A model generated the notes under the pieces. The model saw only the letters and a list, made by a program, of their open reading frames with translations, did no database searches and was not told where the DNA came from. 64,000 nucleotides of DNA, from contig NZ_CDDF01000005.1 in NCBI RefSeq assembly GCF_000819865.1, forward strand, positions 293,498-357,497, in the 5' to 3' direction. The first letter of the stretch is position 1; each line of letters opens with the position of its first letter. The translations under genes and the position numbers were made by a program. Shown in pieces: positions 1 through 64,000 of the stretch. Source of the stretch: Aeromonas eucrenophila. Its GTDB lineage: Bacteria > Pseudomonadota > Gammaproteobacteria > Enterobacterales > Aeromonadaceae.

Positions 1-1
1 T

Positions 2-76
<75 letters not shown>

Positions 77-92
77 GATTTCATGTAAAAAG

Positions 93-119
93 CCCACTCA
101 ATCGAGTGGGTTTTTTGTT
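93..119 (+). terminator. Rho-independent terminator after tRNA-Gly
   Basis: A perfect 7-bp stem (CCCACTC/GAGTGGG) with an AATC loop is followed directly by TTTTTTGTTT. It lies 16 nt after the tRNA and ends that transcription unit. Confidence 0.92.
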
Positions 120-170
120 TTCCGGCTCATCGGGTGGTGCCAGCTTCGCTTGTCTCGAACGCCGGAAACA

Positions 171-195
171 GAAGAGGCGCCAACGGCGCCTCTTC
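171..195 (-). terminator. Terminator of arcA
   Basis: An 11-bp perfect stem (GAAGAGGCGCC/GGCGCCTCTTC) with a 3-nt loop lies just past the arcA stop. On the minus strand it is followed by only a weak T stretch (TGTTT). Confidence 0.75.
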
Positions 196-224
196 TTACC
201 ACACAGGGATCTGACGAGCAGTGA

Positions 225-944
225 TTATTCCTGCTCCAGCTCGCCGCAGAAGCGGTAGCCTTCGCCATGGATAGTGGCGATGATCTCGGGGGTGTCACCC
301 ACGCTCTCGAAGTGCTTGCGGATGCGGCGGATGGTGACATCCACGGTGCGATCGTGAGGCTTGAGCTCACGGCCGGTCATCTTCTTGAGCAGCTCGGCAC
401 GGGTCTGGATCTGGCCCGGATTTTCGCAGAAGTGCAGCATGGCACGGAACTCGGAGCGCGGCAGCTTGAACATGTCGCCTGCCGGGCTGACCAGGGCGCG
501 GCTGTTGATGTCCAGTGCCCAGCCGTTGAACAGGTAACGTTCGACCAGCTTCTTCTCTTCGCCACCGGCCGTCACGTTCATGGTGCGGCTCAGCAGGTTG
601 CGGGCACGGATGGTCAGCTCACGGGGGTTGAACGGCTTGGTGATGTAATCATCGGCGCCGATCTCCAGACCCAGGATCTTGTCCACTTCGTTGTCACGAC
701 CGGTCAGGAACATCAGGGCGATGTTGTCATCTTCACGCAGCTCGCGTGCCAGCAGCAGGCCATTCTTGCCCGGCAGGTTGATGTCCATGATCACCAGATT
801 GATGGTGTGAGTGGTCAGGGCCTGGTGCATCTCGTCGCCATTGTTGGCTTCAAGCACTATGTAGCCTTCGGCCTCGAAGATACTTTTGAGCGTATTGCGA
901 GTGACCAGTTCGTCTTCGACGATCAGAATGTGCGGTGTTTGCAT
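225..944 (-). CDS. arcA: Two-component response regulator ArcA
   Basis: This 239-residue OmpR-family regulator is the DNA-binding half of the ArcB/ArcA redox system, which represses aerobic respiratory and TCA genes under low oxygen. The N-terminal receiver domain (about 1-120) shows the acidic pocket D11/E12, phosphoacceptor D54 in VIMDINLPG, and the conserved lysine K103 in ITKPF. The C-terminal winged helix (about 135-235) contains [14 protein letters not shown]. Length and sequence are near-identical to E. coli ArcA (238 residues). It is transcribed alone. The 590-bp upstream region carries an FNR-like box, in line with the FNR activation known for E. coli arcA. icd, which lies in this same window, belongs to a pathway ArcA is known to control. 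Confidence 0.98.
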
Positions 945-1533
945 TGAGTATTCCCAGATTCTTATCAGTTAATTTTCGAAATTTTAACACTCTTTGGCGT
1001 TATCCGACCGGTCCTGAAAATTTATTACGTCATCCTGGATATGAAAATCAGGTCGAATCATCGCGAATGTGGTATCAGCGTTGGCAAACATCCCTGTGCC
1101 ATGCATAGGCACTCATCAAGTCTGAGCGAGCAAAGCCTGAAAAGTCATCCATTACAAAAGTTGCTGCATTTTATCAGTTAACAGGCGCATAACAACACTC
1201 TTTGCCGTCAGATAGCAACTTTTTAACTCAGGTTTGATATAAGTCAATCCCTGAGTTCACTGCATGATACTTGGGCTGGCCCGCATTTTCGCCCCTATGA
1301 AATGTAATGGGATGTAACATGTGGTTGACATGGATTTGTGGGAAAACTACAGAAAACTGTGTCTTATTGCCCCTCGGCACCATCATCCAGGCCTGCCTGT
1401 GCCGTGGTCACGACCCCAAAATGCAGCCCATGTCCGAGCTCAGGACCTCAGCTCTGCCTCTCTCTGGATTGTCAGCATGACGGCTTGATGAAAGAATGAG
1501 CGGACTCACTCATTCCATGGAAGGATGCTGAAC
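945..1533. other. Long intergenic region between divergent arcA and rraA
   Basis: About 590 bp without a credible gene. Read directly it holds the nested palindrome at 1225-1257 and a plausible rightward promoter: -35 TTGACA at 1325-1330, 17-nt spacer, -10-like TACAGA at 1348-1353. A long regulatory region upstream of arcA with several promoters is known in E. coli, so most of this stretch is probably arcA control DNA. I see no hairpin with a T-run in it. Confidence 0.6.
1225..1257. promoter_or_regulatory. FNR-like box inside a larger inverted repeat, upstream of arcA
   Basis: TTGATATAAGTCAA at 1234-1247 matches the FNR consensus TTGATNNNNATCAA at 9 of 10 defined positions. It sits inside a perfect 8-bp inverted repeat, AACTCAGG (1225-1232) and CCTGAGTT (1250-1257). 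It lies about 290 bp upstream of the arcA start. FNR control of arcA is established in E. coli; the site here is inferred from sequence only. Confidence 0.5.
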
Positions 1534-2013
1534 ATGCTGGATTTACTGCCCGATCTTTGCGATGAACACGGCGATGCCCTGCAGGTGGCCGAGCCCCTGT
1601 TTCACGACTATGGCGGCAAGCCGCTGTTTTATGGCCAGGCGGTCACCCTCTCCTGTTTTGAAGACAACAGCCTGGTGCGCGAGCTGGTGACCCGTCCCGG
1701 TCAGGGCAAGGTGATGGTGATCGACGGCGGTGGTTCCCTGCGTCGTGCCTTGCTCGGGGATCAGCTGGCCATCAAGGCGGCGGAGCAGGGCTGGGAGGGG
1801 ATCCTCATCTACGGCGCGGTGCGGGATGTGGGCACCCTGGCGACCATGGCATTGGGGGTCAAGGCGCTGGCGGCCTGTCCGGTCAAGACCGAGAAGCTGG
1901 GGCGGGGCGAGCTGGATGCCGTGGTCTCTTTCGCCGGGGTGACCATAGCGCCGGGCGACTATGTCTACGCCGATCTCAATGGTGTGCTGGTGAGCGGGGC
2001 CCGGCTCATCTGA
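1534..2013 (+). CDS. rraA: Regulator of ribonuclease E activity A (RraA)
   Basis: RraA binds RNase E and inhibits its cleavage of RNA in the cytoplasm, slowing mRNA turnover. The 159-residue product has the family hallmarks VVEPLF-like [10 protein letters not shown] near the N-terminus, the glycine-rich [16 protein letters not shown], and [10 protein letters not shown]. An upstream in-frame ATG at 1525 abuts the GGAAGGA ribosome-binding sequence with no spacing. The ATG at 1534 has about 8 nt of spacing, so I chose it. The stop lies 4 bp from the convergent stop of the next gene, and no terminator separates them. The C-terminus is shorter than some homologues but the fold core looks complete. 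Confidence 0.93.
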
Positions 2014-2017
2014 TGGC

Positions 2018-2494
2018 TCAGAAGTTGAAGCCCACTCCCAGGGTGAGGAACTGCTCAGTGCTGAAGGCGCTGACGCCGTAGTTGGCGGTGAGGGCGAGCT
2101 GGGGGGTCAGCAGCAGGCTGCTGTTGAGTTCCACCAGGGTGCTGGGTTTGCTCGTTTCCAGTTGCTTGAGCTGGCTGCCGATGTTGAGGGAGGGGGAGAG
2201 CTGATAGCGCACCCCTGAGCTGATATTGAAGCCGGCGGAATCACTGTTGGGGCCTACGGCGGGCCCAGCTTCCATATAGAGGCTGACATTATCCTCGACC
2301 GGGTATTGATAGCCGGTGTTGATGAGCCAGATGTCGAAGTTGTCGTTGTGGTGGGTCTGGGTGCCGAGCAGTACGCCCGAATAGCTCTTCACGTAGAGCT
2401 GGCTCTCTGATTCGGTCTGGAGAAAGCTCCAATCAGATGCCTGGGCCGAAAACGCGAGGCTTGATGTGAGCAACATGATGAGAGATTTGACCAT
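2018..2494 (-). CDS. Outer-membrane beta-barrel protein, function unknown
   Basis: A 158-residue exported protein. The signal peptide is about residues 1-19 (MVKSLIMLLTSSLAFSAQA, cut before SDW). The mature chain alternates polar and hydrophobic residues in short strands separated by turns (for example LYMEAGPAVGP, FNISSGVRYQLS, LALTANYGVSAF). It ends in phenylalanine (LGVGFNF), the usual C-terminal signature of BamA-inserted barrels. Size suggests an eight-stranded barrel. An upstream in-frame ATG would add 13 residues, but GGGAGGGG precedes the chosen ATG at 2494. I do not recognise a specific family. The gene is divergent from the META-domain lipoprotein gene and converges on rraA. Confidence 0.7.
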   Translation of the reverse strand: MVKSLIMLLTSSLAFSAQASDWSFLQTESESQLYVKSYSGVLLGTQTHHNDNFDIWLINTGYQYPVEDNVSLYMEAGPAVGPNSDSAGFNISSGVRYQLSPSLNIGSQLKQLETSKPSTLVELNSSLLLTPQLALTANYGVSAFSTEQFLTLGVGFNF

Positions 2495-2660
2495 TCGTTT
2501 CCCCTCCCTGGGTCCGAACAGGATCACAAGCATGGCACATGCCAGTGGGGAGTAAAGGCAACCTCGATCACAATAAAAGAGTTTTAATCGGCGCCACGCT
2601 CGTGGTACACAGGCCCCTCATTCCGCGTCTTCACGCTTTTTTCCATCGGGAGATGAACGC

Positions 2661-3050
2661 ATGAACAAGAAACTGACCCTGCTGGCCGCACTGGCCCTGG
2701 GAGGCTGCGCCATGGCAACGGGTTCCAATATGGCAGAGTTGCAGGCATCGAACTGGCAACTGCAAGGGGCGAGCGGCGACGCCTTCACCCTGCAGGTCGC
2801 CGGTGACAAGGTGGCCGGTAAGGGCGGCTGCAACCGCTACTTTGGCGCCATCACCCAGCAAGGTGAGGGTGTCTTGGTGCTGGGCCCGCTGGGGGCGACC
2901 CGCATGATGTGCATGGGGGATCTAGCCGGTAAGGAGATGAGCTATCTGCAGACTCTGGAGAAGGTCGCGACCTTCCAGATCAAGGGCCAGCAACTGGTGC
3001 TGAGCGATGCCAACAAAGCGGCGCTGCTCACCTTCGATGCCGTGAAATAA
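2661..3050 (+). CDS. META-domain (HslJ-like) lipoprotein
   Basis: A 129-residue lipoprotein. The lipobox LALGGC gives a lipidated Cys16 after a short hydrophobic signal. The body (about 25-128) is a META domain, with GGCNRYFGAI and LGPLGATRMMCMG as the family's typical conserved stretches (G-x-C-N and T-x-M-x-C). Proteins of this family include E. coli HslJ, linked to heat shock and novobiocin resistance; the biochemical role is unclear. A good ribosome-binding site (GGGAGATGAACGC) precedes the ATG. It is followed by a bidirectional terminator shared with aceK. Confidence 0.85.
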   Translation: MNKKLTLLAALALGGCAMATGSNMAELQASNWQLQGASGDAFTLQVAGDKVAGKGGCNRYFGAITQQGEGVLVLGPLGATRMMCMGDLAGKEMSYLQTLEKVATFQIKGQQLVLSDANKAALLTFDAVK

Positions 3051-3099
3051 TCGGCACTGCCGTCAGCGTCTGTCGCAACCGGACGCCGGCATCGAAGCG

Positions 3100-3126
3100 A
3101 AAAAGGGACGCCGTGGCGTCCCTTTT
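3100..3126. terminator. Bidirectional terminator between META lipoprotein gene and aceK
   Basis: The stem GGGACGCC/GGCGTCCC is flanked by AAAAA on the left and TTTTT on the right, so it can end transcription from both sides. Convergent genes stop on either side. Confidence 0.88.
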
Positions 3127-3150
3127 TGATGGGTATTTGGATGAGATGAC

Positions 3151-4935
<1,785 letters not shown>

Positions 4936-5074
4936 TCACTCTTCTGGCCACTATGGCAACATTCAAACATCCGTTCAAGTGGCAATTCATGGGCAGAAAC
5001 GGTAGATTGCGCCCCTGTTTTGCCGACGGTTCCCCGCTGTTTGCGCCGTCGGCCCTGCCCAATGAGGAAACCCA

Positions 5075-5767
5075 ATGAAACTCTATTTTGTGCTGGTGGC
5101 GCCGGCCCGGGCGGCCAACGTGGGCGCGGCCGCCCGCGCCATGAAAACCATGGGCTTCGATGCCATGCGTCTGGTGGCGAGCCGGGTACACGAAGAGGAG
5201 GAGGCGAGCTGGGTGGCTCACGGGGCGCAGGAGATCCTGGCCGAGGCACAAGCCTTCGATACCCTGGAAGAGGCCCTCGCCGACATGGATCTGGTGGTCG
5301 CCACCACGGCGCGCCAGCGCGGTCGTTATCAGCACTACCTCACCCCGGCGGAGATCCGAGATCAGATCCGCGCCAAACCGTCCCTGGGCAAGGTCGCCAT
5401 CGTCTTCGGCTGCGAGGAGTCGGGCCTCTCCAACGAACAGCTCGCCCAGGTGGATCTCATCAGCTATTTGCCCCTCAAGGTGAGCTATCCCTCCCTGAAC
5501 CTGGGTCAGGCGATCATGCTGTATGCCTACGAGATGAGCCCCTTGCTGGACGAGGCCGAGGTCGTAGCAGAAAATTTTGATAACACCGGACAGGTTCGGG
5601 TGCTGAAATCAAAAACAGCAGAAATTCTCGGTGAACTCGGAGTTTCGCAGGATGAAAAACTGCATCAGTGGGTGATGGACCGAGTACCCATGCTGCCGCA
5701 GCGGGATCTGAATATGCTGCATCTGCTCTGTAAAGACCTCGCTCGCAAGTTCGGCAAAGAGGTTTAG
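5075..5767 (+). CDS. yjtD: SpoU-family RNA methyltransferase YjtD (LasT-like)
   Basis: A 230-residue predicted SAM-dependent RNA 2'-O-methyltransferase of the SPOUT/TrmH superfamily. The N-terminus VLVAPARAANVGAAARAM is the family's first motif. The knot region shows AIVFGCEESGLSNEQ and YPSLNLGQAIMLYAYEM, the second and third SpoU motifs. It aligns with E. coli YjtD, which lies immediately upstream of thrL there as well, so the neighbourhood is conserved. TrmJ is a related family of similar size; the thr linkage and overall sequence favour YjtD. The exact RNA target is not known to me. Confidence 0.9.
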   Translation: MKLYFVLVAPARAANVGAAARAMKTMGFDAMRLVASRVHEEEEASWVAHGAQEILAEAQAFDTLEEALADMDLVVATTARQRGRYQHYLTPAEIRDQIRAKPSLGKVAIVFGCEESGLSNEQLAQVDLISYLPLKVSYPSLNLGQAIMLYAYEMSPLLDEAEVVAENFDNTGQVRVLKSKTAEILGELGVSQDEKLHQWVMDRVPMLPQRDLNMLHLLCKDLARKFGKEV

Positions 5768-5768
5768 G

Positions 5769-5798
5769 TTGACAGCCTTGCTGTCGGCGCGGTATTGC
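5769..5798 (+). promoter_or_regulatory. Candidate promoter of the threonine operon
   Basis: -35 TTGACA (5769-5774) is separated by 18 nt from a -10-like TATTGC (5793-5798), directly after the yjtD stop and about 30 nt before the thrL start. This position fits transcription of the thr leader. Confidence 0.5.
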
Positions 5799-5829
5799 TA
5801 AAAGCCAGCTTCGTTCAAGAGTGTTCGTC

Positions 5830-5904
5830 ATGCAGTCATTCATCAACGTCATCACCACCACCATTATTACCGGTACCACCACAGGTGGCACTGGGGCCGG
5901 TTGA
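5830..5904 (+). CDS. thrL: thr operon leader peptide
   Basis: A 24-codon ORF starting ATG CAG TCA TTC. It encodes eight Thr and four Ile residues, including the run TTTIITGTTTGGT, so ribosome stalling reports on charged tRNA-Thr and tRNA-Ile. E. coli ThrL (about 21 residues) has the same composition bias. The stop at 5902 lies 26 nt before the attenuator, and thrA begins 60 nt after it. An in-frame GTG at 5821 is an alternative start. No strong ribosome-binding site is visible. Confidence 0.92.
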   Translation: MQSFINVITTTIITGTTTGGTGAG

Positions 5905-5930
5905 TGCGCTGACGAACAAGCACAGAAATC

Positions 5931-5966
5931 AAAAAAGGCCCGTACCCACCCAGTACGGGCCTTTTT
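5931..5966 (+). terminator. Threonine operon attenuator
   Basis: A perfect 9-bp stem, GGCCCGTAC (5937-5945) and GTACGGGCC (5953-5961), with a 7-nt loop is preceded by AAAAAA and followed by TTTTT. Its position between thrL and thrA makes it the attenuator. When ribosomes stall on Thr/Ile codons an alternative upstream pairing should prevent it forming. Confidence 0.93.
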
Positions 5967-6027
5967 GTTGGATGATTTTCAGAACCATATTCGGGCAGAT
6001 TTTTAAGGATCACAGGGAGAGAAAGCG

Positions 6028-8487
6028 ATGAGAGTGTTGAAGTTTGGCGGGTCGTCACTGGCCGATGCAGAGCGTTTCTTACGGGTAGCCGATATCGCGG
6101 TGAACACCCACGGCCAATCTCAGGTAGCCCTGGTGCTGTCGGCCCCGGCCAAGGTGACCAACCATCTGGTGGCCCTGGTTGAGCAGACCAGTCGCGGCAT
6201 GGATGCAAGCAGCACATTGTTCGAAATCAACGGCATCTTCTCTCGCCTGCTGGCGGGGCTGAAGGCCGCCTATCCGGCGCTGGATGACAAGGCGCTGCTG
6301 GCGCGCCTGACCAGTGAACTGGATCAGGTGGAGCGGCTGATGCAGGGCATCCGGCTGCTCGGGCTCTGCCCGGACAACGTGCAGGCCCGTATCCTGAGCC
6401 GCGGCGAGAATCTCTCCATCGCCTTCATGCACGAGCTGCTGCGGGTGCGTGGTCTCGAGCTGGATCTCATCGTGCCGGAGCAGTTGCTGGCCACCGACGG
6501 CGGCTATCTGGAAGCCCACGTCGACATCGAGGCCTCCCGCCTGCGCTTCGCCGCCAAGGGACTGCGCAGCGATTGCCTCTACCTGATGCCGGGCTTCACC
6601 GGTGGCAGCGACAAGGGTGAGACCGTGCTGCTGGGCCGCAACGGCTCCGACTACAGTGCCGCCGTGCTGGCCGCCTGCGTCGATGCCGAGTGCTGCGAGA
6701 TCTGGACCGACGTGGAGGGTTGCTACAACTGCGACCCGCGCCTGGTGCCGGACGCCTACCTGCTGAAAACTCTCTCCTACAAGGAGGCGATGGAGCTTTC
6801 CTACTTCGGCGCCAAGGTGCTGCACCCGAAAACCATCGCCCCCGTGGCCCAGTTCCACATTCCCTGCCTCATCAAGAACAGCTTCAACCCGCAGGGGCCG
6901 GGGACGCTTATCGGCGTCGAGCAGGGGGACGATGACCTCAAAGTGAAGGCCATCTCGGATCTCTCCGGCATGTGCATGTTCAACGTCTCCGGCCCCGGCA
7001 TGAAGGGCATGGTGGGCATGGCGGGCCGGATCTTCTCCGCTGTTTCCCGCGCCGGGGTCAGCATAGTGCTGATTACCCAGTCATCAAGCGAGTACAGCGT
7101 CAGCTTCTGTATCCACAGCTACGACAGCGACAAGACCCGCAAGGTGCTGGAGCGCGAGTTCGAGCTGGAATTCAAGAACCAGCTGCTGGATCCGCTCGAG
7201 ATCATGACCGATCTCGCCATCATCTCCCTCATCGGCGACGGCATGCGCACCAGCAAGGGGATGGCGGCCCGCTTCTTCACCTCCCTGGCCCAGGCCTCCA
7301 TCAACATCGTCGCCATCGCCCAAGGCTCGAGCGAGCGATCTATCTCCGCCGTGGTGCGGGATCGCAAGGTGGCCGAGGCCATCAAGGCCTGCCACCAGAA
7401 CTTCTTCGGCAGCCAGCAGTTTATCGACTTGTTCGTGGTCGGTGTCGGTGGCGTCGGCGCGGCCCTGGTGGATCAGATCGCCCGCCAGCAACCCGTGCTG
7501 GCCGAGCAGGGCACAGGACTGCGGGTGGTCGGCATCGCCAACAGCCGTCAGATGGCGGTCAACAAGGATGGGCTGAACCTCGCCAACTGGCGCGAGCAGC
7601 TGGTGGAAGCCCGTGACAGCTTCAGCCTGGAGGCGGTGAAAAAAGCGGTGGAAGAGAGCCACCTCATCAACCCGGTGATCGTCGATTGCACCTCCTCCGA
7701 GGCCGTCGCCGTCCAGTATGCGGACTTCCTGGCCGCCGGTTTCCACGTGGTGACCCCGAACAAGAAGGCGAACACCGGATCGCTGGATTACTACAAGGCG
7801 CTGCGCCGCACCGCCCGCCAGACCCGTCGCAAGTTCCTGTACGAGACCAACGTCGGTGCCGGTCTGCCGGTCATCGAGAACCTGCAGAACCTCATCAAGG
7901 CCGGCGACAAGCTGCGCGCCTTCGACGGTGTGCTGTCCGGCTCGCTCTCCTTTATCTTCGGCAAGCTGGACGAGGGCATGGCCTTCTCCGAGGCCACCGG
8001 GATCGCCCGTGGCAACGGCTTCACCGAGCCGGATCCCCGCGACGATTTGAACGGCATGGACGTGGCCCGCAAGCTGCTGATCCTGGCGCGCGAGGCCGGC
8101 ATGGCGCTGGAGCTGTCCGATGTGGAAGTCGAGCAGGCACTGCCGCCGGGCTTCGATGTCAGCGGCGACGTGGAAGCCTTTATGGCCCGCCTGCCCGAGG
8201 CTGACGGCTGGTTCCGCGACCAGTTCGCGCTGGCCCAGAGCGAGGGCAAGGTGCTGCGCTACGTGGGCTCCATCGAGGGGGGCAAGTGCAAGGTCGCCAT
8301 CAAGGCGGTCGGTGCCGATGAACCGCTGTTCAAGGTCAAAGACGGAGAGAACGCGCTCGCCTTCTTCTCCACCTATTACCAGCCTATCCCCCTGGTGCTG
8401 CGCGGCTATGGCGCCGGTACCGAGGTGACCGCCGCCGGTGTCTTCGCCGACGTGCTGCGCACCCAGAACTGGAAGCAGGAGCTATAA
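6028..8487 (+). CDS. thrA: Bifunctional aspartokinase I / homoserine dehydrogenase I
   Basis: An 819-residue fusion catalysing the first and third steps from aspartate to threonine. The aspartokinase part begins with [12 protein letters not shown] (residues 3-14). The central ACT-type regulatory domains lie around 315-460 ([41 protein letters not shown]), where threonine feedback acts. The dehydrogenase part begins with the NAD(P) motif [15 protein letters not shown] and includes [11 protein letters not shown]. Length matches E. coli ThrA (820). It is the first structural gene after the attenuator, and thrB starts 2 nt after its stop. The ribosome-binding site is GGGAGAG. Confidence 0.98.
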
Positions 8488-8489
8488 GC

Positions 8490-9464
8490 ATGAGTTCAGA
8501 CATGTACGGCAGCGTAGTGGCCTATGCCCCGGCCTCCAGCGCCAACCTGAGCGTGGGATTCGATGTGTTGGGGGCGGCCCTCGCCCCCGTGGATGGCTCC
8601 CTCTTGGGGGATCGCGTCCAGGTCAAAGCGGCAGAAGTTTCCTTCGCGCTCTCTTCCGTGGGCCGCTATGCCCACAAGCTGCCGGATGATCCCAAGAAGA
8701 ACATCCTCTACGACTGCTGGGTAGGCTACGGCGAGGCGCTGGAGAAGCGCGGCCTGAAGCTGAGACCGCTTGAGATGGTGTTGGAGAAGAACCTGCCGGT
8801 GGGCTCGGGTCTGGGATCCAGCGCCTGCAGCGTGGTGGCGGCACTGGAGGGGCTCAACGCCTTCCACGATAATCCGCTTAACGAACACGATATGCTGCTG
8901 CTGATGGGGGAGATGGAAGGACGAATCTCTGGCTCAGTGCACTACGACAACGTGGCCCCCTGCTATCTCGGCGGCATGCAGCTGATCGTGGAGGAGGCGG
9001 GTGTCATCAGCCAGGGCATTCCGGTGTTCGAGCAATGGTATTGGGTGGTCTGCTACCCGGGCACCGTCGTCTCCACCGCCGCCGCCCGCGCCATACTGCC
9101 GGCCCAGTATCGCCGCCAGGACTGCCTCACCTACGGCCGTCGGCTGGCGGCCTTCGTGCACGCCAGCTACAGCCAGCAGGAAGGGCTGGCGGCGAGCGTG
9201 CTCAAAGACGTGATCGCCGAGCCCTATCGCGCGGCCCTGATCGAGGGTTTCAACGAGGTGCGGGCCCAGGCGGCCCAGAACGGGGCGCTCGCCACCGGCA
9301 TCTCGGGCTCTGGCCCCAGCGTATTCGTGGTGATGAAGGATCTGGCCCAGGCCGAGCGCATGAAGGATTGGATGGACGCACATTTCGTGCAGAACGAAGA
9401 TGGATTTGCCCGGGTCTGTAAATTGGACATGGCCGGGGCACGGGTAACAGGAAGCGAGCTATGA
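8490..9464 (+). CDS. thrB: Homoserine kinase
   Basis: A GHMP-family kinase of 324 residues that phosphorylates homoserine to O-phosphohomoserine. It shows [18 protein letters not shown] at the N-terminus, the ATP-binding glycine-rich loop [14 protein letters not shown], and the C-terminal motif [12 protein letters not shown]. It starts 2 nt after thrA and overlaps thrC by 4 nt (ATGA), so the three are translationally coupled. The first few residues (MSSDM) precede the conserved start by a little; M5 is a possible alternative start. Confidence 0.97.
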
Positions 9465-10735
9465 ATCTTTACAATATCAAGGACAAGAGTGAACAGGTCA
9501 GCTTCGCCCAGGCGGTGCGTCAGGGTCTGGGTCGCGAGCAGGGGCTCTTCTTCCCCGAGAAACTCGAGCCGCTGGCCGACGTGGACGCCCTGCTGGCGCT
9601 GCCGCTGGCCGAGCGTTCCGCTCGCATCATCAGCCACCTGCTGGGAGATGAAGTACCTGCCGCTAAAGTGAGCGAGCTGATTGACGCCGCCTTCACCTTC
9701 CCGGCGCCTCTGGTCAAATTGAAAGACGGCACCTATGCCCTGGAGCTGTTCCACGGCCCGACCCTGGCGTTCAAGGACTTCGGCGGCCGCTTTATGGCCC
9801 AGTGCCTGGCCGCGTTCAGGACCAACGACAAGATCACCATCTTGACCGCCACCTCCGGCGACACCGGCGCCGCCGTGGCCCACGCCTTCTACGGGCTGGA
9901 GGGGATCGAAGTGGTCATCCTCTATCCCAAGGGCAAGATCAGCCCCTTGCAGGAGGCGCTGTTCTGCACCCTCGGCGGCAACATCCGCACCATCGCCATC
10001 GACGGCGACTTCGATGCCTGTCAGGCGCTGGTGAAGGATGCGTTCGATGACGAGGTGCTGAAGAAAGTCATCGGCCTGAACTCCGCCAATTCCATCAACA
10101 TCAGCCGCTTGCTGGCCCAGGTCTGCTACTACTTCGAGGCGCTGGCCCAGCTGCCACGATCCGAGCGCCATAAAGCGGTCATCAGCGTTCCGTCCGGCAA
10201 CTTCGGCAACCTGACCGCGGGCCTCATCGCCAAGGCGCTGGGGCTGCCGGTGAAGCGCTTTATCGCCGCCACCAACGCCAACGACACTGTGCCGCGCTAC
10301 CTCAAATCCGGCCAGTGGGAGCCGCACCAGACGGTCGCGACCCTCTCCAACGCCATGGACGTGAGCCGCCCCAACAACTGGCCTAGGGTAGAGGAGCTGT
10401 GCCGCCGCAATGGCTGGGCGCTGGAGACCCTGGGCTCCGGCATGCGTGACGACGCCCAGACCCGCGATGCGTTGCAGCGCCTGCACCAGCTGGATTACCT
10501 GTGCGAGCCCCACGGCGCCATCGCCTGGGATCTGCTGGGTGAGCAGCTCGCTGAGGACGAAGTAGGGGTTTTCCTCTGCACCGCCCATCCCGCCAAGTTC
10601 AAGGAGTCGGTGGACGCGATCCTGGGGCTGGACGTGCCGCTGCCGGGGCCCCTGGCCAAGCATGCCGCCCTGCCGCTCTTGTCCCACAACCTGCCGGCGG
10701 AGTTCGCCCCCCTACGGGCCTTCCTGCTCGGTTAA
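9461..10735 (+). CDS. thrC: Threonine synthase
   Basis: A 424-residue PLP enzyme that converts O-phosphohomoserine to threonine, the last step of the pathway. The Schiff-base lysine is K105 in LAFKDFGGR. The PLP-phosphate and substrate segments [10 protein letters not shown] and [10 protein letters not shown] are intact. It overlaps the thrB stop by 4 nt and is followed by a strong terminator, so the operon is thrLABC. Confidence 0.98.
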
Positions 10736-10743
10736 GCAACCTC

Positions 10744-10776
10744 AAACATCCCCCGACCTCGGGGGATGTTTGTTTT
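10744..10776 (+). terminator. Terminator of the thr operon
   Basis: An 11-12-bp stem (AAACATCCCCC/GGGGGATGTTT) with a short loop is followed by GTTTT. It lies 8 nt past the thrC stop. Confidence 0.92.
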
Positions 10777-10863
10777 CAGCCTCCGGCGGGGAAACCGCCT
10801 TGGATTAAGAACCTACTCACGGCCTCGCAGTAAGAGTGTGAACCGCTTCTAAGGAGCACAGTT

Positions 10864-11298
10864 ATGAGCCAGCATCCGCTACGCCAGCTTATCGAGACCT
10901 GCGACGCCGCCATCTCCCGGCGCGACTTCGATGGCCTGATGGCCTTCTATGCCGAGGACGCCGCCCTGGTGGTCAAACCCGGCATGGTGGTGCGCGGCAT
11001 CCCCGCTATCCGCCGCGCCTTCACGGCTATATCCGATTATTTTCAGGGCCAGCTCGAGGTCACTCAGGGCGCCATGGAGGTGATCGAAGGGGCCGACAAT
11101 GCATTGGTGATCATGGAGACCCGGCTGCGATATCCCGACGGTGAGGGTGGCTGGATCGACGAGAATCGGCGTGCTACCTATGTGTTTCGACAGGAAGGAA
11201 ATGAACAGTGGCGTTGCACCATAGATAACTCCTATGGGACGACATTGCTGGCTCTCACCCTGGATTCCTGTTTGGTTGGAAGGGGAGCTAAGTTGTGA
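10864..11298 (+). CDS. SnoaL/YybH-like NTF2-fold protein
   Basis: A 144-residue cytoplasmic protein with the small alpha+beta barrel of the SnoaL/ketosteroid-isomerase-like (DUF4440) group. It shows the helical N-terminus with FDGLMAFYAEDAALVVKPG, the central GIPAIRRAFTAISDYF, and the barrel strands ending in WRCTIDNSYG. Members bind or convert small hydrophobic molecules, but no specific substrate can be named. The last 15 residues after YGTTLL extend beyond the usual end of the fold. It has its own ribosome-binding site (AAGGAG) and appears monocistronic. It is the last typical high-GC gene before the AT-rich defence island. Confidence 0.75.
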   Translation: MSQHPLRQLIETCDAAISRRDFDGLMAFYAEDAALVVKPGMVVRGIPAIRRAFTAISDYFQGQLEVTQGAMEVIEGADNALVIMETRLRYPDGEGGWIDENRRATYVFRQEGNEQWRCTIDNSYGTTLLALTLDSCLVGRGAKL

Positions 11299-11404
11299 GC
11301 CAGCCGAGTAATGGCTGGCTCAGAAAGGTGGGTGTTCCAGATTTTCTTCCATGTTCAGGATGGGCTTGAAATTGATACCGAAGAAAGTGCAGTCTAAAGT
11401 AGCA

Positions 11405-11436
11405 TAAATAAAGACACCGGTTTGATGCCGGTGTCT
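11405..11436 (-). terminator. Terminator of the Thoeris operon
   Basis: A perfect 9-bp stem (AGACACCGG/CCGGTGTCT) with a 7-nt loop. Read on the minus strand it is followed by TTTATTTAT. It lies 30 nt past the stop of the TIR gene. Confidence 0.8.
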
Positions 11437-11466
11437 AGTGATAACTAGATTGTACTGACTTCATAA

Positions 11467-11979
11467 TTAATCAATGGCTGATTTTACAGCCTTATAATCC
11501 CAATAGTAAGTCCCATCTTCGTAGTAACACATAGCTACATGTTTCCCAATATTTTTCACTGCGTCTGGGCACTTAGATTTATCAACTGTGGCTGCATTGT
11601 AAAGTACCACAATATTCAGTCCATCTTTGATTGCTTTATCACATTCGTACTCAATATAACTACGGTGATCTACTGAGTACCCTCTAGCACAACTGCCTGT
11701 GTAACTATTGTAACTATCACAATACTGGCAGCGACCACTTCTTGCACTCTTGGTATTTTTCCCAACAATTAACACAAATGTTTTTGATGAGTTGAATCGA
11801 GTAGCAAGAGACGATTTTATGCTGCAATTCAAACTACCATCTCTAGCTTGTGTTAATTCGTGGGCATCAGTGAAAGATAAACTCCAATATTTATTATCGT
11901 TCCAAGCGTGCAACTTTTGGATTGCATCTTGATCTCCATCCCACTCGCCAGCAATGTATGTTTTTGTTCGATAAACCAT
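11467..11979 (-). CDS. thsB: TIR-like protein, Thoeris ThsB
   Basis: A 170-residue protein of the TIR-like (ThsB) family. In Thoeris systems this protein senses phage infection and makes an NAD-derived signal. The N-terminal strand KTYIAGEW is followed by SLSFTDAHE, and FVLIVGKNTK (68-77) matches the TIR strand-C region. RSYIEYECDKAI (106-117) aligns with the TIR helix carrying the catalytic glutamate, here most likely E112. An insertion between these holds CxxC (C84, C87) plus C97 and could bind metal or form disulfides. It is the second gene of a two-gene operon, 38 nt after the macro-domain gene, and has AT-rich codon use unlike its neighbours. Confidence 0.82.
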   Translation of the reverse strand: MVYRTKTYIAGEWDGDQDAIQKLHAWNDNKYWSLSFTDAHELTQARDGSLNCSIKSSLATRFNSSKTFVLIVGKNTKSARSGRCQYCDSYNSYTGSCARGYSVDHRSYIEYECDKAIKDGLNIVVLYNAATVDKSKCPDAVKNIGKHVAMCYYEDGTYYWDYKAVKSAID

Positions 11980-12017
11980 AACTTATTACTCCTTTTATTA
12001 CATATTCAAGAAAACAA

Positions 12018-12869
12018 TCACAATCCATTTCTTGCAGACTGCAGGTCAAACAAGTTAATTTTGTCAATTTTATCTTTATGAATAACTATTGTTAATTTTG
12101 CAGGGTAATTAAAGCGAGTTTCGCTAATTCTGAATGTCCATAACATGATTTTTAATAAGTCTTCGTCAGTAATGTCTCTATGCTCTTTTATTCGTGTTAT
12201 ACCAGAGCCGAAAATCGGGACAGATATACTTCGCTGTGCATAAACTCGATTAACTCTATCCCAAAAATTAATTAAAAAACCAAGGTATTCAGGCATTGTT
12301 AAGCGAGCTTCATTATGTTTATTGAATTTAGAGAATGCCGTTAATAAATAATCTTCATAGACACAAAGCGTTCCTAGTTCATACTTTTGCTTCTTTCCGG
12401 ATAACCGTCCTTCATTCAGCTCGCCAATATCATCTTGATCGAAATGATATTGTGAAATATGGTCATCAATTTGTGCCACAGAACAAGACATATGCTGTGT
12501 TATAAAAATTCCGTTGAGGCTACGATGAGCAATTATTTTGTCATCTACCTGAGTGTCAAAGTATTCATTGAAGGCAATTATCTTGAGCCCATCTTCAGAA
12601 AAGATGTCACCAACTTTAATAGTCACAGTGCTTCCTTCGACAGATAGGTCGATCGACTGAAGTTTATTTGCCTTAATCCATATAACAATATAGACGACCA
12701 GTAAAGTCGCAATGCAGACAAGGCCTGATGGGGTTTTTATTTTTGCCGGAATATCCCAAAACAAAACTACAGCGGCAATGAAAGCAGTAATTCCAGATGC
12801 ATACTTATAAAATTCTTCTTTTATCTTCCTGTCGAAAAAATTTACCTTTGACACGCCTTTTACTCCCAC
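12018..12869 (-). CDS. thsA: Two-TM macro-domain protein, type II Thoeris ThsA
   Basis: A 283-residue predicted membrane effector. Two transmembrane helices (about 24-41 and 47-66) are followed by a macro domain (about 72-270) with VGDIF (86-90), IAFNEYFDTQVDD (98-110), RSLNG (116-120) and the ligand-loop SVPIFGSGITR (216-226). This arrangement is the type II Thoeris effector, whose macro domain is thought to bind the ADP-ribose-type signal made by the TIR partner and then damage the membrane. It lies upstream of the TIR gene in the same orientation. Base composition is distinctly AT-rich, consistent with horizontal acquisition. The first ATG is used; a second Met option is not visible near the N-terminus. 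Confidence 0.82.
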   Translation of the reverse strand: MGVKGVSKVNFFDRKIKEEFYKYASGITAFIAAVVLFWDIPAKIKTPSGLVCIATLLVVYIVIWIKANKLQSIDLSVEGSTVTIKVGDIFSEDGLKIIAFNEYFDTQVDDKIIAHRSLNGIFITQHMSCSVAQIDDHISQYHFDQDDIGELNEGRLSGKKQKYELGTLCVYEDYLLTAFSKFNKHNEARLTMPEYLGFLINFWDRVNRVYAQRSISVPIFGSGITRIKEHRDITDEDLLKIMLWTFRISETRFNYPAKLTIVIHKDKIDKINLFDLQSARNGL

Positions 12870-13547
12870 TCGGATAAATTATTCAAGATGTGTGAAGATG
12901 ATTTAAATAGACATTCATTGTTGTTTTATAGTTGTTAGTGGGGGGAGATTATAAATAACTGTTCCGCAATTTTTACCACATGTCTTGGTAAAATGACTCT
13001 GCATTTTTTGTTCGATATAAATAATCACCTATGACGAGGTCGAAAAATTTGAAGGTCTCACCGTTATGAATCAGATGTAACACTGTCTACTCCCACGCTA
13101 CCGTCCGTGGATTACAGCCTCCAATATGCTCCATTGACCAGCAAGGGCTGCAGCCCATCGCTGATGAATAGGCACCGTATGGCCATGTTAAGCCAATCGA
13201 ATCTGCTCTCACCAGTCAAAAAATGATGCAGCTGTCAGTAATGACTGATTTTTTGCGCTACATCAATAAATGGCAGAGGCAGGGCACAGGATTCCCATCG
13301 CCCCTGATTTTATTGGGGTTGGTGGGTGTGGTGGGGAAGAGGGGCCGGCTTGCCGTTGAGGAAGGGCCGGCTGGGGAGAATCCCGCTTAGCCAATCGGCG
13401 CTATAGTGCGGGCTATGGTGCTCTGTGGCCCTGGCTGGCAAGGCGGGGGATCTGCGGCAACAATCAGCTGTTGCAATAACAGCTATTTGCAAACTATCAC
13501 CATGCAAACAGGTCACCATGCCAACACATCACAATAAGGAACGTCAT
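12870..13547. other. Intergenic region upstream of the Thoeris operon and the PsiF-repeat gene
   Basis: About 680 bp without a credible gene. The left third (to about 13080) is AT-rich like the defence genes and should hold their promoter. The right part returns to high GC. A hairpin-like CAAAAAAT (13218-13225)...ATTTTTTG (13249-13256) lies in the middle and could mark an old transcript end. I found no tRNA, integrase remnant or obvious flanking direct repeat that would explain how the island entered. Confidence 0.5.
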
Positions 13548-13934
13548 ATGAAGCGTATTGCCATCCTGTTCGGCCTGCTCTGCGGCAGCGTGCTGCTGGC
13601 CAATCCGGTCTTTGCCAACGACTCAGCCCAGTTGCAGTGTGAGGCGCAGGCCGCGGTGAAGAAGCTGGCAGGCGCCGCCAAGACCAGCTTTGTGGGCAAG
13701 TGCGTCAAGGATGCTGCCGCGAGCGCACCGGTCAACCCCAAGGCAGCCCAGTGTGAGAAGGCCGCCGCCGACAAGAAGCTGGCGGGGGCTGCCAAGAACA
13801 GCTTTATCCAGAAGTGCGTGAAGACGGATGCAGCGGCCGACAAGGCGGCCCAGTGCGATAAGGCCGCGGCCGACAAGAAGCTGGCGGGCGCCGCCAAGAA
13901 CAGCTTCGTGCAAAAGTGCGTCAAGACGACCTGA
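13548..13934 (+). CDS. PsiF-repeat periplasmic protein
   Basis: A 128-residue exported protein. The signal peptide is about residues 1-23 (ending NPVFA, before NDS). The mature part is three 26-residue PsiF-type repeats at about 30-55, 68-93 and 102-127, each with the form QCxxxAAxKKLAGAAKxSF and a closing KCVK. Every repeat has two cysteines about 20 residues apart, which likely form a disulfide in the periplasm. E. coli PsiF, phosphate-starvation inducible, has two repeats; its role is unknown. Repeats two and three are almost identical in protein and similar in DNA, indicating a recent duplication. The ATG at 13548 is preceded by AAGGA; an upstream in-frame start would bury the signal peptide. 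A terminator follows. Confidence 0.85.
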   Translation: MKRIAILFGLLCGSVLLANPVFANDSAQLQCEAQAAVKKLAGAAKTSFVGKCVKDAAASAPVNPKAAQCEKAAADKKLAGAAKNSFIQKCVKTDAAADKAAQCDKAAADKKLAGAAKNSFVQKCVKTT

Positions 13935-13965
13935 TGCCATCGCTTGGCAGAACGTGCGTGGAAAT

Positions 13966-13990
13966 GGGGGCCTGATGGCCCCCTTCTTTT
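13966..13990 (+). terminator. Terminator of the PsiF-repeat gene
   Basis: A perfect 7-bp stem (GGGGGCC/GGCCCCC) with a TGAT loop is followed by TTCTTTTT. Confidence 0.88.
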
Positions 13991-14120
13991 TGGCTCGACG
14001 ACCCCGTCTTGTCTCGCGAATGCTCGCCGGGCCTATGGCTAGCGTCCAACTTTGGCAACTTCGGCCACCTTGGCTTCTTTCGCCCCTTTGGTCAGGGCGA
14101 CCGTCTGGAGAGCGTTCGGA

Positions 14121-14537
14121 TCAGGGCAGAGTCACCGCCGGGTAGGCTTCCACATAACACTCGCCCAAGGCGCCGACGTAGCTCACGGTGCGGGCGTTGA
14201 AATCGACCTCATAGGTGACGACACCGGCCTGCCAGGCGGCGCTCAGGAACTGCTCGAAGCTGCTCTGGCCCGCCTGATCTGTGCGCAGGGCGCGGATCAG
14301 AGCCTCCTGGTTGAAGCTCGGCACCTCGCTGATGGTGTGTACCAGCGGCATGCCCTGCATCACCACATTGCCATGGGTGGTGAGATAGAGGCTCTGGCAG
14401 GAAGGCAGCGTCCAGCGGTTGTGGGTCACCCCGGCGGCGCGCAGCACCTCGGCGAGATGGGGGAAGCCGCCCACCTCGGGGCGGTTCTCCATGGCGTGTT
14501 GCATGGCAGCGGTCAGGTGATGGATGGCTTGGCTCAT
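14121..14537 (-). CDS. DUF1398 family protein (YbcV-like)
   Basis: A 138-residue cytoplasmic protein similar to the DUF1398 family, including E. coli prophage-encoded YbcV. Conserved stretches visible are RPEVGGFPHLAEVLRAAGV, NRWTLPSCQSLYLT and the C-terminal QAGVVTYEVDFNARTVSYVG followed by YVEAYPAV. The function of the family is unknown. The open frame extends 78 codons upstream, but the conserved N-terminus begins at the ATG at 14537. It is transcribed alone and is divergent from the broken GNAT gene. Confidence 0.8.
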   Translation of the reverse strand: MSQAIHHLTAAMQHAMENRPEVGGFPHLAEVLRAAGVTHNRWTLPSCQSLYLTTHGNVVMQGMPLVHTISEVPSFNQEALIRALRTDQAGQSSFEQFLSAAWQAGVVTYEVDFNARTVSYVGALGECYVEAYPAVTLP

Positions 14538-14715
14538 GGGGATCTTCTGTGGTTGGGCGTGCGAGGCGCACGGGAAGGATGCACGGATTGTGATAGACCC
14601 GCCGGCGCCTTGCAATGGCGGGGAAGGAGCCGGCATGGGGGGAGACCCTTGCGCGCCGGTGCGGTAATCTTCCGGGTCTGGCCATCTGCCCGGCCATGGA
14701 TCCGAGGAGAGAAAC

Positions 14716-15180
14716 ATGCTGGTTCGTGAGGCCAATATCGCCGATATTCCTGCCCTGGTAGCGCTGCGCATGAGGTTATTCTGCGAGCTGGGGGAACTCG
14801 ATACACCGGATGGGGATCCCGCGCTCTGGCAGGCGACCCGGGACTAATTCACCCAGGCAATGGAAGAGGGCAGTGCCCGCTCCTGGGTAGTGGAGACTGA
14901 GGGCGCCCTGGTGGCGTGCGGGACCCTGGCGCTCTTCGTGCGCCCGCCCTATCCCGGCAACCTGAGCGGACGGGAAGGCTATGTGCTCAATATCGTTACC
15001 CTGCCGGCCTGGCGCAGGCGGGGCCTGACCGGGGCCCTGCTCGATGCCATGCTGGTTTATGCCCGTGAGCAGCAACTGGGCAAACTGTGGCTGCATGCCA
15101 GCGACGAGGGCCGCGCCCTCTATGAACGGCGCGGCTTCGTGGCCAACCCTGCCTATCTGGAGTGGTCGCCCGCAGTCTGA
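14716..15180 (+). pseudogene. GNAT acetyltransferase gene interrupted by an in-frame stop
   Basis: Reading from ATG 14716 (ribosome-binding site GAGGAGAG) gives 43 codons of a GNAT N-terminus (LVREANIADIPALVALR), then TAA at 14845-14847. The same frame continues without further interruption for 110 codons to TGA at 15178. The downstream part carries the acetyl-CoA motif LPAWRRRGLTGALLDAML and the closing ALYERRGFVANPAYLEW. The full length of 154 residues is normal for the family. One base change (for example Tyr TAC/TAT to TAA) explains the break. Re-initiation at ATG 14860 could give a 106-residue fragment lacking the first strand and helix. Confidence 0.85.
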
Positions 15181-15461
15181 TGGCCGCCAATCGATCCCCG
15201 CCAAGCCGTGCCTGCCGAGTCACCGTCGTCTGTCGGCGCCCTTCTCACCCTCCCATCGGCTGAATTCCCGCGCCGGGTGATCCTGAATCGAACAGATTAC
15301 GTACTGCCGCCCTCGGCGGCTTCGCCGCATTTTGATACCGGGCGCCAGCACACGACTGAAATGTTATCCGACCACTCTTGCCGCTCTCGCAGTGGCCGAT
15401 ACAGTGGCGCAATGGAAGTGGGTGGCGTAGCCCCCGGATCGTCAGAGAGGCAGGAAGTACC

Positions 15462-16757
15462 ATGTTCAATCACAAAATCAAGGCGCAGCTGCAGGCGTGC
15501 CAGACCCGGCTGGGTGAGCAGCAAGGGCTGGTGGAGGCGCTCAAGCGGGGCGTCGCCACCCTCATCTTCTCCCCGGAGGGGAAGATCCTGGAGGCCAGCG
15601 CGGCCTTCTTGAGCCTGATGGGATATCAGGAAGCCGAGCTGCTGGGGCAGGATCATCGCCTGCTCTGCCCGCCAGGGGTTGCCCAGTCTCCCGACTATGG
15701 GCAGTTCTGGGCCAGGCTCAAGCAGGGACAGCTGCAGTCCGGCCTGTTCGAGCGCCTCGACGGGCGTGGCGAGACGCGCTGGCTGGAGGAGAGCTACAGC
15801 CCCGTCCTGCTGGAAGGGCGGGTGAGTCAGGTGGTGATGGTGGCCACCGACATGACGGCGCGGCAGGGGCGGCTGCAGCATCAGGAGGCGCTGGCCCAGG
15901 CGCTGGACAAGTCCCAGGCGATGATCGAATTCAACCCGAACGGCGACATCCTTAATGCCAACGCCAACTTCCTCGCCTGCATGGGCTACAGCCTGTCCCA
16001 GTTGCAGGGCAAGCATCACAGGATCTTCTGCGACGAGGCCTTCCTGCGCGAGCAGCCCCGCTTCTGGGAGGAGCTGGGCCGGGGCCAGTTCAAGTCCGGC
16101 CTCTTCATGCGATACAACAGCCGGGGGGAGGCTATCTGGCTGGAGGCGACCTACAACCCAGTCCGGGATCCGAGCGGCAGGGTGGTCAGGGTGGTCAAGT
16201 TCGCCAGCGACATCACGGCGCGCATCCACCGCAGCAATGCCACCCGGGAGGCGGCCCAACTGGCCCACAGCACGGCCCAGGAGACGCAGCGCAGCGCCGA
16301 GCAGGGGGCCGAGCTGCTGCGCTCCGTGGTGGAGACCTCGTCCCTCATCTCGGTGCAGGTGGATCAGGCCATCGCCCTCATCGGCCAGCTCAACGAGCAG
16401 TCCAGGCACATCGAGGCCATCGTCTCCACCATCAGCGCCATCGCGGATCAGACCAATCTGCTGGCCCTCAACGCGGCCATAGAGGCGGCGCGGGCGGGGG
16501 ATCAGGGGCGCGGTTTTGCGGTGGTGGCCGACGAGGTGCGCCAGCTGGCGGCCCGCACCTCTCTGTCTACCGGCGAAATCGCCAAGGTGGTGCAGAAGAA
16601 CCGCGAGCTGACCGCCAGGGTGACCGACGACATGGCCGGGGTGGCGGGCAGCGCCGAGCTCGGCAAGCAGCAGATTGGTCGGGTCGATCGGGTGATGGCC
16701 GAGATCCGGCAGGAGGCGAACCGGGTTTCCGAAACGGTCGCCAACCTCTCCAGCTGA
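15462..16757 (+). CDS. Soluble methyl-accepting chemotaxis protein with two PAS domains
   Basis: A 431-residue chemoreceptor without transmembrane segments. Two PAS domains (about 20-130 and 145-260) have [20 protein letters not shown] and [20 protein letters not shown] as matching starts, each ending in a PAC-like TARx segment. The signalling domain (about 275-425) contains the conserved hairpin tip ([20 protein letters not shown], then [15 protein letters not shown]) that contacts CheA/CheW. The layout resembles the cytoplasmic double-PAS receptors of Aer type, which sense redox or energy state through bound cofactors. No C-terminal CheR-binding pentapeptide is present. The chosen ATG follows AGGAAG; a longer in-frame start at 15378 lacks one. 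Confidence 0.9.
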
Positions 16758-16916
16758 TCCGGGCGCCTGCGACGGCATCTGACCAGAATGTGTCTTGCGT
16801 GCGCGGTCAGTCGCCCAAGCTGAATGCCGACTGAATCGCCTCCGGATTGCGAATTGTCTCCCCCTGCCGCCTTGTTTAGGCTGCCGGCTCATTCTTCATT
16901 GAGCGGGTAGAAAAAG

Positions 16917-17474
16917 ATGGCAGTTGGACAGAAAGGCAGGGCCGCGGCACTGCTGCTGGGGATGGTGGCGAGCCTGGGTCTCGGTGGTTGCATGGGGCAG
17001 ATGGGGATCTCCTCCATGTTGACCAAGGGCAACCTCAGCGCGGTGGACAACCGTTACGGTCGCGCCGGCGTCTTCATGCTGCTCTCCCCCGTCTATGCCG
17101 TGGCGGCGACGGCGGACTTGTTTGTGTTCAACACCATCGAGTTCTGGTCCGGCAAGAACCCCATCACCGGCAAGGCGCCGGCGCTGGTGGATCAGAAGGC
17201 CGATACGGTGATCAAGGTCAACCAGCACCTGGACCCGGCCCTCAACAAGGTGCCGCTCGCCATGTTGCCGCAAGGGGTTCGCGAGGTGGAGATACATTAT
17301 CCTGATGCCCACAGCGCCGAGATGGAGATCCACTACCTGGACGGCCGTAACAGCATGATGCGCGGTGAAAAGCGGGGCAAGCAGCTGGATATCTATCTCG
17401 ACGGCAAGCTGGTCTCGACCCTGACCGAGCAGCAGCTGGCCGAGCTGAGCCGGGAGCAGCGCGGTTTCGCCTGA
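16917..17474 (+). CDS. DUF3332 family envelope protein
   Basis: A 185-residue predicted lipoprotein or membrane-anchored protein. The signal is hydrophobic and the lipobox-like LGLGGC gives Cys25. The conserved N-terminal half includes DNRYGRAGVFMLLSPVYAVA and FVFNTIEFWSGKNP, which I recognise as DUF3332; a second hydrophobic stretch (about 50-72) may be membrane associated. The C-terminal half is a small beta-rich domain. The function is unknown. It has its own terminator, and the neighbour yeeA converges on it. Confidence 0.75.
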   Translation: MAVGQKGRAAALLLGMVASLGLGGCMGQMGISSMLTKGNLSAVDNRYGRAGVFMLLSPVYAVAATADLFVFNTIEFWSGKNPITGKAPALVDQKADTVIKVNQHLDPALNKVPLAMLPQGVREVEIHYPDAHSAEMEIHYLDGRNSMMRGEKRGKQLDIYLDGKLVSTLTEQQLAELSREQRGFA

Positions 17475-17518
17475 TCCCCGACCGGTCTTGCATTGGCGGG
17501 TGATCCCCCTGTCAGCCG

Positions 17519-17546
17519 AAAAAGCCCCGCCCTGGCGGGGCTTTTT
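17519..17546. terminator. Bidirectional terminator between the DUF3332 gene and yeeA
   Basis: An 8-bp stem (AGCCCCGC/GCGGGGCT) is flanked by AAAA and TTTTT. The yeeA stop abuts it on the right, so it serves the convergent pair. Confidence 0.88.
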
Positions 17547-18620
17547 CTATTGGCGGGCCGAGGGTTTGCCGTAGGGCTGCAACACCAGCCCGAGCAGGCG
17601 GCTTAACTGAGTGAGCTGCTCGGTGAGCTGCACGTTGAGCCACAGATAGCCGCTGACGGTGGCATCGCCCTCGGCGCTGAGCCGCACCTGGGCGCGAACC
17701 CGGGTGGCCGCCTCGTGCAGCTCGGCGAGGGCCCGTTCGGCTTCCTGACGCGCGCCGCTCTTGAGCATGAGGGCGAGCTGGGTGATCAGTGCCTCGGTCG
17801 CCTGCTGGCAGGCCCGCAGCTCAGGGGTGCTCTGCATCAGGAAGTGGCTCTGGCGATCGTTCCAATAGGTGCTCGCCAGCATCTCCAGGGTGCAGAGGGT
17901 GTTGCGCATGGTGGTCTGGATGGCCTCGAACAGGGGGGCGTTGAGCCGGGTCTCCTTGACGGCAGGGGCCAGCAGGGGGCGCAGGCTGACCATCTTGGCG
18001 AGCAGGTGCGCGTGATTGCGGGTCAGCTTGGGGCGTTCGAGCACGTTGGGGGAGAGGTGAGTGTGATAGAGGCGATGGGCCATCATCAGGGTGTCGTGCA
18101 TCTGCAGCCGCCAGTGGGTATAGGCCCGCTGGGGATAGATGCTGCAGAACATCAGCGCCAGCAGGGAGCCCAGGATGACGTCGCCGCTGCGCCACAGCGC
18201 CGTCTCTATGTCTCCCGGCGCCCCTCCCATGATGACGCCCAGGGTGATACCGATGAGCAGCCCCACATAGGGGCGCTTGCCGAGGGCCAGGTAGCCGCAC
18301 AGGAACATGATGGCGCAGCTCCAGACCAGCATCAGCGGCAGGGAGTAGAGCTCAAGATAGAGCGCCACCACGCCGCAGGCCGCGCCGAAGATGGTGCCGA
18401 CCACCCGTTGCAGGGCCCGTGACAGCACATTGCCCCAGAACGAGATGGGCCCCATCACCACCACCAGGGTGATGAGCGGCCAGGTGCTCTCCGGCAGCTT
18501 GAGCTCCCGGGTCAGCAGGAAGGTGAGGGTGAAGGCCAGGGCGATGCGCAGGCCATGCACCAGGCGATAGCGGCCATAGATCAGCAGATCGAATCGGGAG
18601 AGGGGAGCATTCAGGCGCAA
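17547..18620 (-). CDS. yeeA: FUSC-family inner membrane protein YeeA
   Basis: A 357-residue membrane protein of the aromatic-acid exporter/FUSC group. The N-terminal half has about six hydrophobic segments (residues 20-165), with PESTWPLITLVVVMGPISFWGN and the conserved RSGDVILGSLLALMF. The C-terminal cytoplasmic half is helical. Length and sequence match E. coli YeeA (352 residues) along the whole chain. Export of an organic substrate is the family expectation; none is established. The gene is monocistronic and 50 bp from the mobB stop. Confidence 0.88.
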   Translation of the reverse strand: MRLNAPLSRFDLLIYGRYRLVHGLRIALAFTLTFLLTRELKLPESTWPLITLVVVMGPISFWGNVLSRALQRVVGTIFGAACGVVALYLELYSLPLMLVWSCAIMFLCGYLALGKRPYVGLLIGITLGVIMGGAPGDIETALWRSGDVILGSLLALMFCSIYPQRAYTHWRLQMHDTLMMAHRLYHTHLSPNVLERPKLTRNHAHLLAKMVSLRPLLAPAVKETRLNAPLFEAIQTTMRNTLCTLEMLASTYWNDRQSHFLMQSTPELRACQQATEALITQLALMLKSGARQEAERALAELHEAATRVRAQVRLSAEGDATVSGYLWLNVQLTEQLTQLSRLLGLVLQPYGKPSARQ

Positions 18621-18672
18621 GGGATAGTCTCATCTCGGGTGGATTGGGTATGTGCCCGCCGCAGGGGCCCTG

Positions 18673-19479
18673 TCAGTCCGGCAGCAGGCGGATCCAGACT
18701 CGCTCGCCTGGGGCCAGGGCACGCCCGCTGGCTGGCCGCTCGATCAGGCAGTTGGGTTGCTGCGAGGTTGAGGAGATAAGAGCATGGGTCGGGCACACCC
18801 GCAAGATGCCGTTGGCGTCCTGCTCGAGATGGCCGGGCAGCAGATCGTCCCCCTTCAGATCCGGTGTTGCCGCCGGTATGGCGACCCAGATGCGGGCGAC
18901 AAGGCGCAGGGGCTGGCGCGCCGCCGAGCCGAAGGCGGGTTGCGATGCTCGCGTATCCGGGGCGGTGTTGCGCTCGGCCAGCCAGCGGCAGATGAAGTCG
19001 GCGATGGCGTCCAGCGCTTCGAAGTCGAAGCGGGGCAGGCTGCTGTGCTGGGGGCTGTCGCTTATCAGGGCCATCACGTCCGGGTCATCCGGGAACAGCA
19101 GGGGTCGGCCGATGGCGCCGCGATGCAGCTCTATCTTGGGAAAGTGCTCGTGCTTGAAGCCCTCGATCAGCAGCAGATCGAGCCGCTCCCAGTCAAAACC
19201 AGCCAGCAGATCGGCGAAGGGCGGCTCGCCGTCCGGGGTCTCGACGATGCGGGCGTGACGCAGGCTGGAGGCCGCCATCACTTGGCCGGCACCGGCCTTG
19301 CGCAGGCGATGGCTGTCCTTGCCCGGCTGATCGATATCGAACTGGTGGTGAGTGTGCTTGAGCACCCCGAGCCGCAGGCCACGTTGGTTGAGCAGGGGGA
19401 TGAGCCGCTCCAGCAACGTGGTCTTGCCGGTGCCGCTCCAGGCGACGAAGCCGAGCAGGGGCAGGTGAGCGGCGATCAT
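18673..19479 (-). CDS. mobB: MobB fused to a MoeA C-terminal domain
   Basis: Residues 1-170 are MobB, the GTPase-like helper of molybdenum cofactor guanylation. The P-loop GFVAWSGTGKTTLLE is at about 11-25, with GVLKHTHHQFDID and LLLIEGFKHEHFPK following. Residues about 188-268 are not part of MobB: LRLVARIWVAI, GHLEQDANGILRVCPT and CLIERPASGRALAPGERVWI resemble domain IV of MoeA. Full MobB-MoeA fusions of around 600 residues are known, but here only the last MoeA domain is attached. The gene overlaps mobA by 4 nt (ATGA), so the two form an operon in the order mobA-mobB. Confidence 0.85.
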   Translation of the reverse strand: MIAAHLPLLGFVAWSGTGKTTLLERLIPLLNQRGLRLGVLKHTHHQFDIDQPGKDSHRLRKAGAGQVMAASSLRHARIVETPDGEPPFADLLAGFDWERLDLLLIEGFKHEHFPKIELHRGAIGRPLLFPDDPDVMALISDSPQHSSLPRFDFEALDAIADFICRWLAERNTAPDTRASQPAFGSAARQPLRLVARIWVAIPAATPDLKGDDLLPGHLEQDANGILRVCPTHALISSTSQQPNCLIERPASGRALAPGERVWIRLLPD

Positions 19480-20123
19480 GCGTGTTCTCCTCCCGCTTGC
19501 TGCTCCCTCGTGCCCAGCAGCCGCGCCTCGTAGTCGGCGAGCTCGCTCGGGCTGTTGAGGTTGATGAAGGCGTCGGGCTGGTCGGCAAAGCTCACCACCG
19601 CCATCCGGTGGCGGGCAAACCAGGCGCCCGTCTTGCGCTCCCCCTCAGCCAGCGCCTGTTGCAGCGAGGGGAGCAAGGATTTGTGCAGCAGGGCGACCAC
19701 GGGTTGCAGATGGCTGCCGTCATGGGCCACCACCAACTCGGCCTCTGGCTGCTCGGCCAGGGCGGCGCGAAAGCGTGCCATCAGATCCGCTGGCAAACCG
19801 GGCCCGTCGCAGGGTACGAACAGCACCCAATCCTGGTGAGCGGCGCTGAGCCCCGCCCGCATGCCGGCAAGCGGCCCTAGGAAGTCGGCGTTGTCGTCAC
19901 CGACCACGGGGGCGAGCGCACCGTAGCGGGTCTGGCTGCGGTTGGCGTTGATCAGCACCTCGTCCACCTGGGGGCGCAGTCGCTCGAGCACATGCTCGAT
20001 GAGGGGCCTGCCCGCCAGGGGCACCCAGCCCTTGTCGTCACCCCCCATGCGGGTGGCTCGGCCACCGGCCAGGATCACGGCACTGACGGGAAAGACGGGG
20101 GGCTGGGGATCGCGGATGCTCAT
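19476..20123 (-). CDS. mobA: Molybdenum cofactor guanylyltransferase MobA
   Basis: MobA transfers GMP from GTP to molybdopterin, giving the guanine dinucleotide cofactor used by DMSO reductase-family enzymes. The 215-residue product has the nucleotide-binding start VILAGGRATRMGGDDKGWVP, the metal-site region FVPCDGPGLP and a C-terminal INLNSPSEL. The start was set at ATG 20123, with GGAG upstream, rather than 14 codons earlier. It is the first gene of the mobA-mobB operon and is divergent from the malic enzyme gene. Confidence 0.93.
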   Translation of the reverse strand: MSIRDPQPPVFPVSAVILAGGRATRMGGDDKGWVPLAGRPLIEHVLERLRPQVDEVLINANRSQTRYGALAPVVGDDNADFLGPLAGMRAGLSAAHQDWVLFVPCDGPGLPADLMARFRAALAEQPEAELVVAHDGSHLQPVVALLHKSLLPSLQQALAEGERKTGAWFARHRMAVVSFADQPDAFINLNSPSELADYEARLLGTREQQAGGEHA

Positions 20124-20393
20124 GGTGCTCCATAGGGTCAAGGGGAGGGCAGTGTGCTCATCCATTCAGACAGGGCCTGGGCCTGCGGAGGCGTTCGCTG
20201 CACCGACAATCCGCCGATCTTGCGCCAAGAGTGGCGCCGGAGCAACCCGCTGTCAGCCCCCATGCCGAGGGCTTTGGCCGCAGGGTATGGCTGAGCTCAC
20301 AAAACCGAATCCCTAAACGTCATATGATCCGAGCCAATCTGGGTCTTGCTCTCCTGCCTAATGGCAACTTCATGTAAATCAAAGAGAATGACT

Positions 20394-22103
20394 ATGGCTA
20401 CCGGACAATATCTGTTGTGGAAAGACGCGCAGGGAGAGGATTTTCGCCCCGTCGCACTGACTGGCACCGATCTGCTCAACGATCGCAATCTCAACAAGGG
20501 CACCGCCTTCACCGAGCAGGAGCGCGCCGACTTCGAGCTGGGCGGACTGCTGCCGCCCCAGGTGCAGACCTTCGAGGCCCAGCTTGAGCGGGTCTATCAG
20601 GGCTTCCAGAGCGCCTGCAGCGACATCGAGAAGTACCAGAACCTGCGGGCCCTGCAGGATCGCAACGAAACCCTGTTCTACGCCCTGCTGTCACGCCATG
20701 TGGAGGAGATGACCCCCATCATCTACACCCCGACCGTGGGCAAGGCGTGCCAGGAGTTCAGCCACCGCTACCAGAAGGCGCGCGGCCTCTACATCACCCA
20801 GAAGAACGTCGATGACATGGGCTCCCTGGCGCGGCACATGGACGCCAAGTCGGTGCGCATCATCGTCGTGACCGACAGCCAGGGGATCCTCGGCATCGGC
20901 GATCAGGGAGTGGGCGGCATGGGGATCCCCATCGGCAAGCTCTCCCTCTATACCCTGGCGGCCGGCATCCATCCCGCCTGCTGCCTGCCCATCGCCCTGG
21001 ACGTGGGCACCGACAACCAGGCGCTGCTGGACGACCCCATGTACCTGGGTCAGCCCCACCGCCGCATTCGAGGCAAGGAATACGACGACTTCATCGACAA
21101 ATTCGTGGCTGGAGTCAGGCGCCACTTCCCCAATGCGGTGCTGCAGTGGGAAGACTTCAGCAAGTCCAACGCCTTCAACAACCTGTCTCGCTACCAGCAG
21201 TCCCTGCCGTCCTTCAACGACGACATCCAGGGCACGGGGGCCGTGGTGCTGGCGGGGATCCTCGGGGCGGTCAAGTCCAAGGGCGAGACCCTGGGTCAGC
21301 AGAACTACCTGGTCTATGGCGCCGGCGCCGGCGGGGTCGGGGTGGCGGATCAGATCTGCGCCGGCATGATCCGCGAGGGGCTGGATCCCCAGGCGGCGCG
21401 GGATCGCATCTACATCATGGATACCCAGGGGCTGGTGTGTGACAACCGGGAAGGGCTCGACGAGTACAAGCGTCGCTACGCCAAGCCGGGTCTCTTGCTG
21501 GCGCAGTGGGATCTGCAGGGCAAGGCCGGGCTCACCGAGGTGCTGCGCCATGTGCCCATTACCGTGCTGCTGGGTACCAGTGGCGTGGGGGGCGCCTTCC
21601 AGGAGCAGCACATCCAGCTGATGCTGGAGCACTGCTCCAGCCCCATGGTGTTCCCGCTCTCCAACCCGACCGCCAATTGTGAGGCGTTGCCGGAAGACAT
21701 CTACCGCTGGAGCCAGGGCCGCGCCATCGTCGCCACCGGCAGCCCGTTCAAGGACGTGCACCATGACGGCAAGGATCACCGCATCGGCCAGGGCAACAAC
21801 GTCTTCATCTTCCCCGGCGTGGGTCTGGCCGCCATCGTCAGCCAGCTGCGGGAGATAAGTCCGGACATCTTCACCACGGCGGCCTTCGCCCTAGCGGAGT
21901 GCGTGACCGAGGCGGATCTGGCCGCTGGCACCGTCTACCCGCGCATCAGCGAGCTGCGCAATATCTCGGTACATGTGGCGACCGCCGTGCTCAAAGACAT
22001 AGTGCGAAGGGATCCCTCCCACCCGCTGATCGGCCAGGATCTGCAGCAACACATCCTCAGCCACATGTGGGAGCCGGTCTACCTGCCCTATCGCCGGGTC
22101 TGA
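20394..22103 (+). CDS. maeA: NAD-dependent malic enzyme
   Basis: The enzyme oxidatively decarboxylates malate to pyruvate with NAD as acceptor, linking the TCA cycle to pyruvate. The 569-residue product is near the E. coli MaeA (SfcA) length of 565. It shows YTPTVGKACQEFSHRYQ, the metal/substrate segment FNDDIQGTGAVVLAG and the NAD-binding YGAGAGGVGVADQI. Several in-frame starts precede it; ATG 20394 has AAGAGA about 5-7 nt upstream and fits the conserved N-terminus. It is monocistronic and followed by a terminator. Confidence 0.95.
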   Translation: MATGQYLLWKDAQGEDFRPVALTGTDLLNDRNLNKGTAFTEQERADFELGGLLPPQVQTFEAQLERVYQGFQSACSDIEKYQNLRALQDRNETLFYALLSRHVEEMTPIIYTPTVGKACQEFSHRYQKARGLYITQKNVDDMGSLARHMDAKSVRIIVVTDSQGILGIGDQGVGGMGIPIGKLSLYTLAAGIHPACCLPIALDVGTDNQALLDDPMYLGQPHRRIRGKEYDDFIDKFVAGVRRHFPNAVLQWEDFSKSNAFNNLSRYQQSLPSFNDDIQGTGAVVLAGILGAVKSKGETLGQQNYLVYGAGAGGVGVADQICAGMIREGLDPQAARDRIYIMDTQGLVCDNREGLDEYKRRYAKPGLLLAQWDLQGKAGLTEVLRHVPITVLLGTSGVGGAFQEQHIQLMLEHCSSPMVFPLSNPTANCEALPEDIYRWSQGRAIVATGSPFKDVHHDGKDHRIGQGNNVFIFPGVGLAAIVSQLREISPDIFTTAAFALAECVTEADLAAGTVYPRISELRNISVHVATAVLKDIVRRDPSHPLIGQDLQQHILSHMWEPVYLPYRRV

Positions 22104-22115
22104 CGGCTAATTGGC

Positions 22116-22148
22116 AAAAAAAGAGGGTGGCCCAGGCCACCCTCTTTA
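22116..22148 (+). terminator. Terminator of maeA
   Basis: The stem AGAGGGTGG/CCACCCTCT, extended by A/T pairing on both sides, ends in TTTACTT. It also lies downstream of the convergent Hint-protein gene (41 nt), with AAAAAAA on the left, so it can act in both directions. Confidence 0.85.
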
Positions 22149-22188
22149 CTTGTCAGTCTTGAGCCGCCTGCTGGCCGCTCGCAGTTTG

Positions 22189-23373
22189 TTACTGTTTCTT
22201 GGGCTGTAGTAGCAGACTGTCGTCAGCTGTGCCGTCGCCCCTGAGCTTGTTGCCGTTGGCATCGACCGCGTCTACGCCGTTGTCGTCGACGGTGCCGTCG
22301 CCCCTGAGTTTGTTGCCGTTGGCATCGACCGCGTCTACGCCGTTGTCGTCGACGGTGCCGTCGCCCCTGAGCTTGTTGCCGTTGGCATCGACGGCATCTA
22401 CACCGTTGTCGTCGACGGTGTCGTCACCCCTGAGCTTGTTGCCGTTCGCATCGACCGCATCCACGCCGTTGTCGTCGACGGTGCCGTCGCCCCTGAGTTT
22501 GTTGCCGTTGGCATCGACCGCGTCTACACCGTTGTCGTCTACCCGGCCACCGGCGTGATGCTCTCCGCCGGCATGTTGGTCGCCGCCAGCATGTTGGTCA
22601 CCACCGGCATGATGATCGCCCCCGGCGTGCTCGCCATTGCCGTTGTCATCACCGCCGTGGCCGCTGTTGTCGCCACCACCGTGATTGCTTCCACTGTTGC
22701 TTCCACCGCCGCCGCTGCCGCTATTTCCACCGCCACTGCCGCCGCCGTCACTCCCATCACCACCTTTGTTGTGAACGATCAGCGAGTTGGCGATATAGCT
22801 GTGGCTGCCATCCAGGATCAGGTTGAACAGTGCCGTGGTGGGGGGGGAAGCAATGGAGTACAGCGACTCGACCAGCAGTTCGTCTGGCTGGGGTGCCAGC
22901 GCCAGATTGCCGGCGATCGCGCCCACCGTCGATCCGCACAGGATGCGCATGCCGGTAAAGAGCGGCAGCACGGCCAGGGTCGGCTGCTCGGCGCGAGTCA
23001 TGGCCGGGGAGATGGCCGCCCAGCCGCGAGACGTCAGGAAGGGGTGCTCCGCCGTGAAGAAGGGGGGCTGATGGTTGAGGCCGTAGAGCCTACGGTTTCC
23101 CAGCATGACCCGCTCGATGGCCTGGATCCGGTTGACCTGGCCGTGCTGGTCTTGCACCAGCTCCCCCACCTGCAGGCTGTCGATGGGGCGTTCGCTCCCG
23201 TCGGCCATCAGGATACGGGTGCCAGCGATGAAGCAGGACTTGGCCTGAGCCTGGTTGAACTGCCACTCGTGGTGGGCGAAGTCATAACTGAAAGGGCTGG
23301 CAAACAGGGCGAGTGCAATGGCTGATCCCAGCAGTAGTTTGCGCTGGCTGGGTTTGAAGTGGGGCTGTGACAT
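22189..23373 (-). CDS. Secreted Hint (intein-like) protein with tandem acidic repeats
   Basis: A 394-residue protein in three parts. Residues 1-44 form a long hydrophobic export signal ending AQA. A Hint domain spans about 47-202. It begins with Cys47 in SCFIAGTRILMADG, has the TxxH block as TAEH (107-110), and ends with SYIANSLIVHN (H201, N202), the residues that drive intein-type cleavage. The residue after Asn202 is Lys, not Cys/Ser/Thr, so ligation is unlikely and cleavage is favoured. From 203 on come a Gly/Ser-rich linker, a His/Asp-rich HAGGD segment, and five perfect or near-perfect 21-residue repeats (VDDNGVDAVDANGNK and following) that look calcium-binding. The ATG at 23373 follows AAGGAG. 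Function is unknown. Confidence 0.75.
   Translation of the reverse strand: MSQPHFKPSQRKLLLGSAIALALFASPFSYDFAHHEWQFNQAQAKSCFIAGTRILMADGSERPIDSLQVGELVQDQHGQVNRIQAIERVMLGNRRLYGLNHQPPFFTAEHPFLTSRGWAAISPAMTRAEQPTLAVLPLFTGMRILCGSTVGAIAGNLALAPQPDELLVESLYSIASPPTTALFNLILDGSHSYIANSLIVHNKGGDGSDGGGSGGGNSGSGGGGSNSGSNHGGGDNSGHGGDDNGNGEHAGGDHHAGGDQHAGGDQHAGGEHHAGGRVDDNGVDAVDANGNKLRGDGTVDDNGVDAVDANGNKLRGDDTVDDNGVDAVDANGNKLRGDGTVDDNGVDAVDANGNKLRGDGTVDDNGVDAVDANGNKLRGDGTADDSLLLQPKKQ
22228..22542 (-). repeat. Five tandem 63-bp coding repeats
   Basis: Five in-frame 63-bp units encode a 21-residue repeat at residues 278-298, 299-319, 320-340, 341-361 and 362-382 of the Hint protein. All five are the same in protein except one Gly-to-Asp change (unit 2, GDDT); DNA differs only at scattered silent positions. 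A sixth, degenerate start (ADDS) follows. Copy number is likely to vary between strains. Confidence 0.95.
22546..22629 (-). repeat. Short HAGGD-type coding repeat
   Basis: Residues 249-276 of the Hint protein repeat a six-residue unit, HAGGDQ or close variants (HAGGDH, HAGGEH). The histidines and acidic residues alternate regularly and could bind metal. Confidence 0.85.
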
Positions 23374-23477
23374 GGGGGACTCCTTGTCCGGTCTGATTGA
23401 CGTGTTCAAGTATAGAGCGATCCCCCGTCTTGACCCCCGAATGGCCATTGACAAAATGAACTCGATGGAAAAACGTT

Positions 23478-23505
23478 TTGCGTCTGCCACAAAAGTGCGT
23501 AAAAT
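23478..23505 (+). promoter_or_regulatory. Candidate uraA promoter
   Basis: In the 308-bp gap between the Hint gene and uraA, TTGCGT (23478-23483) and TAAAAT (23500-23505) are 16 nt apart. This leaves a leader of about 170 nt before uraA, long enough for post-initiation control, although I see no clear attenuator hairpin. The same gap must hold the promoter of the divergent Hint gene. Confidence 0.4.
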
Positions 23506-23681
23506 CGCTTCCTCGATGCTTGTAGCAACGAATCCCGCCTAAAAAGCCAGTTTCATGCCCTCCCCAAGCAGTAAAAGGTAACAAGTGACGCCATGTCGCT
23601 CATTTCATGCCTTGAAAAAGTCTTGTGATGACTGAAAAGTGTCAATTATCCCTGTCAGTTATCAAAAAATTAAGGATACCC

Positions 23682-24920
23682 ATGTTTTCCTTGGTCAAGC
23701 AAAGTGTCGCCGGGTTGCAAATTCTGTTTGTCGCCTTCGGTGCCATGGTTCTGGTGCCCCTGCTCACCGGACTGAACCCCTCCATGGCCCTGCTTGGCGC
23801 CGGTGTAGGCACCCTGCTGTTCCAGCTCTGCACCCGTCGCCAGGTCCCGATCTTCCTCGGCTCCAGCTTCGCCTTCATCGCCCCCATCATCTATGCCACC
23901 CAGACCTGGGGCCTGCCGTCCACCATGTTTGGCCTGTTCGCCGCCGGTTTCATGTACTTCATTCTGGCGGCCATCATCCGTGTGCGTGGCATGGGCTTCG
24001 TGCACAAGCTGCTGCCGCCGGTGGTGATTGGCCCTGTGATCATGGTGATCGGTCTGTCGGTCGCTCAGGTGGCCTGCAACATGGCCATGGGCCGCGCCGG
24101 TGGTGAGCAAGTCGTACCTGCTGGCACCGCTCTGACTCTGGCGGGGATCTCGCTCGCCGTGACCCTGATTGCCGCCGTGTTCTGCAAGGGCTGGATCAAG
24201 CTCATCCCCATCCTGTGCGGCGTGATCGCCGGTTACGTGTCCGCCGTGCTGATGGGGCAGGTGAGCTTCGATGGCATGGTCAACGCCCCCTGGTTGGCGC
24301 TGCCCCACTTCGAGACTCCGGAGATCAACTGGGCTGCCGCCCTGTTCATGTTGCCGGTGGCCATCGCCCCCTGTATCGAACACATCGGCGGCGTACTCGC
24401 CATCGGTGGCGTGACCGGTCAGGACTACACCAAGAATCCGGGCCTGCACCGCACCCTGGCCGGTGACGGCATCGGCGTCTGCTTCGCCGGTTTCATCGGT
24501 GGTCCTCCCGTCACCACCTACGCCGAAGTGACCGGCGCCGTGATGATCACCCGCAACTTCAACCCGGTCACCATGACCTGGGCCGCGGTGTTCGCCGTCA
24601 TTCTGGCCTTCTTCGGCAAGTTCAACGCGCTGCTCACCTCCATCCCCATGCCGGTGATGGGCGGCATCATGCTGCTGTTGTTCGGATCCATCGCCGCCAT
24701 CGGTCTCAAGACCCTGGTGGAGTCCAAAGTTGATCTGGGGCTGTCCCGCAACATCGCCATCGTGGCCGTGACCCTGACCGTGGGTGTCGGCGCGCTGGAG
24801 ATGAAGATCGGTGACTTCGCCCTGGCGGGCGTGGGGTTGGCCTCGGTGGCCGCCATCCTGCTGAACCTGATCCTGCCCCAGCACTCCGAAGCGGGTGCCA
24901 TGGAAAGCGCCAAGGATTAA
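23682..24920 (+). CDS. uraA: Uracil permease UraA
   Basis: A 412-residue nucleobase:proton symporter of the NCS2 family, with about 14 transmembrane segments in the inner membrane. Family signatures seen are GSSFAFIAPI in the first repeat, FMLPVAIAPCIEHIGG with the substrate-contacting glutamate, and GGPPVTTYAEVTGAV in the second repeat. The start at 23682 follows AAGGA; an upstream in-frame ATG adds 19 non-conserved residues. In E. coli uraA is co-transcribed with upp; here no upp is adjacent. Confidence 0.95.
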   Translation: MFSLVKQSVAGLQILFVAFGAMVLVPLLTGLNPSMALLGAGVGTLLFQLCTRRQVPIFLGSSFAFIAPIIYATQTWGLPSTMFGLFAAGFMYFILAAIIRVRGMGFVHKLLPPVVIGPVIMVIGLSVAQVACNMAMGRAGGEQVVPAGTALTLAGISLAVTLIAAVFCKGWIKLIPILCGVIAGYVSAVLMGQVSFDGMVNAPWLALPHFETPEINWAAALFMLPVAIAPCIEHIGGVLAIGGVTGQDYTKNPGLHRTLAGDGIGVCFAGFIGGPPVTTYAEVTGAVMITRNFNPVTMTWAAVFAVILAFFGKFNALLTSIPMPVMGGIMLLLFGSIAAIGLKTLVESKVDLGLSRNIAIVAVTLTVGVGALEMKIGDFALAGVGLASVAAILLNLILPQHSEAGAMESAKD

Positions 24921-24949
24921 AGTGCAGCCCATCCTGCATTCGTGTTTGC

Positions 24950-24981
24950 CAAGAGGCCACCTTAGGGTGGCCTCTTGCTTT
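24950..24981 (+). terminator. Terminator of uraA
   Basis: A perfect 12-bp stem (CAAGAGGCCACC/GGTGGCCTCTTG) with a 4-nt loop is followed by CTTTG. Confidence 0.82.
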
Positions 24982-25078
24982 GTGCGGCGCGCCGGGTCGC
25001 CGTCGCCGGGGCTCTGCGTCTTCGCCCCGGCGTCCGGCGGCTACAATCAGGAGCGTCATTCACGATGAGGGAAACGAG

Positions 25079-25816
25079 ATGAAGAAGGCATGGATCCTGG
25101 CCCTGCTCGGGCTGATATGGGGCGGCGCCGCTCAGGCCGGTGCGGTGCGCTACGAGGTCGATGGTCAGCCGTTCGAGGGCTACTACCTGGCGGCTGGCAA
25201 GCAGGCCCCGCTGGTGTTGTTGGTACACGACTGGGACGGCCTGACCGAGTACGAGGTCAAGCGCGCCGAGATGCTGGCGGCCCTCGGTTACAGCGTGTTC
25301 GCGGTGGACTTGTTCGGTGCAGGCGTGCGGCCGACCGCGATGGAAGAGAAGAAGAAGCTCACCGGCGCCCTCTATCAGGACAGGCCGAGGATGCGCAAGC
25401 TGCTCGCCGGGGCCCTGGCCGAGGCGGGCAAACTCGGTGGCCGGCTCGACAACGCGGTGGCGCTCGGTTACTGCTTCGGTGGGGCGGCCGTGCTGGAGCT
25501 GGCCCGCAGCGGCGCCAGTCTCAAAGGTGTGGTGAGCGTGCATGGCGGGCTGGAAACCCCGGCCGGGCAGGACTATCGCCAAACCAAGGCGAGCCTGCTG
25601 ATCCAGCATGGCAGCGCGGATCAGGCGGTGTCGCTGGGCCAGTTCGCGGGGCTCATCTCCGAGCTGGAGAGTGCGGGCATCAAGCATGAAGCTATCAGCT
25701 ACAGCGGCGCCCCCCATGCTTTTAGCGTCTTTGGCTCCGAGAATTACCGCGCCGACGCCGATGCCAAGTCCTGGCAGCGCTTCACCGAGTTCCTCGGCGA
25801 GGTGACCAAGGGCTAG
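25079..25816 (+). CDS. Exported dienelactone hydrolase family protein
   Basis: A 245-residue alpha/beta hydrolase. The signal peptide is about residues 1-20 (ending AAQA). The catalytic triad of the dienelactone hydrolase family is visible: Cys132 in GYCFGGAA, Asp181 in GSADQAV and His213 in APHAF. LVHDWDGL (48-55) forms the oxyanion-hole side. Members hydrolyse ester or lactone bonds; the substrate here is unknown. The ATG follows GAGGGAAACGAG. It stands alone, 100 bp upstream of the SYLF lipoprotein gene. Confidence 0.88.
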   Translation: MKKAWILALLGLIWGGAAQAGAVRYEVDGQPFEGYYLAAGKQAPLVLLVHDWDGLTEYEVKRAEMLAALGYSVFAVDLFGAGVRPTAMEEKKKLTGALYQDRPRMRKLLAGALAEAGKLGGRLDNAVALGYCFGGAAVLELARSGASLKGVVSVHGGLETPAGQDYRQTKASLLIQHGSADQAVSLGQFAGLISELESAGIKHEAISYSGAPHAFSVFGSENYRADADAKSWQRFTEFLGEVTKG

Positions 25817-25915
25817 CGGCATCAGGATCGGGGCCCGGGCATATACTCATCTGGTGGGGAGGTCCGCCCTGCGAGGGGTCGACATCACACTGATTAACAC
25901 AGCAAGGAGTCAGAT

Positions 25916-26491
25916 ATGCGTCAGATACGGTTATGGGGCCAGATCCTGGTCGTGCTGCTGCTGATCGGTTGCGCTGCCAAAGGCGATACCCCGGCCCAGC
26001 AGCGCAATACCATCTTACAGATGCGTCAGCAGGCGCTGTCGACCCTGTATGGAAAGGCACCGGACATCAAGCGGGAGGTGACCCGATCCAAAGGCTATGC
26101 CGTCTTTAGCAATGTGAACAACAACCTGCTGGTGCTCAGCGCGGGGAGCGGCTATGGGGTGCTGAGAGACAACAGAACTGGCCGCGATACCTATATGAAG
26201 ATGGCTACCGCTGGCTTCGGGGTGGGCATGGGGATCAAGAAGTTCCAGGCCCTGATCATCTTCAACGATGCCACCGCTCTGGACAGATTCATCACCACCG
26301 GCTTTGACGCCAGCGCCCAGGCCGACGTGGCGGCGAAATCCGCCGAGGATGGCAAGGTGGTGGTCAGCGAGGCGGCCAACGCGGATTTCCAGAAGGTGAA
26401 GATGTACCAGCTCACCGAACAGGGGGTGGCGGTACAGGCCACCATGCAGGGTTACAAGTATTGGCCGGATGAGGAGCTCAACGGCAAGTAG
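25916..26491 (+). CDS. SYLF-domain lipoprotein
   Basis: A 191-residue lipoprotein. The lipobox LLIGC gives Cys19. The rest is a SYLF (Ysc84-type lipid-binding) domain, with SKGYAVFSNVNNNLLVLSAGSG, GYGVLRDNRTGRDTYMKMA and GFGVGMGIKKFQALIIF. In eukaryotes the domain binds phosphoinositides; in bacteria the role is unclear, probably envelope lipid contact. The ribosome-binding site is AAGGAG. A strong terminator follows. Confidence 0.85.
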   Translation: MRQIRLWGQILVVLLLIGCAAKGDTPAQQRNTILQMRQQALSTLYGKAPDIKREVTRSKGYAVFSNVNNNLLVLSAGSGYGVLRDNRTGRDTYMKMATAGFGVGMGIKKFQALIIFNDATALDRFITTGFDASAQADVAAKSAEDGKVVVSEAANADFQKVKMYQLTEQGVAVQATMQGYKYWPDEELNGK

Positions 26492-26515
26492 TCGCCGGAT
26501 TGCCCGGCCTTGCCA

Positions 26516-26549
26516 CAGGCGGCGTTCGATGAACGCCGCCTGTTTTTTT
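26516..26549 (+). terminator. Terminator of the SYLF lipoprotein gene
   Basis: A perfect 12-bp stem (CAGGCGGCGTTC/GAACGCCGCCTG) with a 3-nt loop is followed by TTTTTTT. The convergent pgl ends 33 bp further on. Confidence 0.93.
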
Positions 26550-26581
26550 ATGGCGCGTCAGGCTGGATTAGGTGCAGGCAT

Positions 26582-27595
26582 TCAGGCGGGACGCCCATCC
26601 AGGTTCAATACCCTTACCCACATGGCCCCTTTCCCCACCGGCTGGCGGGACAACAGCGTCAGATGTCCCGTCTCGGGGTCTATGCGGTGCAGGGCAACAT
26701 CCTGGGACTCTTGCCCTGTGACCACCAGAGCGTGGCCGCTGTGGTCGATGGCAAAGCCGCGGGGGCAGGATTCAGTGGGGAAGTGGGCGAGGGCGCTCAG
26801 CTTGCCATCGCCTTCATCGACCTCAAACAGGGTCAGCAGGCTGCTGGCTCGCTCACAGGTATAGAGATAACGGCCGTTCGGGGTGAGGTGAATGTCCGCC
26901 CCCCAGCGCTGCCCCTGGTAGCCTTCGGGCATCATGTCCAGGCTCTGGCGTTCGCTGATGCGGCCATCCGCCTCCCTGTGGTAGCGATTGAGGGTGCAGT
27001 CGAGTTCGTTGAGGCAGTAGAGATCGCCGTTGCTCGGGTGCAGCGCCAGATGACGGGGCCCGGCGCCAATGGCAGTGTGAATGTCCCCCAGAGGATGGGG
27101 CTCCAACCGGTTTTGTGCATTCAAGGCGAAGCGGCGAATGGCGTCGTCCTTGAGGCAGGCCACCAGCAGCTCCTGCTCGCCCTGCTCATTCGCCAGCAGG
27201 GTCACAGAATGGGCGGCCATCAGGCCGTCGATGCGCTGGTGCGGTGCCTGTACCCGACCCGCCTCGTCCATGGGCGAGACGCTGACGTGGTCGAAGGCGT
27301 AGGAGGCGGCGAAGAACAGCCGGCCCTGTGCATCGGTGCAGGTATGAGAGGCGCTGCCCGCAAGTGGCGCCGATATCGGCGTCCCGAGCCGGCCATCCGC
27401 CGCTATGGGGTAGCTTTGCACCGCGAACGAGGGCCGCACCCCGGCGTAGAGCCAGCGCCTGTCAGGGCTTATCACCAGGGGCTGCACCTCACCGCCGGTC
27501 TGCACCTGCTGCAGCGGCACCAGCCCTTCGTCCGTCAGTTGAAAGACATGTATAAACCCGCTCACCGGGTTGGCAACATAAACCACTTGCTGCAT
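26582..27595 (-). CDS. pgl: 6-phosphogluconolactonase (beta-propeller type)
   Basis: Hydrolyses 6-phosphogluconolactone, the second step of the oxidative pentose phosphate pathway. The 337-residue product aligns with E. coli Pgl (YbhE, 331 residues) along its full length: VYVANPVSGFIHVF at the start, AGPRHLALHPSNGDLYCLNELD in the middle, and SLDMMPEGYQGQRWGADIHLTPNG. It is a seven-bladed propeller. The start at 27595 follows CAGGAGCC; an open frame extends 36 codons upstream without conservation. Confidence 0.95.
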   Translation of the reverse strand: MQQVVYVANPVSGFIHVFQLTDEGLVPLQQVQTGGEVQPLVISPDRRWLYAGVRPSFAVQSYPIAADGRLGTPISAPLAGSASHTCTDAQGRLFFAASYAFDHVSVSPMDEAGRVQAPHQRIDGLMAAHSVTLLANEQGEQELLVACLKDDAIRRFALNAQNRLEPHPLGDIHTAIGAGPRHLALHPSNGDLYCLNELDCTLNRYHREADGRISERQSLDMMPEGYQGQRWGADIHLTPNGRYLYTCERASSLLTLFEVDEGDGKLSALAHFPTESCPRGFAIDHSGHALVVTGQESQDVALHRIDPETGHLTLLSRQPVGKGAMWVRVLNLDGRPA

Positions 27596-27745
27596 GGCAG
27601 GCTCCTGATAGTGACGGGGACGATCATGAGGTTGTCCCGGCGTCACAGGAAAAAGAGATAAGGTTCTGATGGGATGGTCGCATGGATAGGGCCTGGTATC
27701 CAACCGACCTTGCTCCTAACTATGGACTTTCCTCTACGGAGATGA

Positions 27746-28357
27746 TCAGCTTAACAATCCCCAAATCTCGTGGATGACGGGCAGCACCGACAGGGCCAGC
27801 AGCGCCGCCATGGTGTGGTTGAAGTTACGGCGGGCGCGGGGGCTCGTCAGCCAGCGCTTGAGCAGGGTGCCAAACAGCAGCCAGACGCCGACGCTGGGGA
27901 AGGAGACGATGAAGAAGGTCAGGGCTATGGTCAGGTTCTGCTGGTAGAAGCCGGCGCCGGCACTGGTGAAGGCGGCGATGGCGCCGGTGGCGACCACCCA
28001 GGCCTTGGCATTGACCCATTGGAACAGGGCGCCCTTGAGGAAGCCGAGCGGTTTGTCTTGGGTCGTCCCGGCCACTTCATCGGTCGAGCGGGCGATGAGC
28101 CAGGCCAGGTAGAGCAGATAGAGGGTGCCGACACACTTGATGATGAGGTGCAAATCGGGGAAGAGGGTGAAGAGTTGGCCGAAGCCCAGGCCCACCAGCA
28201 ACAGCATGATGGTGAAGCCGACGCAGATGCCGGCCAGCAGCGGCAGGCTGCGCCTGACCCCGAAGTTGGCGCCGGCGCTCATCACCATGATGTTGTTGGG
28301 CCCCGGGGTGACCGACGATGAAATGGCGAACAGTACCACGGCGTAGAGATAATCCAT
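27746..28357 (-). CDS. LysE/RhtB-family amino acid exporter
   Basis: A 203-residue inner-membrane protein with about six hydrophobic helices. The N-terminal family motif is SSSVTPGPNNIMVMSAGANFG. The conserved central FQWVNAKAWVVATGAIAAF contains the N-P/N-K segment typical of the group. Such proteins export amino acids or homoserine lactone-like molecules; the substrate cannot be read from sequence. ATG 28357 has TGAGG 8 nt upstream and was preferred to the ATG four codons earlier. It is monocistronic. Confidence 0.88.
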   Translation of the reverse strand: MDYLYAVVLFAISSSVTPGPNNIMVMSAGANFGVRRSLPLLAGICVGFTIMLLLVGLGFGQLFTLFPDLHLIIKCVGTLYLLYLAWLIARSTDEVAGTTQDKPLGFLKGALFQWVNAKAWVVATGAIAAFTSAGAGFYQQNLTIALTFFIVSFPSVGVWLLFGTLLKRWLTSPRARRNFNHTMAALLALSVLPVIHEIWGLLS

Positions 28358-28435
28358 TGAAATCCTCATGTAATGACATTCCGTTGTCCCGTCTATATGG
28401 GGGAGCTCCGCCCGCTTTCAAGGCATCCCTTTCCC

Positions 28436-28469
28436 CGTAAAAAAACAGGCCCCGGATTGGGGCCTGTTT
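28436..28469 (-). terminator. Terminator of mscK
   Basis: A perfect 11-bp stem (AAACAGGCCCC/GGGGCCTGTTT) with a 5-nt loop. On the minus strand it is followed by a T-run continuous with the stem (TTTTTTT). Confidence 0.92.
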
Positions 28470-28484
28470 GCTTGGGTGCCTGAG

Positions 28485-31400
28485 TCAGGCTGATTTGTTG
28501 CCGGGGGGCAGGGCCGGGCGAGATTCCACCCTCTGCTCATCCCCTTGCCTGTTCTTGATGTGGACATCCATCTGGTTGAACGCGATATCGATGTTGTGTT
28601 CACGGAACAAGACATCTATCCGACGGTTCAGTTCATCGATGGCCGGGTTGCGATCGCCGAGCTCGCTCACGAAGAAGCGCAGCTCGTGATCCAGGGTGCT
28701 GGCGCCGAAGGTGAGGAAGTAGACGATGGGAGCCGGATCCTTCAACACCCGGCTGTTCTCCATGGCCGCCTGCATCAACAGCTTGCGGGTCAGCTCCAGA
28801 TCGGAACCATAGGCCACTCCGACCCGGGCGATGACCCGGGTGACGGTGTCGGACAGCGACCAGTTGACCAACCGCTCTATCATCAGCTGCTGGTTCGGGA
28901 TGATCACCTCCTTGCGGTCGAAGTCGGTGAGGGTGGTCGAGCGGATGCGGATCTTGTTGACCGTCCCCGAGATGGTGCCGATGGTGACGGTGTCGCCGAT
29001 CCGCACCGGGCGCTCGAACAGAATGATGATGCCGGAGATGAAGTTGGAGACGATCTGCTGCATGCCGAAGCCGATACCGACCGAGAGACCGGCGGCCAGC
29101 CACTGCAGCTTCTCCCACTGGACTCCCAGCATGGCCAGCGCCGTCAGGCTGCCTATCCCGATCAACGCATAGTTGAGCATGGTGGTGAAGGCGTAGGCGG
29201 TGCCCTGGGCGAGGCGCAGCTTGGAGAGCACCAGCACCTCCAGCAGGCCAGGCAGGTTGCGCGCCAGGGACAAGGCCGCGCCGAACAGGAACAGGCCGGT
29301 CAACACATCGCTCAGGCTGACGGGGAAGAGCACGGCATTGGCGCCGGTGCCTTCACTCTTGTGCCACAGCACCACGCTGTCGAGGTAGGTGAAGACGGCG
29401 ACCAGATCGGACCAGAGCCAGTAGAAGGCGACGCCGAACACCAGCAGTAGCATGATCCGGGTCAGGCGCAGGGACTGCTGGCTGGCATCCTCCAGATCCA
29501 TGGGCTGCTCTTCGATGGCTTCACCCCCTTCCGCATCCTCCTGGGACTTGTGCTCCCGCTTGGCGACGGCGCGGCGATAGGCCAGGCGGCGGGCCGCCAG
29601 CTCAAGACCGCGCAGGGCGGTGCGATAGACCAGGCCCCAGATGATGATGAGGTAGAAGGATTCGATCAGTCGGCCGGTCAGCTTCAGAGCGGTGTAGTAG
29701 TAGCCGAGCGCCGCCAGCACCATGAGCGCCAGCGGGGCCAGCGCCAGGGCGACCGCGGTCAGGGTCTGCAGCATGCTGGCCTCGCCCTTGATGCGGGCGC
29801 GGGAGATGGGCAGCACCAGATAGGCGGTCAGACCGAGCAGCAACAGGGTCAGGGCCTGCCCGATCACGTCGTTGCCAAGAGACGAAGGTTCTACCACGGC
29901 CTTGGTAGACAGCATGATGAGCGGCAGCAGCGGCAACCAGAGGTAGCGCATGCTGTTGCGCTTGGCTTGCAGCTCGGCCCGTGGCAGGCGGAAGTGGGAC
30001 TCGCCAATGCCGCCGGGTCGCATCACCGACAGGTAGACGCTGAACACCAGGTAACCCATGGCCAGGTTCAGGGTGATCTGGAAGATGAGCTTGGGGCTCA
30101 GCAGACCGCAGTAAGTCAGCCAGAGGCCGGCGGCCAGGATGAAGAGGCTGCCGGGCAGGCGTTGCAGCACGGTATAGAGCAGGGCGCGCGGGGTATGCCA
30201 CTGGCTATCCTGGCGGAAGCGGCCGAGATCCTTAGCAATCTTCTTCTGGCGCTCGAGTATGGTCGGGCGCTTCCACAGCAGCAGACCGCCGACCAGCAGC
30301 AGCGGGAAGGCGAGCAGGGAGACCGGCAGCAGCATCTCGCCCCAGCCGCTCCAGTCGGGCTTGAGCACCCAGTCGGAGGCTTGCTTGTAGGCCTGAGTGG
30401 GCCAGTTGATGAACCACTTGCCATCGATGGGCTTGTTGCTGCTGACCCAGAAGATGTGCTGTTGCAGGGTGAATTCGATGGAGGCATAGACCCGGGTCAG
30501 CTGCTGCTGGGTCAGCTGCAGGCTGATGGCATTGGTCAGCTGGCTGTCGAGCTGGCGGTTGAGCTGATCGAGCAGGTTGATGCGGGTGTCGAGCAGCTTG
30601 GCGAGGCTGGCCTTGTCTTCCTCGCTGACCGGCTCGCTGCTGCCGGCGATCAGGTTGTCCAGGTACTGGGTCTTCTGGAACAGCTGATCACGCTGCTGGC
30701 TCAGTTCGAACTGGGCCAGGTGCAGGTCGGCTATCTGCTCCTCCAGATTCTTCACCAGGGTGGAGGGGGCGGCCTCCAACTGCTGGTAGAGCTGATAGAG
30801 GATGCGCGACAGCAGCAGGTTGCCCTTGAGCATCTGCACCTGTTCGTTCAGGTTGCGCTCGGTCTGGGTGCCACGCTCCAGCCAGCTCTTGGCCTGCAGG
30901 TTTTTTTGCGCGAGGGAGTTGAGGTTGGTGGTGGCGGCGATCAACTGCTGGCTGAGCTGGTAGTTGATCTCCTGCTCTTTTTGCACCAGCGGGTTGTCTG
31001 CGGTGGTCACCAGTTCGCCGGTCTGCTCAGCGGTTTTCTCGGTGTCGCCGAGGCGCTTGGCGCTGCTCTGCTCTTGCAGTGCCAGCAACTTCTGCTCTTC
31101 GCTGGCGAGGCGCGCGCTCTGGTAGTCGCGCTGCTTGACCACGAGATCCTGCATGCTGGTACGGTTGTCCAGCTCCTTTTGCAGGTTGGCCAGCTGCAAG
31201 TCCAGCAACACCAGCTCGGTATTGAGCTTCATCTTCTCGGCACTGCTGATGCTGTCACCTGAATTCAGGCGGCTGCGGATCTCCTGGCTGCGCTGGTAGG
31301 CACGGCTCATGTTGGCCTGGGCCCGCTCGGGCAGGGTCTGCAGGCTGGTGATCTGGCTGCCGATGGTGCCGAGGGCCTCCTGGGCCTCCTGCAGGTTGGC

Positions 31401-31799
31401 CATGATCTCGGTCTGGCGACTCTCCAGCTCCGCCAGGCTCATGCTGGCGTATTCGCTCTTGAGCTGTTCCGGGCTCTTGCCCTGGCTGAGACCATCGAGT
31501 TTGGCACCGATCTCTTTGAGCTCGGCGGGCAGGGTGCGCAGTCGCTGGGTCTGGGCCTTGGCCTTGGCCTGCTCCTTCTCGATGTTGTCGAGCAGGCTCA
31601 GGGTGTCGGTCAGCAGCTTCTGATCGGCCTGCTGATTGACGGTGAGGGTCTCCGACTTGCCGAGCGCATCGAGCGCCCGCTGAACGGCAGCCCGTTGCGG
31701 TACGTCTTGTGCCATGGCCTGGGGGGCACAGAGGCTGATGAGTAAACAGAGCAGCGGCAGCAGGGTGGCCGAGGCTCTTCTGAACTGTAGTGAGGGCAT
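28485..31799 (-). CDS. mscK: Potassium-dependent mechanosensitive channel MscK
   Basis: A 1104-residue channel of the MscS superfamily that opens on membrane tension and releases solutes on osmotic downshock. It has a signal peptide (about 1-30, ending PQAMA), a long periplasmic coiled-coil-rich region (about 40-470), then about eleven membrane helices. The MscS core near the C-terminus shows LQWLAAGLSVGIGFGMQQI (pore helix) and GDTVTIGTISGTVNKIRIRS (beta domain). Sequence along the periplasmic part, for example NPLVQKEQEINYQLSQQLI, follows E. coli MscK (KefA) rather than MscM. It is monocistronic, with a terminator directly after it. Confidence 0.95.
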   Translation of the reverse strand: MPSLQFRRASATLLPLLCLLISLCAPQAMAQDVPQRAAVQRALDALGKSETLTVNQQADQKLLTDTLSLLDNIEKEQAKAKAQTQRLRTLPAELKEIGAKLDGLSQGKSPEQLKSEYASMSLAELESRQTEIMANLQEAQEALGTIGSQITSLQTLPERAQANMSRAYQRSQEIRSRLNSGDSISSAEKMKLNTELVLLDLQLANLQKELDNRTSMQDLVVKQRDYQSARLASEEQKLLALQEQSSAKRLGDTEKTAEQTGELVTTADNPLVQKEQEINYQLSQQLIAATTNLNSLAQKNLQAKSWLERGTQTERNLNEQVQMLKGNLLLSRILYQLYQQLEAAPSTLVKNLEEQIADLHLAQFELSQQRDQLFQKTQYLDNLIAGSSEPVSEEDKASLAKLLDTRINLLDQLNRQLDSQLTNAISLQLTQQQLTRVYASIEFTLQQHIFWVSSNKPIDGKWFINWPTQAYKQASDWVLKPDWSGWGEMLLPVSLLAFPLLLVGGLLLWKRPTILERQKKIAKDLGRFRQDSQWHTPRALLYTVLQRLPGSLFILAAGLWLTYCGLLSPKLIFQITLNLAMGYLVFSVYLSVMRPGGIGESHFRLPRAELQAKRNSMRYLWLPLLPLIMLSTKAVVEPSSLGNDVIGQALTLLLLGLTAYLVLPISRARIKGEASMLQTLTAVALALAPLALMVLAALGYYYTALKLTGRLIESFYLIIIWGLVYRTALRGLELAARRLAYRRAVAKREHKSQEDAEGGEAIEEQPMDLEDASQQSLRLTRIMLLLVFGVAFYWLWSDLVAVFTYLDSVVLWHKSEGTGANAVLFPVSLSDVLTGLFLFGAALSLARNLPGLLEVLVLSKLRLAQGTAYAFTTMLNYALIGIGSLTALAMLGVQWEKLQWLAAGLSVGIGFGMQQIVSNFISGIIILFERPVRIGDTVTIGTISGTVNKIRIRSTTLTDFDRKEVIIPNQQLMIERLVNWSLSDTVTRVIARVGVAYGSDLELTRKLLMQAAMENSRVLKDPAPIVYFLTFGASTLDHELRFFVSELGDRNPAIDELNRRIDVLFREHNIDIAFNQMDVHIKNRQGDEQRVESRPALPPGNKSA

Positions 31800-31901
31800 A
31801 AAACGTCCGGGTTATTACGCGAAATTCGGGGGCTTTCCCACTGGGGGGGAAATTCGCGTGGATTCTAACACCGGCTGTAAAAGCGAAGCAGGGGGGCGGA
31901 T

Positions 31902-31930
31902 AAAAAAAACGGCGCCCGCAGGCGCCGTTT
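31902..31930 (-). terminator. Terminator of pykF
   Basis: A 10-bp stem (AAACGGCGCC/GGCGCCGTTT) with a 4-nt loop, followed on the minus strand by a long T-run (TTTTTTTT). It lies 18 nt after the pykF stop. Confidence 0.93.
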
Positions 31931-31947
31931 CATCGGTTCAGGACTGA

Positions 31948-33360
31948 TTACAGTACGTGAACGGAGGCGGTGTTGGTCGTGCCGCTCGGTACCAGGGCAC
32001 CGGATACCATGACAACGACATCACCCTTCAGACCCATGCCGCTGGCCAGTGCCGCTTCTTTACCGATGCGATAGAAATCGTCGGTAGAGGCGATGCTGTC
32101 AACCACGTGAGCCATCACACCCTTGGTCAGAACCAGCTGGGCAGCGGTCTTCTTGTTGGTGGTCACGGCCAGGATCCAGGCTTTCGGGAAGTACTTGCGA
32201 ATGGCCTTGGCAGACTTGCCGCCTTCGGTGGCAACCACGATCAGCGGGGCATCCAGCTTCTCGGAGGTCTCTACCGCGCCTTTGCAGACGGCTTCGGTGA
32301 TGCGCAGCTTGTTGCTGTCGTTGGCAGCAGACAGGTTGGACGGCATCACGGCGTCGGTGCGCTCGCAGATGGTCGCCATGATGGTCACGGCTTCCAGCGG
32401 GTATTTACCCTTGGCGGACTCACCGGACAGCATGACTGCATCGGTACCATCCAGCACGGCGTTCGCCACGTCGCCAGCTTCGGCGCGGGTCGGACGCGGG
32501 TTCTTGATCATGGAATCCAGCATCTGGGTGGCGGTGATGACCACTTTACGTGCCTTGTTGCACTTGGAGATGATCATCTTCTGGGCGAAGATCACTTCTT
32601 CAACCGGGATTTCCACACCCATGTCGCCACGGGCGACCATGATGCCGTCGGAAACAGCCAGGATCTCGTCGAAGTTGTCCAGGCCTTCCTGGTTTTCGAT
32701 CTTGGAGATGATCTGGATGGCTTCGCCACCGTTGGCTTTCAGGTGCTCACGGATTTCCAGAACGTCTTCTTTCTTACGGATGAAGGAAGCAGCGACGAAA
32801 TCAACGCCTTGCTCGCAACCGAAGACGAGGTCACGCTTGTCTTTCTCGGCCAGGGCCGGCAGCTTGATGGAGACGCCCGGCAGGTTGACGCCCTTGTTCT
32901 CGCCCAGATCACCATTGTTCAGCACCTTGCAGATGACTTCACGTTCGGTGATTTCGATGACGTCCAGACCGATCAGGCCGTCATCTACCAGGATGCGGTT
33001 GCCGACGCGCAGGTCGCTGGCGAAGCCGGCGTAGGTCACGGCGACGGTGTCTTTGTTGCCAACCACGGTCTGGTCGGTGGTGAAGGTGAAGGTCTGGCCA
33101 GCGACCAGAGAGACATCGTTGCCACCTTCCAGCTTCATGGTACGGATTTCCGGACCCTTGGTATCCAGCAGAATGGCTGCGCGGGTGCCGGTTTCGGCCA
33201 TGACTTCACGCAGGTTGCTGATACGGGTGCCGTGCTCGGCGTAATCACCGTGGGAGAAGTTCAGACGCATGACGTTCATGCCGGCATCCAGCATCTTGGT
33301 CAGCATTTCTTTGGATTCGGTCTTGGGACCGATGGTGCAGACGATTTTGGTCTTTTTCAT
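31948..33360 (-). CDS. pykF: Pyruvate kinase I
   Basis: Converts phosphoenolpyruvate and ADP to pyruvate and ATP, the last glycolytic step; the type I enzyme is activated by fructose-1,6-bisphosphate. The 470-residue length equals E. coli PykF. The start [14 protein letters not shown], the active-site [23 protein letters not shown] and the signature ISKIENQEG are all present. The ATG four codons upstream (33372) is possible, but the family start is MKKTKIV. Upstream lie two AACGTTTT copies that could be Cra half-sites. Confidence 0.97.
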
Positions 33361-33435
33361 GGGAGTCTTCATGGTTAAGGAGTTTCCGCCGAGCAATATA
33401 CACCAGTTTTTGGATACTTTTTATGATCCAGAAAC

Positions 33436-33479
33436 AACGTTTTGAGCTAAAACCGCCTCAATTTACAAGATAACGTTTT
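33436..33479 (-). promoter_or_regulatory. Pair of AACGTTTT elements upstream of pykF (possible Cra sites)
   Basis: AACGTTTT occurs at 33436-33443 and 33472-33479, 36 bp apart. The core is similar to the Cra (FruR) palindrome TGAAACGTTTCA. E. coli pykF is repressed by Cra, so these are reasonable but imperfect candidates. Confidence 0.3.
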
Positions 33480-33700
33480 CGCTCACTGTTGATTTTAGGG
33501 GCTAAAATAATTGGTTTCCCAGATCTCAGCCCATTTGGTTCCCATCTCTCGAGCACCTTGGCTTCGAACGGATGTTGTTAAATAACCAACAACGACGTCA
33601 GGGTTGAAGGGGGCCAGACGGTTTATGGCCGAGCCGCACCAAGTGTAGTGAGGGGACCGTCGGTTGCCAGCGGGAGGGGCATAAAGGGCATTCGTCGAGG

Positions 33701-33732
33701 GAAAAAAGGCGCCGCTGTCACCAGCGGCGCCT
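33701..33732 (-). terminator. Terminator of roxA
   Basis: An 11-bp stem (AGGCGCCGCTG/CAGCGGCGCCT) with a 4-nt loop, followed on the minus strand by TTTTTT. Confidence 0.92.
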
Positions 33733-33774
33733 CTCATTTAAATGACCGGAAGTGGATGATACGGCGGCTTGGGA

Positions 33775-34905
33775 TCAGCCGAAGAACCAGTAGCCGCGGT
33801 TGACCAGTCGGGTCAGCAGTTGCAGGAAACCGGCCTGATCGGCGAGCTCCACCATGTCGACCTGGGTGATGATGTCCTTGTCACACAGAAGCGAAATGGC
33901 GGCCGCATCTTCACTCTGCAGGGTCCAGGCTTCGCCGTCGATGTAGCACTGTTGGGCGTCGCCGCTGAACCAGACGGAGCGCAGGCCCGGCACCTTGATG
34001 GCGGGCTCGCCCTGGGTCAGCAGGTCGGCGATCTCCTCGGCGCTGTAGTCAGGCTCGACCGGGTTCACGTCCAGATCGTGCTTGGCCTCGGAGATCATGG
34101 TGCCGAACCACTCCTTGAACAGGGTCTCATCGTCTAGGGCCTGCTGCATCAGCTCCCGCAGGCGGTGCATCTCGTGGGGCAGGATCTCGCCGTGACGGGC
34201 GCGGGGCTTGAGGTCAGGATCGCCATAACGCTCGGTGCGCACCTCGTTGTCGATCAGGTGATCGGCAAAGGAGGAGATGAGCGCCTTGGCGTCCGGTGCG
34301 CGGAAGCCCACCGAGAAGTTCAGGGACGGCTCGATGGCGTAGCCCTCGTGGGGGAATCCAGGCGGGATGTAGAGGATATCGCCCGGCTCCATGATGACGT
34401 CGATGATCGCCTCGAACGGCTCGCAGTGCAGCAGGGCCGCGTGGGCGGCGAACTCGCTGCGCGGCGTCGCATCGCCGACCCGCCAGTGGCGCTTGCCCTG
34501 ACCCTGGCTGATGAAGACGTCGTAGTTGTCGATGTGGGGGCCGACACCGCCGTGGGGAGTGGAGAAGCTCACCATCACGTCGTCAAAGCGCCAGCCCGGG
34601 ATGAACTGGAACGGCAGCGCCAGCTCGTTGACCTCGGGGGCCCAGTGGTTGCACGCCTGCACCAGCACTGTCCAGTTCTCTTCCCCCAGGTGATCGTAGG
34701 ATTCGAAGGGGCCGTGGGTAGCCTCCCACTTGCCGTCGAAACGGGTCACCAGGCGGGATTCCACCACCTCTTCCATGGCCAGACCCGCCAGTTCGTCCGG
34801 GCTGATGGGATCCTGAAAGTCGGTGAAGCCACCCTTGATGAGGAGCGGGCGCTTCTGCCAGTAATGTTCGAGGAAGTGAGCGATATCCAGATTCAGTTCG
34901 TACAT
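33775..34905 (-). CDS. roxA: Ribosomal protein L16 arginine hydroxylase RoxA
   Basis: A 376-residue Fe(II)/2-oxoglutarate oxygenase of the JmjC type that hydroxylates an arginine of ribosomal protein L16. The iron ligands are visible as H124 and D126 in GPHIDNYDVF and H186 in PPGFPHEGYA. Length and sequence match E. coli YcfD/RoxA (373). ATG 34905 follows GAGAAG; an in-frame start 9 codons upstream is not conserved. It is transcribed alone. Confidence 0.94.
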   Translation of the reverse strand: MYELNLDIAHFLEHYWQKRPLLIKGGFTDFQDPISPDELAGLAMEEVVESRLVTRFDGKWEATHGPFESYDHLGEENWTVLVQACNHWAPEVNELALPFQFIPGWRFDDVMVSFSTPHGGVGPHIDNYDVFISQGQGKRHWRVGDATPRSEFAAHAALLHCEPFEAIIDVIMEPGDILYIPPGFPHEGYAIEPSLNFSVGFRAPDAKALISSFADHLIDNEVRTERYGDPDLKPRARHGEILPHEMHRLRELMQQALDDETLFKEWFGTMISEAKHDLDVNPVEPDYSAEEIADLLTQGEPAIKVPGLRSVWFSGDAQQCYIDGEAWTLQSEDAAAISLLCDKDIITQVDMVELADQAGFLQLLTRLVNRGYWFFG

Positions 34906-35022
34906 GGTTCTTCTCGTCAAAAGGTCAGACAAAGTTAAGAGAGGTCTTGCCCAAGGGAGCTGCCGGCCTTGGGCAAGGCCTCTTTATGTATGGCAAAAAG
35001 CTTGGCAAACGGTGTGGCAGTC

Positions 35023-35063
35023 AAAAATAACAGGGGCCCTGCGCGTATCACAGGGCCCCTGTT
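35023..35063 (-). terminator. Terminator of purB
   Basis: A perfect 12-bp stem (AACAGGGGCCCT/AGGGCCCCTGTT) with an 11-nt loop; on the minus strand it is followed by ATTTTTG. Confidence 0.88.
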
Positions 35064-35079
35064 GTATCAGGCTATCGGC

Positions 35080-36486
<1,407 letters not shown>

Positions 36487-37095
36487 TTAGAAACGTTTGG
36501 CCAATTCCACCATCTTCTTGCGAGCGAAGATGATCTGGGTGCGGCTGCCGCCAAGCTGGCGCCACAGCACGCAGGCACGGATGCCCGCCAGCAACAGGGC
36601 GCGCACCTTGTGCTGCACCAGCGGCTGTTGCAGGAACAGCGGGGTGCCCGCGATCTGGATGCGCGGCCCTATGGGGCTGATGAGATCGCTGTAGATGCTC
36701 GCCATGTTGGCCAGGATCTGCTCGTCGAGCAGATCGAAATGCTGTTGCTGACGGCCGATCTGCCCGATCCGCTCCCCCAGCATGTTGAGGATGTCCTTGC
36801 GCTTGGCGAGCTTGCGCTCCAGCGCAATCAGGCTGACCACGTAGCGGGTCAGCTCGGCGTTCTTCTGGTTGCTGGTGCCGAGTTGCTCCACCAGGGCGCG
36901 GTAGCCGTCGCGGATGGCGAGGTGGCTGCCGAACACTTCCAGCGGCTGCTTGGGATTGGTCACCAGCACGCTTTGCAGGCTCTCGCGCAGGGAGGCCTCG
37001 TCGCAGCTGCCGTCGCGGGCTACTTTTTGCACCAGATAGGCCGCCTGGCAGATGCCGGCAAAGGCCATGGTTCTGTCTTGAAATTTATCGCTCAT
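36487..37095 (-). CDS. hflD: High-frequency lysogenization protein HflD homologue
   Basis: A 202-residue membrane-associated helical protein. In E. coli it binds phage lambda CII and lowers its stability; the cellular role is unclear. Family stretches seen: AFAGICQAAYLVQKVA, AELTRYVVSLIALERKLAKR, and the C-terminal VRALLLAGIRACVLWRQLGGSR. It lies between mnmA (97 bp upstream) and purB (36 bp downstream), as in E. coli. Confidence 0.93.
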   Translation of the reverse strand: MSDKFQDRTMAFAGICQAAYLVQKVARDGSCDEASLRESLQSVLVTNPKQPLEVFGSHLAIRDGYRALVEQLGTSNQKNAELTRYVVSLIALERKLAKRKDILNMLGERIGQIGRQQQHFDLLDEQILANMASIYSDLISPIGPRIQIAGTPLFLQQPLVQHKVRALLLAGIRACVLWRQLGGSRTQIIFARKKMVELAKRF

Positions 37096-37192
37096 AAATT
37101 CATGGCCCTGTCTTGTTCACTCACCGGCTGGCTGCAGCCCGGTGCTGGATTACTGACGAAGGCCGCGCATAGGGGCGGCCTTCGTTATTCAT

Positions 37193-38299
37193 TTACACCG
37201 GGTGGCTGAAGCGCTGCTCTATGATGCCGCCGCCCAGGCACTCTTCCCCGTCGTAGAAGACGGCGGACTGGCCCGGGGTCACCGCGGCCTGCTTCTCGTC
37301 GAAGATGACCCGAATGGTCTCATCGTCGATGGGCTGGATGAGGCAGGGAATGTCTTCCTGGCGGTAGCGAGTCTTGACGGTGCAGCGGCGCGGCGCGCGG
37401 ATCGGGGTGCGATCCACCCAGTGCAGCTGGCTCGCGATCAGGCCGTCGGAGTAGAGGCGCGGATGCTCGCCCTGTGCCACTACCAGCACGTTGCGCTCCA
37501 CTTCCTTGTCCACCACGTACCAGGCCTCTTCGGTAGCGTCTTTGCGACCGCCGATGCCAAGGCCCTTGCGCTGGCCCAGGGTGTGATACATCAGGCCCTG
37601 GTGCTCGCCGATCACCTTGCCATCCACGGTTTCGATGGGGCCGGGCTGGGCGGGCAGGAATTTCGCGAGGAAGTCCTTGAACTTGCGCTCACCGATGAAG
37701 CAGATGCCGGTGGAGTCTTTCTTCTTGGCGGTGATGAGATCGAGCTGCTCGGCGATGCGGCGCACCTCCGGCTTCTCCAGATCCCCGACCGGGAACAGGC
37801 TCTGACCGACCTGAGTTTCGCTCAGGGTGTAGAGGAAGTAGCTCTGATCCTTGTTGCCATCGAGACCGCGCAGCAGGCGCGGGCGGCCGGTGCTGTCGTC
37901 ACGGCGCACATAGTGGCCGGTGGCGATGTAGGTGGCACCCAGCTCCTCGGCGGCAAATTCCAGGAACGCCTTGAACTTGATCTCCTTGTTGCACAGGATA
38001 TCCGGGTTCGGGGTGCGCCCCGCCTTGTACTCGGCCAGGAAGTGCTCGAACACGTTGTCCCAGTACTCGGCGGCGAAGTTGATGGTGTGCAGCTTCATGC
38101 CCAGCTTGTCGCAGACGGCCTGAGCGTCAGCCAAATCCTGGGAGGCAGAGCAGTACTCGTCCGTGTCGTCTTCTTCCCAGTTCTTCATGAACAAGCCTTC
38201 GACCTGATAACCCTGCTGCTGGAGCAAGTAGGCCGAGACGGAAGAATCCACGCCGCCGGACATGCCGACGATCACCTTGATTTGGCTGTTGTCTGTCAT
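37193..38299 (-). CDS. mnmA: tRNA-specific 2-thiouridylase MnmA
   Basis: Adds sulfur to wobble uridine 34 of tRNA-Lys, -Glu and -Gln, using ATP. The 368-residue product has the PP-loop [19 protein letters not shown] and the two catalytic cysteine segments [12 protein letters not shown] and [23 protein letters not shown] near the N-terminus is also characteristic. A hairpin without a T-run (37158-37183) follows the stop, so read-through into hflD is likely. Confidence 0.97.
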
Positions 38300-38457
38300 T
38301 AGTCGAAGTTACCAGTTCGTTTAAACGGGGCGTATTCTACCAGAATTTCGCGCCCTCGGTCACATATCCCTGCGCAGCTTCCCTTGCGGGGAAGGACGGC
38401 AGGAAATCGTTTTTCTTGTCTCGGCCCCATCACCTGCAAAAGAGCGTCCAATGGCTC

Positions 38458-38925
38458 TTAAATGAAGGCTTTGAGCGCCGACAGCGGCAGGCGAGTGCCC
38501 CCCAGATAATCCTGGATGCACTGCCACACCAGCGGGCTGCGCAGGGCCGGTTTGCACTCGGCTATCTCGTCCAGGGTGAGCCAGTGGCAGGCCAGGACGT
38601 CGCCGTCGGGATCCTCTGGATGGTGCTGACCCGGCGCCTTTTCAAGGTCGAAGATGACGGCGGTGCGCACGAAAGTGGCCTCGCTGTCCGCCGGCTTGAA
38701 CAGATAGACCCCTAGCCAGGCGCTGGGGGCGGCGCTCAGCCCCGTCTCCTCATTCAGCTCGCGGCAGGCGGCCTCAAGCAGGTTCTCGCCAGGCTCCACA
38801 TGACCGGCGGGCTGGTTAAAGCGGCGCTGGCCCGCGATCTCCTCTTCCACCAGCAGGAAGCGGCCCTGCCAGTGCACCAGGGCGGCCACCGTCAGGCGGC
38901 TCTGCAGGGGTGGGTGATCTGTCAT
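38458..38925 (-). CDS. nudJ: Nudix hydrolase NudJ
   Basis: A 155-residue Nudix phosphohydrolase; E. coli NudJ (YmfB) hydrolyses thiamine pyrophosphate and nucleoside di-/triphosphates. The Nudix box is complete (GHVEPGENLLEAACRE followed by LNEETG). ATG 38925 follows AAGGAG. It lies 26 nt downstream of rluE, so the two are co-transcribed. Confidence 0.92.
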   Translation of the reverse strand: MTDHPPLQSRLTVAALVHWQGRFLLVEEEIAGQRRFNQPAGHVEPGENLLEAACRELNEETGLSAAPSAWLGVYLFKPADSEATFVRTAVIFDLEKAPGQHHPEDPDGDVLACHWLTLDEIAECKPALRSPLVWQCIQDYLGGTRLPLSALKAFI

Positions 38926-38951
38926 AAGGACTCCTTGTCTCTTGCTGTTAT

Positions 38952-39917
38952 TCAGGACTGGTCATTGCCGTTGCGAGCCGGACGACGGGCCGTGCCACGG
39001 CCGGCGCTGCGGGGCTTGCCGTCCGCCGGTTTGGCGGTATGGGATGAGGCGAGACCGCGCTCGGCGCCATGGGGCCTGCTATGTGGCGTTGCGCCAGCAG
39101 CATCTCGTGTTGCTTTTGGCCTGTTTTGATTGCGTAACTTGTCGTCAATCTTATTGTTTGCAGTCGATTTCACCGTCCGATCCGGCGTTCCTTGGCCGTC
39201 CCGGCGCGATGCATTGGCGCGCGATGTATTGGCACGGGAGAGCGCGGCCAGCTCGGGGACGGGCAGGGCACGGCTCTGGCCTGGGGTCAGGTCATCGAGA
39301 TTCCAGTCACCGATGGCGTAGCGGATGAGGCGCAGGGTCGGGTGACCGATGTGGGCCGTCATGCGCCGCACCTGGCGGTTGCGCCCCTCCACTATCTTGA
39401 TCTCCAGCCAGCAGGTGGGGATCTCCTTGCGCTCGCGGATGGGGGGATTGCGCGGCCAGACATCCGGCTCTGCCATGATCCGCGCCCCGGCGGGCAGGGT
39501 CATGCCGTCGTTGAGCTCGACCCCCGCGCGCAGGCTGGCCAGCGCCGCCTCGCTCGGCACGCCCTCTACCTGCACCCAGTAGGTTTTGGGGGTCTTCTCC
39601 CCCGGCTGGGTGAGGCGGGCCTGCAGCTTGCCGTCGTTGGTGAGCAGCAAGAGCCCCTCGCTGTCGCGGTCGAGCCGGCCAGCGGCATAGATGCCGGGCT
39701 CAGAAATGTAATCCTTGAGGGTCTCGCGGCCGGCCTCGTCGGTGAACTGGCACAGCACCATGTAGGGCTTGTTCAGCAGCAACAGCTTGCGATCCGCCGG
39801 CGCCAGATCCGGCTTGCGCTCCGTGCCGCTGGCCGGACGGGCCTGCTGGATGCGCGGCTTGGCTGCCCCCTTGTCAGGATGCTGGGAGAGGGAGATACGG
39901 GGACGGGCAGATTTCAT
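38952..39917 (-). CDS. rluE: 23S rRNA pseudouridine synthase RluE with long C-terminal tail
   Basis: Residues 45-225 form the RsuA-type catalytic domain that makes pseudouridine 2457 in 23S rRNA. The catalytic aspartate is in [16 protein letters not shown], and [20 protein letters not shown] completes the fold. After about residue 230 the protein continues for some 90 residues rich in Arg, Ala, Asn and Ser (for example [13 protein letters not shown]), with no counterpart in E. coli RluE. The tail DNA is locally less GC-rich. A GTG three codons earlier (39926) is an alternative start. It heads the rluE-nudJ-mnmA-hflD-purB cluster. Confidence 0.92.
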
Positions 39918-40021
39918 CGCATGCACACCAAAAGCAGAGGATGCGCGATTGTATCACAGGGGGATCGGCTGGCGGATGAACGAACCCGGCTCACGGGAGC
40001 GCAAAATGTCGATGAGCCTGC

Positions 40022-40789
40022 TCAGCTCAGCAGGCCTTCGATGACGATGGCCTGTCGGGCGGGGGAGGAGCTGGCGTGCAAGAGCGCCATGCTGACCGTC
40101 TCGTCCATCAGGGCGCGGGCCAGCCGGGTGAGGGGGCGCAGTTGCTCGGGGGCGAGCCCGCCTGGGATCGCCAGCAAGATGATGGTCTCCACCGGCCCCA
40201 TGGGAGAGCCCCACTCGATGGGCTCGGCACTGCTCAGAAGCGAGAGAGAGGGCTGGCGGATGGCGGGGCAGATCACATGGGGCATGGCGAGCCCCGGCCG
40301 GATGATGGTGGCGGCGAGCTGCTCCCGTGCACCAATGGCCTGCTCCAGCGCGGGCCTGTCGCGCACCAGCTCCCCCGGCAGCAAGTCCACCAGCACCCTC
40401 AGCGCCAGGGCCTTGTCGAGGGGGGCGTTGGCGTGGCCGAGTTGGGCGAGGGAGAAGCAGTAATCGGGCAGGGCGAGGCCAAGGCGCTGCTCGGCCTGGG
40501 CGGCGGTGGCGGGTCGACCGAGGGGCTGGCCCAACTCCCCGCACCAGCAGGTGAAGGCCATGTGGGCGAGCTCCGCATCCAGCCCCTCGATCAGCAGCTG
40601 GCAGAGATCCCCGGGCTGGGTGGCCAGGGTGAGCAGGGCGAGCTGGTTGGCCGCTCCGACGCTCTGGCGGCGGGTCACGTTGACGAACTGGATGTGGGCC
40701 TTGAACAGCCCGGCCAGTCGGCAGAGCTGCTTGGCCTGGGTGATGGTCAGGCCCTGGCGGCAGCAGAAGGTGAGCTCGCGGCGCAGCAT
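40022..40789 (-). CDS. Degenerate HPr-like domain fused to PTS EIIA (fructose type)
   Basis: A 255-residue protein. Residues 1-88 follow the HPr fold (GLxxxxAxQL, then LATQPGDLCQLLIEGLDAELA), but the phosphorylatable His15 of HPr is Thr15 (RQGLTITQA). Residues about 110-250 are a fructose/mannitol-type EIIA with the active histidine kept, His171 in GLAMPHVIC. It starts directly after the EIIB stop (TAA then ATG, no gap), so the two are coupled. There is no EIIC gene in this unit; the next upstream gene is uhpT. A regulatory rather than transport role is plausible. Confidence 0.75.
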   Translation of the reverse strand: MLRRELTFCCRQGLTITQAKQLCRLAGLFKAHIQFVNVTRRQSVGAANQLALLTLATQPGDLCQLLIEGLDAELAHMAFTCWCGELGQPLGRPATAAQAEQRLGLALPDYCFSLAQLGHANAPLDKALALRVLVDLLPGELVRDRPALEQAIGAREQLAATIIRPGLAMPHVICPAIRQPSLSLLSSAEPIEWGSPMGPVETIILLAIPGGLAPEQLRPLTRLARALMDETVSMALLHASSSPARQAIVIEGLLS

Positions 40790-41095
40790 TTAGGCGCCGC
40801 TGATGGACGCTTTGAGCACGGCGACTGCGTCGATCAGCACGGCTTCCAGCGGGACCTGGCGCAGGGGGCAGCCGAGGAAGCGCTCCTTCTGCTCTATCTC
40901 GATATCCGAGGCGATGAGCACCAGATCGGCGGCGGCGATGTCCCGGGCGGTCAGCACGTTCTCCAGCCCCATGGCGCCCTGGGTCTCGACCTTGATCTTC
41001 AGTCCCAGCTTGTCGGCGGCTTTTTGCAGCGCCTCGGCGGCCATGTAGGTGTGGGCGATGCCGGTGGGGCAGGCGGTGACGGCGAGGATCTTCAT
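40790..41095 (-). CDS. PTS fructose-type EIIB subunit
   Basis: A 101-residue cytosolic EIIB. The phosphorylated cysteine is Cys9 in AVTACPTGIAHTYMAAEAL, the standard fructose-family motif. VETQGAMGLENVLT is also typical. The open frame extends 38 codons upstream, but the conserved start is at 41095. It is the first of two genes, immediately followed by the HPr-EIIA fusion, and lies 210 bp after uhpT. Confidence 0.9.
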   Translation of the reverse strand: MKILAVTACPTGIAHTYMAAEALQKAADKLGLKIKVETQGAMGLENVLTARDIAAADLVLIASDIEIEQKERFLGCPLRQVPLEAVLIDAVAVLKASISGA

Positions 41096-41244
41096 GGGCT
41101 CTCGAAGCAAATTGAAGTGGGGCAACAAGATAGCGCCAAGGGCCTGATTTTGCCAAAGGTGCGGGCGAAAAGTGGGATCTTGGTGGCGCACTGGTGCCGC
41201 CTTATCCAAGGCTCGGCCCCGTTTGTGGATGATGGCGTCAAGAT

Positions 41245-41273
41245 AAAAAAACGGCCCGCCACAGGGCGAGCCG
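41245..41273 (-). terminator. Terminator of uhpT
   Basis: An interrupted 8-bp stem (CGGC-CGCC/GGCG-GCCG with one mismatch) and ACAG loop, followed on the minus strand by TTTTTTT. It separates uhpT from the EIIB gene. Confidence 0.75.
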
Positions 41274-41305
41274 AATGCACACTACGGAGTGAAACTCTTT
41301 GTCTA

Positions 41306-42712
41306 TCAGGCGGGCTGGGTCGCCAGCTCGGCGGCTTTCAGCTCGCGCTTGATACGGCGGATCTTGCGCTCCTCGGCCACGGCCACGCAGGCCATCAACA
41401 CCAGGCAGGCGGCGGCGGCCATGTCCAGCGCCGCGAAGGTGCCGTCCCAGCCGGTCAGGCCGAAGATGGGGGTGCCGTCGGCGATCATGCCCAGACCCAG
41501 CTTGGCGAAGCTGTCACCGATGAGGTAGGCGAAGGTGCCCTTGACCCCGTCGGCCACGCTGATGCCCTGTTTCGGCACGAAGCCCACGGCGGCGACGCCG
41601 ATCAGCAGCTGAGGGCCGAACACCAGGAAGCCCAGGGTGAACAGGGAGCCCAGGAACATGAACTGGGTGGTGGCGTGCTGATAGAGACCCAAGGTGGCGA
41701 TGATCAGCGCCAGTGCCACGCAGGCCACCAGACCGCGGCGACCGTTCGCCAGATCGGAGAGGTAACCCCACATCAGGGTACCGACCAGGGCGCCCACTTC
41801 GAAGAAGGTAAAGCCCTGGATGGCAATCTCCTTGGAGAAACCGAGCTCCTGGTGGGCGTAGACGGTGGACCACTGATCGATGCCGATACGCACCACATAG
41901 AGGAAGATGTTGGCGAAGCAGAGCAGCCAGATCACCTTGTTCATCAGCACGTACTTGACGAAGATCTGGCCCTTGGTGAGCTTCTGCTCCTCGGTGGCGA
42001 TGTCCTCTTCGCTGGCGACCTCGTCAAACAGCTCCTCCACCTTGCCAAGGCCATAGGCCTCCGGCGAATCGTTGCCAAAGCGCAGGCCGATAAAGCCGAC
42101 GATGAGGGCGATGATGGACGGGAAGATGAACATGCCGAGCACGTTGCCATCGAACAGGTAGTTGGCACCGAACAGCGCCACCCCGGCCGCACCGGCGCCG
42201 CCCACGTTGTGGGAGAGGTTCCACATGCCGAGGTAGGTTCCGCGCTTGTTGCGGGGGGTCCACTTGGTGATGGTGGAGTAGCTGCAGGAGCCGCCACAGC
42301 TCTGGAAGAAGCCGCTCAGGGCATAGAAGAAGATCATGAAGTAGAGGCTAAATCCGGTGCCGCCCATGCTGGCGCTGAAGCCCAGCATGCAGAGGGCGGA
42401 GAGGATCAGCATCAGCGGCAGGAACTGCTTGGTGTTCTTGCCGTCGGCATAGTAGGAGACGATGGTCTTGCCCACCCCGTAGGTGATGGAGAAGCCAAGG
42501 CCTATCATGCCGAGCTCGGTCATGGAGAGACCGTACTCCTGGATCATGTCGTTCTGCGCAATGTTGAAGTTCTTGCGGATCAGATACATGGTCAGATAGC
42601 CAATAAATACAACCAGATAAGATTGCATAAAGGGCTTGAACCAGAGCTTGCGCCGGGCTTCGACCGGCAGGTCCAGGGTGGGGACCCGGACCTGTTGGAG
42701 CAATTTCAACAT
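41306..42712 (-). CDS. uhpT: Hexose-6-phosphate:phosphate antiporter UhpT
   Basis: A 468-residue, 12-helix MFS antiporter that takes up glucose-6-phosphate and related sugar phosphates in exchange for phosphate. It is very close to E. coli UhpT (463), for example [20 protein letters not shown] and [19 protein letters not shown]. The uhpABC regulatory genes that accompany uhpT in E. coli are not beside it. A candidate CRP site lies about 280 bp upstream. It sits among PTS genes. Confidence 0.96.
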
Positions 42713-42993
42713 CTTCGTTCATCCTCTGCGAGATAGACGGAATTTCCGCCGCGCCCCTCGTTTATTCAGTGGTTGATGCTTCAACCGGTTATAAGAGGTC
42801 ACGCCACGGAAAGGCCAACGGGGAAGCAGGGCTGCCCAGTCGATTGAACCTGTGCCCGGCACCTTGCGTCTGCGAAGGGGCGGGTCACTACATCAGGTGG
42901 GACGACTGTAATGAGGTGCCGCCGGGAGGGCGTGAGAGCCATCCCTAGGGGAGATAGGAAAATTTCCTAGTTTGGCGGGATCTGGCCGCGAAG

Positions 42994-43009
42994 TGTGAAG
43001 GGGATCACG
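42994..43009. promoter_or_regulatory. Candidate CRP site upstream of uhpT
   Basis: TGTGAAGGGGATCACG matches the CRP consensus TGTGA-N6-TCACA at 9 of 10 positions. E. coli uhpT needs CRP together with UhpA. Confidence 0.5.
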
Positions 43010-43087
43010 GGATGGCTGGTCGATAAGCGGGTCTGTGTGTTGTGGGAGGGAAGCTGCACGCCTCGGCGAACAGGCACTAGAGGCAAT

Positions 43088-43116
43088 AAAAAAGAGGCCA
43101 CCCTGGGGTGGCCTCT
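43088..43116 (-). terminator. Terminator of the EIIABC gene
   Basis: A 10-bp stem (AGAGGCCACC/GGTGGCCTCT) with a 4-nt loop, followed on the minus strand by TTTTTTT. Confidence 0.92.
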
Positions 43117-43147
43117 GGCGATCTGTGAGAAGCGATAGGTGAGAACC

Positions 43148-45052
43148 TCAGGCGGCCTTGGCCAGCGCGGTTTCGTCCGTCTTCTTCACCCGCAGTTTTT
43201 TCAGGGCAACCGCCACCACGCCGGTGACGATGGCGCCACAGATCATGCAGAGCAGGGCCAGCAGCGGCTTGTTGACGGCACCCAGCAGGGCCACGATGGG
43301 GCCACCGTGGGCCACGCTGTTGGTGATGCCAAACAGGAAGGCCATCACGGCGGCTGTCATGCTGCCCAGCACGTTGGCCGGAATGACGGCGAGCGGGTCA
43401 CGGGCGGCGAACGGAATGGCCCCCTCGGAGATCCCCACCAGGCCCATGGCACCGGCGGCCTTGCCTGCCTCGATCTCGGAGGCATCGAAGATCCCCATCT
43501 TGCGACCGAGCACGGTGGCGAGCGACATGCCGAGCGGCGCGGCCGGGATGGCGCAGGCCATGGCCCCCATGAACTGGGTCTGGCCGGAGGCTATCATGCC
43601 CACCGAGAACAGGAAGGCCACCTTGTTGACCGGGCCACCCATGTCAAAGCCCGCCATGCCCCCCAGCACTATGCCCAGCAGCACCAGGCTGCCGCCGCTC
43701 ATGGAGAGCAGCATGGCGTTCAGGCCTGTCATCATGTCGGCTATGGGGGCACCGATGATGAAGATGAAGACGGCGGCGATAAACAGCGACCCGACGATGG
43801 GGGCGATCAGGATGGGCACCAGCGGCTGCACCATCTTGTGGTACTGGCGGGTGGCAATCCAGCGCACCAGATAACCGACCAAGAGGCCCGCGATGATGGC
43901 ACCGATGAAGCCGGTACCGGCGTCGGCACCGTAGAAGCTGCCGTTGTTGGCAATCCAGCCGCCGATAAAGCCCGGGGCCAGGGCGGGGCGATCACCGATG
44001 GCGTAGGCGATGTAACCGGCCAGGATGGGGATCATCAGGGTGAAGGCGGCCACGCCCACGTTGAGGATCTGGTTCCACATGCTCCCTGCCGGGATCTGCA
44101 TGCCGCTCGGGGTCGGATCCCCGCCGATGGCAAGCGCCAGGGCAATCAGCAAGCCCCCCGTGACCACGAAGGGGATCATATGGGAGACGCCGTTCATCAG
44201 ATAGCGGTAGAGATCGGAGCTGCCGCCCGCGCTCTTCTCCTCGCTCTTGCGCTCATCCTTGTCCGCCACGTAGGCGGGGGCCTTGAGCGCCTGCTCGATC
44301 AGTCCCTTGCCATCCTTGATGGGGGCCTTGACCCCGGTCTTGATCAGCGGCTTGCCGTTGAAGCGGGCCATGTCCACCTGCTTGTCGCAGGCGACGACGA
44401 TGGCGCTGGCGCGGGCAATTTCGGCCGCGGTCGGGCTGTTCTTGACGCCGATGGAGCCGTTGGTCTCCACCTTCACCTCGTAACCCAGCTCCTTGGCGGC
44501 GCGTTCAAGTGACTCGGCGGCGAGATAGGTGTGGGCTATGCCGGCGGGGCAGCCGGTGACGCCGATGATGAAGCCCTTGTCGGCAGCCGGGGCGGCTTGC
44601 TCCTCTTTCTTCTCGAGCAGCAAGGCCAGCGCGGCGGCCGGGGTCTTGGCGGCCAGCAGTTTGGCGATAAAGCCCTCTTCGATCAGCTTGGCGGAGAGCT
44701 CGGCCAACACCTCGATATGGTGGTTGGCGCCACCGGCCGGGGAGGCAATCATGAAGAACAACTTGGAGGGCTTGCCATCCTCGGCGCCGTAGTCGATGCC
44801 GGCGCGGCTGATGCCGATGGCCACCGCCGGGGTGCTCACCGCGGCGCTCTTGGCGTGGGGCAGGGCAACGCCCTCCTCGAAGCCGGTGTTGTCCAGCGCT
44901 TCCCGGGCCCACAGATCCTGGATGAACTGCTGCTCATCGCTGACCTTGCCCTGGGAGACCAGCAGGCGAGCCATCTCGCTGAAGACCTCCTCCTTACGGG
45001 TGGCCTTTAAATCGAGCGCGATCAGCTGCTCGTTGATAAGGGTGGTGATCAT
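43148..45052 (-). CDS. PTS fructose-family permease, domain order EIIA-EIIB-EIIC
   Basis: A 634-residue inner-membrane sugar permease that phosphorylates its substrate during uptake. EIIA (about 1-150) carries His66 in GVALPHAKS. EIIB (about 158-260) carries Cys168 in GVTGCPAGIAHTY. EIIC (about 285-620) has about nine membrane helices and the conserved GFDMGGPVNKVAF and GISEGAIPFAARDP. Sugar specificity (fructose, mannose or mannosylglycerate type) cannot be fixed from sequence alone. No fruK or fruB is adjacent. The start at 45052 fits the EIIA N-terminus; a longer frame upstream is unconserved. A CRP-like site lies 163 bp upstream. Confidence 0.9.
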   Translation of the reverse strand: MITTLINEQLIALDLKATRKEEVFSEMARLLVSQGKVSDEQQFIQDLWAREALDNTGFEEGVALPHAKSAAVSTPAVAIGISRAGIDYGAEDGKPSKLFFMIASPAGGANHHIEVLAELSAKLIEEGFIAKLLAAKTPAAALALLLEKKEEQAAPAADKGFIIGVTGCPAGIAHTYLAAESLERAAKELGYEVKVETNGSIGVKNSPTAAEIARASAIVVACDKQVDMARFNGKPLIKTGVKAPIKDGKGLIEQALKAPAYVADKDERKSEEKSAGGSSDLYRYLMNGVSHMIPFVVTGGLLIALALAIGGDPTPSGMQIPAGSMWNQILNVGVAAFTLMIPILAGYIAYAIGDRPALAPGFIGGWIANNGSFYGADAGTGFIGAIIAGLLVGYLVRWIATRQYHKMVQPLVPILIAPIVGSLFIAAVFIFIIGAPIADMMTGLNAMLLSMSGGSLVLLGIVLGGMAGFDMGGPVNKVAFLFSVGMIASGQTQFMGAMACAIPAAPLGMSLATVLGRKMGIFDASEIEAGKAAGAMGLVGISEGAIPFAARDPLAVIPANVLGSMTAAVMAFLFGITNSVAHGGPIVALLGAVNKPLLALLCMICGAIVTGVVAVALKKLRVKKTDETALAKAA

Positions 45053-45508
45053 GGTGTTCTCCCCGCTCCTTGCTGGAGCCTGTTGGCATCGCTTCCCGGG
45101 TCGAATCCCGGGACATGCAGACAAATTTGACCCTCTTATTATGGTGGGAGCATGGTCATCGCCCTATCGGACAAAACTGCGAAATACTGGATATTTGTGC
45201 GCTTTAACCCTGAGTGTGATCCGGATCTCAACGCAGGATGGTCAGTGAAATGGGTGAAGCCTGAGTTACAGGCTACTTTATTATTCATATAAATCAGTTT
45301 GTTGTGTTTTATGATGAGAGCCTTACCCCACCATTTCCTGATCTTCAGTTGAGCAAATGGAATACAGGTTTCTGTAAATTTGTGAGGTCGATATGTACGC
45401 TGGGATGTGAGCCGGCGCACATAAATGGCCGTCATGGGGGGAGAAGAGGGGAGAGCGAGGTGGAGAAAAGTCCTGGGCCATCGGAGGAATGGCCATATGG
45501 ATGGCGGG
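45053..45508. other. Intergenic region upstream of the EIIABC gene
   Basis: About 455 bp. It contains the CRP-like site and a segment (about 45125-45215) resembling the region upstream of the second PTS gene near 53876-53945. Open frames here have no ribosome-binding site or family resemblance. Confidence 0.5.
45215..45230. promoter_or_regulatory. Candidate CRP site upstream of the EIIABC gene
   Basis: TGTGATCCGGATCTCA matches TGTGA-N6-TCACA at 9 of 10 positions, 163 bp before the start codon. Confidence 0.5.
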
Positions 45509-45966
45509 TTAGAAATAGGTTGGCGGCACAGCTGAATAGTGCGGGAGCCCAAGAGAGGAGAACATGCAATCACCACTCTGGATGCGCCTGTACCCCAGCT
45601 TCTCGTAGTAGTGATGGTCGATATCCGCATGCAGAAAAGTCGCGACTGTATTGGGAGCACTCAGGAGCATGTCTGTCACACCGCGCAGCAGATGGGAGCC
45701 AAACCCTTTCCCCTCATCGCCGGGTCCGTTGCCAGGGAGCCGATACCAACGCAGCCTTGGCCGAGGCCAAATTGGTTGCGGTAGACGATAAGGGACGAGA
45801 CGGGCCGCTTATCGACAACCAGCAGAAACCAAACACCCGACTGGTATTTTTTACTGCGTTGGCAGCTTGCGAGATATTCAGTTGGCGCAAGCGCACCACC
45901 CCAGGCATCAAACCCCATCCAGTAGATGGCATCCAGCTCATGGTGGCCGGCTTTTCTTATTTGCAT
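45509..45966 (-). pseudogene. GNAT acetyltransferase gene with a frameshift
   Basis: Minus-strand frame one gives a GNAT N-terminus (MQIRKAGHHELDAIYWMGFD) through the acetyl-CoA loop DPAMRGKG, then a stop. From that point another frame continues GSHLLRGVTDMLL, then FLHADIDHHYYEKLGYRRI and SGDCMFSSLGLPH, ending at TAA (45509-45511). Restoring one G in the GGG run (CCC at 45704-45706 on the plus strand) joins both halves into a normal 152-residue GNAT. The gene is therefore one base short: a real mutation or a sequencing error. Confidence 0.85.
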
Positions 45967-46056
45967 CAGCTATTCACTCCGTCGTGAGAATGGCAGCGTA
46001 ATATGCTGTATTTGTGCTCCCTACGATGCTCGATGCTGCTATGGTGTTCTTTCTCT

Positions 46057-46323
46057 TTATTCGCCGCCAACCCTGTTATTTTCCCCTGATTTCTTTCGAA
46101 TGTTCATCAAGTGATGGAAAAGCCATGTTATCCCCGCATAAACAGCGGCAGAGAAAACAATGACCAGATAGAGGCGACCGGCCGCTGGCGAGAACAAGTC
46201 CATATGAAAATCTTGCCGGATAAATTCAGGGATCAAGCCGACAGGTACCGTAATGGCTAGACCGGATTTAAAGGCAGAAAGAAACACCCTTTGAGGTGCT
46301 TGAGCCGGCTCATTTTTACCCAT
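46057..46323 (-). CDS. Small membrane protein, unknown
   Basis: An 88-residue protein with two hydrophobic segments, about 14-32 (LSAFKSGLAITVPVGLI) and about 50-70 (LYLVIVFSAAVYAGITWLF). It ends in a basic tail (NIRKKSGENN). No ribosome-binding site is obvious before the ATG at 46323. I do not recognise a family. Neighbours are the frameshifted GNAT gene and a zinc-ribbon protein gene, all on the minus strand, so this is a stretch of small accessory genes. Confidence 0.5.
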   Translation of the reverse strand: MGKNEPAQAPQRVFLSAFKSGLAITVPVGLIPEFIRQDFHMDLFSPAAGRLYLVIVFSAAVYAGITWLFHHLMNIRKKSGENNRVGGE

Positions 46324-46601
46324 AACAATCTGTTACCGTTTTTGACAAGGAAGGATGGTGACTCGAAAAAGTAGGGGCCATCCGTTTTGAGATTTTTTGG
46401 TCAACCTTGGGGCCATTTCTTTCAGATCCAGTCTGCACAAACGCCAGGGGAAGGTTGAACCTGAGAAGCCCTGCATATTGAATCCCTCTCCAAAAATGCT
46501 TTGTGAGGACCATGGGTTCGATTTGCGCAGCGTAATTTGCTTTCTTCTGACTCAACTCAGGCGAGCCAGTCGTTCAGTGGTGCGCTGCTTTGGTTCCCGA
46601 C

Positions 46602-46865
46602 TCAATACTCGAGAAACTTCTCGCCGCAACGCTCGCAGATAAGATGCCGTACATTAGTAGTCTGATAGGCCAGGGTCTCGCCAAATGCCCAGTTGGTGAT
46701 GATGCTGGCACGAAAGGCTTGCCAGAAGGCCTTGCGCGGCTCCTTGGGCATGATGTCCTGGCTGTGGTCGCGGGGGACCAGCACCACCAGATGGTGGGTT
46801 TTGACCCCGCACAGGTTGCAGAGGTGGATCTCACTCTTTTCGCTCGGTTCACTCTGGGCTGTCAT
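46602..46865 (-). CDS. Small zinc-ribbon protein, unknown
   Basis: An 87-residue protein with two CxxC pairs, C16/C19 in HLCNLCGVKT and C77/C80 in ICERCGEKF, likely to bind one zinc ion. The middle part is helical, with KEPRKAFWQAF. The open frame continues 17 codons upstream, but the ATG at 46865 begins a plausible protein. Function is unknown. Confidence 0.6.
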   Translation of the reverse strand: MTAQSEPSEKSEIHLCNLCGVKTHHLVVLVPRDHSQDIMPKEPRKAFWQAFRASIITNWAFGETLAYQTTNVRHLICERCGEKFLEY

Positions 46866-47073
46866 GGCCGTATTCGCTCTCGATGTGGATGGCGAGCCCA
46901 TCATAATCTTTTCCACTTGGCTCTCAACTCCCCGTTCAGGGGCTGTGTCACGGCCTAGCCGGCTTGGGCGGTGTCGGGCTCAACGATTCAGCCCACCCGG
47001 CAGAACTGGGTGGGCTGAAGCCGGGATGCTTATGCCTGGGAGCGGGTATCTCAGTCCTACTCATGCTCGCGCA

Positions 47074-47520
47074 TCAATAAAACCATCCAGTTCTAAATGA
47101 AACGCCTGTGATGACAAACAGGATGGAGATAATGGTCACCGGGACAATATGCCACGCCATGGTGGTGAGGTTTTTCTCGGACAGATTTGGAATGACGCGA
47201 AACCTCGCACTCAGTGCGAAGCAGAGCGTCAAGGTCAGCAGCAACAGCTTCAACAGGATCGGGTGGGTGAGGGGATTGGAGAAGTCCAGCCACAGGCTGA
47301 GATCCGGCAGCATTCGGTAAGCCAAAAACAGACCCGTTATCACCTGAATGATGAGCGCCGGCATGCCGATCTTTTCGTAAACAGACTCGAACTCCAATAA
47401 CCTGGTGGGGGAGCGCTCTCTCAATACTTTTGGCAGTACGACCACCGACAGCACTATGTGGCCACCGGTCCAGATCGTGGCCGCCAATATATGTAACAAC
47501 AGTGCCAATCCGTACATCAT
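47074..47520 (-). CDS. CopD-like four-helix membrane protein
   Basis: A 148-residue integral membrane protein with four hydrophobic helices (about 3-27, 51-70, 85-108, 122-143). LALLLHILAATIWTGGHIVLSVVVLP, with its paired histidines H10 and H21, resembles the CopD copper-resistance family. A haem- or copper-related role is possible. It stands alone. A strong hairpin without T-run lies 75-85 nt past its stop. Confidence 0.7.
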   Translation of the reverse strand: MMYGLALLLHILAATIWTGGHIVLSVVVLPKVLRERSPTRLLEFESVYEKIGMPALIIQVITGLFLAYRMLPDLSLWLDFSNPLTHPILLKLLLLTLTLCFALSARFRVIPNLSEKNLTTMAWHIVPVTIISILFVITGVSFRTGWFY

Positions 47521-48039
47521 TCCCTCCGGTGATCTCTGTCTAGCTGTCTTTCATGAACCACCGCATCAGTCACCGGGGCATCCCATCTCATGGGGGAGCG
47601 CAGAGGTTGCAATGGGCTGGCATCCTGTTGGGATGACCCCATGGGCATTAGCGACCCTGTTTGGCCATCGGCTAAAGATGTTAACCAATGGCATGATTTC
47701 GCAAAACCGAATGCTGACTAAAAGCTGTTCAAGATCAATAAATAACTTCTGGGTGGGCGAGCTTGGTCGTTGCGGGCGGGCCATGGGATCGGAGGGCTAG
47801 GCCCCCGCCACCGCACTCATGGTCGCCGGGCCGATCTGGTTGAGAGGGGTCGGCTGCCCAGGATCCCCGGACTGGTCTGTCCTTATCTCCTTTCTTAACC
47901 CGCTCTGAATGCGCCGCGACTTTCGATGGACGGCGGCAGGGCCCATTGCTCTACTCCGCGAAAGAGTCAAATTGCTGCCGCGACAGGCAGCCCCGGTTCA
48001 TGAGTTGTGAGCCGGATCAGGGAATGAGTGGGAGTAGTG
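47521..48039. other. Intergenic region upstream of the Ig-repeat lipoprotein gene
   Basis: About 520 bp with no supported gene. It should hold divergent promoters for the CopD-like gene and the large lipoprotein gene. I see no clear operator or hairpin with a T-run. Confidence 0.45.
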
Positions 48040-50355
48040 ATGAGTTTGCGCAAGTACATGATGATAGGGCTGGCGGCGCTGGCGCTGTGGGGTTGTGGTG
48101 ATGACGACGAGGAGAGCGGTGCATCCGGTGACGGGCATCCCCTCTCTTCCCTGCACGTCAGCCCGGGGAGTGCCAGGGTGCCCGTCGGCTTCGAGCAGCA
48201 GTTTCAGGTCATGGCCGTTTGGGATGACGGCATGGTGCAGGATGTGACGCCGCACCCCAACATCGCCTGGAGCAGCAGCGACAGCGCCGTGGTCACCATA
48301 GATGACGATGGGCTCGCCAAGGGCATCAGCCCGGGGACGGCGCTCATCACCACGACCGGCACCGCCAACGGCGAGCCCTATAGCGCCACCGCCACCGTGG
48401 AGGTGATCGACGTTCAGGTGACCGAACTGCAGGTCACGCCGCCCGAGGCGGTGGTGCCCCTGGGGCTGAATCAGGGGTTCGTGGCCGTTGCCACCTTCTC
48501 CGACGGGGTGTCGCGGGAGGTGACTCAGGCCTCGGCGCTGAGCTGGCGCAGTCAGCACGAGGAGATAGCCACCATCAGCAACGCCGCCGATCAGAAGGGG
48601 GTTGCCACCGGGGTGGCGGCGGGCAGCACCACCATAGAGGCCATCGGCAGCGCCAACGGCGTTGAGTTTGGATCCTCGGCGCAGTTGGAGGTGACCGACA
48701 CCAAGATCACCGGGCTGGACATTCAGGCGCCGACGGGCCCGCTGCCAGTCGGGCTGAGCGCGCAGCTGCACACCTTTGCCAGCCTGTCGGACGGCAGTGC
48801 TCCCATCGAAGTGACCGGGCACGAGGCCCTGAGCTGGAGCAGCACGGCCCCCACGGTGGCCAGCGTCGACCCCACAGGGGTGGTGACGGGGCTCACGGCA
48901 GGCAGCGCCGATATCATGGCGAGCGGCACCCTCAATGGGGCGCCGCTCGATGCGACCGAGCGGGTCGAGGTGAGCCAGGCGACCATCACTCGGCTCAGCC
49001 TGCAACCGACGGATGGGATCGTTCCCGTCGGCCTGCAGACCCAGTTCACCGCCATCGCCCATCTCTCCGATGGCGGCACCCTCGAGGTGACCCAGAACCC
49101 GCTTCTCCACTGGGTTAGTAGCCACCCCGACATAGCCAGCGTCAGCAACGCGGAAGGCAGCAAGGGGATGGTGACGGGCCAATTGGCGGGGGTGGCCAAC
49201 ATCACGGCCAGCGGGGCCGTCTCCGGCGTGCTCTTCACGGCCACGGCCGCGGTGACCGTCTCCTCGGCCGTGGTGACCGGCCTGGCTATCTCGCCGGAGA
49301 GCGCCTCGGTGCCCGTGGGGGCCAAGCGCCCCTTCCAGGCCATGGCGACGCTGTCGGATGGCGGCACGCGGGAGGTGACCCAGGATGCGGCGCTCTGGTG
49401 GCACTCCGACGATCCCGCCATCGCGGCCATCAGCAATGCCGAGGGCAGTCGCGGTGAGGCCACGGGACTGGCCGAGGGGACGGCGATGATCTCGGCCGAG
49501 ATGGCCGGAGTGAGTGCCAACCCGGCCAGCCTGTCGGTGGTGACGGCGGCGGATCCCATCCTGGTCGAGCCGCTGCACAAGCAGATCGCCTCGCTGCAGC
49601 TGAGTCCGGAGGAGTTCGCGTTCTGGAACCGCACCGGTATCAACTCGCCCGAGGGGCAGGCGGCGCTCAAAGATCTGACCGGCCTGGTCTATGCCCAGTT
49701 CCAGGACGAGTTCGACTTCATCACCGTGGTGATGAACAACGATGAGGTGCCTTCTGGGATGCCGACCGGCGAGTACACCCATATCAAGAACGATGTTGGG
49801 GGTATCGGCCTTAATATGTTCGATGGCACGGCCAATTTCGGCTCTGACGGCAAGTTGCAGGGCATCTACTTCCTCTACAAGAAGAAGTACCTCTCCACCT
49901 CCACGTACGGCCCTATCTTGCACGAGATGGCCCACCGCTGGGCGAACTGGGTGGTGCCGAGCAGCTATCCCGGTCACTGGGGCAACGAGCTGGGTATCGT
50001 CGGACAGCTAAACGACGTGGCCGCCAATTTTGCCGAGATCGAGCTCTATCTGATGGGGCTGATGGATGCATCCGAGATGACCGATCCGGCCAGCATCAAT
50101 GCCTACGACCTGATCCCGGAGGATCAGAAAATCAGAACACCGAGCGCCGCGACCTCGCAAAAAGAGTTCCGGACGCTGCTGCTGGTTCTGTCGGAGGCAC
50201 CGCTCACCACCACCGAGATCAAAAACTATAACGACGGCGCCACCCTGCTGGTACGCACCGACAACCCGACCCAGCAGGGCACCAACTTCCACAAGATGAC
50301 GAAAGGTCGGGGTACGCTGCTGGTCGGCGACCTCGATACCCTGACCAAGCCATAA
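48040..50355 (+). CDS. Surface lipoprotein with five Ig-like (BIG2) domains and a HExxH protease-like domain
   Basis: A 771-residue lipoprotein: lipobox ALWGC gives Cys19, followed by an Asp-rich stretch (DDDEES). Five BIG2-type domains lie at about 36-124, 127-220, 223-312, 315-407 and 410-503; each repeats a VPVGxxxxFxAxAxxSDG core and a closing GxAxGxAxIxA. The C-terminal 250 residues contain HEMAH (628-632), a zinc-protease HExxH motif, then GHWGNELG and ELYLMGL with E668, a possible third ligand. A secreted zinc metallopeptidase held off the surface by an Ig stalk is the best reading. The ATG at 48040 follows GGGAG. Confidence 0.75.
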   Translation: MSLRKYMMIGLAALALWGCGDDDEESGASGDGHPLSSLHVSPGSARVPVGFEQQFQVMAVWDDGMVQDVTPHPNIAWSSSDSAVVTIDDDGLAKGISPGTALITTTGTANGEPYSATATVEVIDVQVTELQVTPPEAVVPLGLNQGFVAVATFSDGVSREVTQASALSWRSQHEEIATISNAADQKGVATGVAAGSTTIEAIGSANGVEFGSSAQLEVTDTKITGLDIQAPTGPLPVGLSAQLHTFASLSDGSAPIEVTGHEALSWSSTAPTVASVDPTGVVTGLTAGSADIMASGTLNGAPLDATERVEVSQATITRLSLQPTDGIVPVGLQTQFTAIAHLSDGGTLEVTQNPLLHWVSSHPDIASVSNAEGSKGMVTGQLAGVANITASGAVSGVLFTATAAVTVSSAVVTGLAISPESASVPVGAKRPFQAMATLSDGGTREVTQDAALWWHSDDPAIAAISNAEGSRGEATGLAEGTAMISAEMAGVSANPASLSVVTAADPILVEPLHKQIASLQLSPEEFAFWNRTGINSPEGQAALKDLTGLVYAQFQDEFDFITVVMNNDEVPSGMPTGEYTHIKNDVGGIGLNMFDGTANFGSDGKLQGIYFLYKKKYLSTSTYGPILHEMAHRWANWVVPSSYPGHWGNELGIVGQLNDVAANFAEIELYLMGLMDASEMTDPASINAYDLIPEDQKIRTPSAATSQKEFRTLLLVLSEAPLTTTEIKNYNDGATLLVRTDNPTQQGTNFHKMTKGRGTLLVGDLDTLTKP

Positions 50356-50437
50356 GCTCCTGGCTGCTGCCCGGCGCGGGCAGCGCATATATGGCGGGTC
50401 TATCCTGAGCCGCCGGATCCCCCCTTAGCGGGCCGCC

Positions 50438-51235
50438 TTAATGGTGGCTCGCGTCGTTTGGGGTGGCCTGTTCTGGCCGATAACGAGTCTGTTCAATTTG
50501 ATCGTGGCGCAGCAGCAGGGTATCCCCCTCCTTGAGGCGATAGGCGCAGTGAGTCGCGTTGCAGGCGATGCGAATATGGGGCTCATCCCCCAGCAGGGGT
50601 GACTGGCTATGGGCCTCGCTCTCTGGCCAGTTGCCTTGCTCGAGGAGGGTGATCTGGCTGCGGGCCAGCTCTTCGCCCACGGGCTTGGTGTATTCGGATG
50701 CCCAAACAACCAGCAGGGGAGGAAGAATAAAAAGTGCAAATTTTAAGTAAGTGCTTTTTAGCCAAATCAAGCAATTAAAGGTAAAGGGGGCCGGATAGTT
50801 GTGAGCGATTTTTCCTCCCTGCAGCACTATGGGGAGCAGAACAAAAAAGCGAATAACCCACCAAGAGATCGCCAGTCGCCACTTCACTTTGAAAAAGAAA
50901 AATGTGAGTACAGCGAACAGCCCTCCAACTGTCATCACCAGAGGAAATACATAAGGTAAGAACAGTTTGAGCAGCAGATAAAACCCGTAAAACAGAGTGA
51001 CGTCCGCTGGCTGAGAGAATTCGGTATCTTCGAGTCCGAACTTGCTCAGATAACCGTGGTAGTAACGCATCCCCACAAAGTACACAGCCGCCGTCAACAG
51101 TGGGATGAGTGCGCACAGGACGCCGACGAAACTCAGCATTCCTCCTTTTTCCTCATCCTCACTTTTGGTTGCCCGTAACTCTTGCAGATGCTTTTTAAGC
51201 CATTTTCGCTTCAGGGCTGTTAAATCTTGCGCCAT
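50438..51235 (-). CDS. Inner-membrane protein, unknown
   Basis: A 265-residue protein. A charged N-terminus (KRKWLKKHLQELRATKSEDEEKG) is followed by about four membrane helices (about 34-55, 80-112, 118-140, 158-180). The C-terminal 75-residue soluble domain contains HIRIACNATHCAYRLKEGDTLLLRH, which may form a small beta unit. I do not recognise a family. The DNA of the membrane part is less GC-rich than its neighbours. It converges on the Ig-repeat lipoprotein gene. Confidence 0.65.
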   Translation of the reverse strand: MAQDLTALKRKWLKKHLQELRATKSEDEEKGGMLSFVGVLCALIPLLTAAVYFVGMRYYHGYLSKFGLEDTEFSQPADVTLFYGFYLLLKLFLPYVFPLVMTVGGLFAVLTFFFFKVKWRLAISWWVIRFFVLLPIVLQGGKIAHNYPAPFTFNCLIWLKSTYLKFALFILPPLLVVWASEYTKPVGEELARSQITLLEQGNWPESEAHSQSPLLGDEPHIRIACNATHCAYRLKEGDTLLLRHDQIEQTRYRPEQATPNDASHH

Positions 51236-51342
51236 TGCTCCCGTCCCTATTAGCCCGAGTTCACCGGGTCATGTCCATATTGTCGCGGATTCGAGTTCCA
51301 GCCTCAGCCATATCGATATGACTAGCGGATGTGTACGGTTGT

Positions 51343-51633
51343 TTACCTGGGCTCTTGGGTGCGAAACAGCACCTTGCCGCAGGCGAGACAGGTGTGACGA
51401 TAGCGATGATCGGGCCAGCCAGTTTGAGGATGGCCGACCACCTTGTCCGAGCCACAGGCGCAGCAGTGGGCACCCAGCTCATCATCGGTGGCACATTCGG
51501 GATGGGCGCAGAGGTACTCGGTGCGAGTGGGCAGGCGCAACCAGTCAGGATTGGCGTGGCGCCTGTCCCAGAACCGCACGGCATAGAGGGTCCCTCCTAT
51601 GGCGAACAGGCCAAACAGTAGTAAGAGATCCAT
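51343..51633 (-). CDS. Small membrane-anchored zinc-ribbon-like protein
   Basis: A 96-residue protein with one N-terminal helix (about 2-20, LLLLFGLFAIGGTLYAV). The cytosolic part has seven cysteines, including HCCACG (C57, C58, C60) and CLAC (C82, C85), as in metal-binding ribbons. ATG 51633 has GGAG upstream. Function is unknown. It lies 109 bp upstream of the membrane protein gene in the same direction. Confidence 0.6.
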   Translation of the reverse strand: MDLLLLFGLFAIGGTLYAVRFWDRRHANPDWLRLPTRTEYLCAHPECATDDELGAHCCACGSDKVVGHPQTGWPDHRYRHTCLACGKVLFRTQEPR

Positions 51634-51862
51634 CGATGACTCCGGTTGGGTGAAAAGGGGATTGGCACTTAGGTGGCGATACGCCGCTTTCTTGCATCTT
51701 ATAGAGTCGGCTGCTAGTTCTACCATCCCCGCTTGGGTCGCCAAAGCCGTTGACAGCCGAGTCGGCCTCTGCGGGATTGCCGAGCGAGTAACCATGGCAA
51801 CTGTATGAAAGGAAAGATAATGATTAGATCCCCTGGCACAAGGGTGAAGCGTCCGCCAGCAA

Positions 51863-51888
51863 AGCAAAAGGGGCCCTGAGGCCCCTTT
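51863..51888 (-). terminator. Terminator of the second PTS gene
   Basis: A 9-bp stem (AAAGGGGCC/GGCCCCTTT) with a CTGA loop. The minus-strand T-run is short (TTTTGCTTT). Confidence 0.7.
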
Positions 51889-51924
51889 CAATCTCAACGA
51901 GTTATCGCGATCTCATACAGTTTA

Positions 51925-53817
51925 TCAAGCCACCTTGCTGCTTGCCTGGGTGCGGGCCAGTAATCCATCTGGATTATGGATAGCATCCTTCGTTTTAACA
52001 TCGATAATCTCGATATTAGCGAAGCGCTCCTTGTTCTTGATGGCCACGTCGTGGGCCAGGATGACGCAGCGGGCGTTCGCCACGTCCTTTGCCGTGATGC
52101 GGTTGATGATGCCGTTGGCGCCCTGGGTCTCCACTTTGAGCTTGATGCCCGCCTTGGCGGCCGCCTTTTGCAGGCTCTTGGCGGCGAGGAAGGTGTGGGC
52201 CACGCCGGAGGGGCAGGCGGTGATGGCGAGCACCTCAGCTTCCCCTTCCGCCTCGATGGCCTGGTAGTCGGTATCGGCGGTGGTGACCTCTTCATCCTCG
52301 GTCACCGGCTTTTTCAGCGCGTTGACGATAAGGGCCGTGGTCAGGGCGCCGAGCACTGTGCCGAGGATGTAGCCCATCTTGCCTTCCACTACCGGCAGCA
52401 CTATCCAGCCACCCCAGGGGGCGTGGTTGATGCTGTGCATCATGAAGCCGGTGATGTTGCCGACGATGCCGCCCGCGACGATGGCCGGGATGACCCGCAC
52501 CGGATCGGCGGCGGCGAACGGGATGGCCCCCTCGCTGATGCCGATCATGCCCATGATGGCGGCCGCCTTGCCCGCTTCACGCTCTTCCTTCTTGTAGCGT
52601 TTGGGGGAAAGCAGGGTCGCGAGCGCCATGCCGAGCGGCGGCACGCAGATGGCGATGCCGACGCCCCCCATCAGCCAGGGCTGGGTGTTGACCTGGGTCT
52701 GGGCGAACAGGGTGGCGACCTTGTTGACCGGGCCGCCCATGTCGAAGGCGGTCATGCCACCCAGGATGGCGCCCAGCATCACCTTGCCGGAGCCCGCCAT
52801 GCTGGAGAGCCAGTGGTTCATCCCCTCCATCATGGCGGCGATGGGCGCACCGATGACCCACATGACGATGCCGCACACCAGGAAGGTGCCGATCAGCGGA
52901 TAGATGAAGATGGAGCCGAGCGAACTCATGGAGTCCGGTAGTTTGATGCGCTTGAGCTGGTTGACGATAAGCCCGGCGATAAAGCCCACCAGGATGGCGC
53001 CGAGAAAACCGGTGTGGAACTGCTGCACCGCAATCCAGGAGCCGATCATGCCGGGCGCCAGGCCCGGTTTGTCCGCCATGGAATAGGCGATGTAGCCACC
53101 GAGCACGGCGGTAAACAGGGTCAGCCCCGCGATGCCCATGTCGGCCATGTCCTTGAGCACGCCGGCCTCGGGCACGGCGCCCTTGCCGCTCATCATCACC
53201 GACAGCGACAGCAGCACGCCCCCCGCGACGATGAAGGGGATCATGTGGGAGGTGCCAAACAGCAGGTGCTGCTTGAGGGTATTGATCTGGGCCTTGATGC
53301 TGCGATCCTGTGGCTCGGGGGCACTGGCCTGAGACGCTCGGCTCGCTTGCGAGGGTGCCGCTTTGGTGCCGGCCGTGGCCGAGAGCAGGGCCAGCACCTC
53401 GGCCTTGCTGCGGGCCGCTTGCATGCGGGGGATGAAGTCGGGTTCCAGCAGCTTGGTGGAGAGTTCGGCCAGCACCTCGATATGGTGGTTGGCGGCGCCG
53501 GTGGGGGAGGCAATCATGAAGAACAGGCGGGAGGGCAGACCGTCCTCGGCGCCGTAGTCTATCCCCTGGCGGCTGATGCCGACGACGATGGCGGGGGTCG
53601 TCACCGCCTCGCTCTTGGCGTGGGGCAGGGCGACACCCTGTTCGAAACCGGTGTTGCCGAGATTCTCCCGTGCCCAGAGATCGCGCATGAAACTATCCTG
53701 ATCGGCTATCTTGCCGCTTTTTTTCAGCTGGGCGGCCAGCTCGACGAAGAGCCCCTGCTTGTCGTGGGCGGCAAGGTCGAGGCAGATCAGTCCTTCATCT
53801 ATCAACGAGGTGAGCAT
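51925..53817 (-). CDS. PTS fructose-family permease, domain order EIIA-EIIC-EIIB
   Basis: A 630-residue sugar permease. EIIA (about 1-150) has His66 in GVALPHAKSE. EIIC (about 180-505) has about nine helices with AFDMGGPVNKVATLF and GISEGAIPFAAADP. EIIB is at the C-terminus, with Cys535 in AITACPSGVAHTF. It is a paralogue of the permease at 43-45 kb, but EIIB has moved from the middle to the end. A Ser/Ala/Gln-rich linker (about 150-170) follows EIIA. Substrate is unknown; no sugar-kinase gene is adjacent. A CRP-like site lies 146 bp upstream. Confidence 0.9.
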   Translation of the reverse strand: MLTSLIDEGLICLDLAAHDKQGLFVELAAQLKKSGKIADQDSFMRDLWARENLGNTGFEQGVALPHAKSEAVTTPAIVVGISRQGIDYGAEDGLPSRLFFMIASPTGAANHHIEVLAELSTKLLEPDFIPRMQAARSKAEVLALLSATAGTKAAPSQASRASQASAPEPQDRSIKAQINTLKQHLLFGTSHMIPFIVAGGVLLSLSVMMSGKGAVPEAGVLKDMADMGIAGLTLFTAVLGGYIAYSMADKPGLAPGMIGSWIAVQQFHTGFLGAILVGFIAGLIVNQLKRIKLPDSMSSLGSIFIYPLIGTFLVCGIVMWVIGAPIAAMMEGMNHWLSSMAGSGKVMLGAILGGMTAFDMGGPVNKVATLFAQTQVNTQPWLMGGVGIAICVPPLGMALATLLSPKRYKKEEREAGKAAAIMGMIGISEGAIPFAAADPVRVIPAIVAGGIVGNITGFMMHSINHAPWGGWIVLPVVEGKMGYILGTVLGALTTALIVNALKKPVTEDEEVTTADTDYQAIEAEGEAEVLAITACPSGVAHTFLAAKSLQKAAAKAGIKLKVETQGANGIINRITAKDVANARCVILAHDVAIKNKERFANIEIIDVKTKDAIHNPDGLLARTQASSKVA

Positions 53818-54373
53818 TGGTGTCTCCTGGCTCCTGCGAGCCCTGGTGAAGTGATGTTTGGATGGAGCAAACGATTGACCTTGCTATTGTTTCGTCCAAC
53901 CCCTCTCGCCGAAATCGGAGATATGTGCCCTTTACTGGAGTTTTGTGTCAATACCACCGGCCTGTGACCCTGCTCGCATTTTCCCGTGTGGGTTAAAATT
54001 TGATTAATTCAAGATAAATTCAATTTAAAACAGATGGTTATGTTCGGCCTGTTCACAGGGAGAGAACGCGATAGGGACCATCGCCACTTTGGGCGGTACA
54101 GTCTGAATGGAGATTTGTGCGCCCCGCACTGGCCTTGAAATGTGAGCCATTTGGCAAAAGCCGACTCCATGATCCATGGGGATGACGGTTGGCGACGAGA
54201 GGCAGCAGCCACCCCGCCGGAATGTGTTAATCCAACTTTCAGATTAGGTATGGTTTAATCAATCGCTTATTTCGTTGGGCACTTGGGGAGATCCGCTTGT
54301 CCAACGGAGGGAGCAGGTTGGCCAAACAGTGCCGTCAGCCAGTGTGTAACCCGAGATGTAAGGAGACATCCTG
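53818..54373. other. Intergenic region upstream of the second PTS gene
   Basis: About 555 bp. The left part carries the PTS control region (CRP-like site and a segment similar to that upstream of the first PTS gene). The right part, near 54225-54373, is AT-rich around TTTCAGATTAGG and should hold the promoter of the 49-residue ORF. Confidence 0.5.
53963..53978. promoter_or_regulatory. Candidate CRP site upstream of the second PTS gene
   Basis: TGTGACCCTGCTCGCA matches TGTGA-N6-TCACA at 9 of 10 positions, 146 bp before the start codon, a position similar to that of the paralogue. Confidence 0.4.
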
Positions 54374-54523
54374 ATGGAAAAACTTGACCAAGAGATCGAC
54401 ACCATGCGCCAGGAGTTTGAGTCACAGGGGCAAAAACAGGCCCACGACAAATGGCAAGCCAGGGTCGATGAACTGCAGCGGGAGCGCACCGAGACGCCCC
54501 AGCCGGAAGCGGCAGATAACTAG
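54374..54523 (+). CDS. 49-residue charged helical protein, unknown
   Basis: A short ORF starting MEKLDQEIDTMRQEFESQG and ending QPEAADN. AAGGAGA lies 7 nt before the ATG. The sequence is mostly charged and probably one long helix, with a heptad-like pattern (LDQEIDTMRQEF, WQARVDELQRE). A strong terminator follows 47 nt after its stop, so it forms its own unit. A small coiled-coil regulator is possible, but nothing specific can be named. Confidence 0.75.
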   Translation: MEKLDQEIDTMRQEFESQGQKQAHDKWQARVDELQRERTETPQPEAADN

Positions 54524-54570
54524 TCAGGGGGTGGCCACAGCAAAGTGACCATCGTCGGCTTGATAATAAG

Positions 54571-54604
54571 AAACCACCGCCCGGACAGGGCGGTGGTTTT
54601 TTTT
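54571..54604 (+). terminator. Terminator of the 49-residue ORF
   Basis: A perfect 12-bp stem (AAACCACCGCCC/GGGCGGTGGTTT) with a 5-nt loop, followed by TTTTT. Confidence 0.93.
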
Positions 54605-54657
54605 CAGGCCGGGTGGGATGCGCGACTCAATCCGATGTCATGGGCGCGGGCCTCACC

Positions 54658-55206
54658 TTAGGTGGGGGTCGTCAGCGGTTGGCGCCACATGCGGTACATG
54701 GTGTGGCAGTTGACGAACAAGAAACTCAACTCGATCAGGCTGCCACCGATGGAGCCTATCAAGATGTTGTGGCTGGTCCAGCAAAACCCTCCCGCCAGCA
54801 TGCAGAGGCGCAGCGCTATGCCCTGGGTCCGGAACAGGCCCCAGGTGCCGACTGTGGTGCCTATGATGGGCAGCCACTGCACCGGGCTGGTGATCCCGGG
54901 GATGCCGAGCCCCCACACCAGCACCAGGAAGAACAGCATCACCCAGGGGCTACGGGTGCGCCCCGAGATGAGGGTACGTGCGCAGCTGAGGCCCGCGCTG
55001 AGGCCCGCCGTGCTGGCCCCCATCAGCAGGAAGTGAAGGGCGATGGCTCCCTGATAGAGGCACAGCCGCAGTCGAAAACGCCCATCATCCCGCTGCCGGA
55101 AGGCGCTGATGCCGACCAGCATGGCGGCGAGGCCGATGCCCTGGGCCAGGGGTTGTTGCTGGAACAGGGTCCAGACAGGTGCCAGCCAGCTCAGTGCCGT
55201 GTCCAC
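54658..55206 (-). CDS. ygjV: YgjV-family inner-membrane protein
   Basis: A 182-residue membrane protein with about six helices. It follows E. coli YgjV closely: GIGLAAMLVGISAFRQRDD, RTLISGRTRSPWVMLFFLVL, LPIIGTTVGTWGLFR and SIGGSLIELSFL. Function is unknown. The start is GTG at 55206 with GGGAGG 7 nt upstream. It is monocistronic. Confidence 0.88.
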   Translation of the reverse strand: MDTALSWLAPVWTLFQQQPLAQGIGLAAMLVGISAFRQRDDGRFRLRLCLYQGAIALHFLLMGASTAGLSAGLSCARTLISGRTRSPWVMLFFLVLVWGLGIPGITSPVQWLPIIGTTVGTWGLFRTQGIALRLCMLAGGFCWTSHNILIGSIGGSLIELSFLFVNCHTMYRMWRQPLTTPT

Positions 55207-55664
55207 AGGGCGACCTCCCCTGTGAAGAGCGCCGATGCTTCGGCGTGATAAGGGGCGCTACCGAGTGTGGCAGTGAGAGCGACGTAGGGTGTCAGCGGGT
55301 CAGTCATGAAAAACCTTGGATCCTGGTGCCGCATTGGAATGGATCCCATGCGGCGCGCGTCTGGCCCGCTCGCAATGGATGGCGGGTTTGACAAGGGGGG
55401 CAGGGCCGTCGGGAGGGCCTGTCCGGTGCAAAATCGTACCATGTAACCGGTTCCAGTCAATGTGTCTGTCATCCCTACCTCGTGGCCTGGGGGGCGCCTT
55501 GTAACCAACCCGAGTCCATGGGATGGCTCTGATCGGTGTATGCCGGGCCTGACCGCTTGCCACGGAAGAAAAGGGGGCGCACATTGGCAGGCCCACAGGG
55601 TGGCCGTGCCGGTGATCGAAGATCCCGGGAGGCAGCCCCAGTTCCCCTCATCGAGGTAGAAACG
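55207..55664. other. Intergenic region between divergent ygjV and the nuclease gene
   Basis: About 460 bp of high-GC DNA. Open frames here lack ribosome-binding sites or family resemblance. It must hold the two divergent promoters; I see no further structure. Confidence 0.45.
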
Positions 55665-56189
55665 ATGAAGATCCTTGGATACGCCATGGCGGCGGCGCTG
55701 CTTATCTTGCCGGCTATCTCTCAGGCCACCCCCGGCGTTCAGGTCGGCTTCTCGCCGGAAGGCTCGGCCCGGGCGCTGGTGCTGGCGACCATAGGGAGTG
55801 CCAGGCACCACATCCGCATGCTCGCCTACGCCTTCCAGGCTCCCGATATAGTGCAGGCGCTGGTGGCGGCGCAAAAACGCGGGGTCGAGGTGCAGGTGGT
55901 GATCGACAAGAAGCGCAATCAGGGCAAGGCGAGCAGGACGGCCATGGAGGCGGCGATCCGCGGCGGGGTGAAGCTTCGCACCAACGATCGCTTCCACATC
56001 CATCACGACAAGACGATCATCGTCGATGACGACACGGTCGAGACCGGCTCCTTCAACTTCGCCCCCTCCGCCGAGACGCTCAACTCGGAGAACGTGATAG
56101 TCCTGCGCGACATGCCGGAGGTCGCTCGCCAATACCTGGCGCACTGGCAGTCCAGATGGGCACAAGGCGTGCCTTATCCTGCGCCTTGA
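55665..56189 (+). CDS. Periplasmic phospholipase D-family nuclease (Nuc-like)
   Basis: A 174-residue exported protein. The signal peptide is about 1-21 (ending ISQA). The single HKD motif is HHDKTIIVDD (H114, K116, D121), then ETGSFNF, typical of Nuc-type endonucleases that dimerise to form one active site. VQVVIDKKRNQGKAS precedes it. In pKM101 and other plasmids Nuc is a periplasmic nonspecific nuclease. The ATG follows GAGGTAG. It stands alone, convergent with manA. Confidence 0.88.
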   Translation: MKILGYAMAAALLILPAISQATPGVQVGFSPEGSARALVLATIGSARHHIRMLAYAFQAPDIVQALVAAQKRGVEVQVVIDKKRNQGKASRTAMEAAIRGGVKLRTNDRFHIHHDKTIIVDDDTVETGSFNFAPSAETLNSENVIVLRDMPEVARQYLAHWQSRWAQGVPYPAP

Positions 56190-56244
56190 GAGGCGCTCCG
56201 GCGCGGTTCCCCGAGTCGGGGCCAAGCTTCCAGATTAGTGCTGT

Positions 56245-56273
56245 AAAAAAGAGGGCCATCGACGATGGCCCTC
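56245..56273 (-). terminator. Terminator of manA
   Basis: A perfect 10-bp stem (GAGGGCCATC/GATGGCCCTC) with a 3-nt loop, followed on the minus strand by TTTTTT. Confidence 0.93.
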
Positions 56274-56301
56274 GTTGTTTATCCGTCCGGCAGGTCACGG
56301 C

Positions 56302-57513
56302 TTAGCTGCGGTTGCCCGCACGGGCGACCCGGCCCTCGGCCAGCAGTTGATAGCGACCGGTGGCGGCGGGGACGAAGGCGGATTGTCCCTTCTCGAGACG
56401 CAGCGTCTCATCACCCTGTTTGAGCAGGACGTCGCCGTCGATGGCGAACAGGATCTCGGCGCTGGCGGTGGTGAGGGCGTGTTCACCGGCTGGATAGACG
56501 CTGAAGGTAAAGTCCGGCACCGGCACGTCGAAGTGCTGTACGGTGCCTTCCAGGCGGGGGCTGAGCAGGATCTGATCATCCGGTTTGGCCACGCAGCGGG
56601 TGCAGTCCAAGAGCTCTGCCACGTCTATGTACTTGGGGGTCAGGCCCGCGCGCAGCACGTTGTCGGAGTTCGCCATGATCTCGAGGCCGGTGCCGCGTAC
56701 GTAGGCGTGCGGGGTGCAAGCATCGAGGAACATGGCCTGACCCGGCTGCAGCGTCACCACGTTGAGCAGCAGCGGCGAGAAGAGCCCCACGTCTCCCGGG
56801 TACTGGGCGGCCAGGCCGGTGATCAGTGCGAAGGTCTCCTCATCCTGGTGTGCGGCGGCATAGGCCAGCAGGCCCGCCAGCGCCTCATCCTTGCGGGTCC
56901 CTTCCAAAACCAGCAACTGGTGGAAGAAGTGCTGCAAGCCCGCCTCATTCCGAGCGGCGGCGAGGGCCGCGGTCAGCTCGCTCAGGGCCGGGAGGTTGAC
57001 GCGCACGAACAGCGCCAAAATGGCGGGAATGGCGCGAAAACCGTTCATCGCCTGATAGGGGGTGAGGGCGAACACCAGCTCCGGCTTGTGGTTCGGATCC
57101 TTGTAGTTGCGATTGCCCGCCTTGAGGGGGATGCCGGCGGCCTCTTCCTTGGCGAAACCAACCTCGGCCTGGGCCTTGCTCGGGTGCACCTGGATGGAGA
57201 GCGCCTTCTCGGCGCACAGCACCTTGAACAGGAAGGGCAGGCTGCCGAAGCGGGCCAGGGTGGCCTCACCCAGGACGGCGGCCGGGGCTGCGTCGATCAG
57301 GGTCGAGAGTGTCTGCGAACTGCCCGCGGCGCTCACCTCGGAGCAGCCGTTCGGATGGGCGCCCATCCACAGCTCGGCCTGGGGTTTGCCATCGGGATTG
57401 GGGATGCCAAACAGGCGGGTGAGGGCGTCATGGCTGCCCCAGTCGTAGCCCTGGATCGGGTTGTGCATCGGCAGGAAAGGGGGCAGTGAAGAGGGCAAAT
57501 CGCGACTGCTCAT
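56302..57513 (-). CDS. manA: Mannose-6-phosphate isomerase, class I
   Basis: Interconverts mannose-6-phosphate and fructose-6-phosphate, with zinc. The 403-residue product shows NPIQGYDWGS at the start, AELWMGAHPNGCSEV and the metal-site segments SIQVHPSKAQAEVGF and FLDACTPHAYVRGTGLEIMANSDNVLRAGLTPKY (parts). It is divergent from an AraC-family regulator gene with about 130 bp between them, suggesting that regulator controls it. Together with uhpT and the PTS genes it fits a mannose and sugar-phosphate uptake role. Confidence 0.95.
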   Translation of the reverse strand: MSSRDLPSSLPPFLPMHNPIQGYDWGSHDALTRLFGIPNPDGKPQAELWMGAHPNGCSEVSAAGSSQTLSTLIDAAPAAVLGEATLARFGSLPFLFKVLCAEKALSIQVHPSKAQAEVGFAKEEAAGIPLKAGNRNYKDPNHKPELVFALTPYQAMNGFRAIPAILALFVRVNLPALSELTAALAAARNEAGLQHFFHQLLVLEGTRKDEALAGLLAYAAAHQDEETFALITGLAAQYPGDVGLFSPLLLNVVTLQPGQAMFLDACTPHAYVRGTGLEIMANSDNVLRAGLTPKYIDVAELLDCTRCVAKPDDQILLSPRLEGTVQHFDVPVPDFTFSVYPAGEHALTTASAEILFAIDGDVLLKQGDETLRLEKGQSAFVPAATGRYQLLAEGRVARAGNRS

Positions 57514-57642
57514 AAGGGACGCCTCATGTAATTTGAAAAAACTCGAGTGAAGAAAAAGGTGGAATTGACCCGCAGAGCCGGACTATAACATGGGCGGTCG
57601 CGCGCGCCGCAATCGCTTGCCTCTCTCTTGATCGGGATCATC

Positions 57643-58518
57643 ATGTCACTCATCTTCAGCCAGCTGCTCGACGGCGCCCTCCATGAACAGGTTCCCTTTG
57701 AGCAGATCTGGTTTGCCAGCGAGCAGGGCGTGCCCCCGGGTTTCAGTTATCAGGTCAACTTTCCCCGCCTCGAGCTGGTGTTCAGCGGCGAATACTTAAA
57801 CCAGATCTGGGACAAGGAGCAGGGCAGCAAGCAAGTCAGCGTGTTGCCGGGACAGGCGCTCTACATACCGCCAAACGGCTGGAACAAGCCGCAATGGAGC
57901 ACCGACTGCTCGGTGCTGAGCCTGCTGTTTGGCAAGCGCCAGCTCGGTTTCAGCCTGGTGAGCAAGCGCCGTGATGAGCCCGATTTCTTCGATGTGCAAA
58001 AGCACAGCATCATGGCCCGGGCCGGGCACGTGATCGAACACATACTGGCGGCGCTCAATGCACTGACCGAGGATCCTGGCCGCTCTCCCACCGACAACCA
58101 TCTGCTGCAGGCGCTGCTCACCAGCGCCCGCCAGCTGCTGGCCGAGTCCACCTTCGATCGGCCGAGGGGGGCTGACCTGTTTCACGGCATCTGCATCTAC
58201 ATCCAGGAGAATTTTCACCGCCCCATCAGCCGCGACTCCATCGCGCACCGCTTCAACGTCTCGGCCAGCCATCTCTCCCACCTGTTTCGCGAGCAGGGCC
58301 ACATGCGATTGGCCGATTACATCAGCTGGGTGCGGATCGACAGGGCCAAGTTCATGCTGAAAAAATACCGGTTTCGGCTGGAAGAGGTGGCGAACCGCTG
58401 TGGTTACATTGATGTGAACTATTTTTGCCGGGTGTTCAAGCAGAAGACCGGGCTGACCCCCTCCCAATACCGCTCCCTGAGCCAGCCGCAGGGCCAAACC
58501 GATGGCCTGGCGGGGTGA
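57643..58518 (+). CDS. AraC-family transcriptional regulator
   Basis: A 291-residue regulator. The N-terminal part (about 1-150) is a cupin-like ligand domain with VSVLPGQALYIPPNGWNKP. The C-terminal double helix-turn-helix (about 190-285) contains RDSIAHRFNVSASHLSHLFREQ and DVNYFCRVFKQKTGLTPSQYR, the family signature. It is divergent from manA and probably regulates it, perhaps with a sugar ligand; this is inferred from position only. ATG 57643 was preferred to an upstream TTG. Confidence 0.88.
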   Translation: MSLIFSQLLDGALHEQVPFEQIWFASEQGVPPGFSYQVNFPRLELVFSGEYLNQIWDKEQGSKQVSVLPGQALYIPPNGWNKPQWSTDCSVLSLLFGKRQLGFSLVSKRRDEPDFFDVQKHSIMARAGHVIEHILAALNALTEDPGRSPTDNHLLQALLTSARQLLAESTFDRPRGADLFHGICIYIQENFHRPISRDSIAHRFNVSASHLSHLFREQGHMRLADYISWVRIDRAKFMLKKYRFRLEEVANRCGYIDVNYFCRVFKQKTGLTPSQYRSLSQPQGQTDGLAG

Positions 58519-58718
58519 GGGTGGGCGCTCTCAAGCCCGAGCAGAACAGGCTTTGGATGCGGTTCGGGTCGATCGAACCTGAACCGGTCGGGCGCATTGT
58601 GATCCAGTGCTCGACTATGGTCGGACATGCGCGCCCGCCATTTGATTATGAAAATGGATGGGCTAAGATGGCCGCGCTCAATGACATATTTATAACAAAC
58701 GGAAGTTAGGAGATGCCG

Positions 58719-59972
<1,254 letters not shown>

Positions 59973-59992
59973 GTCTGTCTCGCGTCAACAAG

Positions 59993-60017
59993 GCCAGCCC
60001 TCGGGCTGGCTTTTTTT
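59993..60017 (+). terminator. Terminator of icd
   Basis: The stem GCCAGCC/GGCTGGC with a CTCG loop is followed by TTTTTTT, 20 nt past the icd stop. Confidence 0.92.
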
Positions 60018-60076
60018 ATGTGAGTACCGAGGGCTGTATCATGTCAGGGGTGTCATGCGCCGGTATGCAAATTGAT

Positions 60077-60106
60077 CATTTCAATATTTCTTGTATAGTT
60101 GAAATG
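60077..60106. promoter_or_regulatory. Candidate ArsR operator
   Basis: CATTTCAA (60077-60084) and TTGAAATG (60099-60106) form a perfect 8-bp inverted repeat with a 14-nt spacer. It ends 23 bp before arsR, where an autoregulated ArsR operator is expected. Confidence 0.6.
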
Positions 60107-60129
60107 TCGACTTTCACAGAGGCATCCCC

Positions 60130-60474
60130 ATGCGCGATCCCATGACGTCCGAGAGTACCGTCAAGGTGCTCGAATCCCTCGCCTCGCCGGTGCGCCTCGC
60201 CGCCTGGCGTGAACTGGTGCGTGCCGGCCTCGATGGCATGGTGGCCGGCGAGCTGGCCAGCGCCCTCAATGTGGCCCCCAATACCCTGTCGTTCCACTTG
60301 AAGGCCATGCTGGGGGCGAACCTGCTGAGGGTGGAGCAGGAGGGGCGCTTCCTGCGCTATCGCGCCAATATCCCCTTGATGCAGTCACTCATCGGTTATC
60401 TCACCGAAGAGTGCTGCGCCGGTCATCCCGAGGCGTGCGGCGTCTCGGTATCTTCTTGCTGTCAGGAGTCGTGA
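60130..60474 (+). CDS. arsR: Arsenic-responsive ArsR repressor
   Basis: A 114-residue winged-helix repressor that leaves its operator when arsenite or antimonite binds. The recognition helix is in LASALNVAPNTLSFHLKAML. Metal-binding cysteines lie near the C-terminus: C95, C96 and C103 in EECCAGHPEAC, plus C110/C111. The C95/C96/C102-type site known from Acidithiobacillus ArsR is the closest model, rather than the E. coli CVC site. It is the first gene of arsR-acr3-arsC; acr3 starts 1 nt after its stop. Confidence 0.92.
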   Translation: MRDPMTSESTVKVLESLASPVRLAAWRELVRAGLDGMVAGELASALNVAPNTLSFHLKAMLGANLLRVEQEGRFLRYRANIPLMQSLIGYLTEECCAGHPEACGVSVSSCCQES

Positions 60475-60475
60475 C

Positions 60476-61534
60476 ATGTCTGCCATAGCGCCGAGCCCCA
60501 TCGGCTTCTTCGAACGCTACCTCAGTGCCTGGGTGGCGCTGTGCATCCTGGTCGGCATAGGTCTGGGCCAGGGCTTGCCAGAACTCTTCAAGCTCATCGG
60601 CACCCTCGAGGTGGCCAGGGTTAACCTGCCGGTGGGTCTGCTCATCTGGGTGATGATCATCCCCATGCTGATCAAGGTCGACTTCGGCGCCCTGCATCAG
60701 GTGCGGGATCACCTCAAGGGCATAGGCGTCACCCTGGTCATCAACTGGCTGGTCAAACCCTTCTCCATGGCGCTGCTCGGCTGGATCTTCATCCGGGGCC
60801 TGTTTGCGGATCTGCTACCGGCAGATCAATTGGACAGCTATGTGGCCGGTCTCATCCTGCTGGCGGCCGCCCCCTGCACCGCCATGGTGTTTGTCTGGAG
60901 TCGGCTGGTGAAGGGGGATCCCTACTTCACCCTTTCCCAGGTGGCGCTCAATGACCTCATCATGGTGCTGGCCTTCGCCCCCCTGGTGGCACTGCTGCTC
61001 GGCGTCTCCAGCATCTTGGTGCCCTGGGATACCCTGCTCACTTCAGTGCTGCTCTATATCGTAGTGCCGGTGATCCTGGCCCAGTGGCTGCGTCGGCGCG
61101 CCTTGGCGCGCGGCACGCTCGACACCTTGCTGGCGTGCATTCAGCCCTGGAGTATGGGGGCCCTGCTGCTCACCCTGGTGCTGTTGTTCGCCTTCCAGGG
61201 GGAGGCCATCCTGGCTCAGCCCCTGGTGATCGCCCTGTTGGCGGTGCCAATCCTTATCCAGGTCTTCTTCAATGCGGGCCTCGCCTACTGGCTCAACCGG
61301 CTGGTGGGGGAGAAGCACTCGGTGGCCGGGCCCTCGGCCCTGATCGGAGCATCGAACTTCTTCGAACTGGCGGTGGCTGCCGCCATCAGCCTGTTTGGTT
61401 TCCATTCCGGGGCGGCGCTCGCCACCGTGGTCGGCGTGCTCATCGAGGTGCCGGTCATGCTGCTGGTGGTGCGAATCGTCAATGGCAGCCAGGCCTGGTA
61501 TGAACAATCCAACTCCCGGGAGTACACCTCATGA
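60476..61534 (+). CDS. Acr3-family arsenite efflux permease
   Basis: A 352-residue inner-membrane permease with about ten helices that exports As(III). Family features: INWLVKPFSMALLGWIF, LLAAAPCTAMVFVWSRL with the functional cysteine, and ALIGASNFFELAVAAAISLF. It belongs to the Acr3 (bile/arsenite) family, not the E. coli ArsB family. It begins 1 nt after arsR and overlaps arsC by 4 nt. Confidence 0.94.
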   Translation: MSAIAPSPIGFFERYLSAWVALCILVGIGLGQGLPELFKLIGTLEVARVNLPVGLLIWVMIIPMLIKVDFGALHQVRDHLKGIGVTLVINWLVKPFSMALLGWIFIRGLFADLLPADQLDSYVAGLILLAAAPCTAMVFVWSRLVKGDPYFTLSQVALNDLIMVLAFAPLVALLLGVSSILVPWDTLLTSVLLYIVVPVILAQWLRRRALARGTLDTLLACIQPWSMGALLLTLVLLFAFQGEAILAQPLVIALLAVPILIQVFFNAGLAYWLNRLVGEKHSVAGPSALIGASNFFELAVAAAISLFGFHSGAALATVVGVLIEVPVMLLVVRIVNGSQAWYEQSNSREYTS

Positions 61535-61956
61535 GCAAGATCAGCATCTATCACAACCCGGCGTGCGGCACCTCCCGCAACGTGCTTGAACTTATTCGCA
61601 ACAGCGGCGCAGAGCCCGATGTCATCCTCTATCTGGAGACGCCGCCGAGCCGTGCCGCCCTGGTGCAACTCATCGCCGACATGGAGATCAGTCCGCGCGC
61701 CTTGCTGCGTCAGAATGTCCCGCCCTTTGAGGCGCTGGGACTGGCGGAGGAGAAGCTCAGCGATGACGAGCTCATCGACGCCATGCTGGCCCACCCCTTG
61801 CTCATCAACCGCCCGATAGTGGTGACGCCACTCGGCACCCGGCTTTGTCGCCCCTCCGAGCGGGTACTCGATATCTTGCCCGATCAGCAAAAAGGGGCCT
61901 TCGCCAAGGAGGATGGCGAGCAGTTGGTGGACGCAGAGGGCAAACGGCTTAAATAG
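61531..61956 (+). CDS. arsC: Arsenate reductase (glutaredoxin type)
   Basis: A 141-residue enzyme that reduces arsenate to arsenite with glutathione and glutaredoxin, providing the substrate of the efflux pump. Catalytic Cys12 is in YHNPACGTSRNVLEL, and arginines of the anion site are in the RALLRQN and NRPIVVTPLGTRLCRP segments. Its start overlaps the acr3 stop (ATGA). A hairpin without T-run (61990-62014) follows. Confidence 0.95.
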   Translation: MSKISIYHNPACGTSRNVLELIRNSGAEPDVILYLETPPSRAALVQLIADMEISPRALLRQNVPPFEALGLAEEKLSDDELIDAMLAHPLLINRPIVVTPLGTRLCRPSERVLDILPDQQKGAFAKEDGEQLVDAEGKRLK

Positions 61957-62087
61957 AGCGGCGGTAAAGGTTGCTTGAAAGCAGGATCACAACGGCCCCA
62001 TTTAGGGGCCGTTGTCGTGGATATCTAGGTGAGCAGATACCCGGTGGGATCTTGGAGGGAAGCACCGTCCGGGATGGGTGATCGCCG

Positions 62088-62264
62088 TCAGGTGGTCTTT
62101 TCCACGTGTTGTTGGTAGAGCTGCTGCCACTTGCTGGTTTCGGCTTCGTCGCCCTGTGCCTGCCAGAACTCGCAGATGGAGTTGGCGAGTTCGGATGCCA
62201 TGGCGTGATCGCCATCGCGGCGGCTCATCAGATATTGTCCCAGCCAACTTTGATACTGTTTCAT
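62088..62264 (-). CDS. 58-residue protein, unknown
   Basis: A short ORF reading MKQYQSWLGQYLMSRRDGD and ending HVEKTT. AAGGAG lies 8 nt before the ATG. It is mostly helical and polar, with FWQAQGDEAETSKWQQLYQQ. No signal peptide or membrane segment is seen. I do not recognise a family. It lies convergent to the ars operon. Confidence 0.7.
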   Translation of the reverse strand: MKQYQSWLGQYLMSRRDGDHAMASELANSICEFWQAQGDEAETSKWQQLYQQHVEKTT

Positions 62265-62590
62265 AGTCCGATCTCCTTATCTAAGGTGCCCTTGGTGGTT
62301 GTCGTCTGGCAGATTCCCTTGCCATGACTGACTCATCCAGGTCACAGGTGGTGCTGCGCGTCGGTGCGTTGTGAGCGCGAGATTAGGTCGCGATCTCGCC
62401 GGATAAGGACGATAACGGAGCGCAGATGTCAAAAAACGGCCCCTATCTTATCACAAAATAACCAATTTGGGGGGATTGACGGCAAGGGAGGGAATCGGAA
62501 GCGATCATGTGTATGGCAAAGGATGTGCCATCTTGCTGATCCATGAAGAGAAAACCCGCCATGAAGGCGGGTTTGGCAGTTGAAAAAAAC
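62265..62590. other. Gap between the 58-residue ORF and dsdA
   Basis: About 325 bp holding the promoter of the small ORF and the dsdA terminator; nothing else is supported. Confidence 0.45.
62549..62574 (-). terminator. Terminator of dsdA
   Basis: A 9-bp stem (AAACCCGCC/GGCGGGTTT) with a 5-nt loop, followed on the minus strand by TTTTCTCTT. Confidence 0.8.
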
Positions 62591-63922
62591 TTAAATCTTG
62601 GCAGTGGCCAGATATTTCTCCATCTCGGCTGCGGGTACCATGCCGCCGCCGGTGGCCCACACCAGGTGAGTCGCCTGGGTCATGGCCGCTTCATCCCATC
62701 CTTGAGCCAGTTGCCAGGCGCGGTCGGCCGTCACTCGCCAGGGGCCCGGCATGCCGGCCAGCGCCGAGGGCTCCAGCTTGATCTGCTCCTCTCTGGCGAG
62801 CAACCCCAGCAGGTCATACATCTCCTGATCGCTCAGGGTGAAGAAGCCATCCAGCAGCCGCTCCATGGCGCGGCCGACGAAGCCGGAGGCACGCCCCACA
62901 GCCAGGCCATCGGCAGCGGTGAGGTTGTCGATGCCCAGATCCTGCACCGCAATCTGATCGTGCAACCCGGTGTGGACCCCGAGCAACATGCAGGGGGAGT
63001 GGGTGGGTTCGGCGAAGAAGCAGTGGACGTTATCCCCGAACGCGAGTTTGAGGCCAAAGGCCACGCCGCCCGGGCCGCCGCCCACACCGCAAGGCAGGTA
63101 GACGAACAGCGGGTGTTCGGTGTCCACCTTGATGCCCATCTCATCGAACTGCTGCTTCACCCGCTCGCCGGCCACCGAGTAGCCGAGGAACAGGGTGCGG
63201 GAGTTCTCGTCATCGATGAAGAAGCAGTTGGGATCGCGCTCCGCCTCCTTGCGCCCCTGCTCCACTGCAACCCCGTAATCCTCGGCGTATTCCACCACTA
63301 TGACCCCATGTTCGCGCAACTTGCGTTTCTTCCACTCCCGCGCATCGGCAGACATGTGGACTGTGACGGTGAAGCCGAGCTTGGCGCTCATGATGCCAAT
63401 GGACATGCCGAGGTTGCCGGTGGAGCCGACCGCGATGCTGTATTGGCCGAAGAATTGACGGAACTCGTCCGAGAACAGCTTGCTGTAGTCATCTTCTGTG
63501 CGGAGCAAGCCCGCCTTGATCGCCAGCTGCTCGGCGTGGGCCAGCACCTCGTAGATGCCGCCGCGGGCCTTGATGGAGCCGGAGATGGGCAGGTGACTGT
63601 CTTTTTTGAGCAGCAGGCGACCGCTGACCTCGACGCCATAACGCTCATTGAGGGCCCCCTGTATGGCAGGGATGGCGGCGACCTCGGACTCCAGAATCCC
63701 TTGAGTGACGCGGGTCTCGGGGAAGGCTTCACACAGGTAGGGGGCGAAGCGGGCGAGACGGGCTGAGGCATCAGCGACATCGCGCTGGTCCAGGCCGACA
63801 TAGGGCAGGCCAACGGCAAGGGAGGTGGCCTTGGGATTGAACCAGGTCAGGGGCTCCAGCGCGATCAGGGAGCGAACCAGCGGGAATTGGACGGTGAGCT
63901 GGGAAACATCGATGTTTTTCAT
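62591..63922 (-). CDS. dsdA: D-serine ammonia-lyase
   Basis: A PLP enzyme that converts D-serine to pyruvate and ammonia, detoxifying D-serine and using it as a nutrient. The 443-residue product matches E. coli DsdA (442). The PLP lysine is K118 in [16 protein letters not shown]. The glycine-rich [15 protein letters not shown] binds the PLP phosphate. The start at 63922 matches the E. coli start (MKN/MEN-type). It follows the permease gene by 16 nt, so they form a dsdX-dsdA operon. Confidence 0.96.
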
Positions 63923-63938
63923 GAGATATCTCTGTTTG

Positions 63939-64000
63939 TTACACGATATAGGAAAGCAGGAAAGTGCCGGCAAGCGCCATCAGGGAGGCGACCAGGGTGG
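63939..64000 (-). CDS. dsdX: 3' end of a permease gene, probably dsdX (partial)
   Basis: Only the last 20 codons are inside the window: [19 protein letters not shown] then TAA (63939-63941). The hydrophobic end suits a GntP-family permease such as the D-serine transporter DsdX. The tight linkage to dsdA supports this, but the rest of the gene lies outside the window. Confidence 0.6.

Follow-up and report, generated by a model that had tools for sequence, protein, structure and literature searches.

Within the window, the whole 64-kb stretch of DNA analysed here, two adjoining, co-directional genes separated by 38 nt lie on the minus strand, as the first-pass annotation had reported. The upstream gene, thsA (12018–12869, minus strand), has a GTG start and encodes a 283-aa protein with two hydrophobic N-terminal segments (19-residue windows spanning residues 24–44 and 44–70) and a ThsA macro domain (residues 82–264). 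The downstream gene, thsB (11467–11979, minus strand), has an ATG start preceded by AAAGGAG and encodes a 170-aa TIR protein with Y8, E112 and a Cys-rich loop (residues 84–97). Both products matched their namesake Pfam families above cut-off (ThsA_Macro, PF20016, 210.8 bits, cut-off 25; ThsB_TIR, PF08937, 42.7 bits, cut-off 21.2), and PADLOC gave the same names (PDLC00413, 411.3 bits for ThsA; PDLC00427, 305.7 bits for ThsB, covering all 170 residues); neither product was matched in the NCBIfam search. The closest solved structures to ThsA are the ThsA macro domains 8v6s (E = 1.3e-100) and 8v6q (E = 2.7e-98), and all 13 positions checked in the EcThsA pocket and loop are identical in it, with +5 numbering. 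These matches uphold the earlier calls of a two-transmembrane macro protein and a type II Thoeris pairing of known architecture, and support the assignment of the 11467–12869 gene pair, by sequence, to type II Thoeris. Of the two outcomes that the first-pass annotation had listed as refuting its call, missing similarity to ThsA/ThsB families and a structure devoid of the macro or TIR fold, neither was observed. A ThsB search of the genome contigs returned two loci only.

EcThsB2 (8v6t) is the closest solved structure to ThsB by both sequence and fold: the predicted ThsB model (mean pLDDT 71) has the expected TIR fold, with EcThsB2 as its best match. Y8 pairs with Y8 of EcThsB2 (profile 43.9 bits) and is invariant across 121 sequences, as is E112, which the first-pass annotation had proposed as the catalytic residue. 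Pairing of E112 with the catalytic E89 of EcThsB2 is supported by equal S-x4-E spacing (S107-x4-E112 and S84-x4-E89, respectively) and by the invariance of S107. The half of the alignment that pairs the two glutamates is weak, however, at a non-significant 0.9 bits, and the pairing was not recovered in a profile search, whose alignment did not reach beyond residue 84. The proposed residue stands as invariant and equivalently spaced, whereas its equivalence to E89 is less firm; nearby, E110 is kept in 117 of the 121 sequences. The Tyr site is, by its residues, of the class of BaThsB and EcThsB2. The BaThsB class makes His-ADPR, and from the active-site class alone we infer histidine as the base of the ThsB signal; for a His-ADPR signal made by ThsB and bound by ThsA we also draw on the type II Thoeris description in PMC12360287. 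Four ThsB cysteines are invariant and two more are kept in 120 of 121 sequences; a zinc site was considered and set aside, the cysteines being conserved but the model weakest there (pLDDT < 50 at residues 41–54 and 82–86).

Among type II Thoeris systems, a TM-macro ThsA and a Tyr-site ThsB are found in EcThs of E. coli CFT073 and in BaThs (PMC11204291, in the portion consulted). Like these, the present system has a TM-macro effector, with all 13 checked residues, and a ThsB with Y8 and an invariant Glu. It has one ThsB, as does BaThs, whereas EcThs has two, and in alignment its ThsB has some 20 residues absent from EcThsB2, which form a Cys-rich loop (C84, C87, C97). Unlike EcThs and BaThs, it also has a JUMPstart/ops leader upstream.

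This JUMPstart element (Rfam RF01707; 13094–13131, minus strand) lies on the thsAB strand, 224 nt upstream of thsA, and scored 45.1 bits against a gathering score of 35 (E = 5.5e-7 for the whole window and all families), the single JUMPstart within the 64 kb. Its ops element (13094–13105, minus strand), GACGGTAGCGTG, carries a single change at position 2 relative to GGCGGTAGCGTG; this G2A is the sole difference, with C3, G4, G5, T6, A7, G8, T11 and G12 intact. In the part of PMC5995543 consulted, every ops substitution weakened the RfaH effect except G2C. The substitution here is G2A, and the tolerated change on record in that text is G2C only. Both elements belong to a conserved leader region (13094–13280, minus strand) common to sister species, in which homology stops at ops. 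Within it, a candidate promoter with a weak consensus match (TTGATG, 17 nt, CATTAC; 13238–13266, minus strand) was picked by eye from the alignment and was absent among the matches of the promoter scan. We discarded a reading of the leader repeats as integron attC sites: Rfam named them JUMPstart and the copies sit 5′ of cargo. The locus bounds given in the first-pass annotation (11405–13080) enclose the gene pair, but that annotation noted neither the RfaH-type leader nor the slot shared across the genus, described below; its 13080 end falls slightly short of the conserved leader with JUMPstart and ops.

The AT-rich island between high-GC genes noted in the first reading is evident, with a GC content of 0.34–0.39 per 500 bp (11500–13249) versus 0.60–0.69 in the flanking genes. 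On its left is an NTF2/SgcJ-like gene (10864–11298, plus strand; 31.8 bits, slightly below the 33.95 cut-off), within which homology with sister species ends at about 11251; on its right is a psiF-like gene (13548–13934, plus strand; 26.1 bits, far under the 165-bit equivalog cut-off). The 224 nt from ops to thsA (12870–13093, minus strand) are AT-rich, and the sequence directly past ops is not common to sister species. On the left, the AT-rich cargo is bounded by an IS481-family remnant (11350–11455, plus strand) comprising a transposase C-terminus (SMFRMGLKLIPKKVQSKVA-stop) and the right end; it flanks the thsAB cargo on one side only. A terminator had been said to close the island, and a 9-pair hairpin with a T-rich tail does lie 3′ of thsB (11412–11436, minus strand). 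However, it belongs to the IS481 3′ end, and each of the three full IS481 copies examined (L071–L073) has it too; it was therefore not made for thsB, although it may serve as its terminator.

RfaH is encoded elsewhere in the genome (G000:C19; TIGR01955, 170 bits, cut-off 144.5), with the ops-contact residues K10, R16, H20 and R73 kept and R23 replaced by A. RfaH is known as an activator of surface-sugar genes, and O-antigen genes such as rmlB are its classic kind of target. Six JUMPstart matches were reported for this genome, one upstream of an O-antigen-type rmlB and the other five upstream of Thoeris, Hachiman genes, a PDC-S31-region protein, a TIR protein (33.6 bits, below the gathering score) and an unnamed pair. 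From about 150 of 256 JUMPstart matches listed, 34 sites were picked and fetched, this genome's five coming from a separate scan; PADLOC was run at 16 of the 34 outside the slot, chosen by eye except for this genome's four, and matched at 13, a count that is not a rate because the sites were hand-chosen. Among the open-access PMC papers listed, no title or abstract start linked RfaH or ops to phage defence, which does not prove absence. As in RfaH/ops operons such as O-antigen clusters, the locus combines an ops core in the coding-strand leader, RfaH in trans and AT-rich cargo (PMC5995543 and PMC7593976, both in part). It differs in its G2A change and in carrying a short two-gene immune pair rather than a long surface-polysaccharide, toxin or conjugation operon; known RfaH targets are mostly long, and RfaH of E. 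coli and Klebsiella activated a foreign lux operon if ops was in the leader (PMC7593976, same portion).

To place the locus in its genus, we read the stretch after thrC in 33 Aeromonas genomes, this one included; 4 of 37 genomes (G011, G022, G027 and G028) were left out, with thrC near a contig end or the psiF-like gene on another contig, and G024, whose contig runs out within the slot, was retained. The psiF-like gene bounds the far side in 21 of the 33 stretches. AT-rich minus-strand cargo is present in 28/33 slots. Of these 28, 21 have a JUMPstart that reaches the gathering score, versus none of the five cargo-less slots, one of which is truncated by the end of its contig; Fisher P is 0.003 with that slot and 0.009 when it is dropped, both uncorrected for kinship. 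JUMPstart and cargo strand agreed in 21/21. The other seven cargo slots had no JUMPstart at gathering score, and none appeared even at E 0.05 in the four that were rescanned. The leader is kept at least partly in 29/33 slots, and in 15 full-length copies conservation stops at ops, with replaced sequence beyond. Some leaders are worn: ops is broken in G007, and G003, which is among the 21, has C at the RfaH-read T6. Five genomes (G004, G005, G021, G033 and G035) have an extra minus-strand ORF with GC 0.53–0.63 between JUMPstart and the AT-rich cargo.

The cargo differs nearly everywhere, including Septu, retron II-A, SIR2-HerA, AbiP2, Upx and bSEFIR among others, and near-identity was confined to a single pair among 43 proteins (G033/G035, 97.5%). 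PADLOC matches of at least 50 bits occurred in 13 of the 28 cargo slots, leaving 15: five in which Pfam, applied to cargo from 10 genomes only, found SIR2-STAND, NACHT, PIN or HNH domains, three with weak PADLOC matches and seven with nothing clear. The AAA-ATPase matches (NsnB, AriA and PtuA) are possibly generic. Cargo of G012, G016, G020, G029 and G034 had no clear family in PADLOC and Pfam, and that of G031 and G032 none in PADLOC, which alone was run, with a 22.5-bit match in G032. The ThsA macro family was found in only 1 of 61 genomes searched, the present one, indicating that the slot is common to sister species and the Thoeris system is not. The slot after thrC is best read as a site of defence exchange found throughout the genus, with an RfaH leader built in. 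Like the defence hotspots reported in P2-like phages and P4-like satellites, it has fixed flanks and exchangeable defence cargo; in contrast to them, it is chromosomal, after thrC, with no phage or satellite genes noticed in passing, and an ops leader is fixed 5′ of its cargo.

We consider it likely that the Thoeris pair, as the slot's current occupant, stands behind an RfaH-type ops leader and that RfaH is needed at ops for good thsAB expression. A promoter near 13238–13266 would start a minus-strand leader transcript, RNA polymerase would pause at ops (13094–13105), and RfaH would bind the exposed strand there and keep NusG out. RfaH would then shield the AT-rich transcript from Rho and H-NS-type silencing, allowing ThsA and ThsB to be made. 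Upon phage infection, ThsB, given a Tyr site like that of the BaThsB class, would couple histidine to the ADP-ribose of NAD+; once bound in the ThsA macro pocket, this product would cluster the membrane segments, and the resulting ThsA membrane damage would stop phage growth. Because nearly every sister species examined has a cargo of its own on the same strand, often of a defence type, the leader likely serves as a ready expression port for any defence module that enters the slot. Whether this extends to Aeromonas RfaH as a common switch of O-antigen and of exchangeable intracellular antiphage systems, with ops leaders as fixed ports for Thoeris, Septu, retrons, Hachiman and others, we regard as evenly balanced.

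An unlikely alternative is an ordinary type II Thoeris operon with its own promoter in the AT-rich stretch, the JUMPstart being a leftover from earlier cargo with no effect. A promoter-like match between ops and thsA (12907–12878, minus strand, 9/12) makes an ops-independent thsAB transcript possible, the distance from ops to thsA is 224 nt, and the window's ops is unlike other copies at position 2. Moreover, no JUMPstart was found at E 0.05 with the two ThsB relatives from Pantoea and Methanomassiliicoccales, so Thoeris can do without the element. Yet the RfaH-contacted ops positions and the TG pause end are intact here, the 15 full-length leaders are kept up to ops while the sequence beyond is replaced, and the strand agreement of leader and cargo is without exception in the 21 genomes. 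That the JUMPstart match arose by chance is negligibly probable: although this GC-rich window has many 12-mers within two mismatches of ops (9 against an expected 7.8), making a plain 12-mer scan uninformative, the full 38-position covariance model found the element once in 64 kb at the score given above, and JUMPstart recurs at the same place in sister species, which settles the matter against a chance ops.

Filling of the slot by transposition, with an IS481-type element carrying or flanking the cargo and the leader repeats hitch-hiking, is doubtful, a little more so than an independent promoter. In this genome and five sister species, an IS481 right end forms the left cargo edge; this is only 6/33 slots, too few for cargo moved by a defined transposon, and the 27 slots without an IS481 end contrast with the 29 that keep some leader. 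Nor does the window contain an intact transposase adjoining thsAB, and the three full IS481 copies (L071–L073) do not adjoin leader copies. A non-immune role for the TIR/macro pair in NAD or ADP-ribose metabolism would accommodate gene names that rest on homology, but it is very improbable in view of the near full-length PADLOC matches to defence families, the complete set of ThsA residues checked and the other defence families that occupy the slot in sister species.

The Thoeris system itself is of a known kind; the first reading overlooked the leader and the slot. Little is understood of how bacteria bring to expression the AT-rich, often toxic defence operons that they have newly acquired. 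If true, an ops leader fixed at the entrance of a defence slot would be a solution: modules arriving there would evade Rho and H-NS-type silencing as soon as RfaH is loaded. Sequence downstream of Aeromonas JUMPstart elements is also a place to seek new defence systems, several cargoes having no clear family. O-antigen is a frequent phage receptor, and RfaH would likely switch on internal phage immunity as well as surface-sugar genes. If so, surface and internal immunity would be tied to one factor, and a loss of rfaH under phage selection would take away the surface receptor at the price of disarming immunity inside the cell.

The first-pass annotation had claimed a type II Thoeris pair, thsA and thsB, on an AT-rich island. 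Inspection of open reading frames found both minus-strand genes as described, with GC content dropping from 0.60-0.69 to 0.34-0.39 across 11500-13249. The HMM searches it had proposed returned both families: ThsA (12018-12869) matches Pfam ThsA_Macro (210.8 bits) and PADLOC ThsA (411.3 bits), and ThsB (11467-11979) matches ThsB_TIR (42.7 bits) and PADLOC ThsB (305.7 bits over all 170 residues), with no NCBIfam match for either product. The nearest solved structures are macro domains 8v6s (E 1.3e-100) and 8v6q (E 2.7e-98) for ThsA and 8v6t (profile E 7.5e-11), titled EcThsB2 in the fold library, for ThsB. All 13 residues checked among those holding ADPR or its loop in EcThsA, as named in the available part of PMC11204291, are identical in the window ThsA. 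The same excerpt describes a ThsB class with a tyrosine beside the catalytic glutamate (EcThsB2 Y8, E89), occurring only alongside TM-macro effectors, of which BaThsB makes histidine adenine dinucleotide. Y8 of the window ThsB falls at this position in a well-aligned stretch and does not vary across 121 sequences (the window's own and 120 homologs), and the predicted ThsB structure (50 sequences, mean pLDDT 71.3), also proposed as a check, best matches EcThsB2 (E 1.9e-7 to 2.1e-6; TM 0.55-0.63, rmsd 4.1-4.4, over three chains). Because family matches, ThsA residues, ThsB Y8 and fold agree, the pair is type II Thoeris by the features testable here, catalytic glutamate aside.

That glutamate is less certainly assigned than Y8: E112 pairs with EcThsB2 E89 in a pairwise alignment that is weak there (0.9 bits), and the profile alignment stops short of it. 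E112 is favoured as the putative catalytic residue because it and S107 are both invariant in the 121 sequences, their S-x4-E spacing is also found in EcThsB2, and the model places E112 in helix 108-118; nearby E110 is shared by 117 of the 121. ThsB also has cysteines at 52, 84, 87, 97, 113 and 137, four invariant and the other two shared by 120 of the 121 sequences. A loop of ~20 residues close to E112, where the model is poor, contains C84-x2-C87-x9-C97, and the pairwise alignment finds no such loop in EcThsB2; from sequence, the cluster is a possible metal site or redox sensor.

Upstream of thsA, a JUMPstart element (Rfam RF01707) at 13094-13131 on the minus strand scores 45.1 bits (gathering score 35). 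It is the sole Rfam match in a scan of 10700-14000, and a whole-window Rfam scan gave no second JUMPstart. On that strand, thsA begins 224 nt past the end of the element. The window ops core, GACGGTAGCGTG, departs from the reference, GGCGGTAGCGTG, only at position 2, which is A. According to the available part of PMC5995543, every ops substitution except G2C lowers the RfaH effect. It also describes RfaH contacts at positions 4-7, a C3-G8 pair and a pause set by T11-G12. The window carries A where that source reports C as tolerated. RfaH scores above the TIGR01955 cut-off (144.5) in 36 of 37 genus genomes, including this one (170 bits). Compared with 2oug, which we take to be the E. coli protein, RfaH here keeps K10, R16, H20 and R73 and has A for R23. 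The R23-to-A change is only slightly harmful in the portion of PMC5995543 available.

The pair occupies a slot following thrC, a gene found in all 37 genus genomes. (As expected, the threonine operon leader RF00506, scoring 55.2 bits, lies just ahead of thrA, at 5836-5969 on the plus strand.) We compared 33 stretches, the window and the region after thrC of 32 relatives, leaving out four genomes in which thrC sits close to the end of its contig or is separated from the psiF-like gene; that gene was found on the far side in 21 of 33. Cargo, defined as at least one minus-strand ORF above 85 aa with GC below 0.475, was present in 28 of 33 slots, window counted (43 proteins, the window's two included), and absent from G006, G008, G024 (cut by the contig end), G026 and G030. 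JUMPstart reached the gathering score in 21 of 28 cargo slots, always on the cargo strand (21/21), versus 0 of 5 slots without cargo (Fisher p 0.003, or 0.009 without G024, uncorrected for kinship). Of the seven cargo slots lacking it, four stayed negative when the scan was repeated with E up to 0.05; among the seven, G010 and G018 show an ops core on visual inspection, and that of G007 is broken. One counted slot, G003, has C at ops T6, and in G004, G005, G021, G033 and G035 an extra minus-strand ORF (GC 0.53-0.63) separates JUMPstart from AT-rich cargo. Alignment of 15 full-length leader copies gave ~190 nt of conservation ending at ops, corresponding to 13094-13280 (minus strand) in the window. 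Locus L058 (G005) and contig G028:C262 hold several leader copies close together, those in L058 separated by short ORFs and resembling a small array.

Cargo changes from slot to slot. PADLOC matches of at least 50 bits occur in 13 of 28 cargo slots, of which all but three (G010, G014 and G036) also have JUMPstart: Thoeris in the window's genome, bSEFIR (G001, 128 bits), PD-DExK/NucC (G004, 131), PDC-M01A/B (G009, 732 and 362), a 124-aa piece of NsnB (G010, 74), Septu PtuA/PtuB (G013, 126 and 109), SIR2-HerA (G014, 539 and 491), NsnB (G015, 182), AriA (G017, 83), retron II-A RT and NDT (G019, 401 and 273), Upx (G023, 770), PDC-S29 (G025, 310) and AbiP2 (G036, 637). Weaker matches came from G003 (34 bits), G021 (37.5), G033 and G035 (41-42) and G032 (22.5). 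Pfam, run on cargo of ten genomes (G031 and G032 outside that set), found SIR2_2 with nSTAND in G002 and G021, NACHT in G007, PIN_8 in G018 and HNH_5 in G005, and nothing above cut-off in G012, G016, G020, G029 and G034. When the 43 proteins were compared with one another by BLASTP, five pairs emerged at E 1e-4, and only one of these is near-identical.

On its other side, the window cargo adjoins what is left of an IS481 element, namely its right end with the 3' part of the transposase gene (a full copy, L071, scores 251 bits; cut-off 224). The terminator first read as closing the island is present as a hairpin, and belongs to that IS end. The IS481 end occurs in 6 of 33 slots, whereas 29 of 33 retain some or all of the leader, which makes the leader a steadier boundary than the IS. 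A palindromic element, GAGCCAGCC...GGCTGGCTC, occurs at 11290-11345 and at L043:5068-6196, with several repeats in G006 close to a protein of 316 aa that by eye resembles a REP-associated transposase. Assignment of the genus to Aeromonas follows from protein identity: the window's ThrB shares 95% with an entry for Aeromonas rivipollensis, and its ThsB shares 90% and 88% with entries for A. allosaccharophila and A. veronii. The ThsA macro family is present in 1 of 61 genomes searched. Cargo exchange by homologous recombination in the flanks seems the simplest reading.

Across the 37 genomes JUMPstart has 256 matches, 3 to 14 per genome. The six in the window's genome precede rmlB, first gene of an O-antigen-type cluster; Thoeris; HamA with two HamB pieces (354, 621 and 605 bits); a protein of 766 aa with a match to PDC-S31 in its last part (100 bits); a TIR protein of 249 aa (its JUMPstart, at 33.6 bits, falls below the gathering score); and a pair of unnamed proteins of 486 and 853 aa. 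The Hachiman genes lie at L094:422-4355 (C16), HamB as two consecutive ORFs matching halves of one profile, and the TIR protein at L096:5097-5846 on the minus strand (C5; 57.8 bits to PADLOC 'Effector, TIR'). Of 34 sites outside the slot, five from this genome and the rest chosen by us among the matches listed, five start with rmlB. PADLOC, applied to 16 of these, mostly picked by eye, gave at least 50 bits in 13, a lead rather than a rate; matches included Drt1a (1884 bits), Lamassu LmuB (981), PDC-M02B (837), SIR2-HerA (448 and 805) and RT-UG17 (523), with nothing at L093 and L117 and 44 bits at L109. Another seven loci, retrieved because their leaders are similar, were also run against PADLOC: two reached 50 bits (L074, PD-Lambda-1; L077, NsnA) and five had no such match. 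Loci L074-L079 and L082 hold more leader copies with JUMPstart beside AT-rich genes, most adjoining a gene that by eye looks like ygiQ (radical SAM); this neighbourhood looks like another exchange slot resembling the one after thrC.

RfaH would probably also relieve H-NS silencing. In the available part of PMC7593976, it excludes NusG and hinders Rho, and it raises a foreign lux operon provided that ops is in the leader, which supports the idea of the slot as a port. Known RfaH targets stand out by length in that same portion, whereas thsAB is short, a real difference. Among the matches listed, a search of open-access literature by title or abstract start found no RfaH-controlled defence system. 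A promoter for the leader may lie at 13238-13266. RfaH would drive thsAB expression, ThsB would make His-ADPR, and ThsA would harm the membrane.
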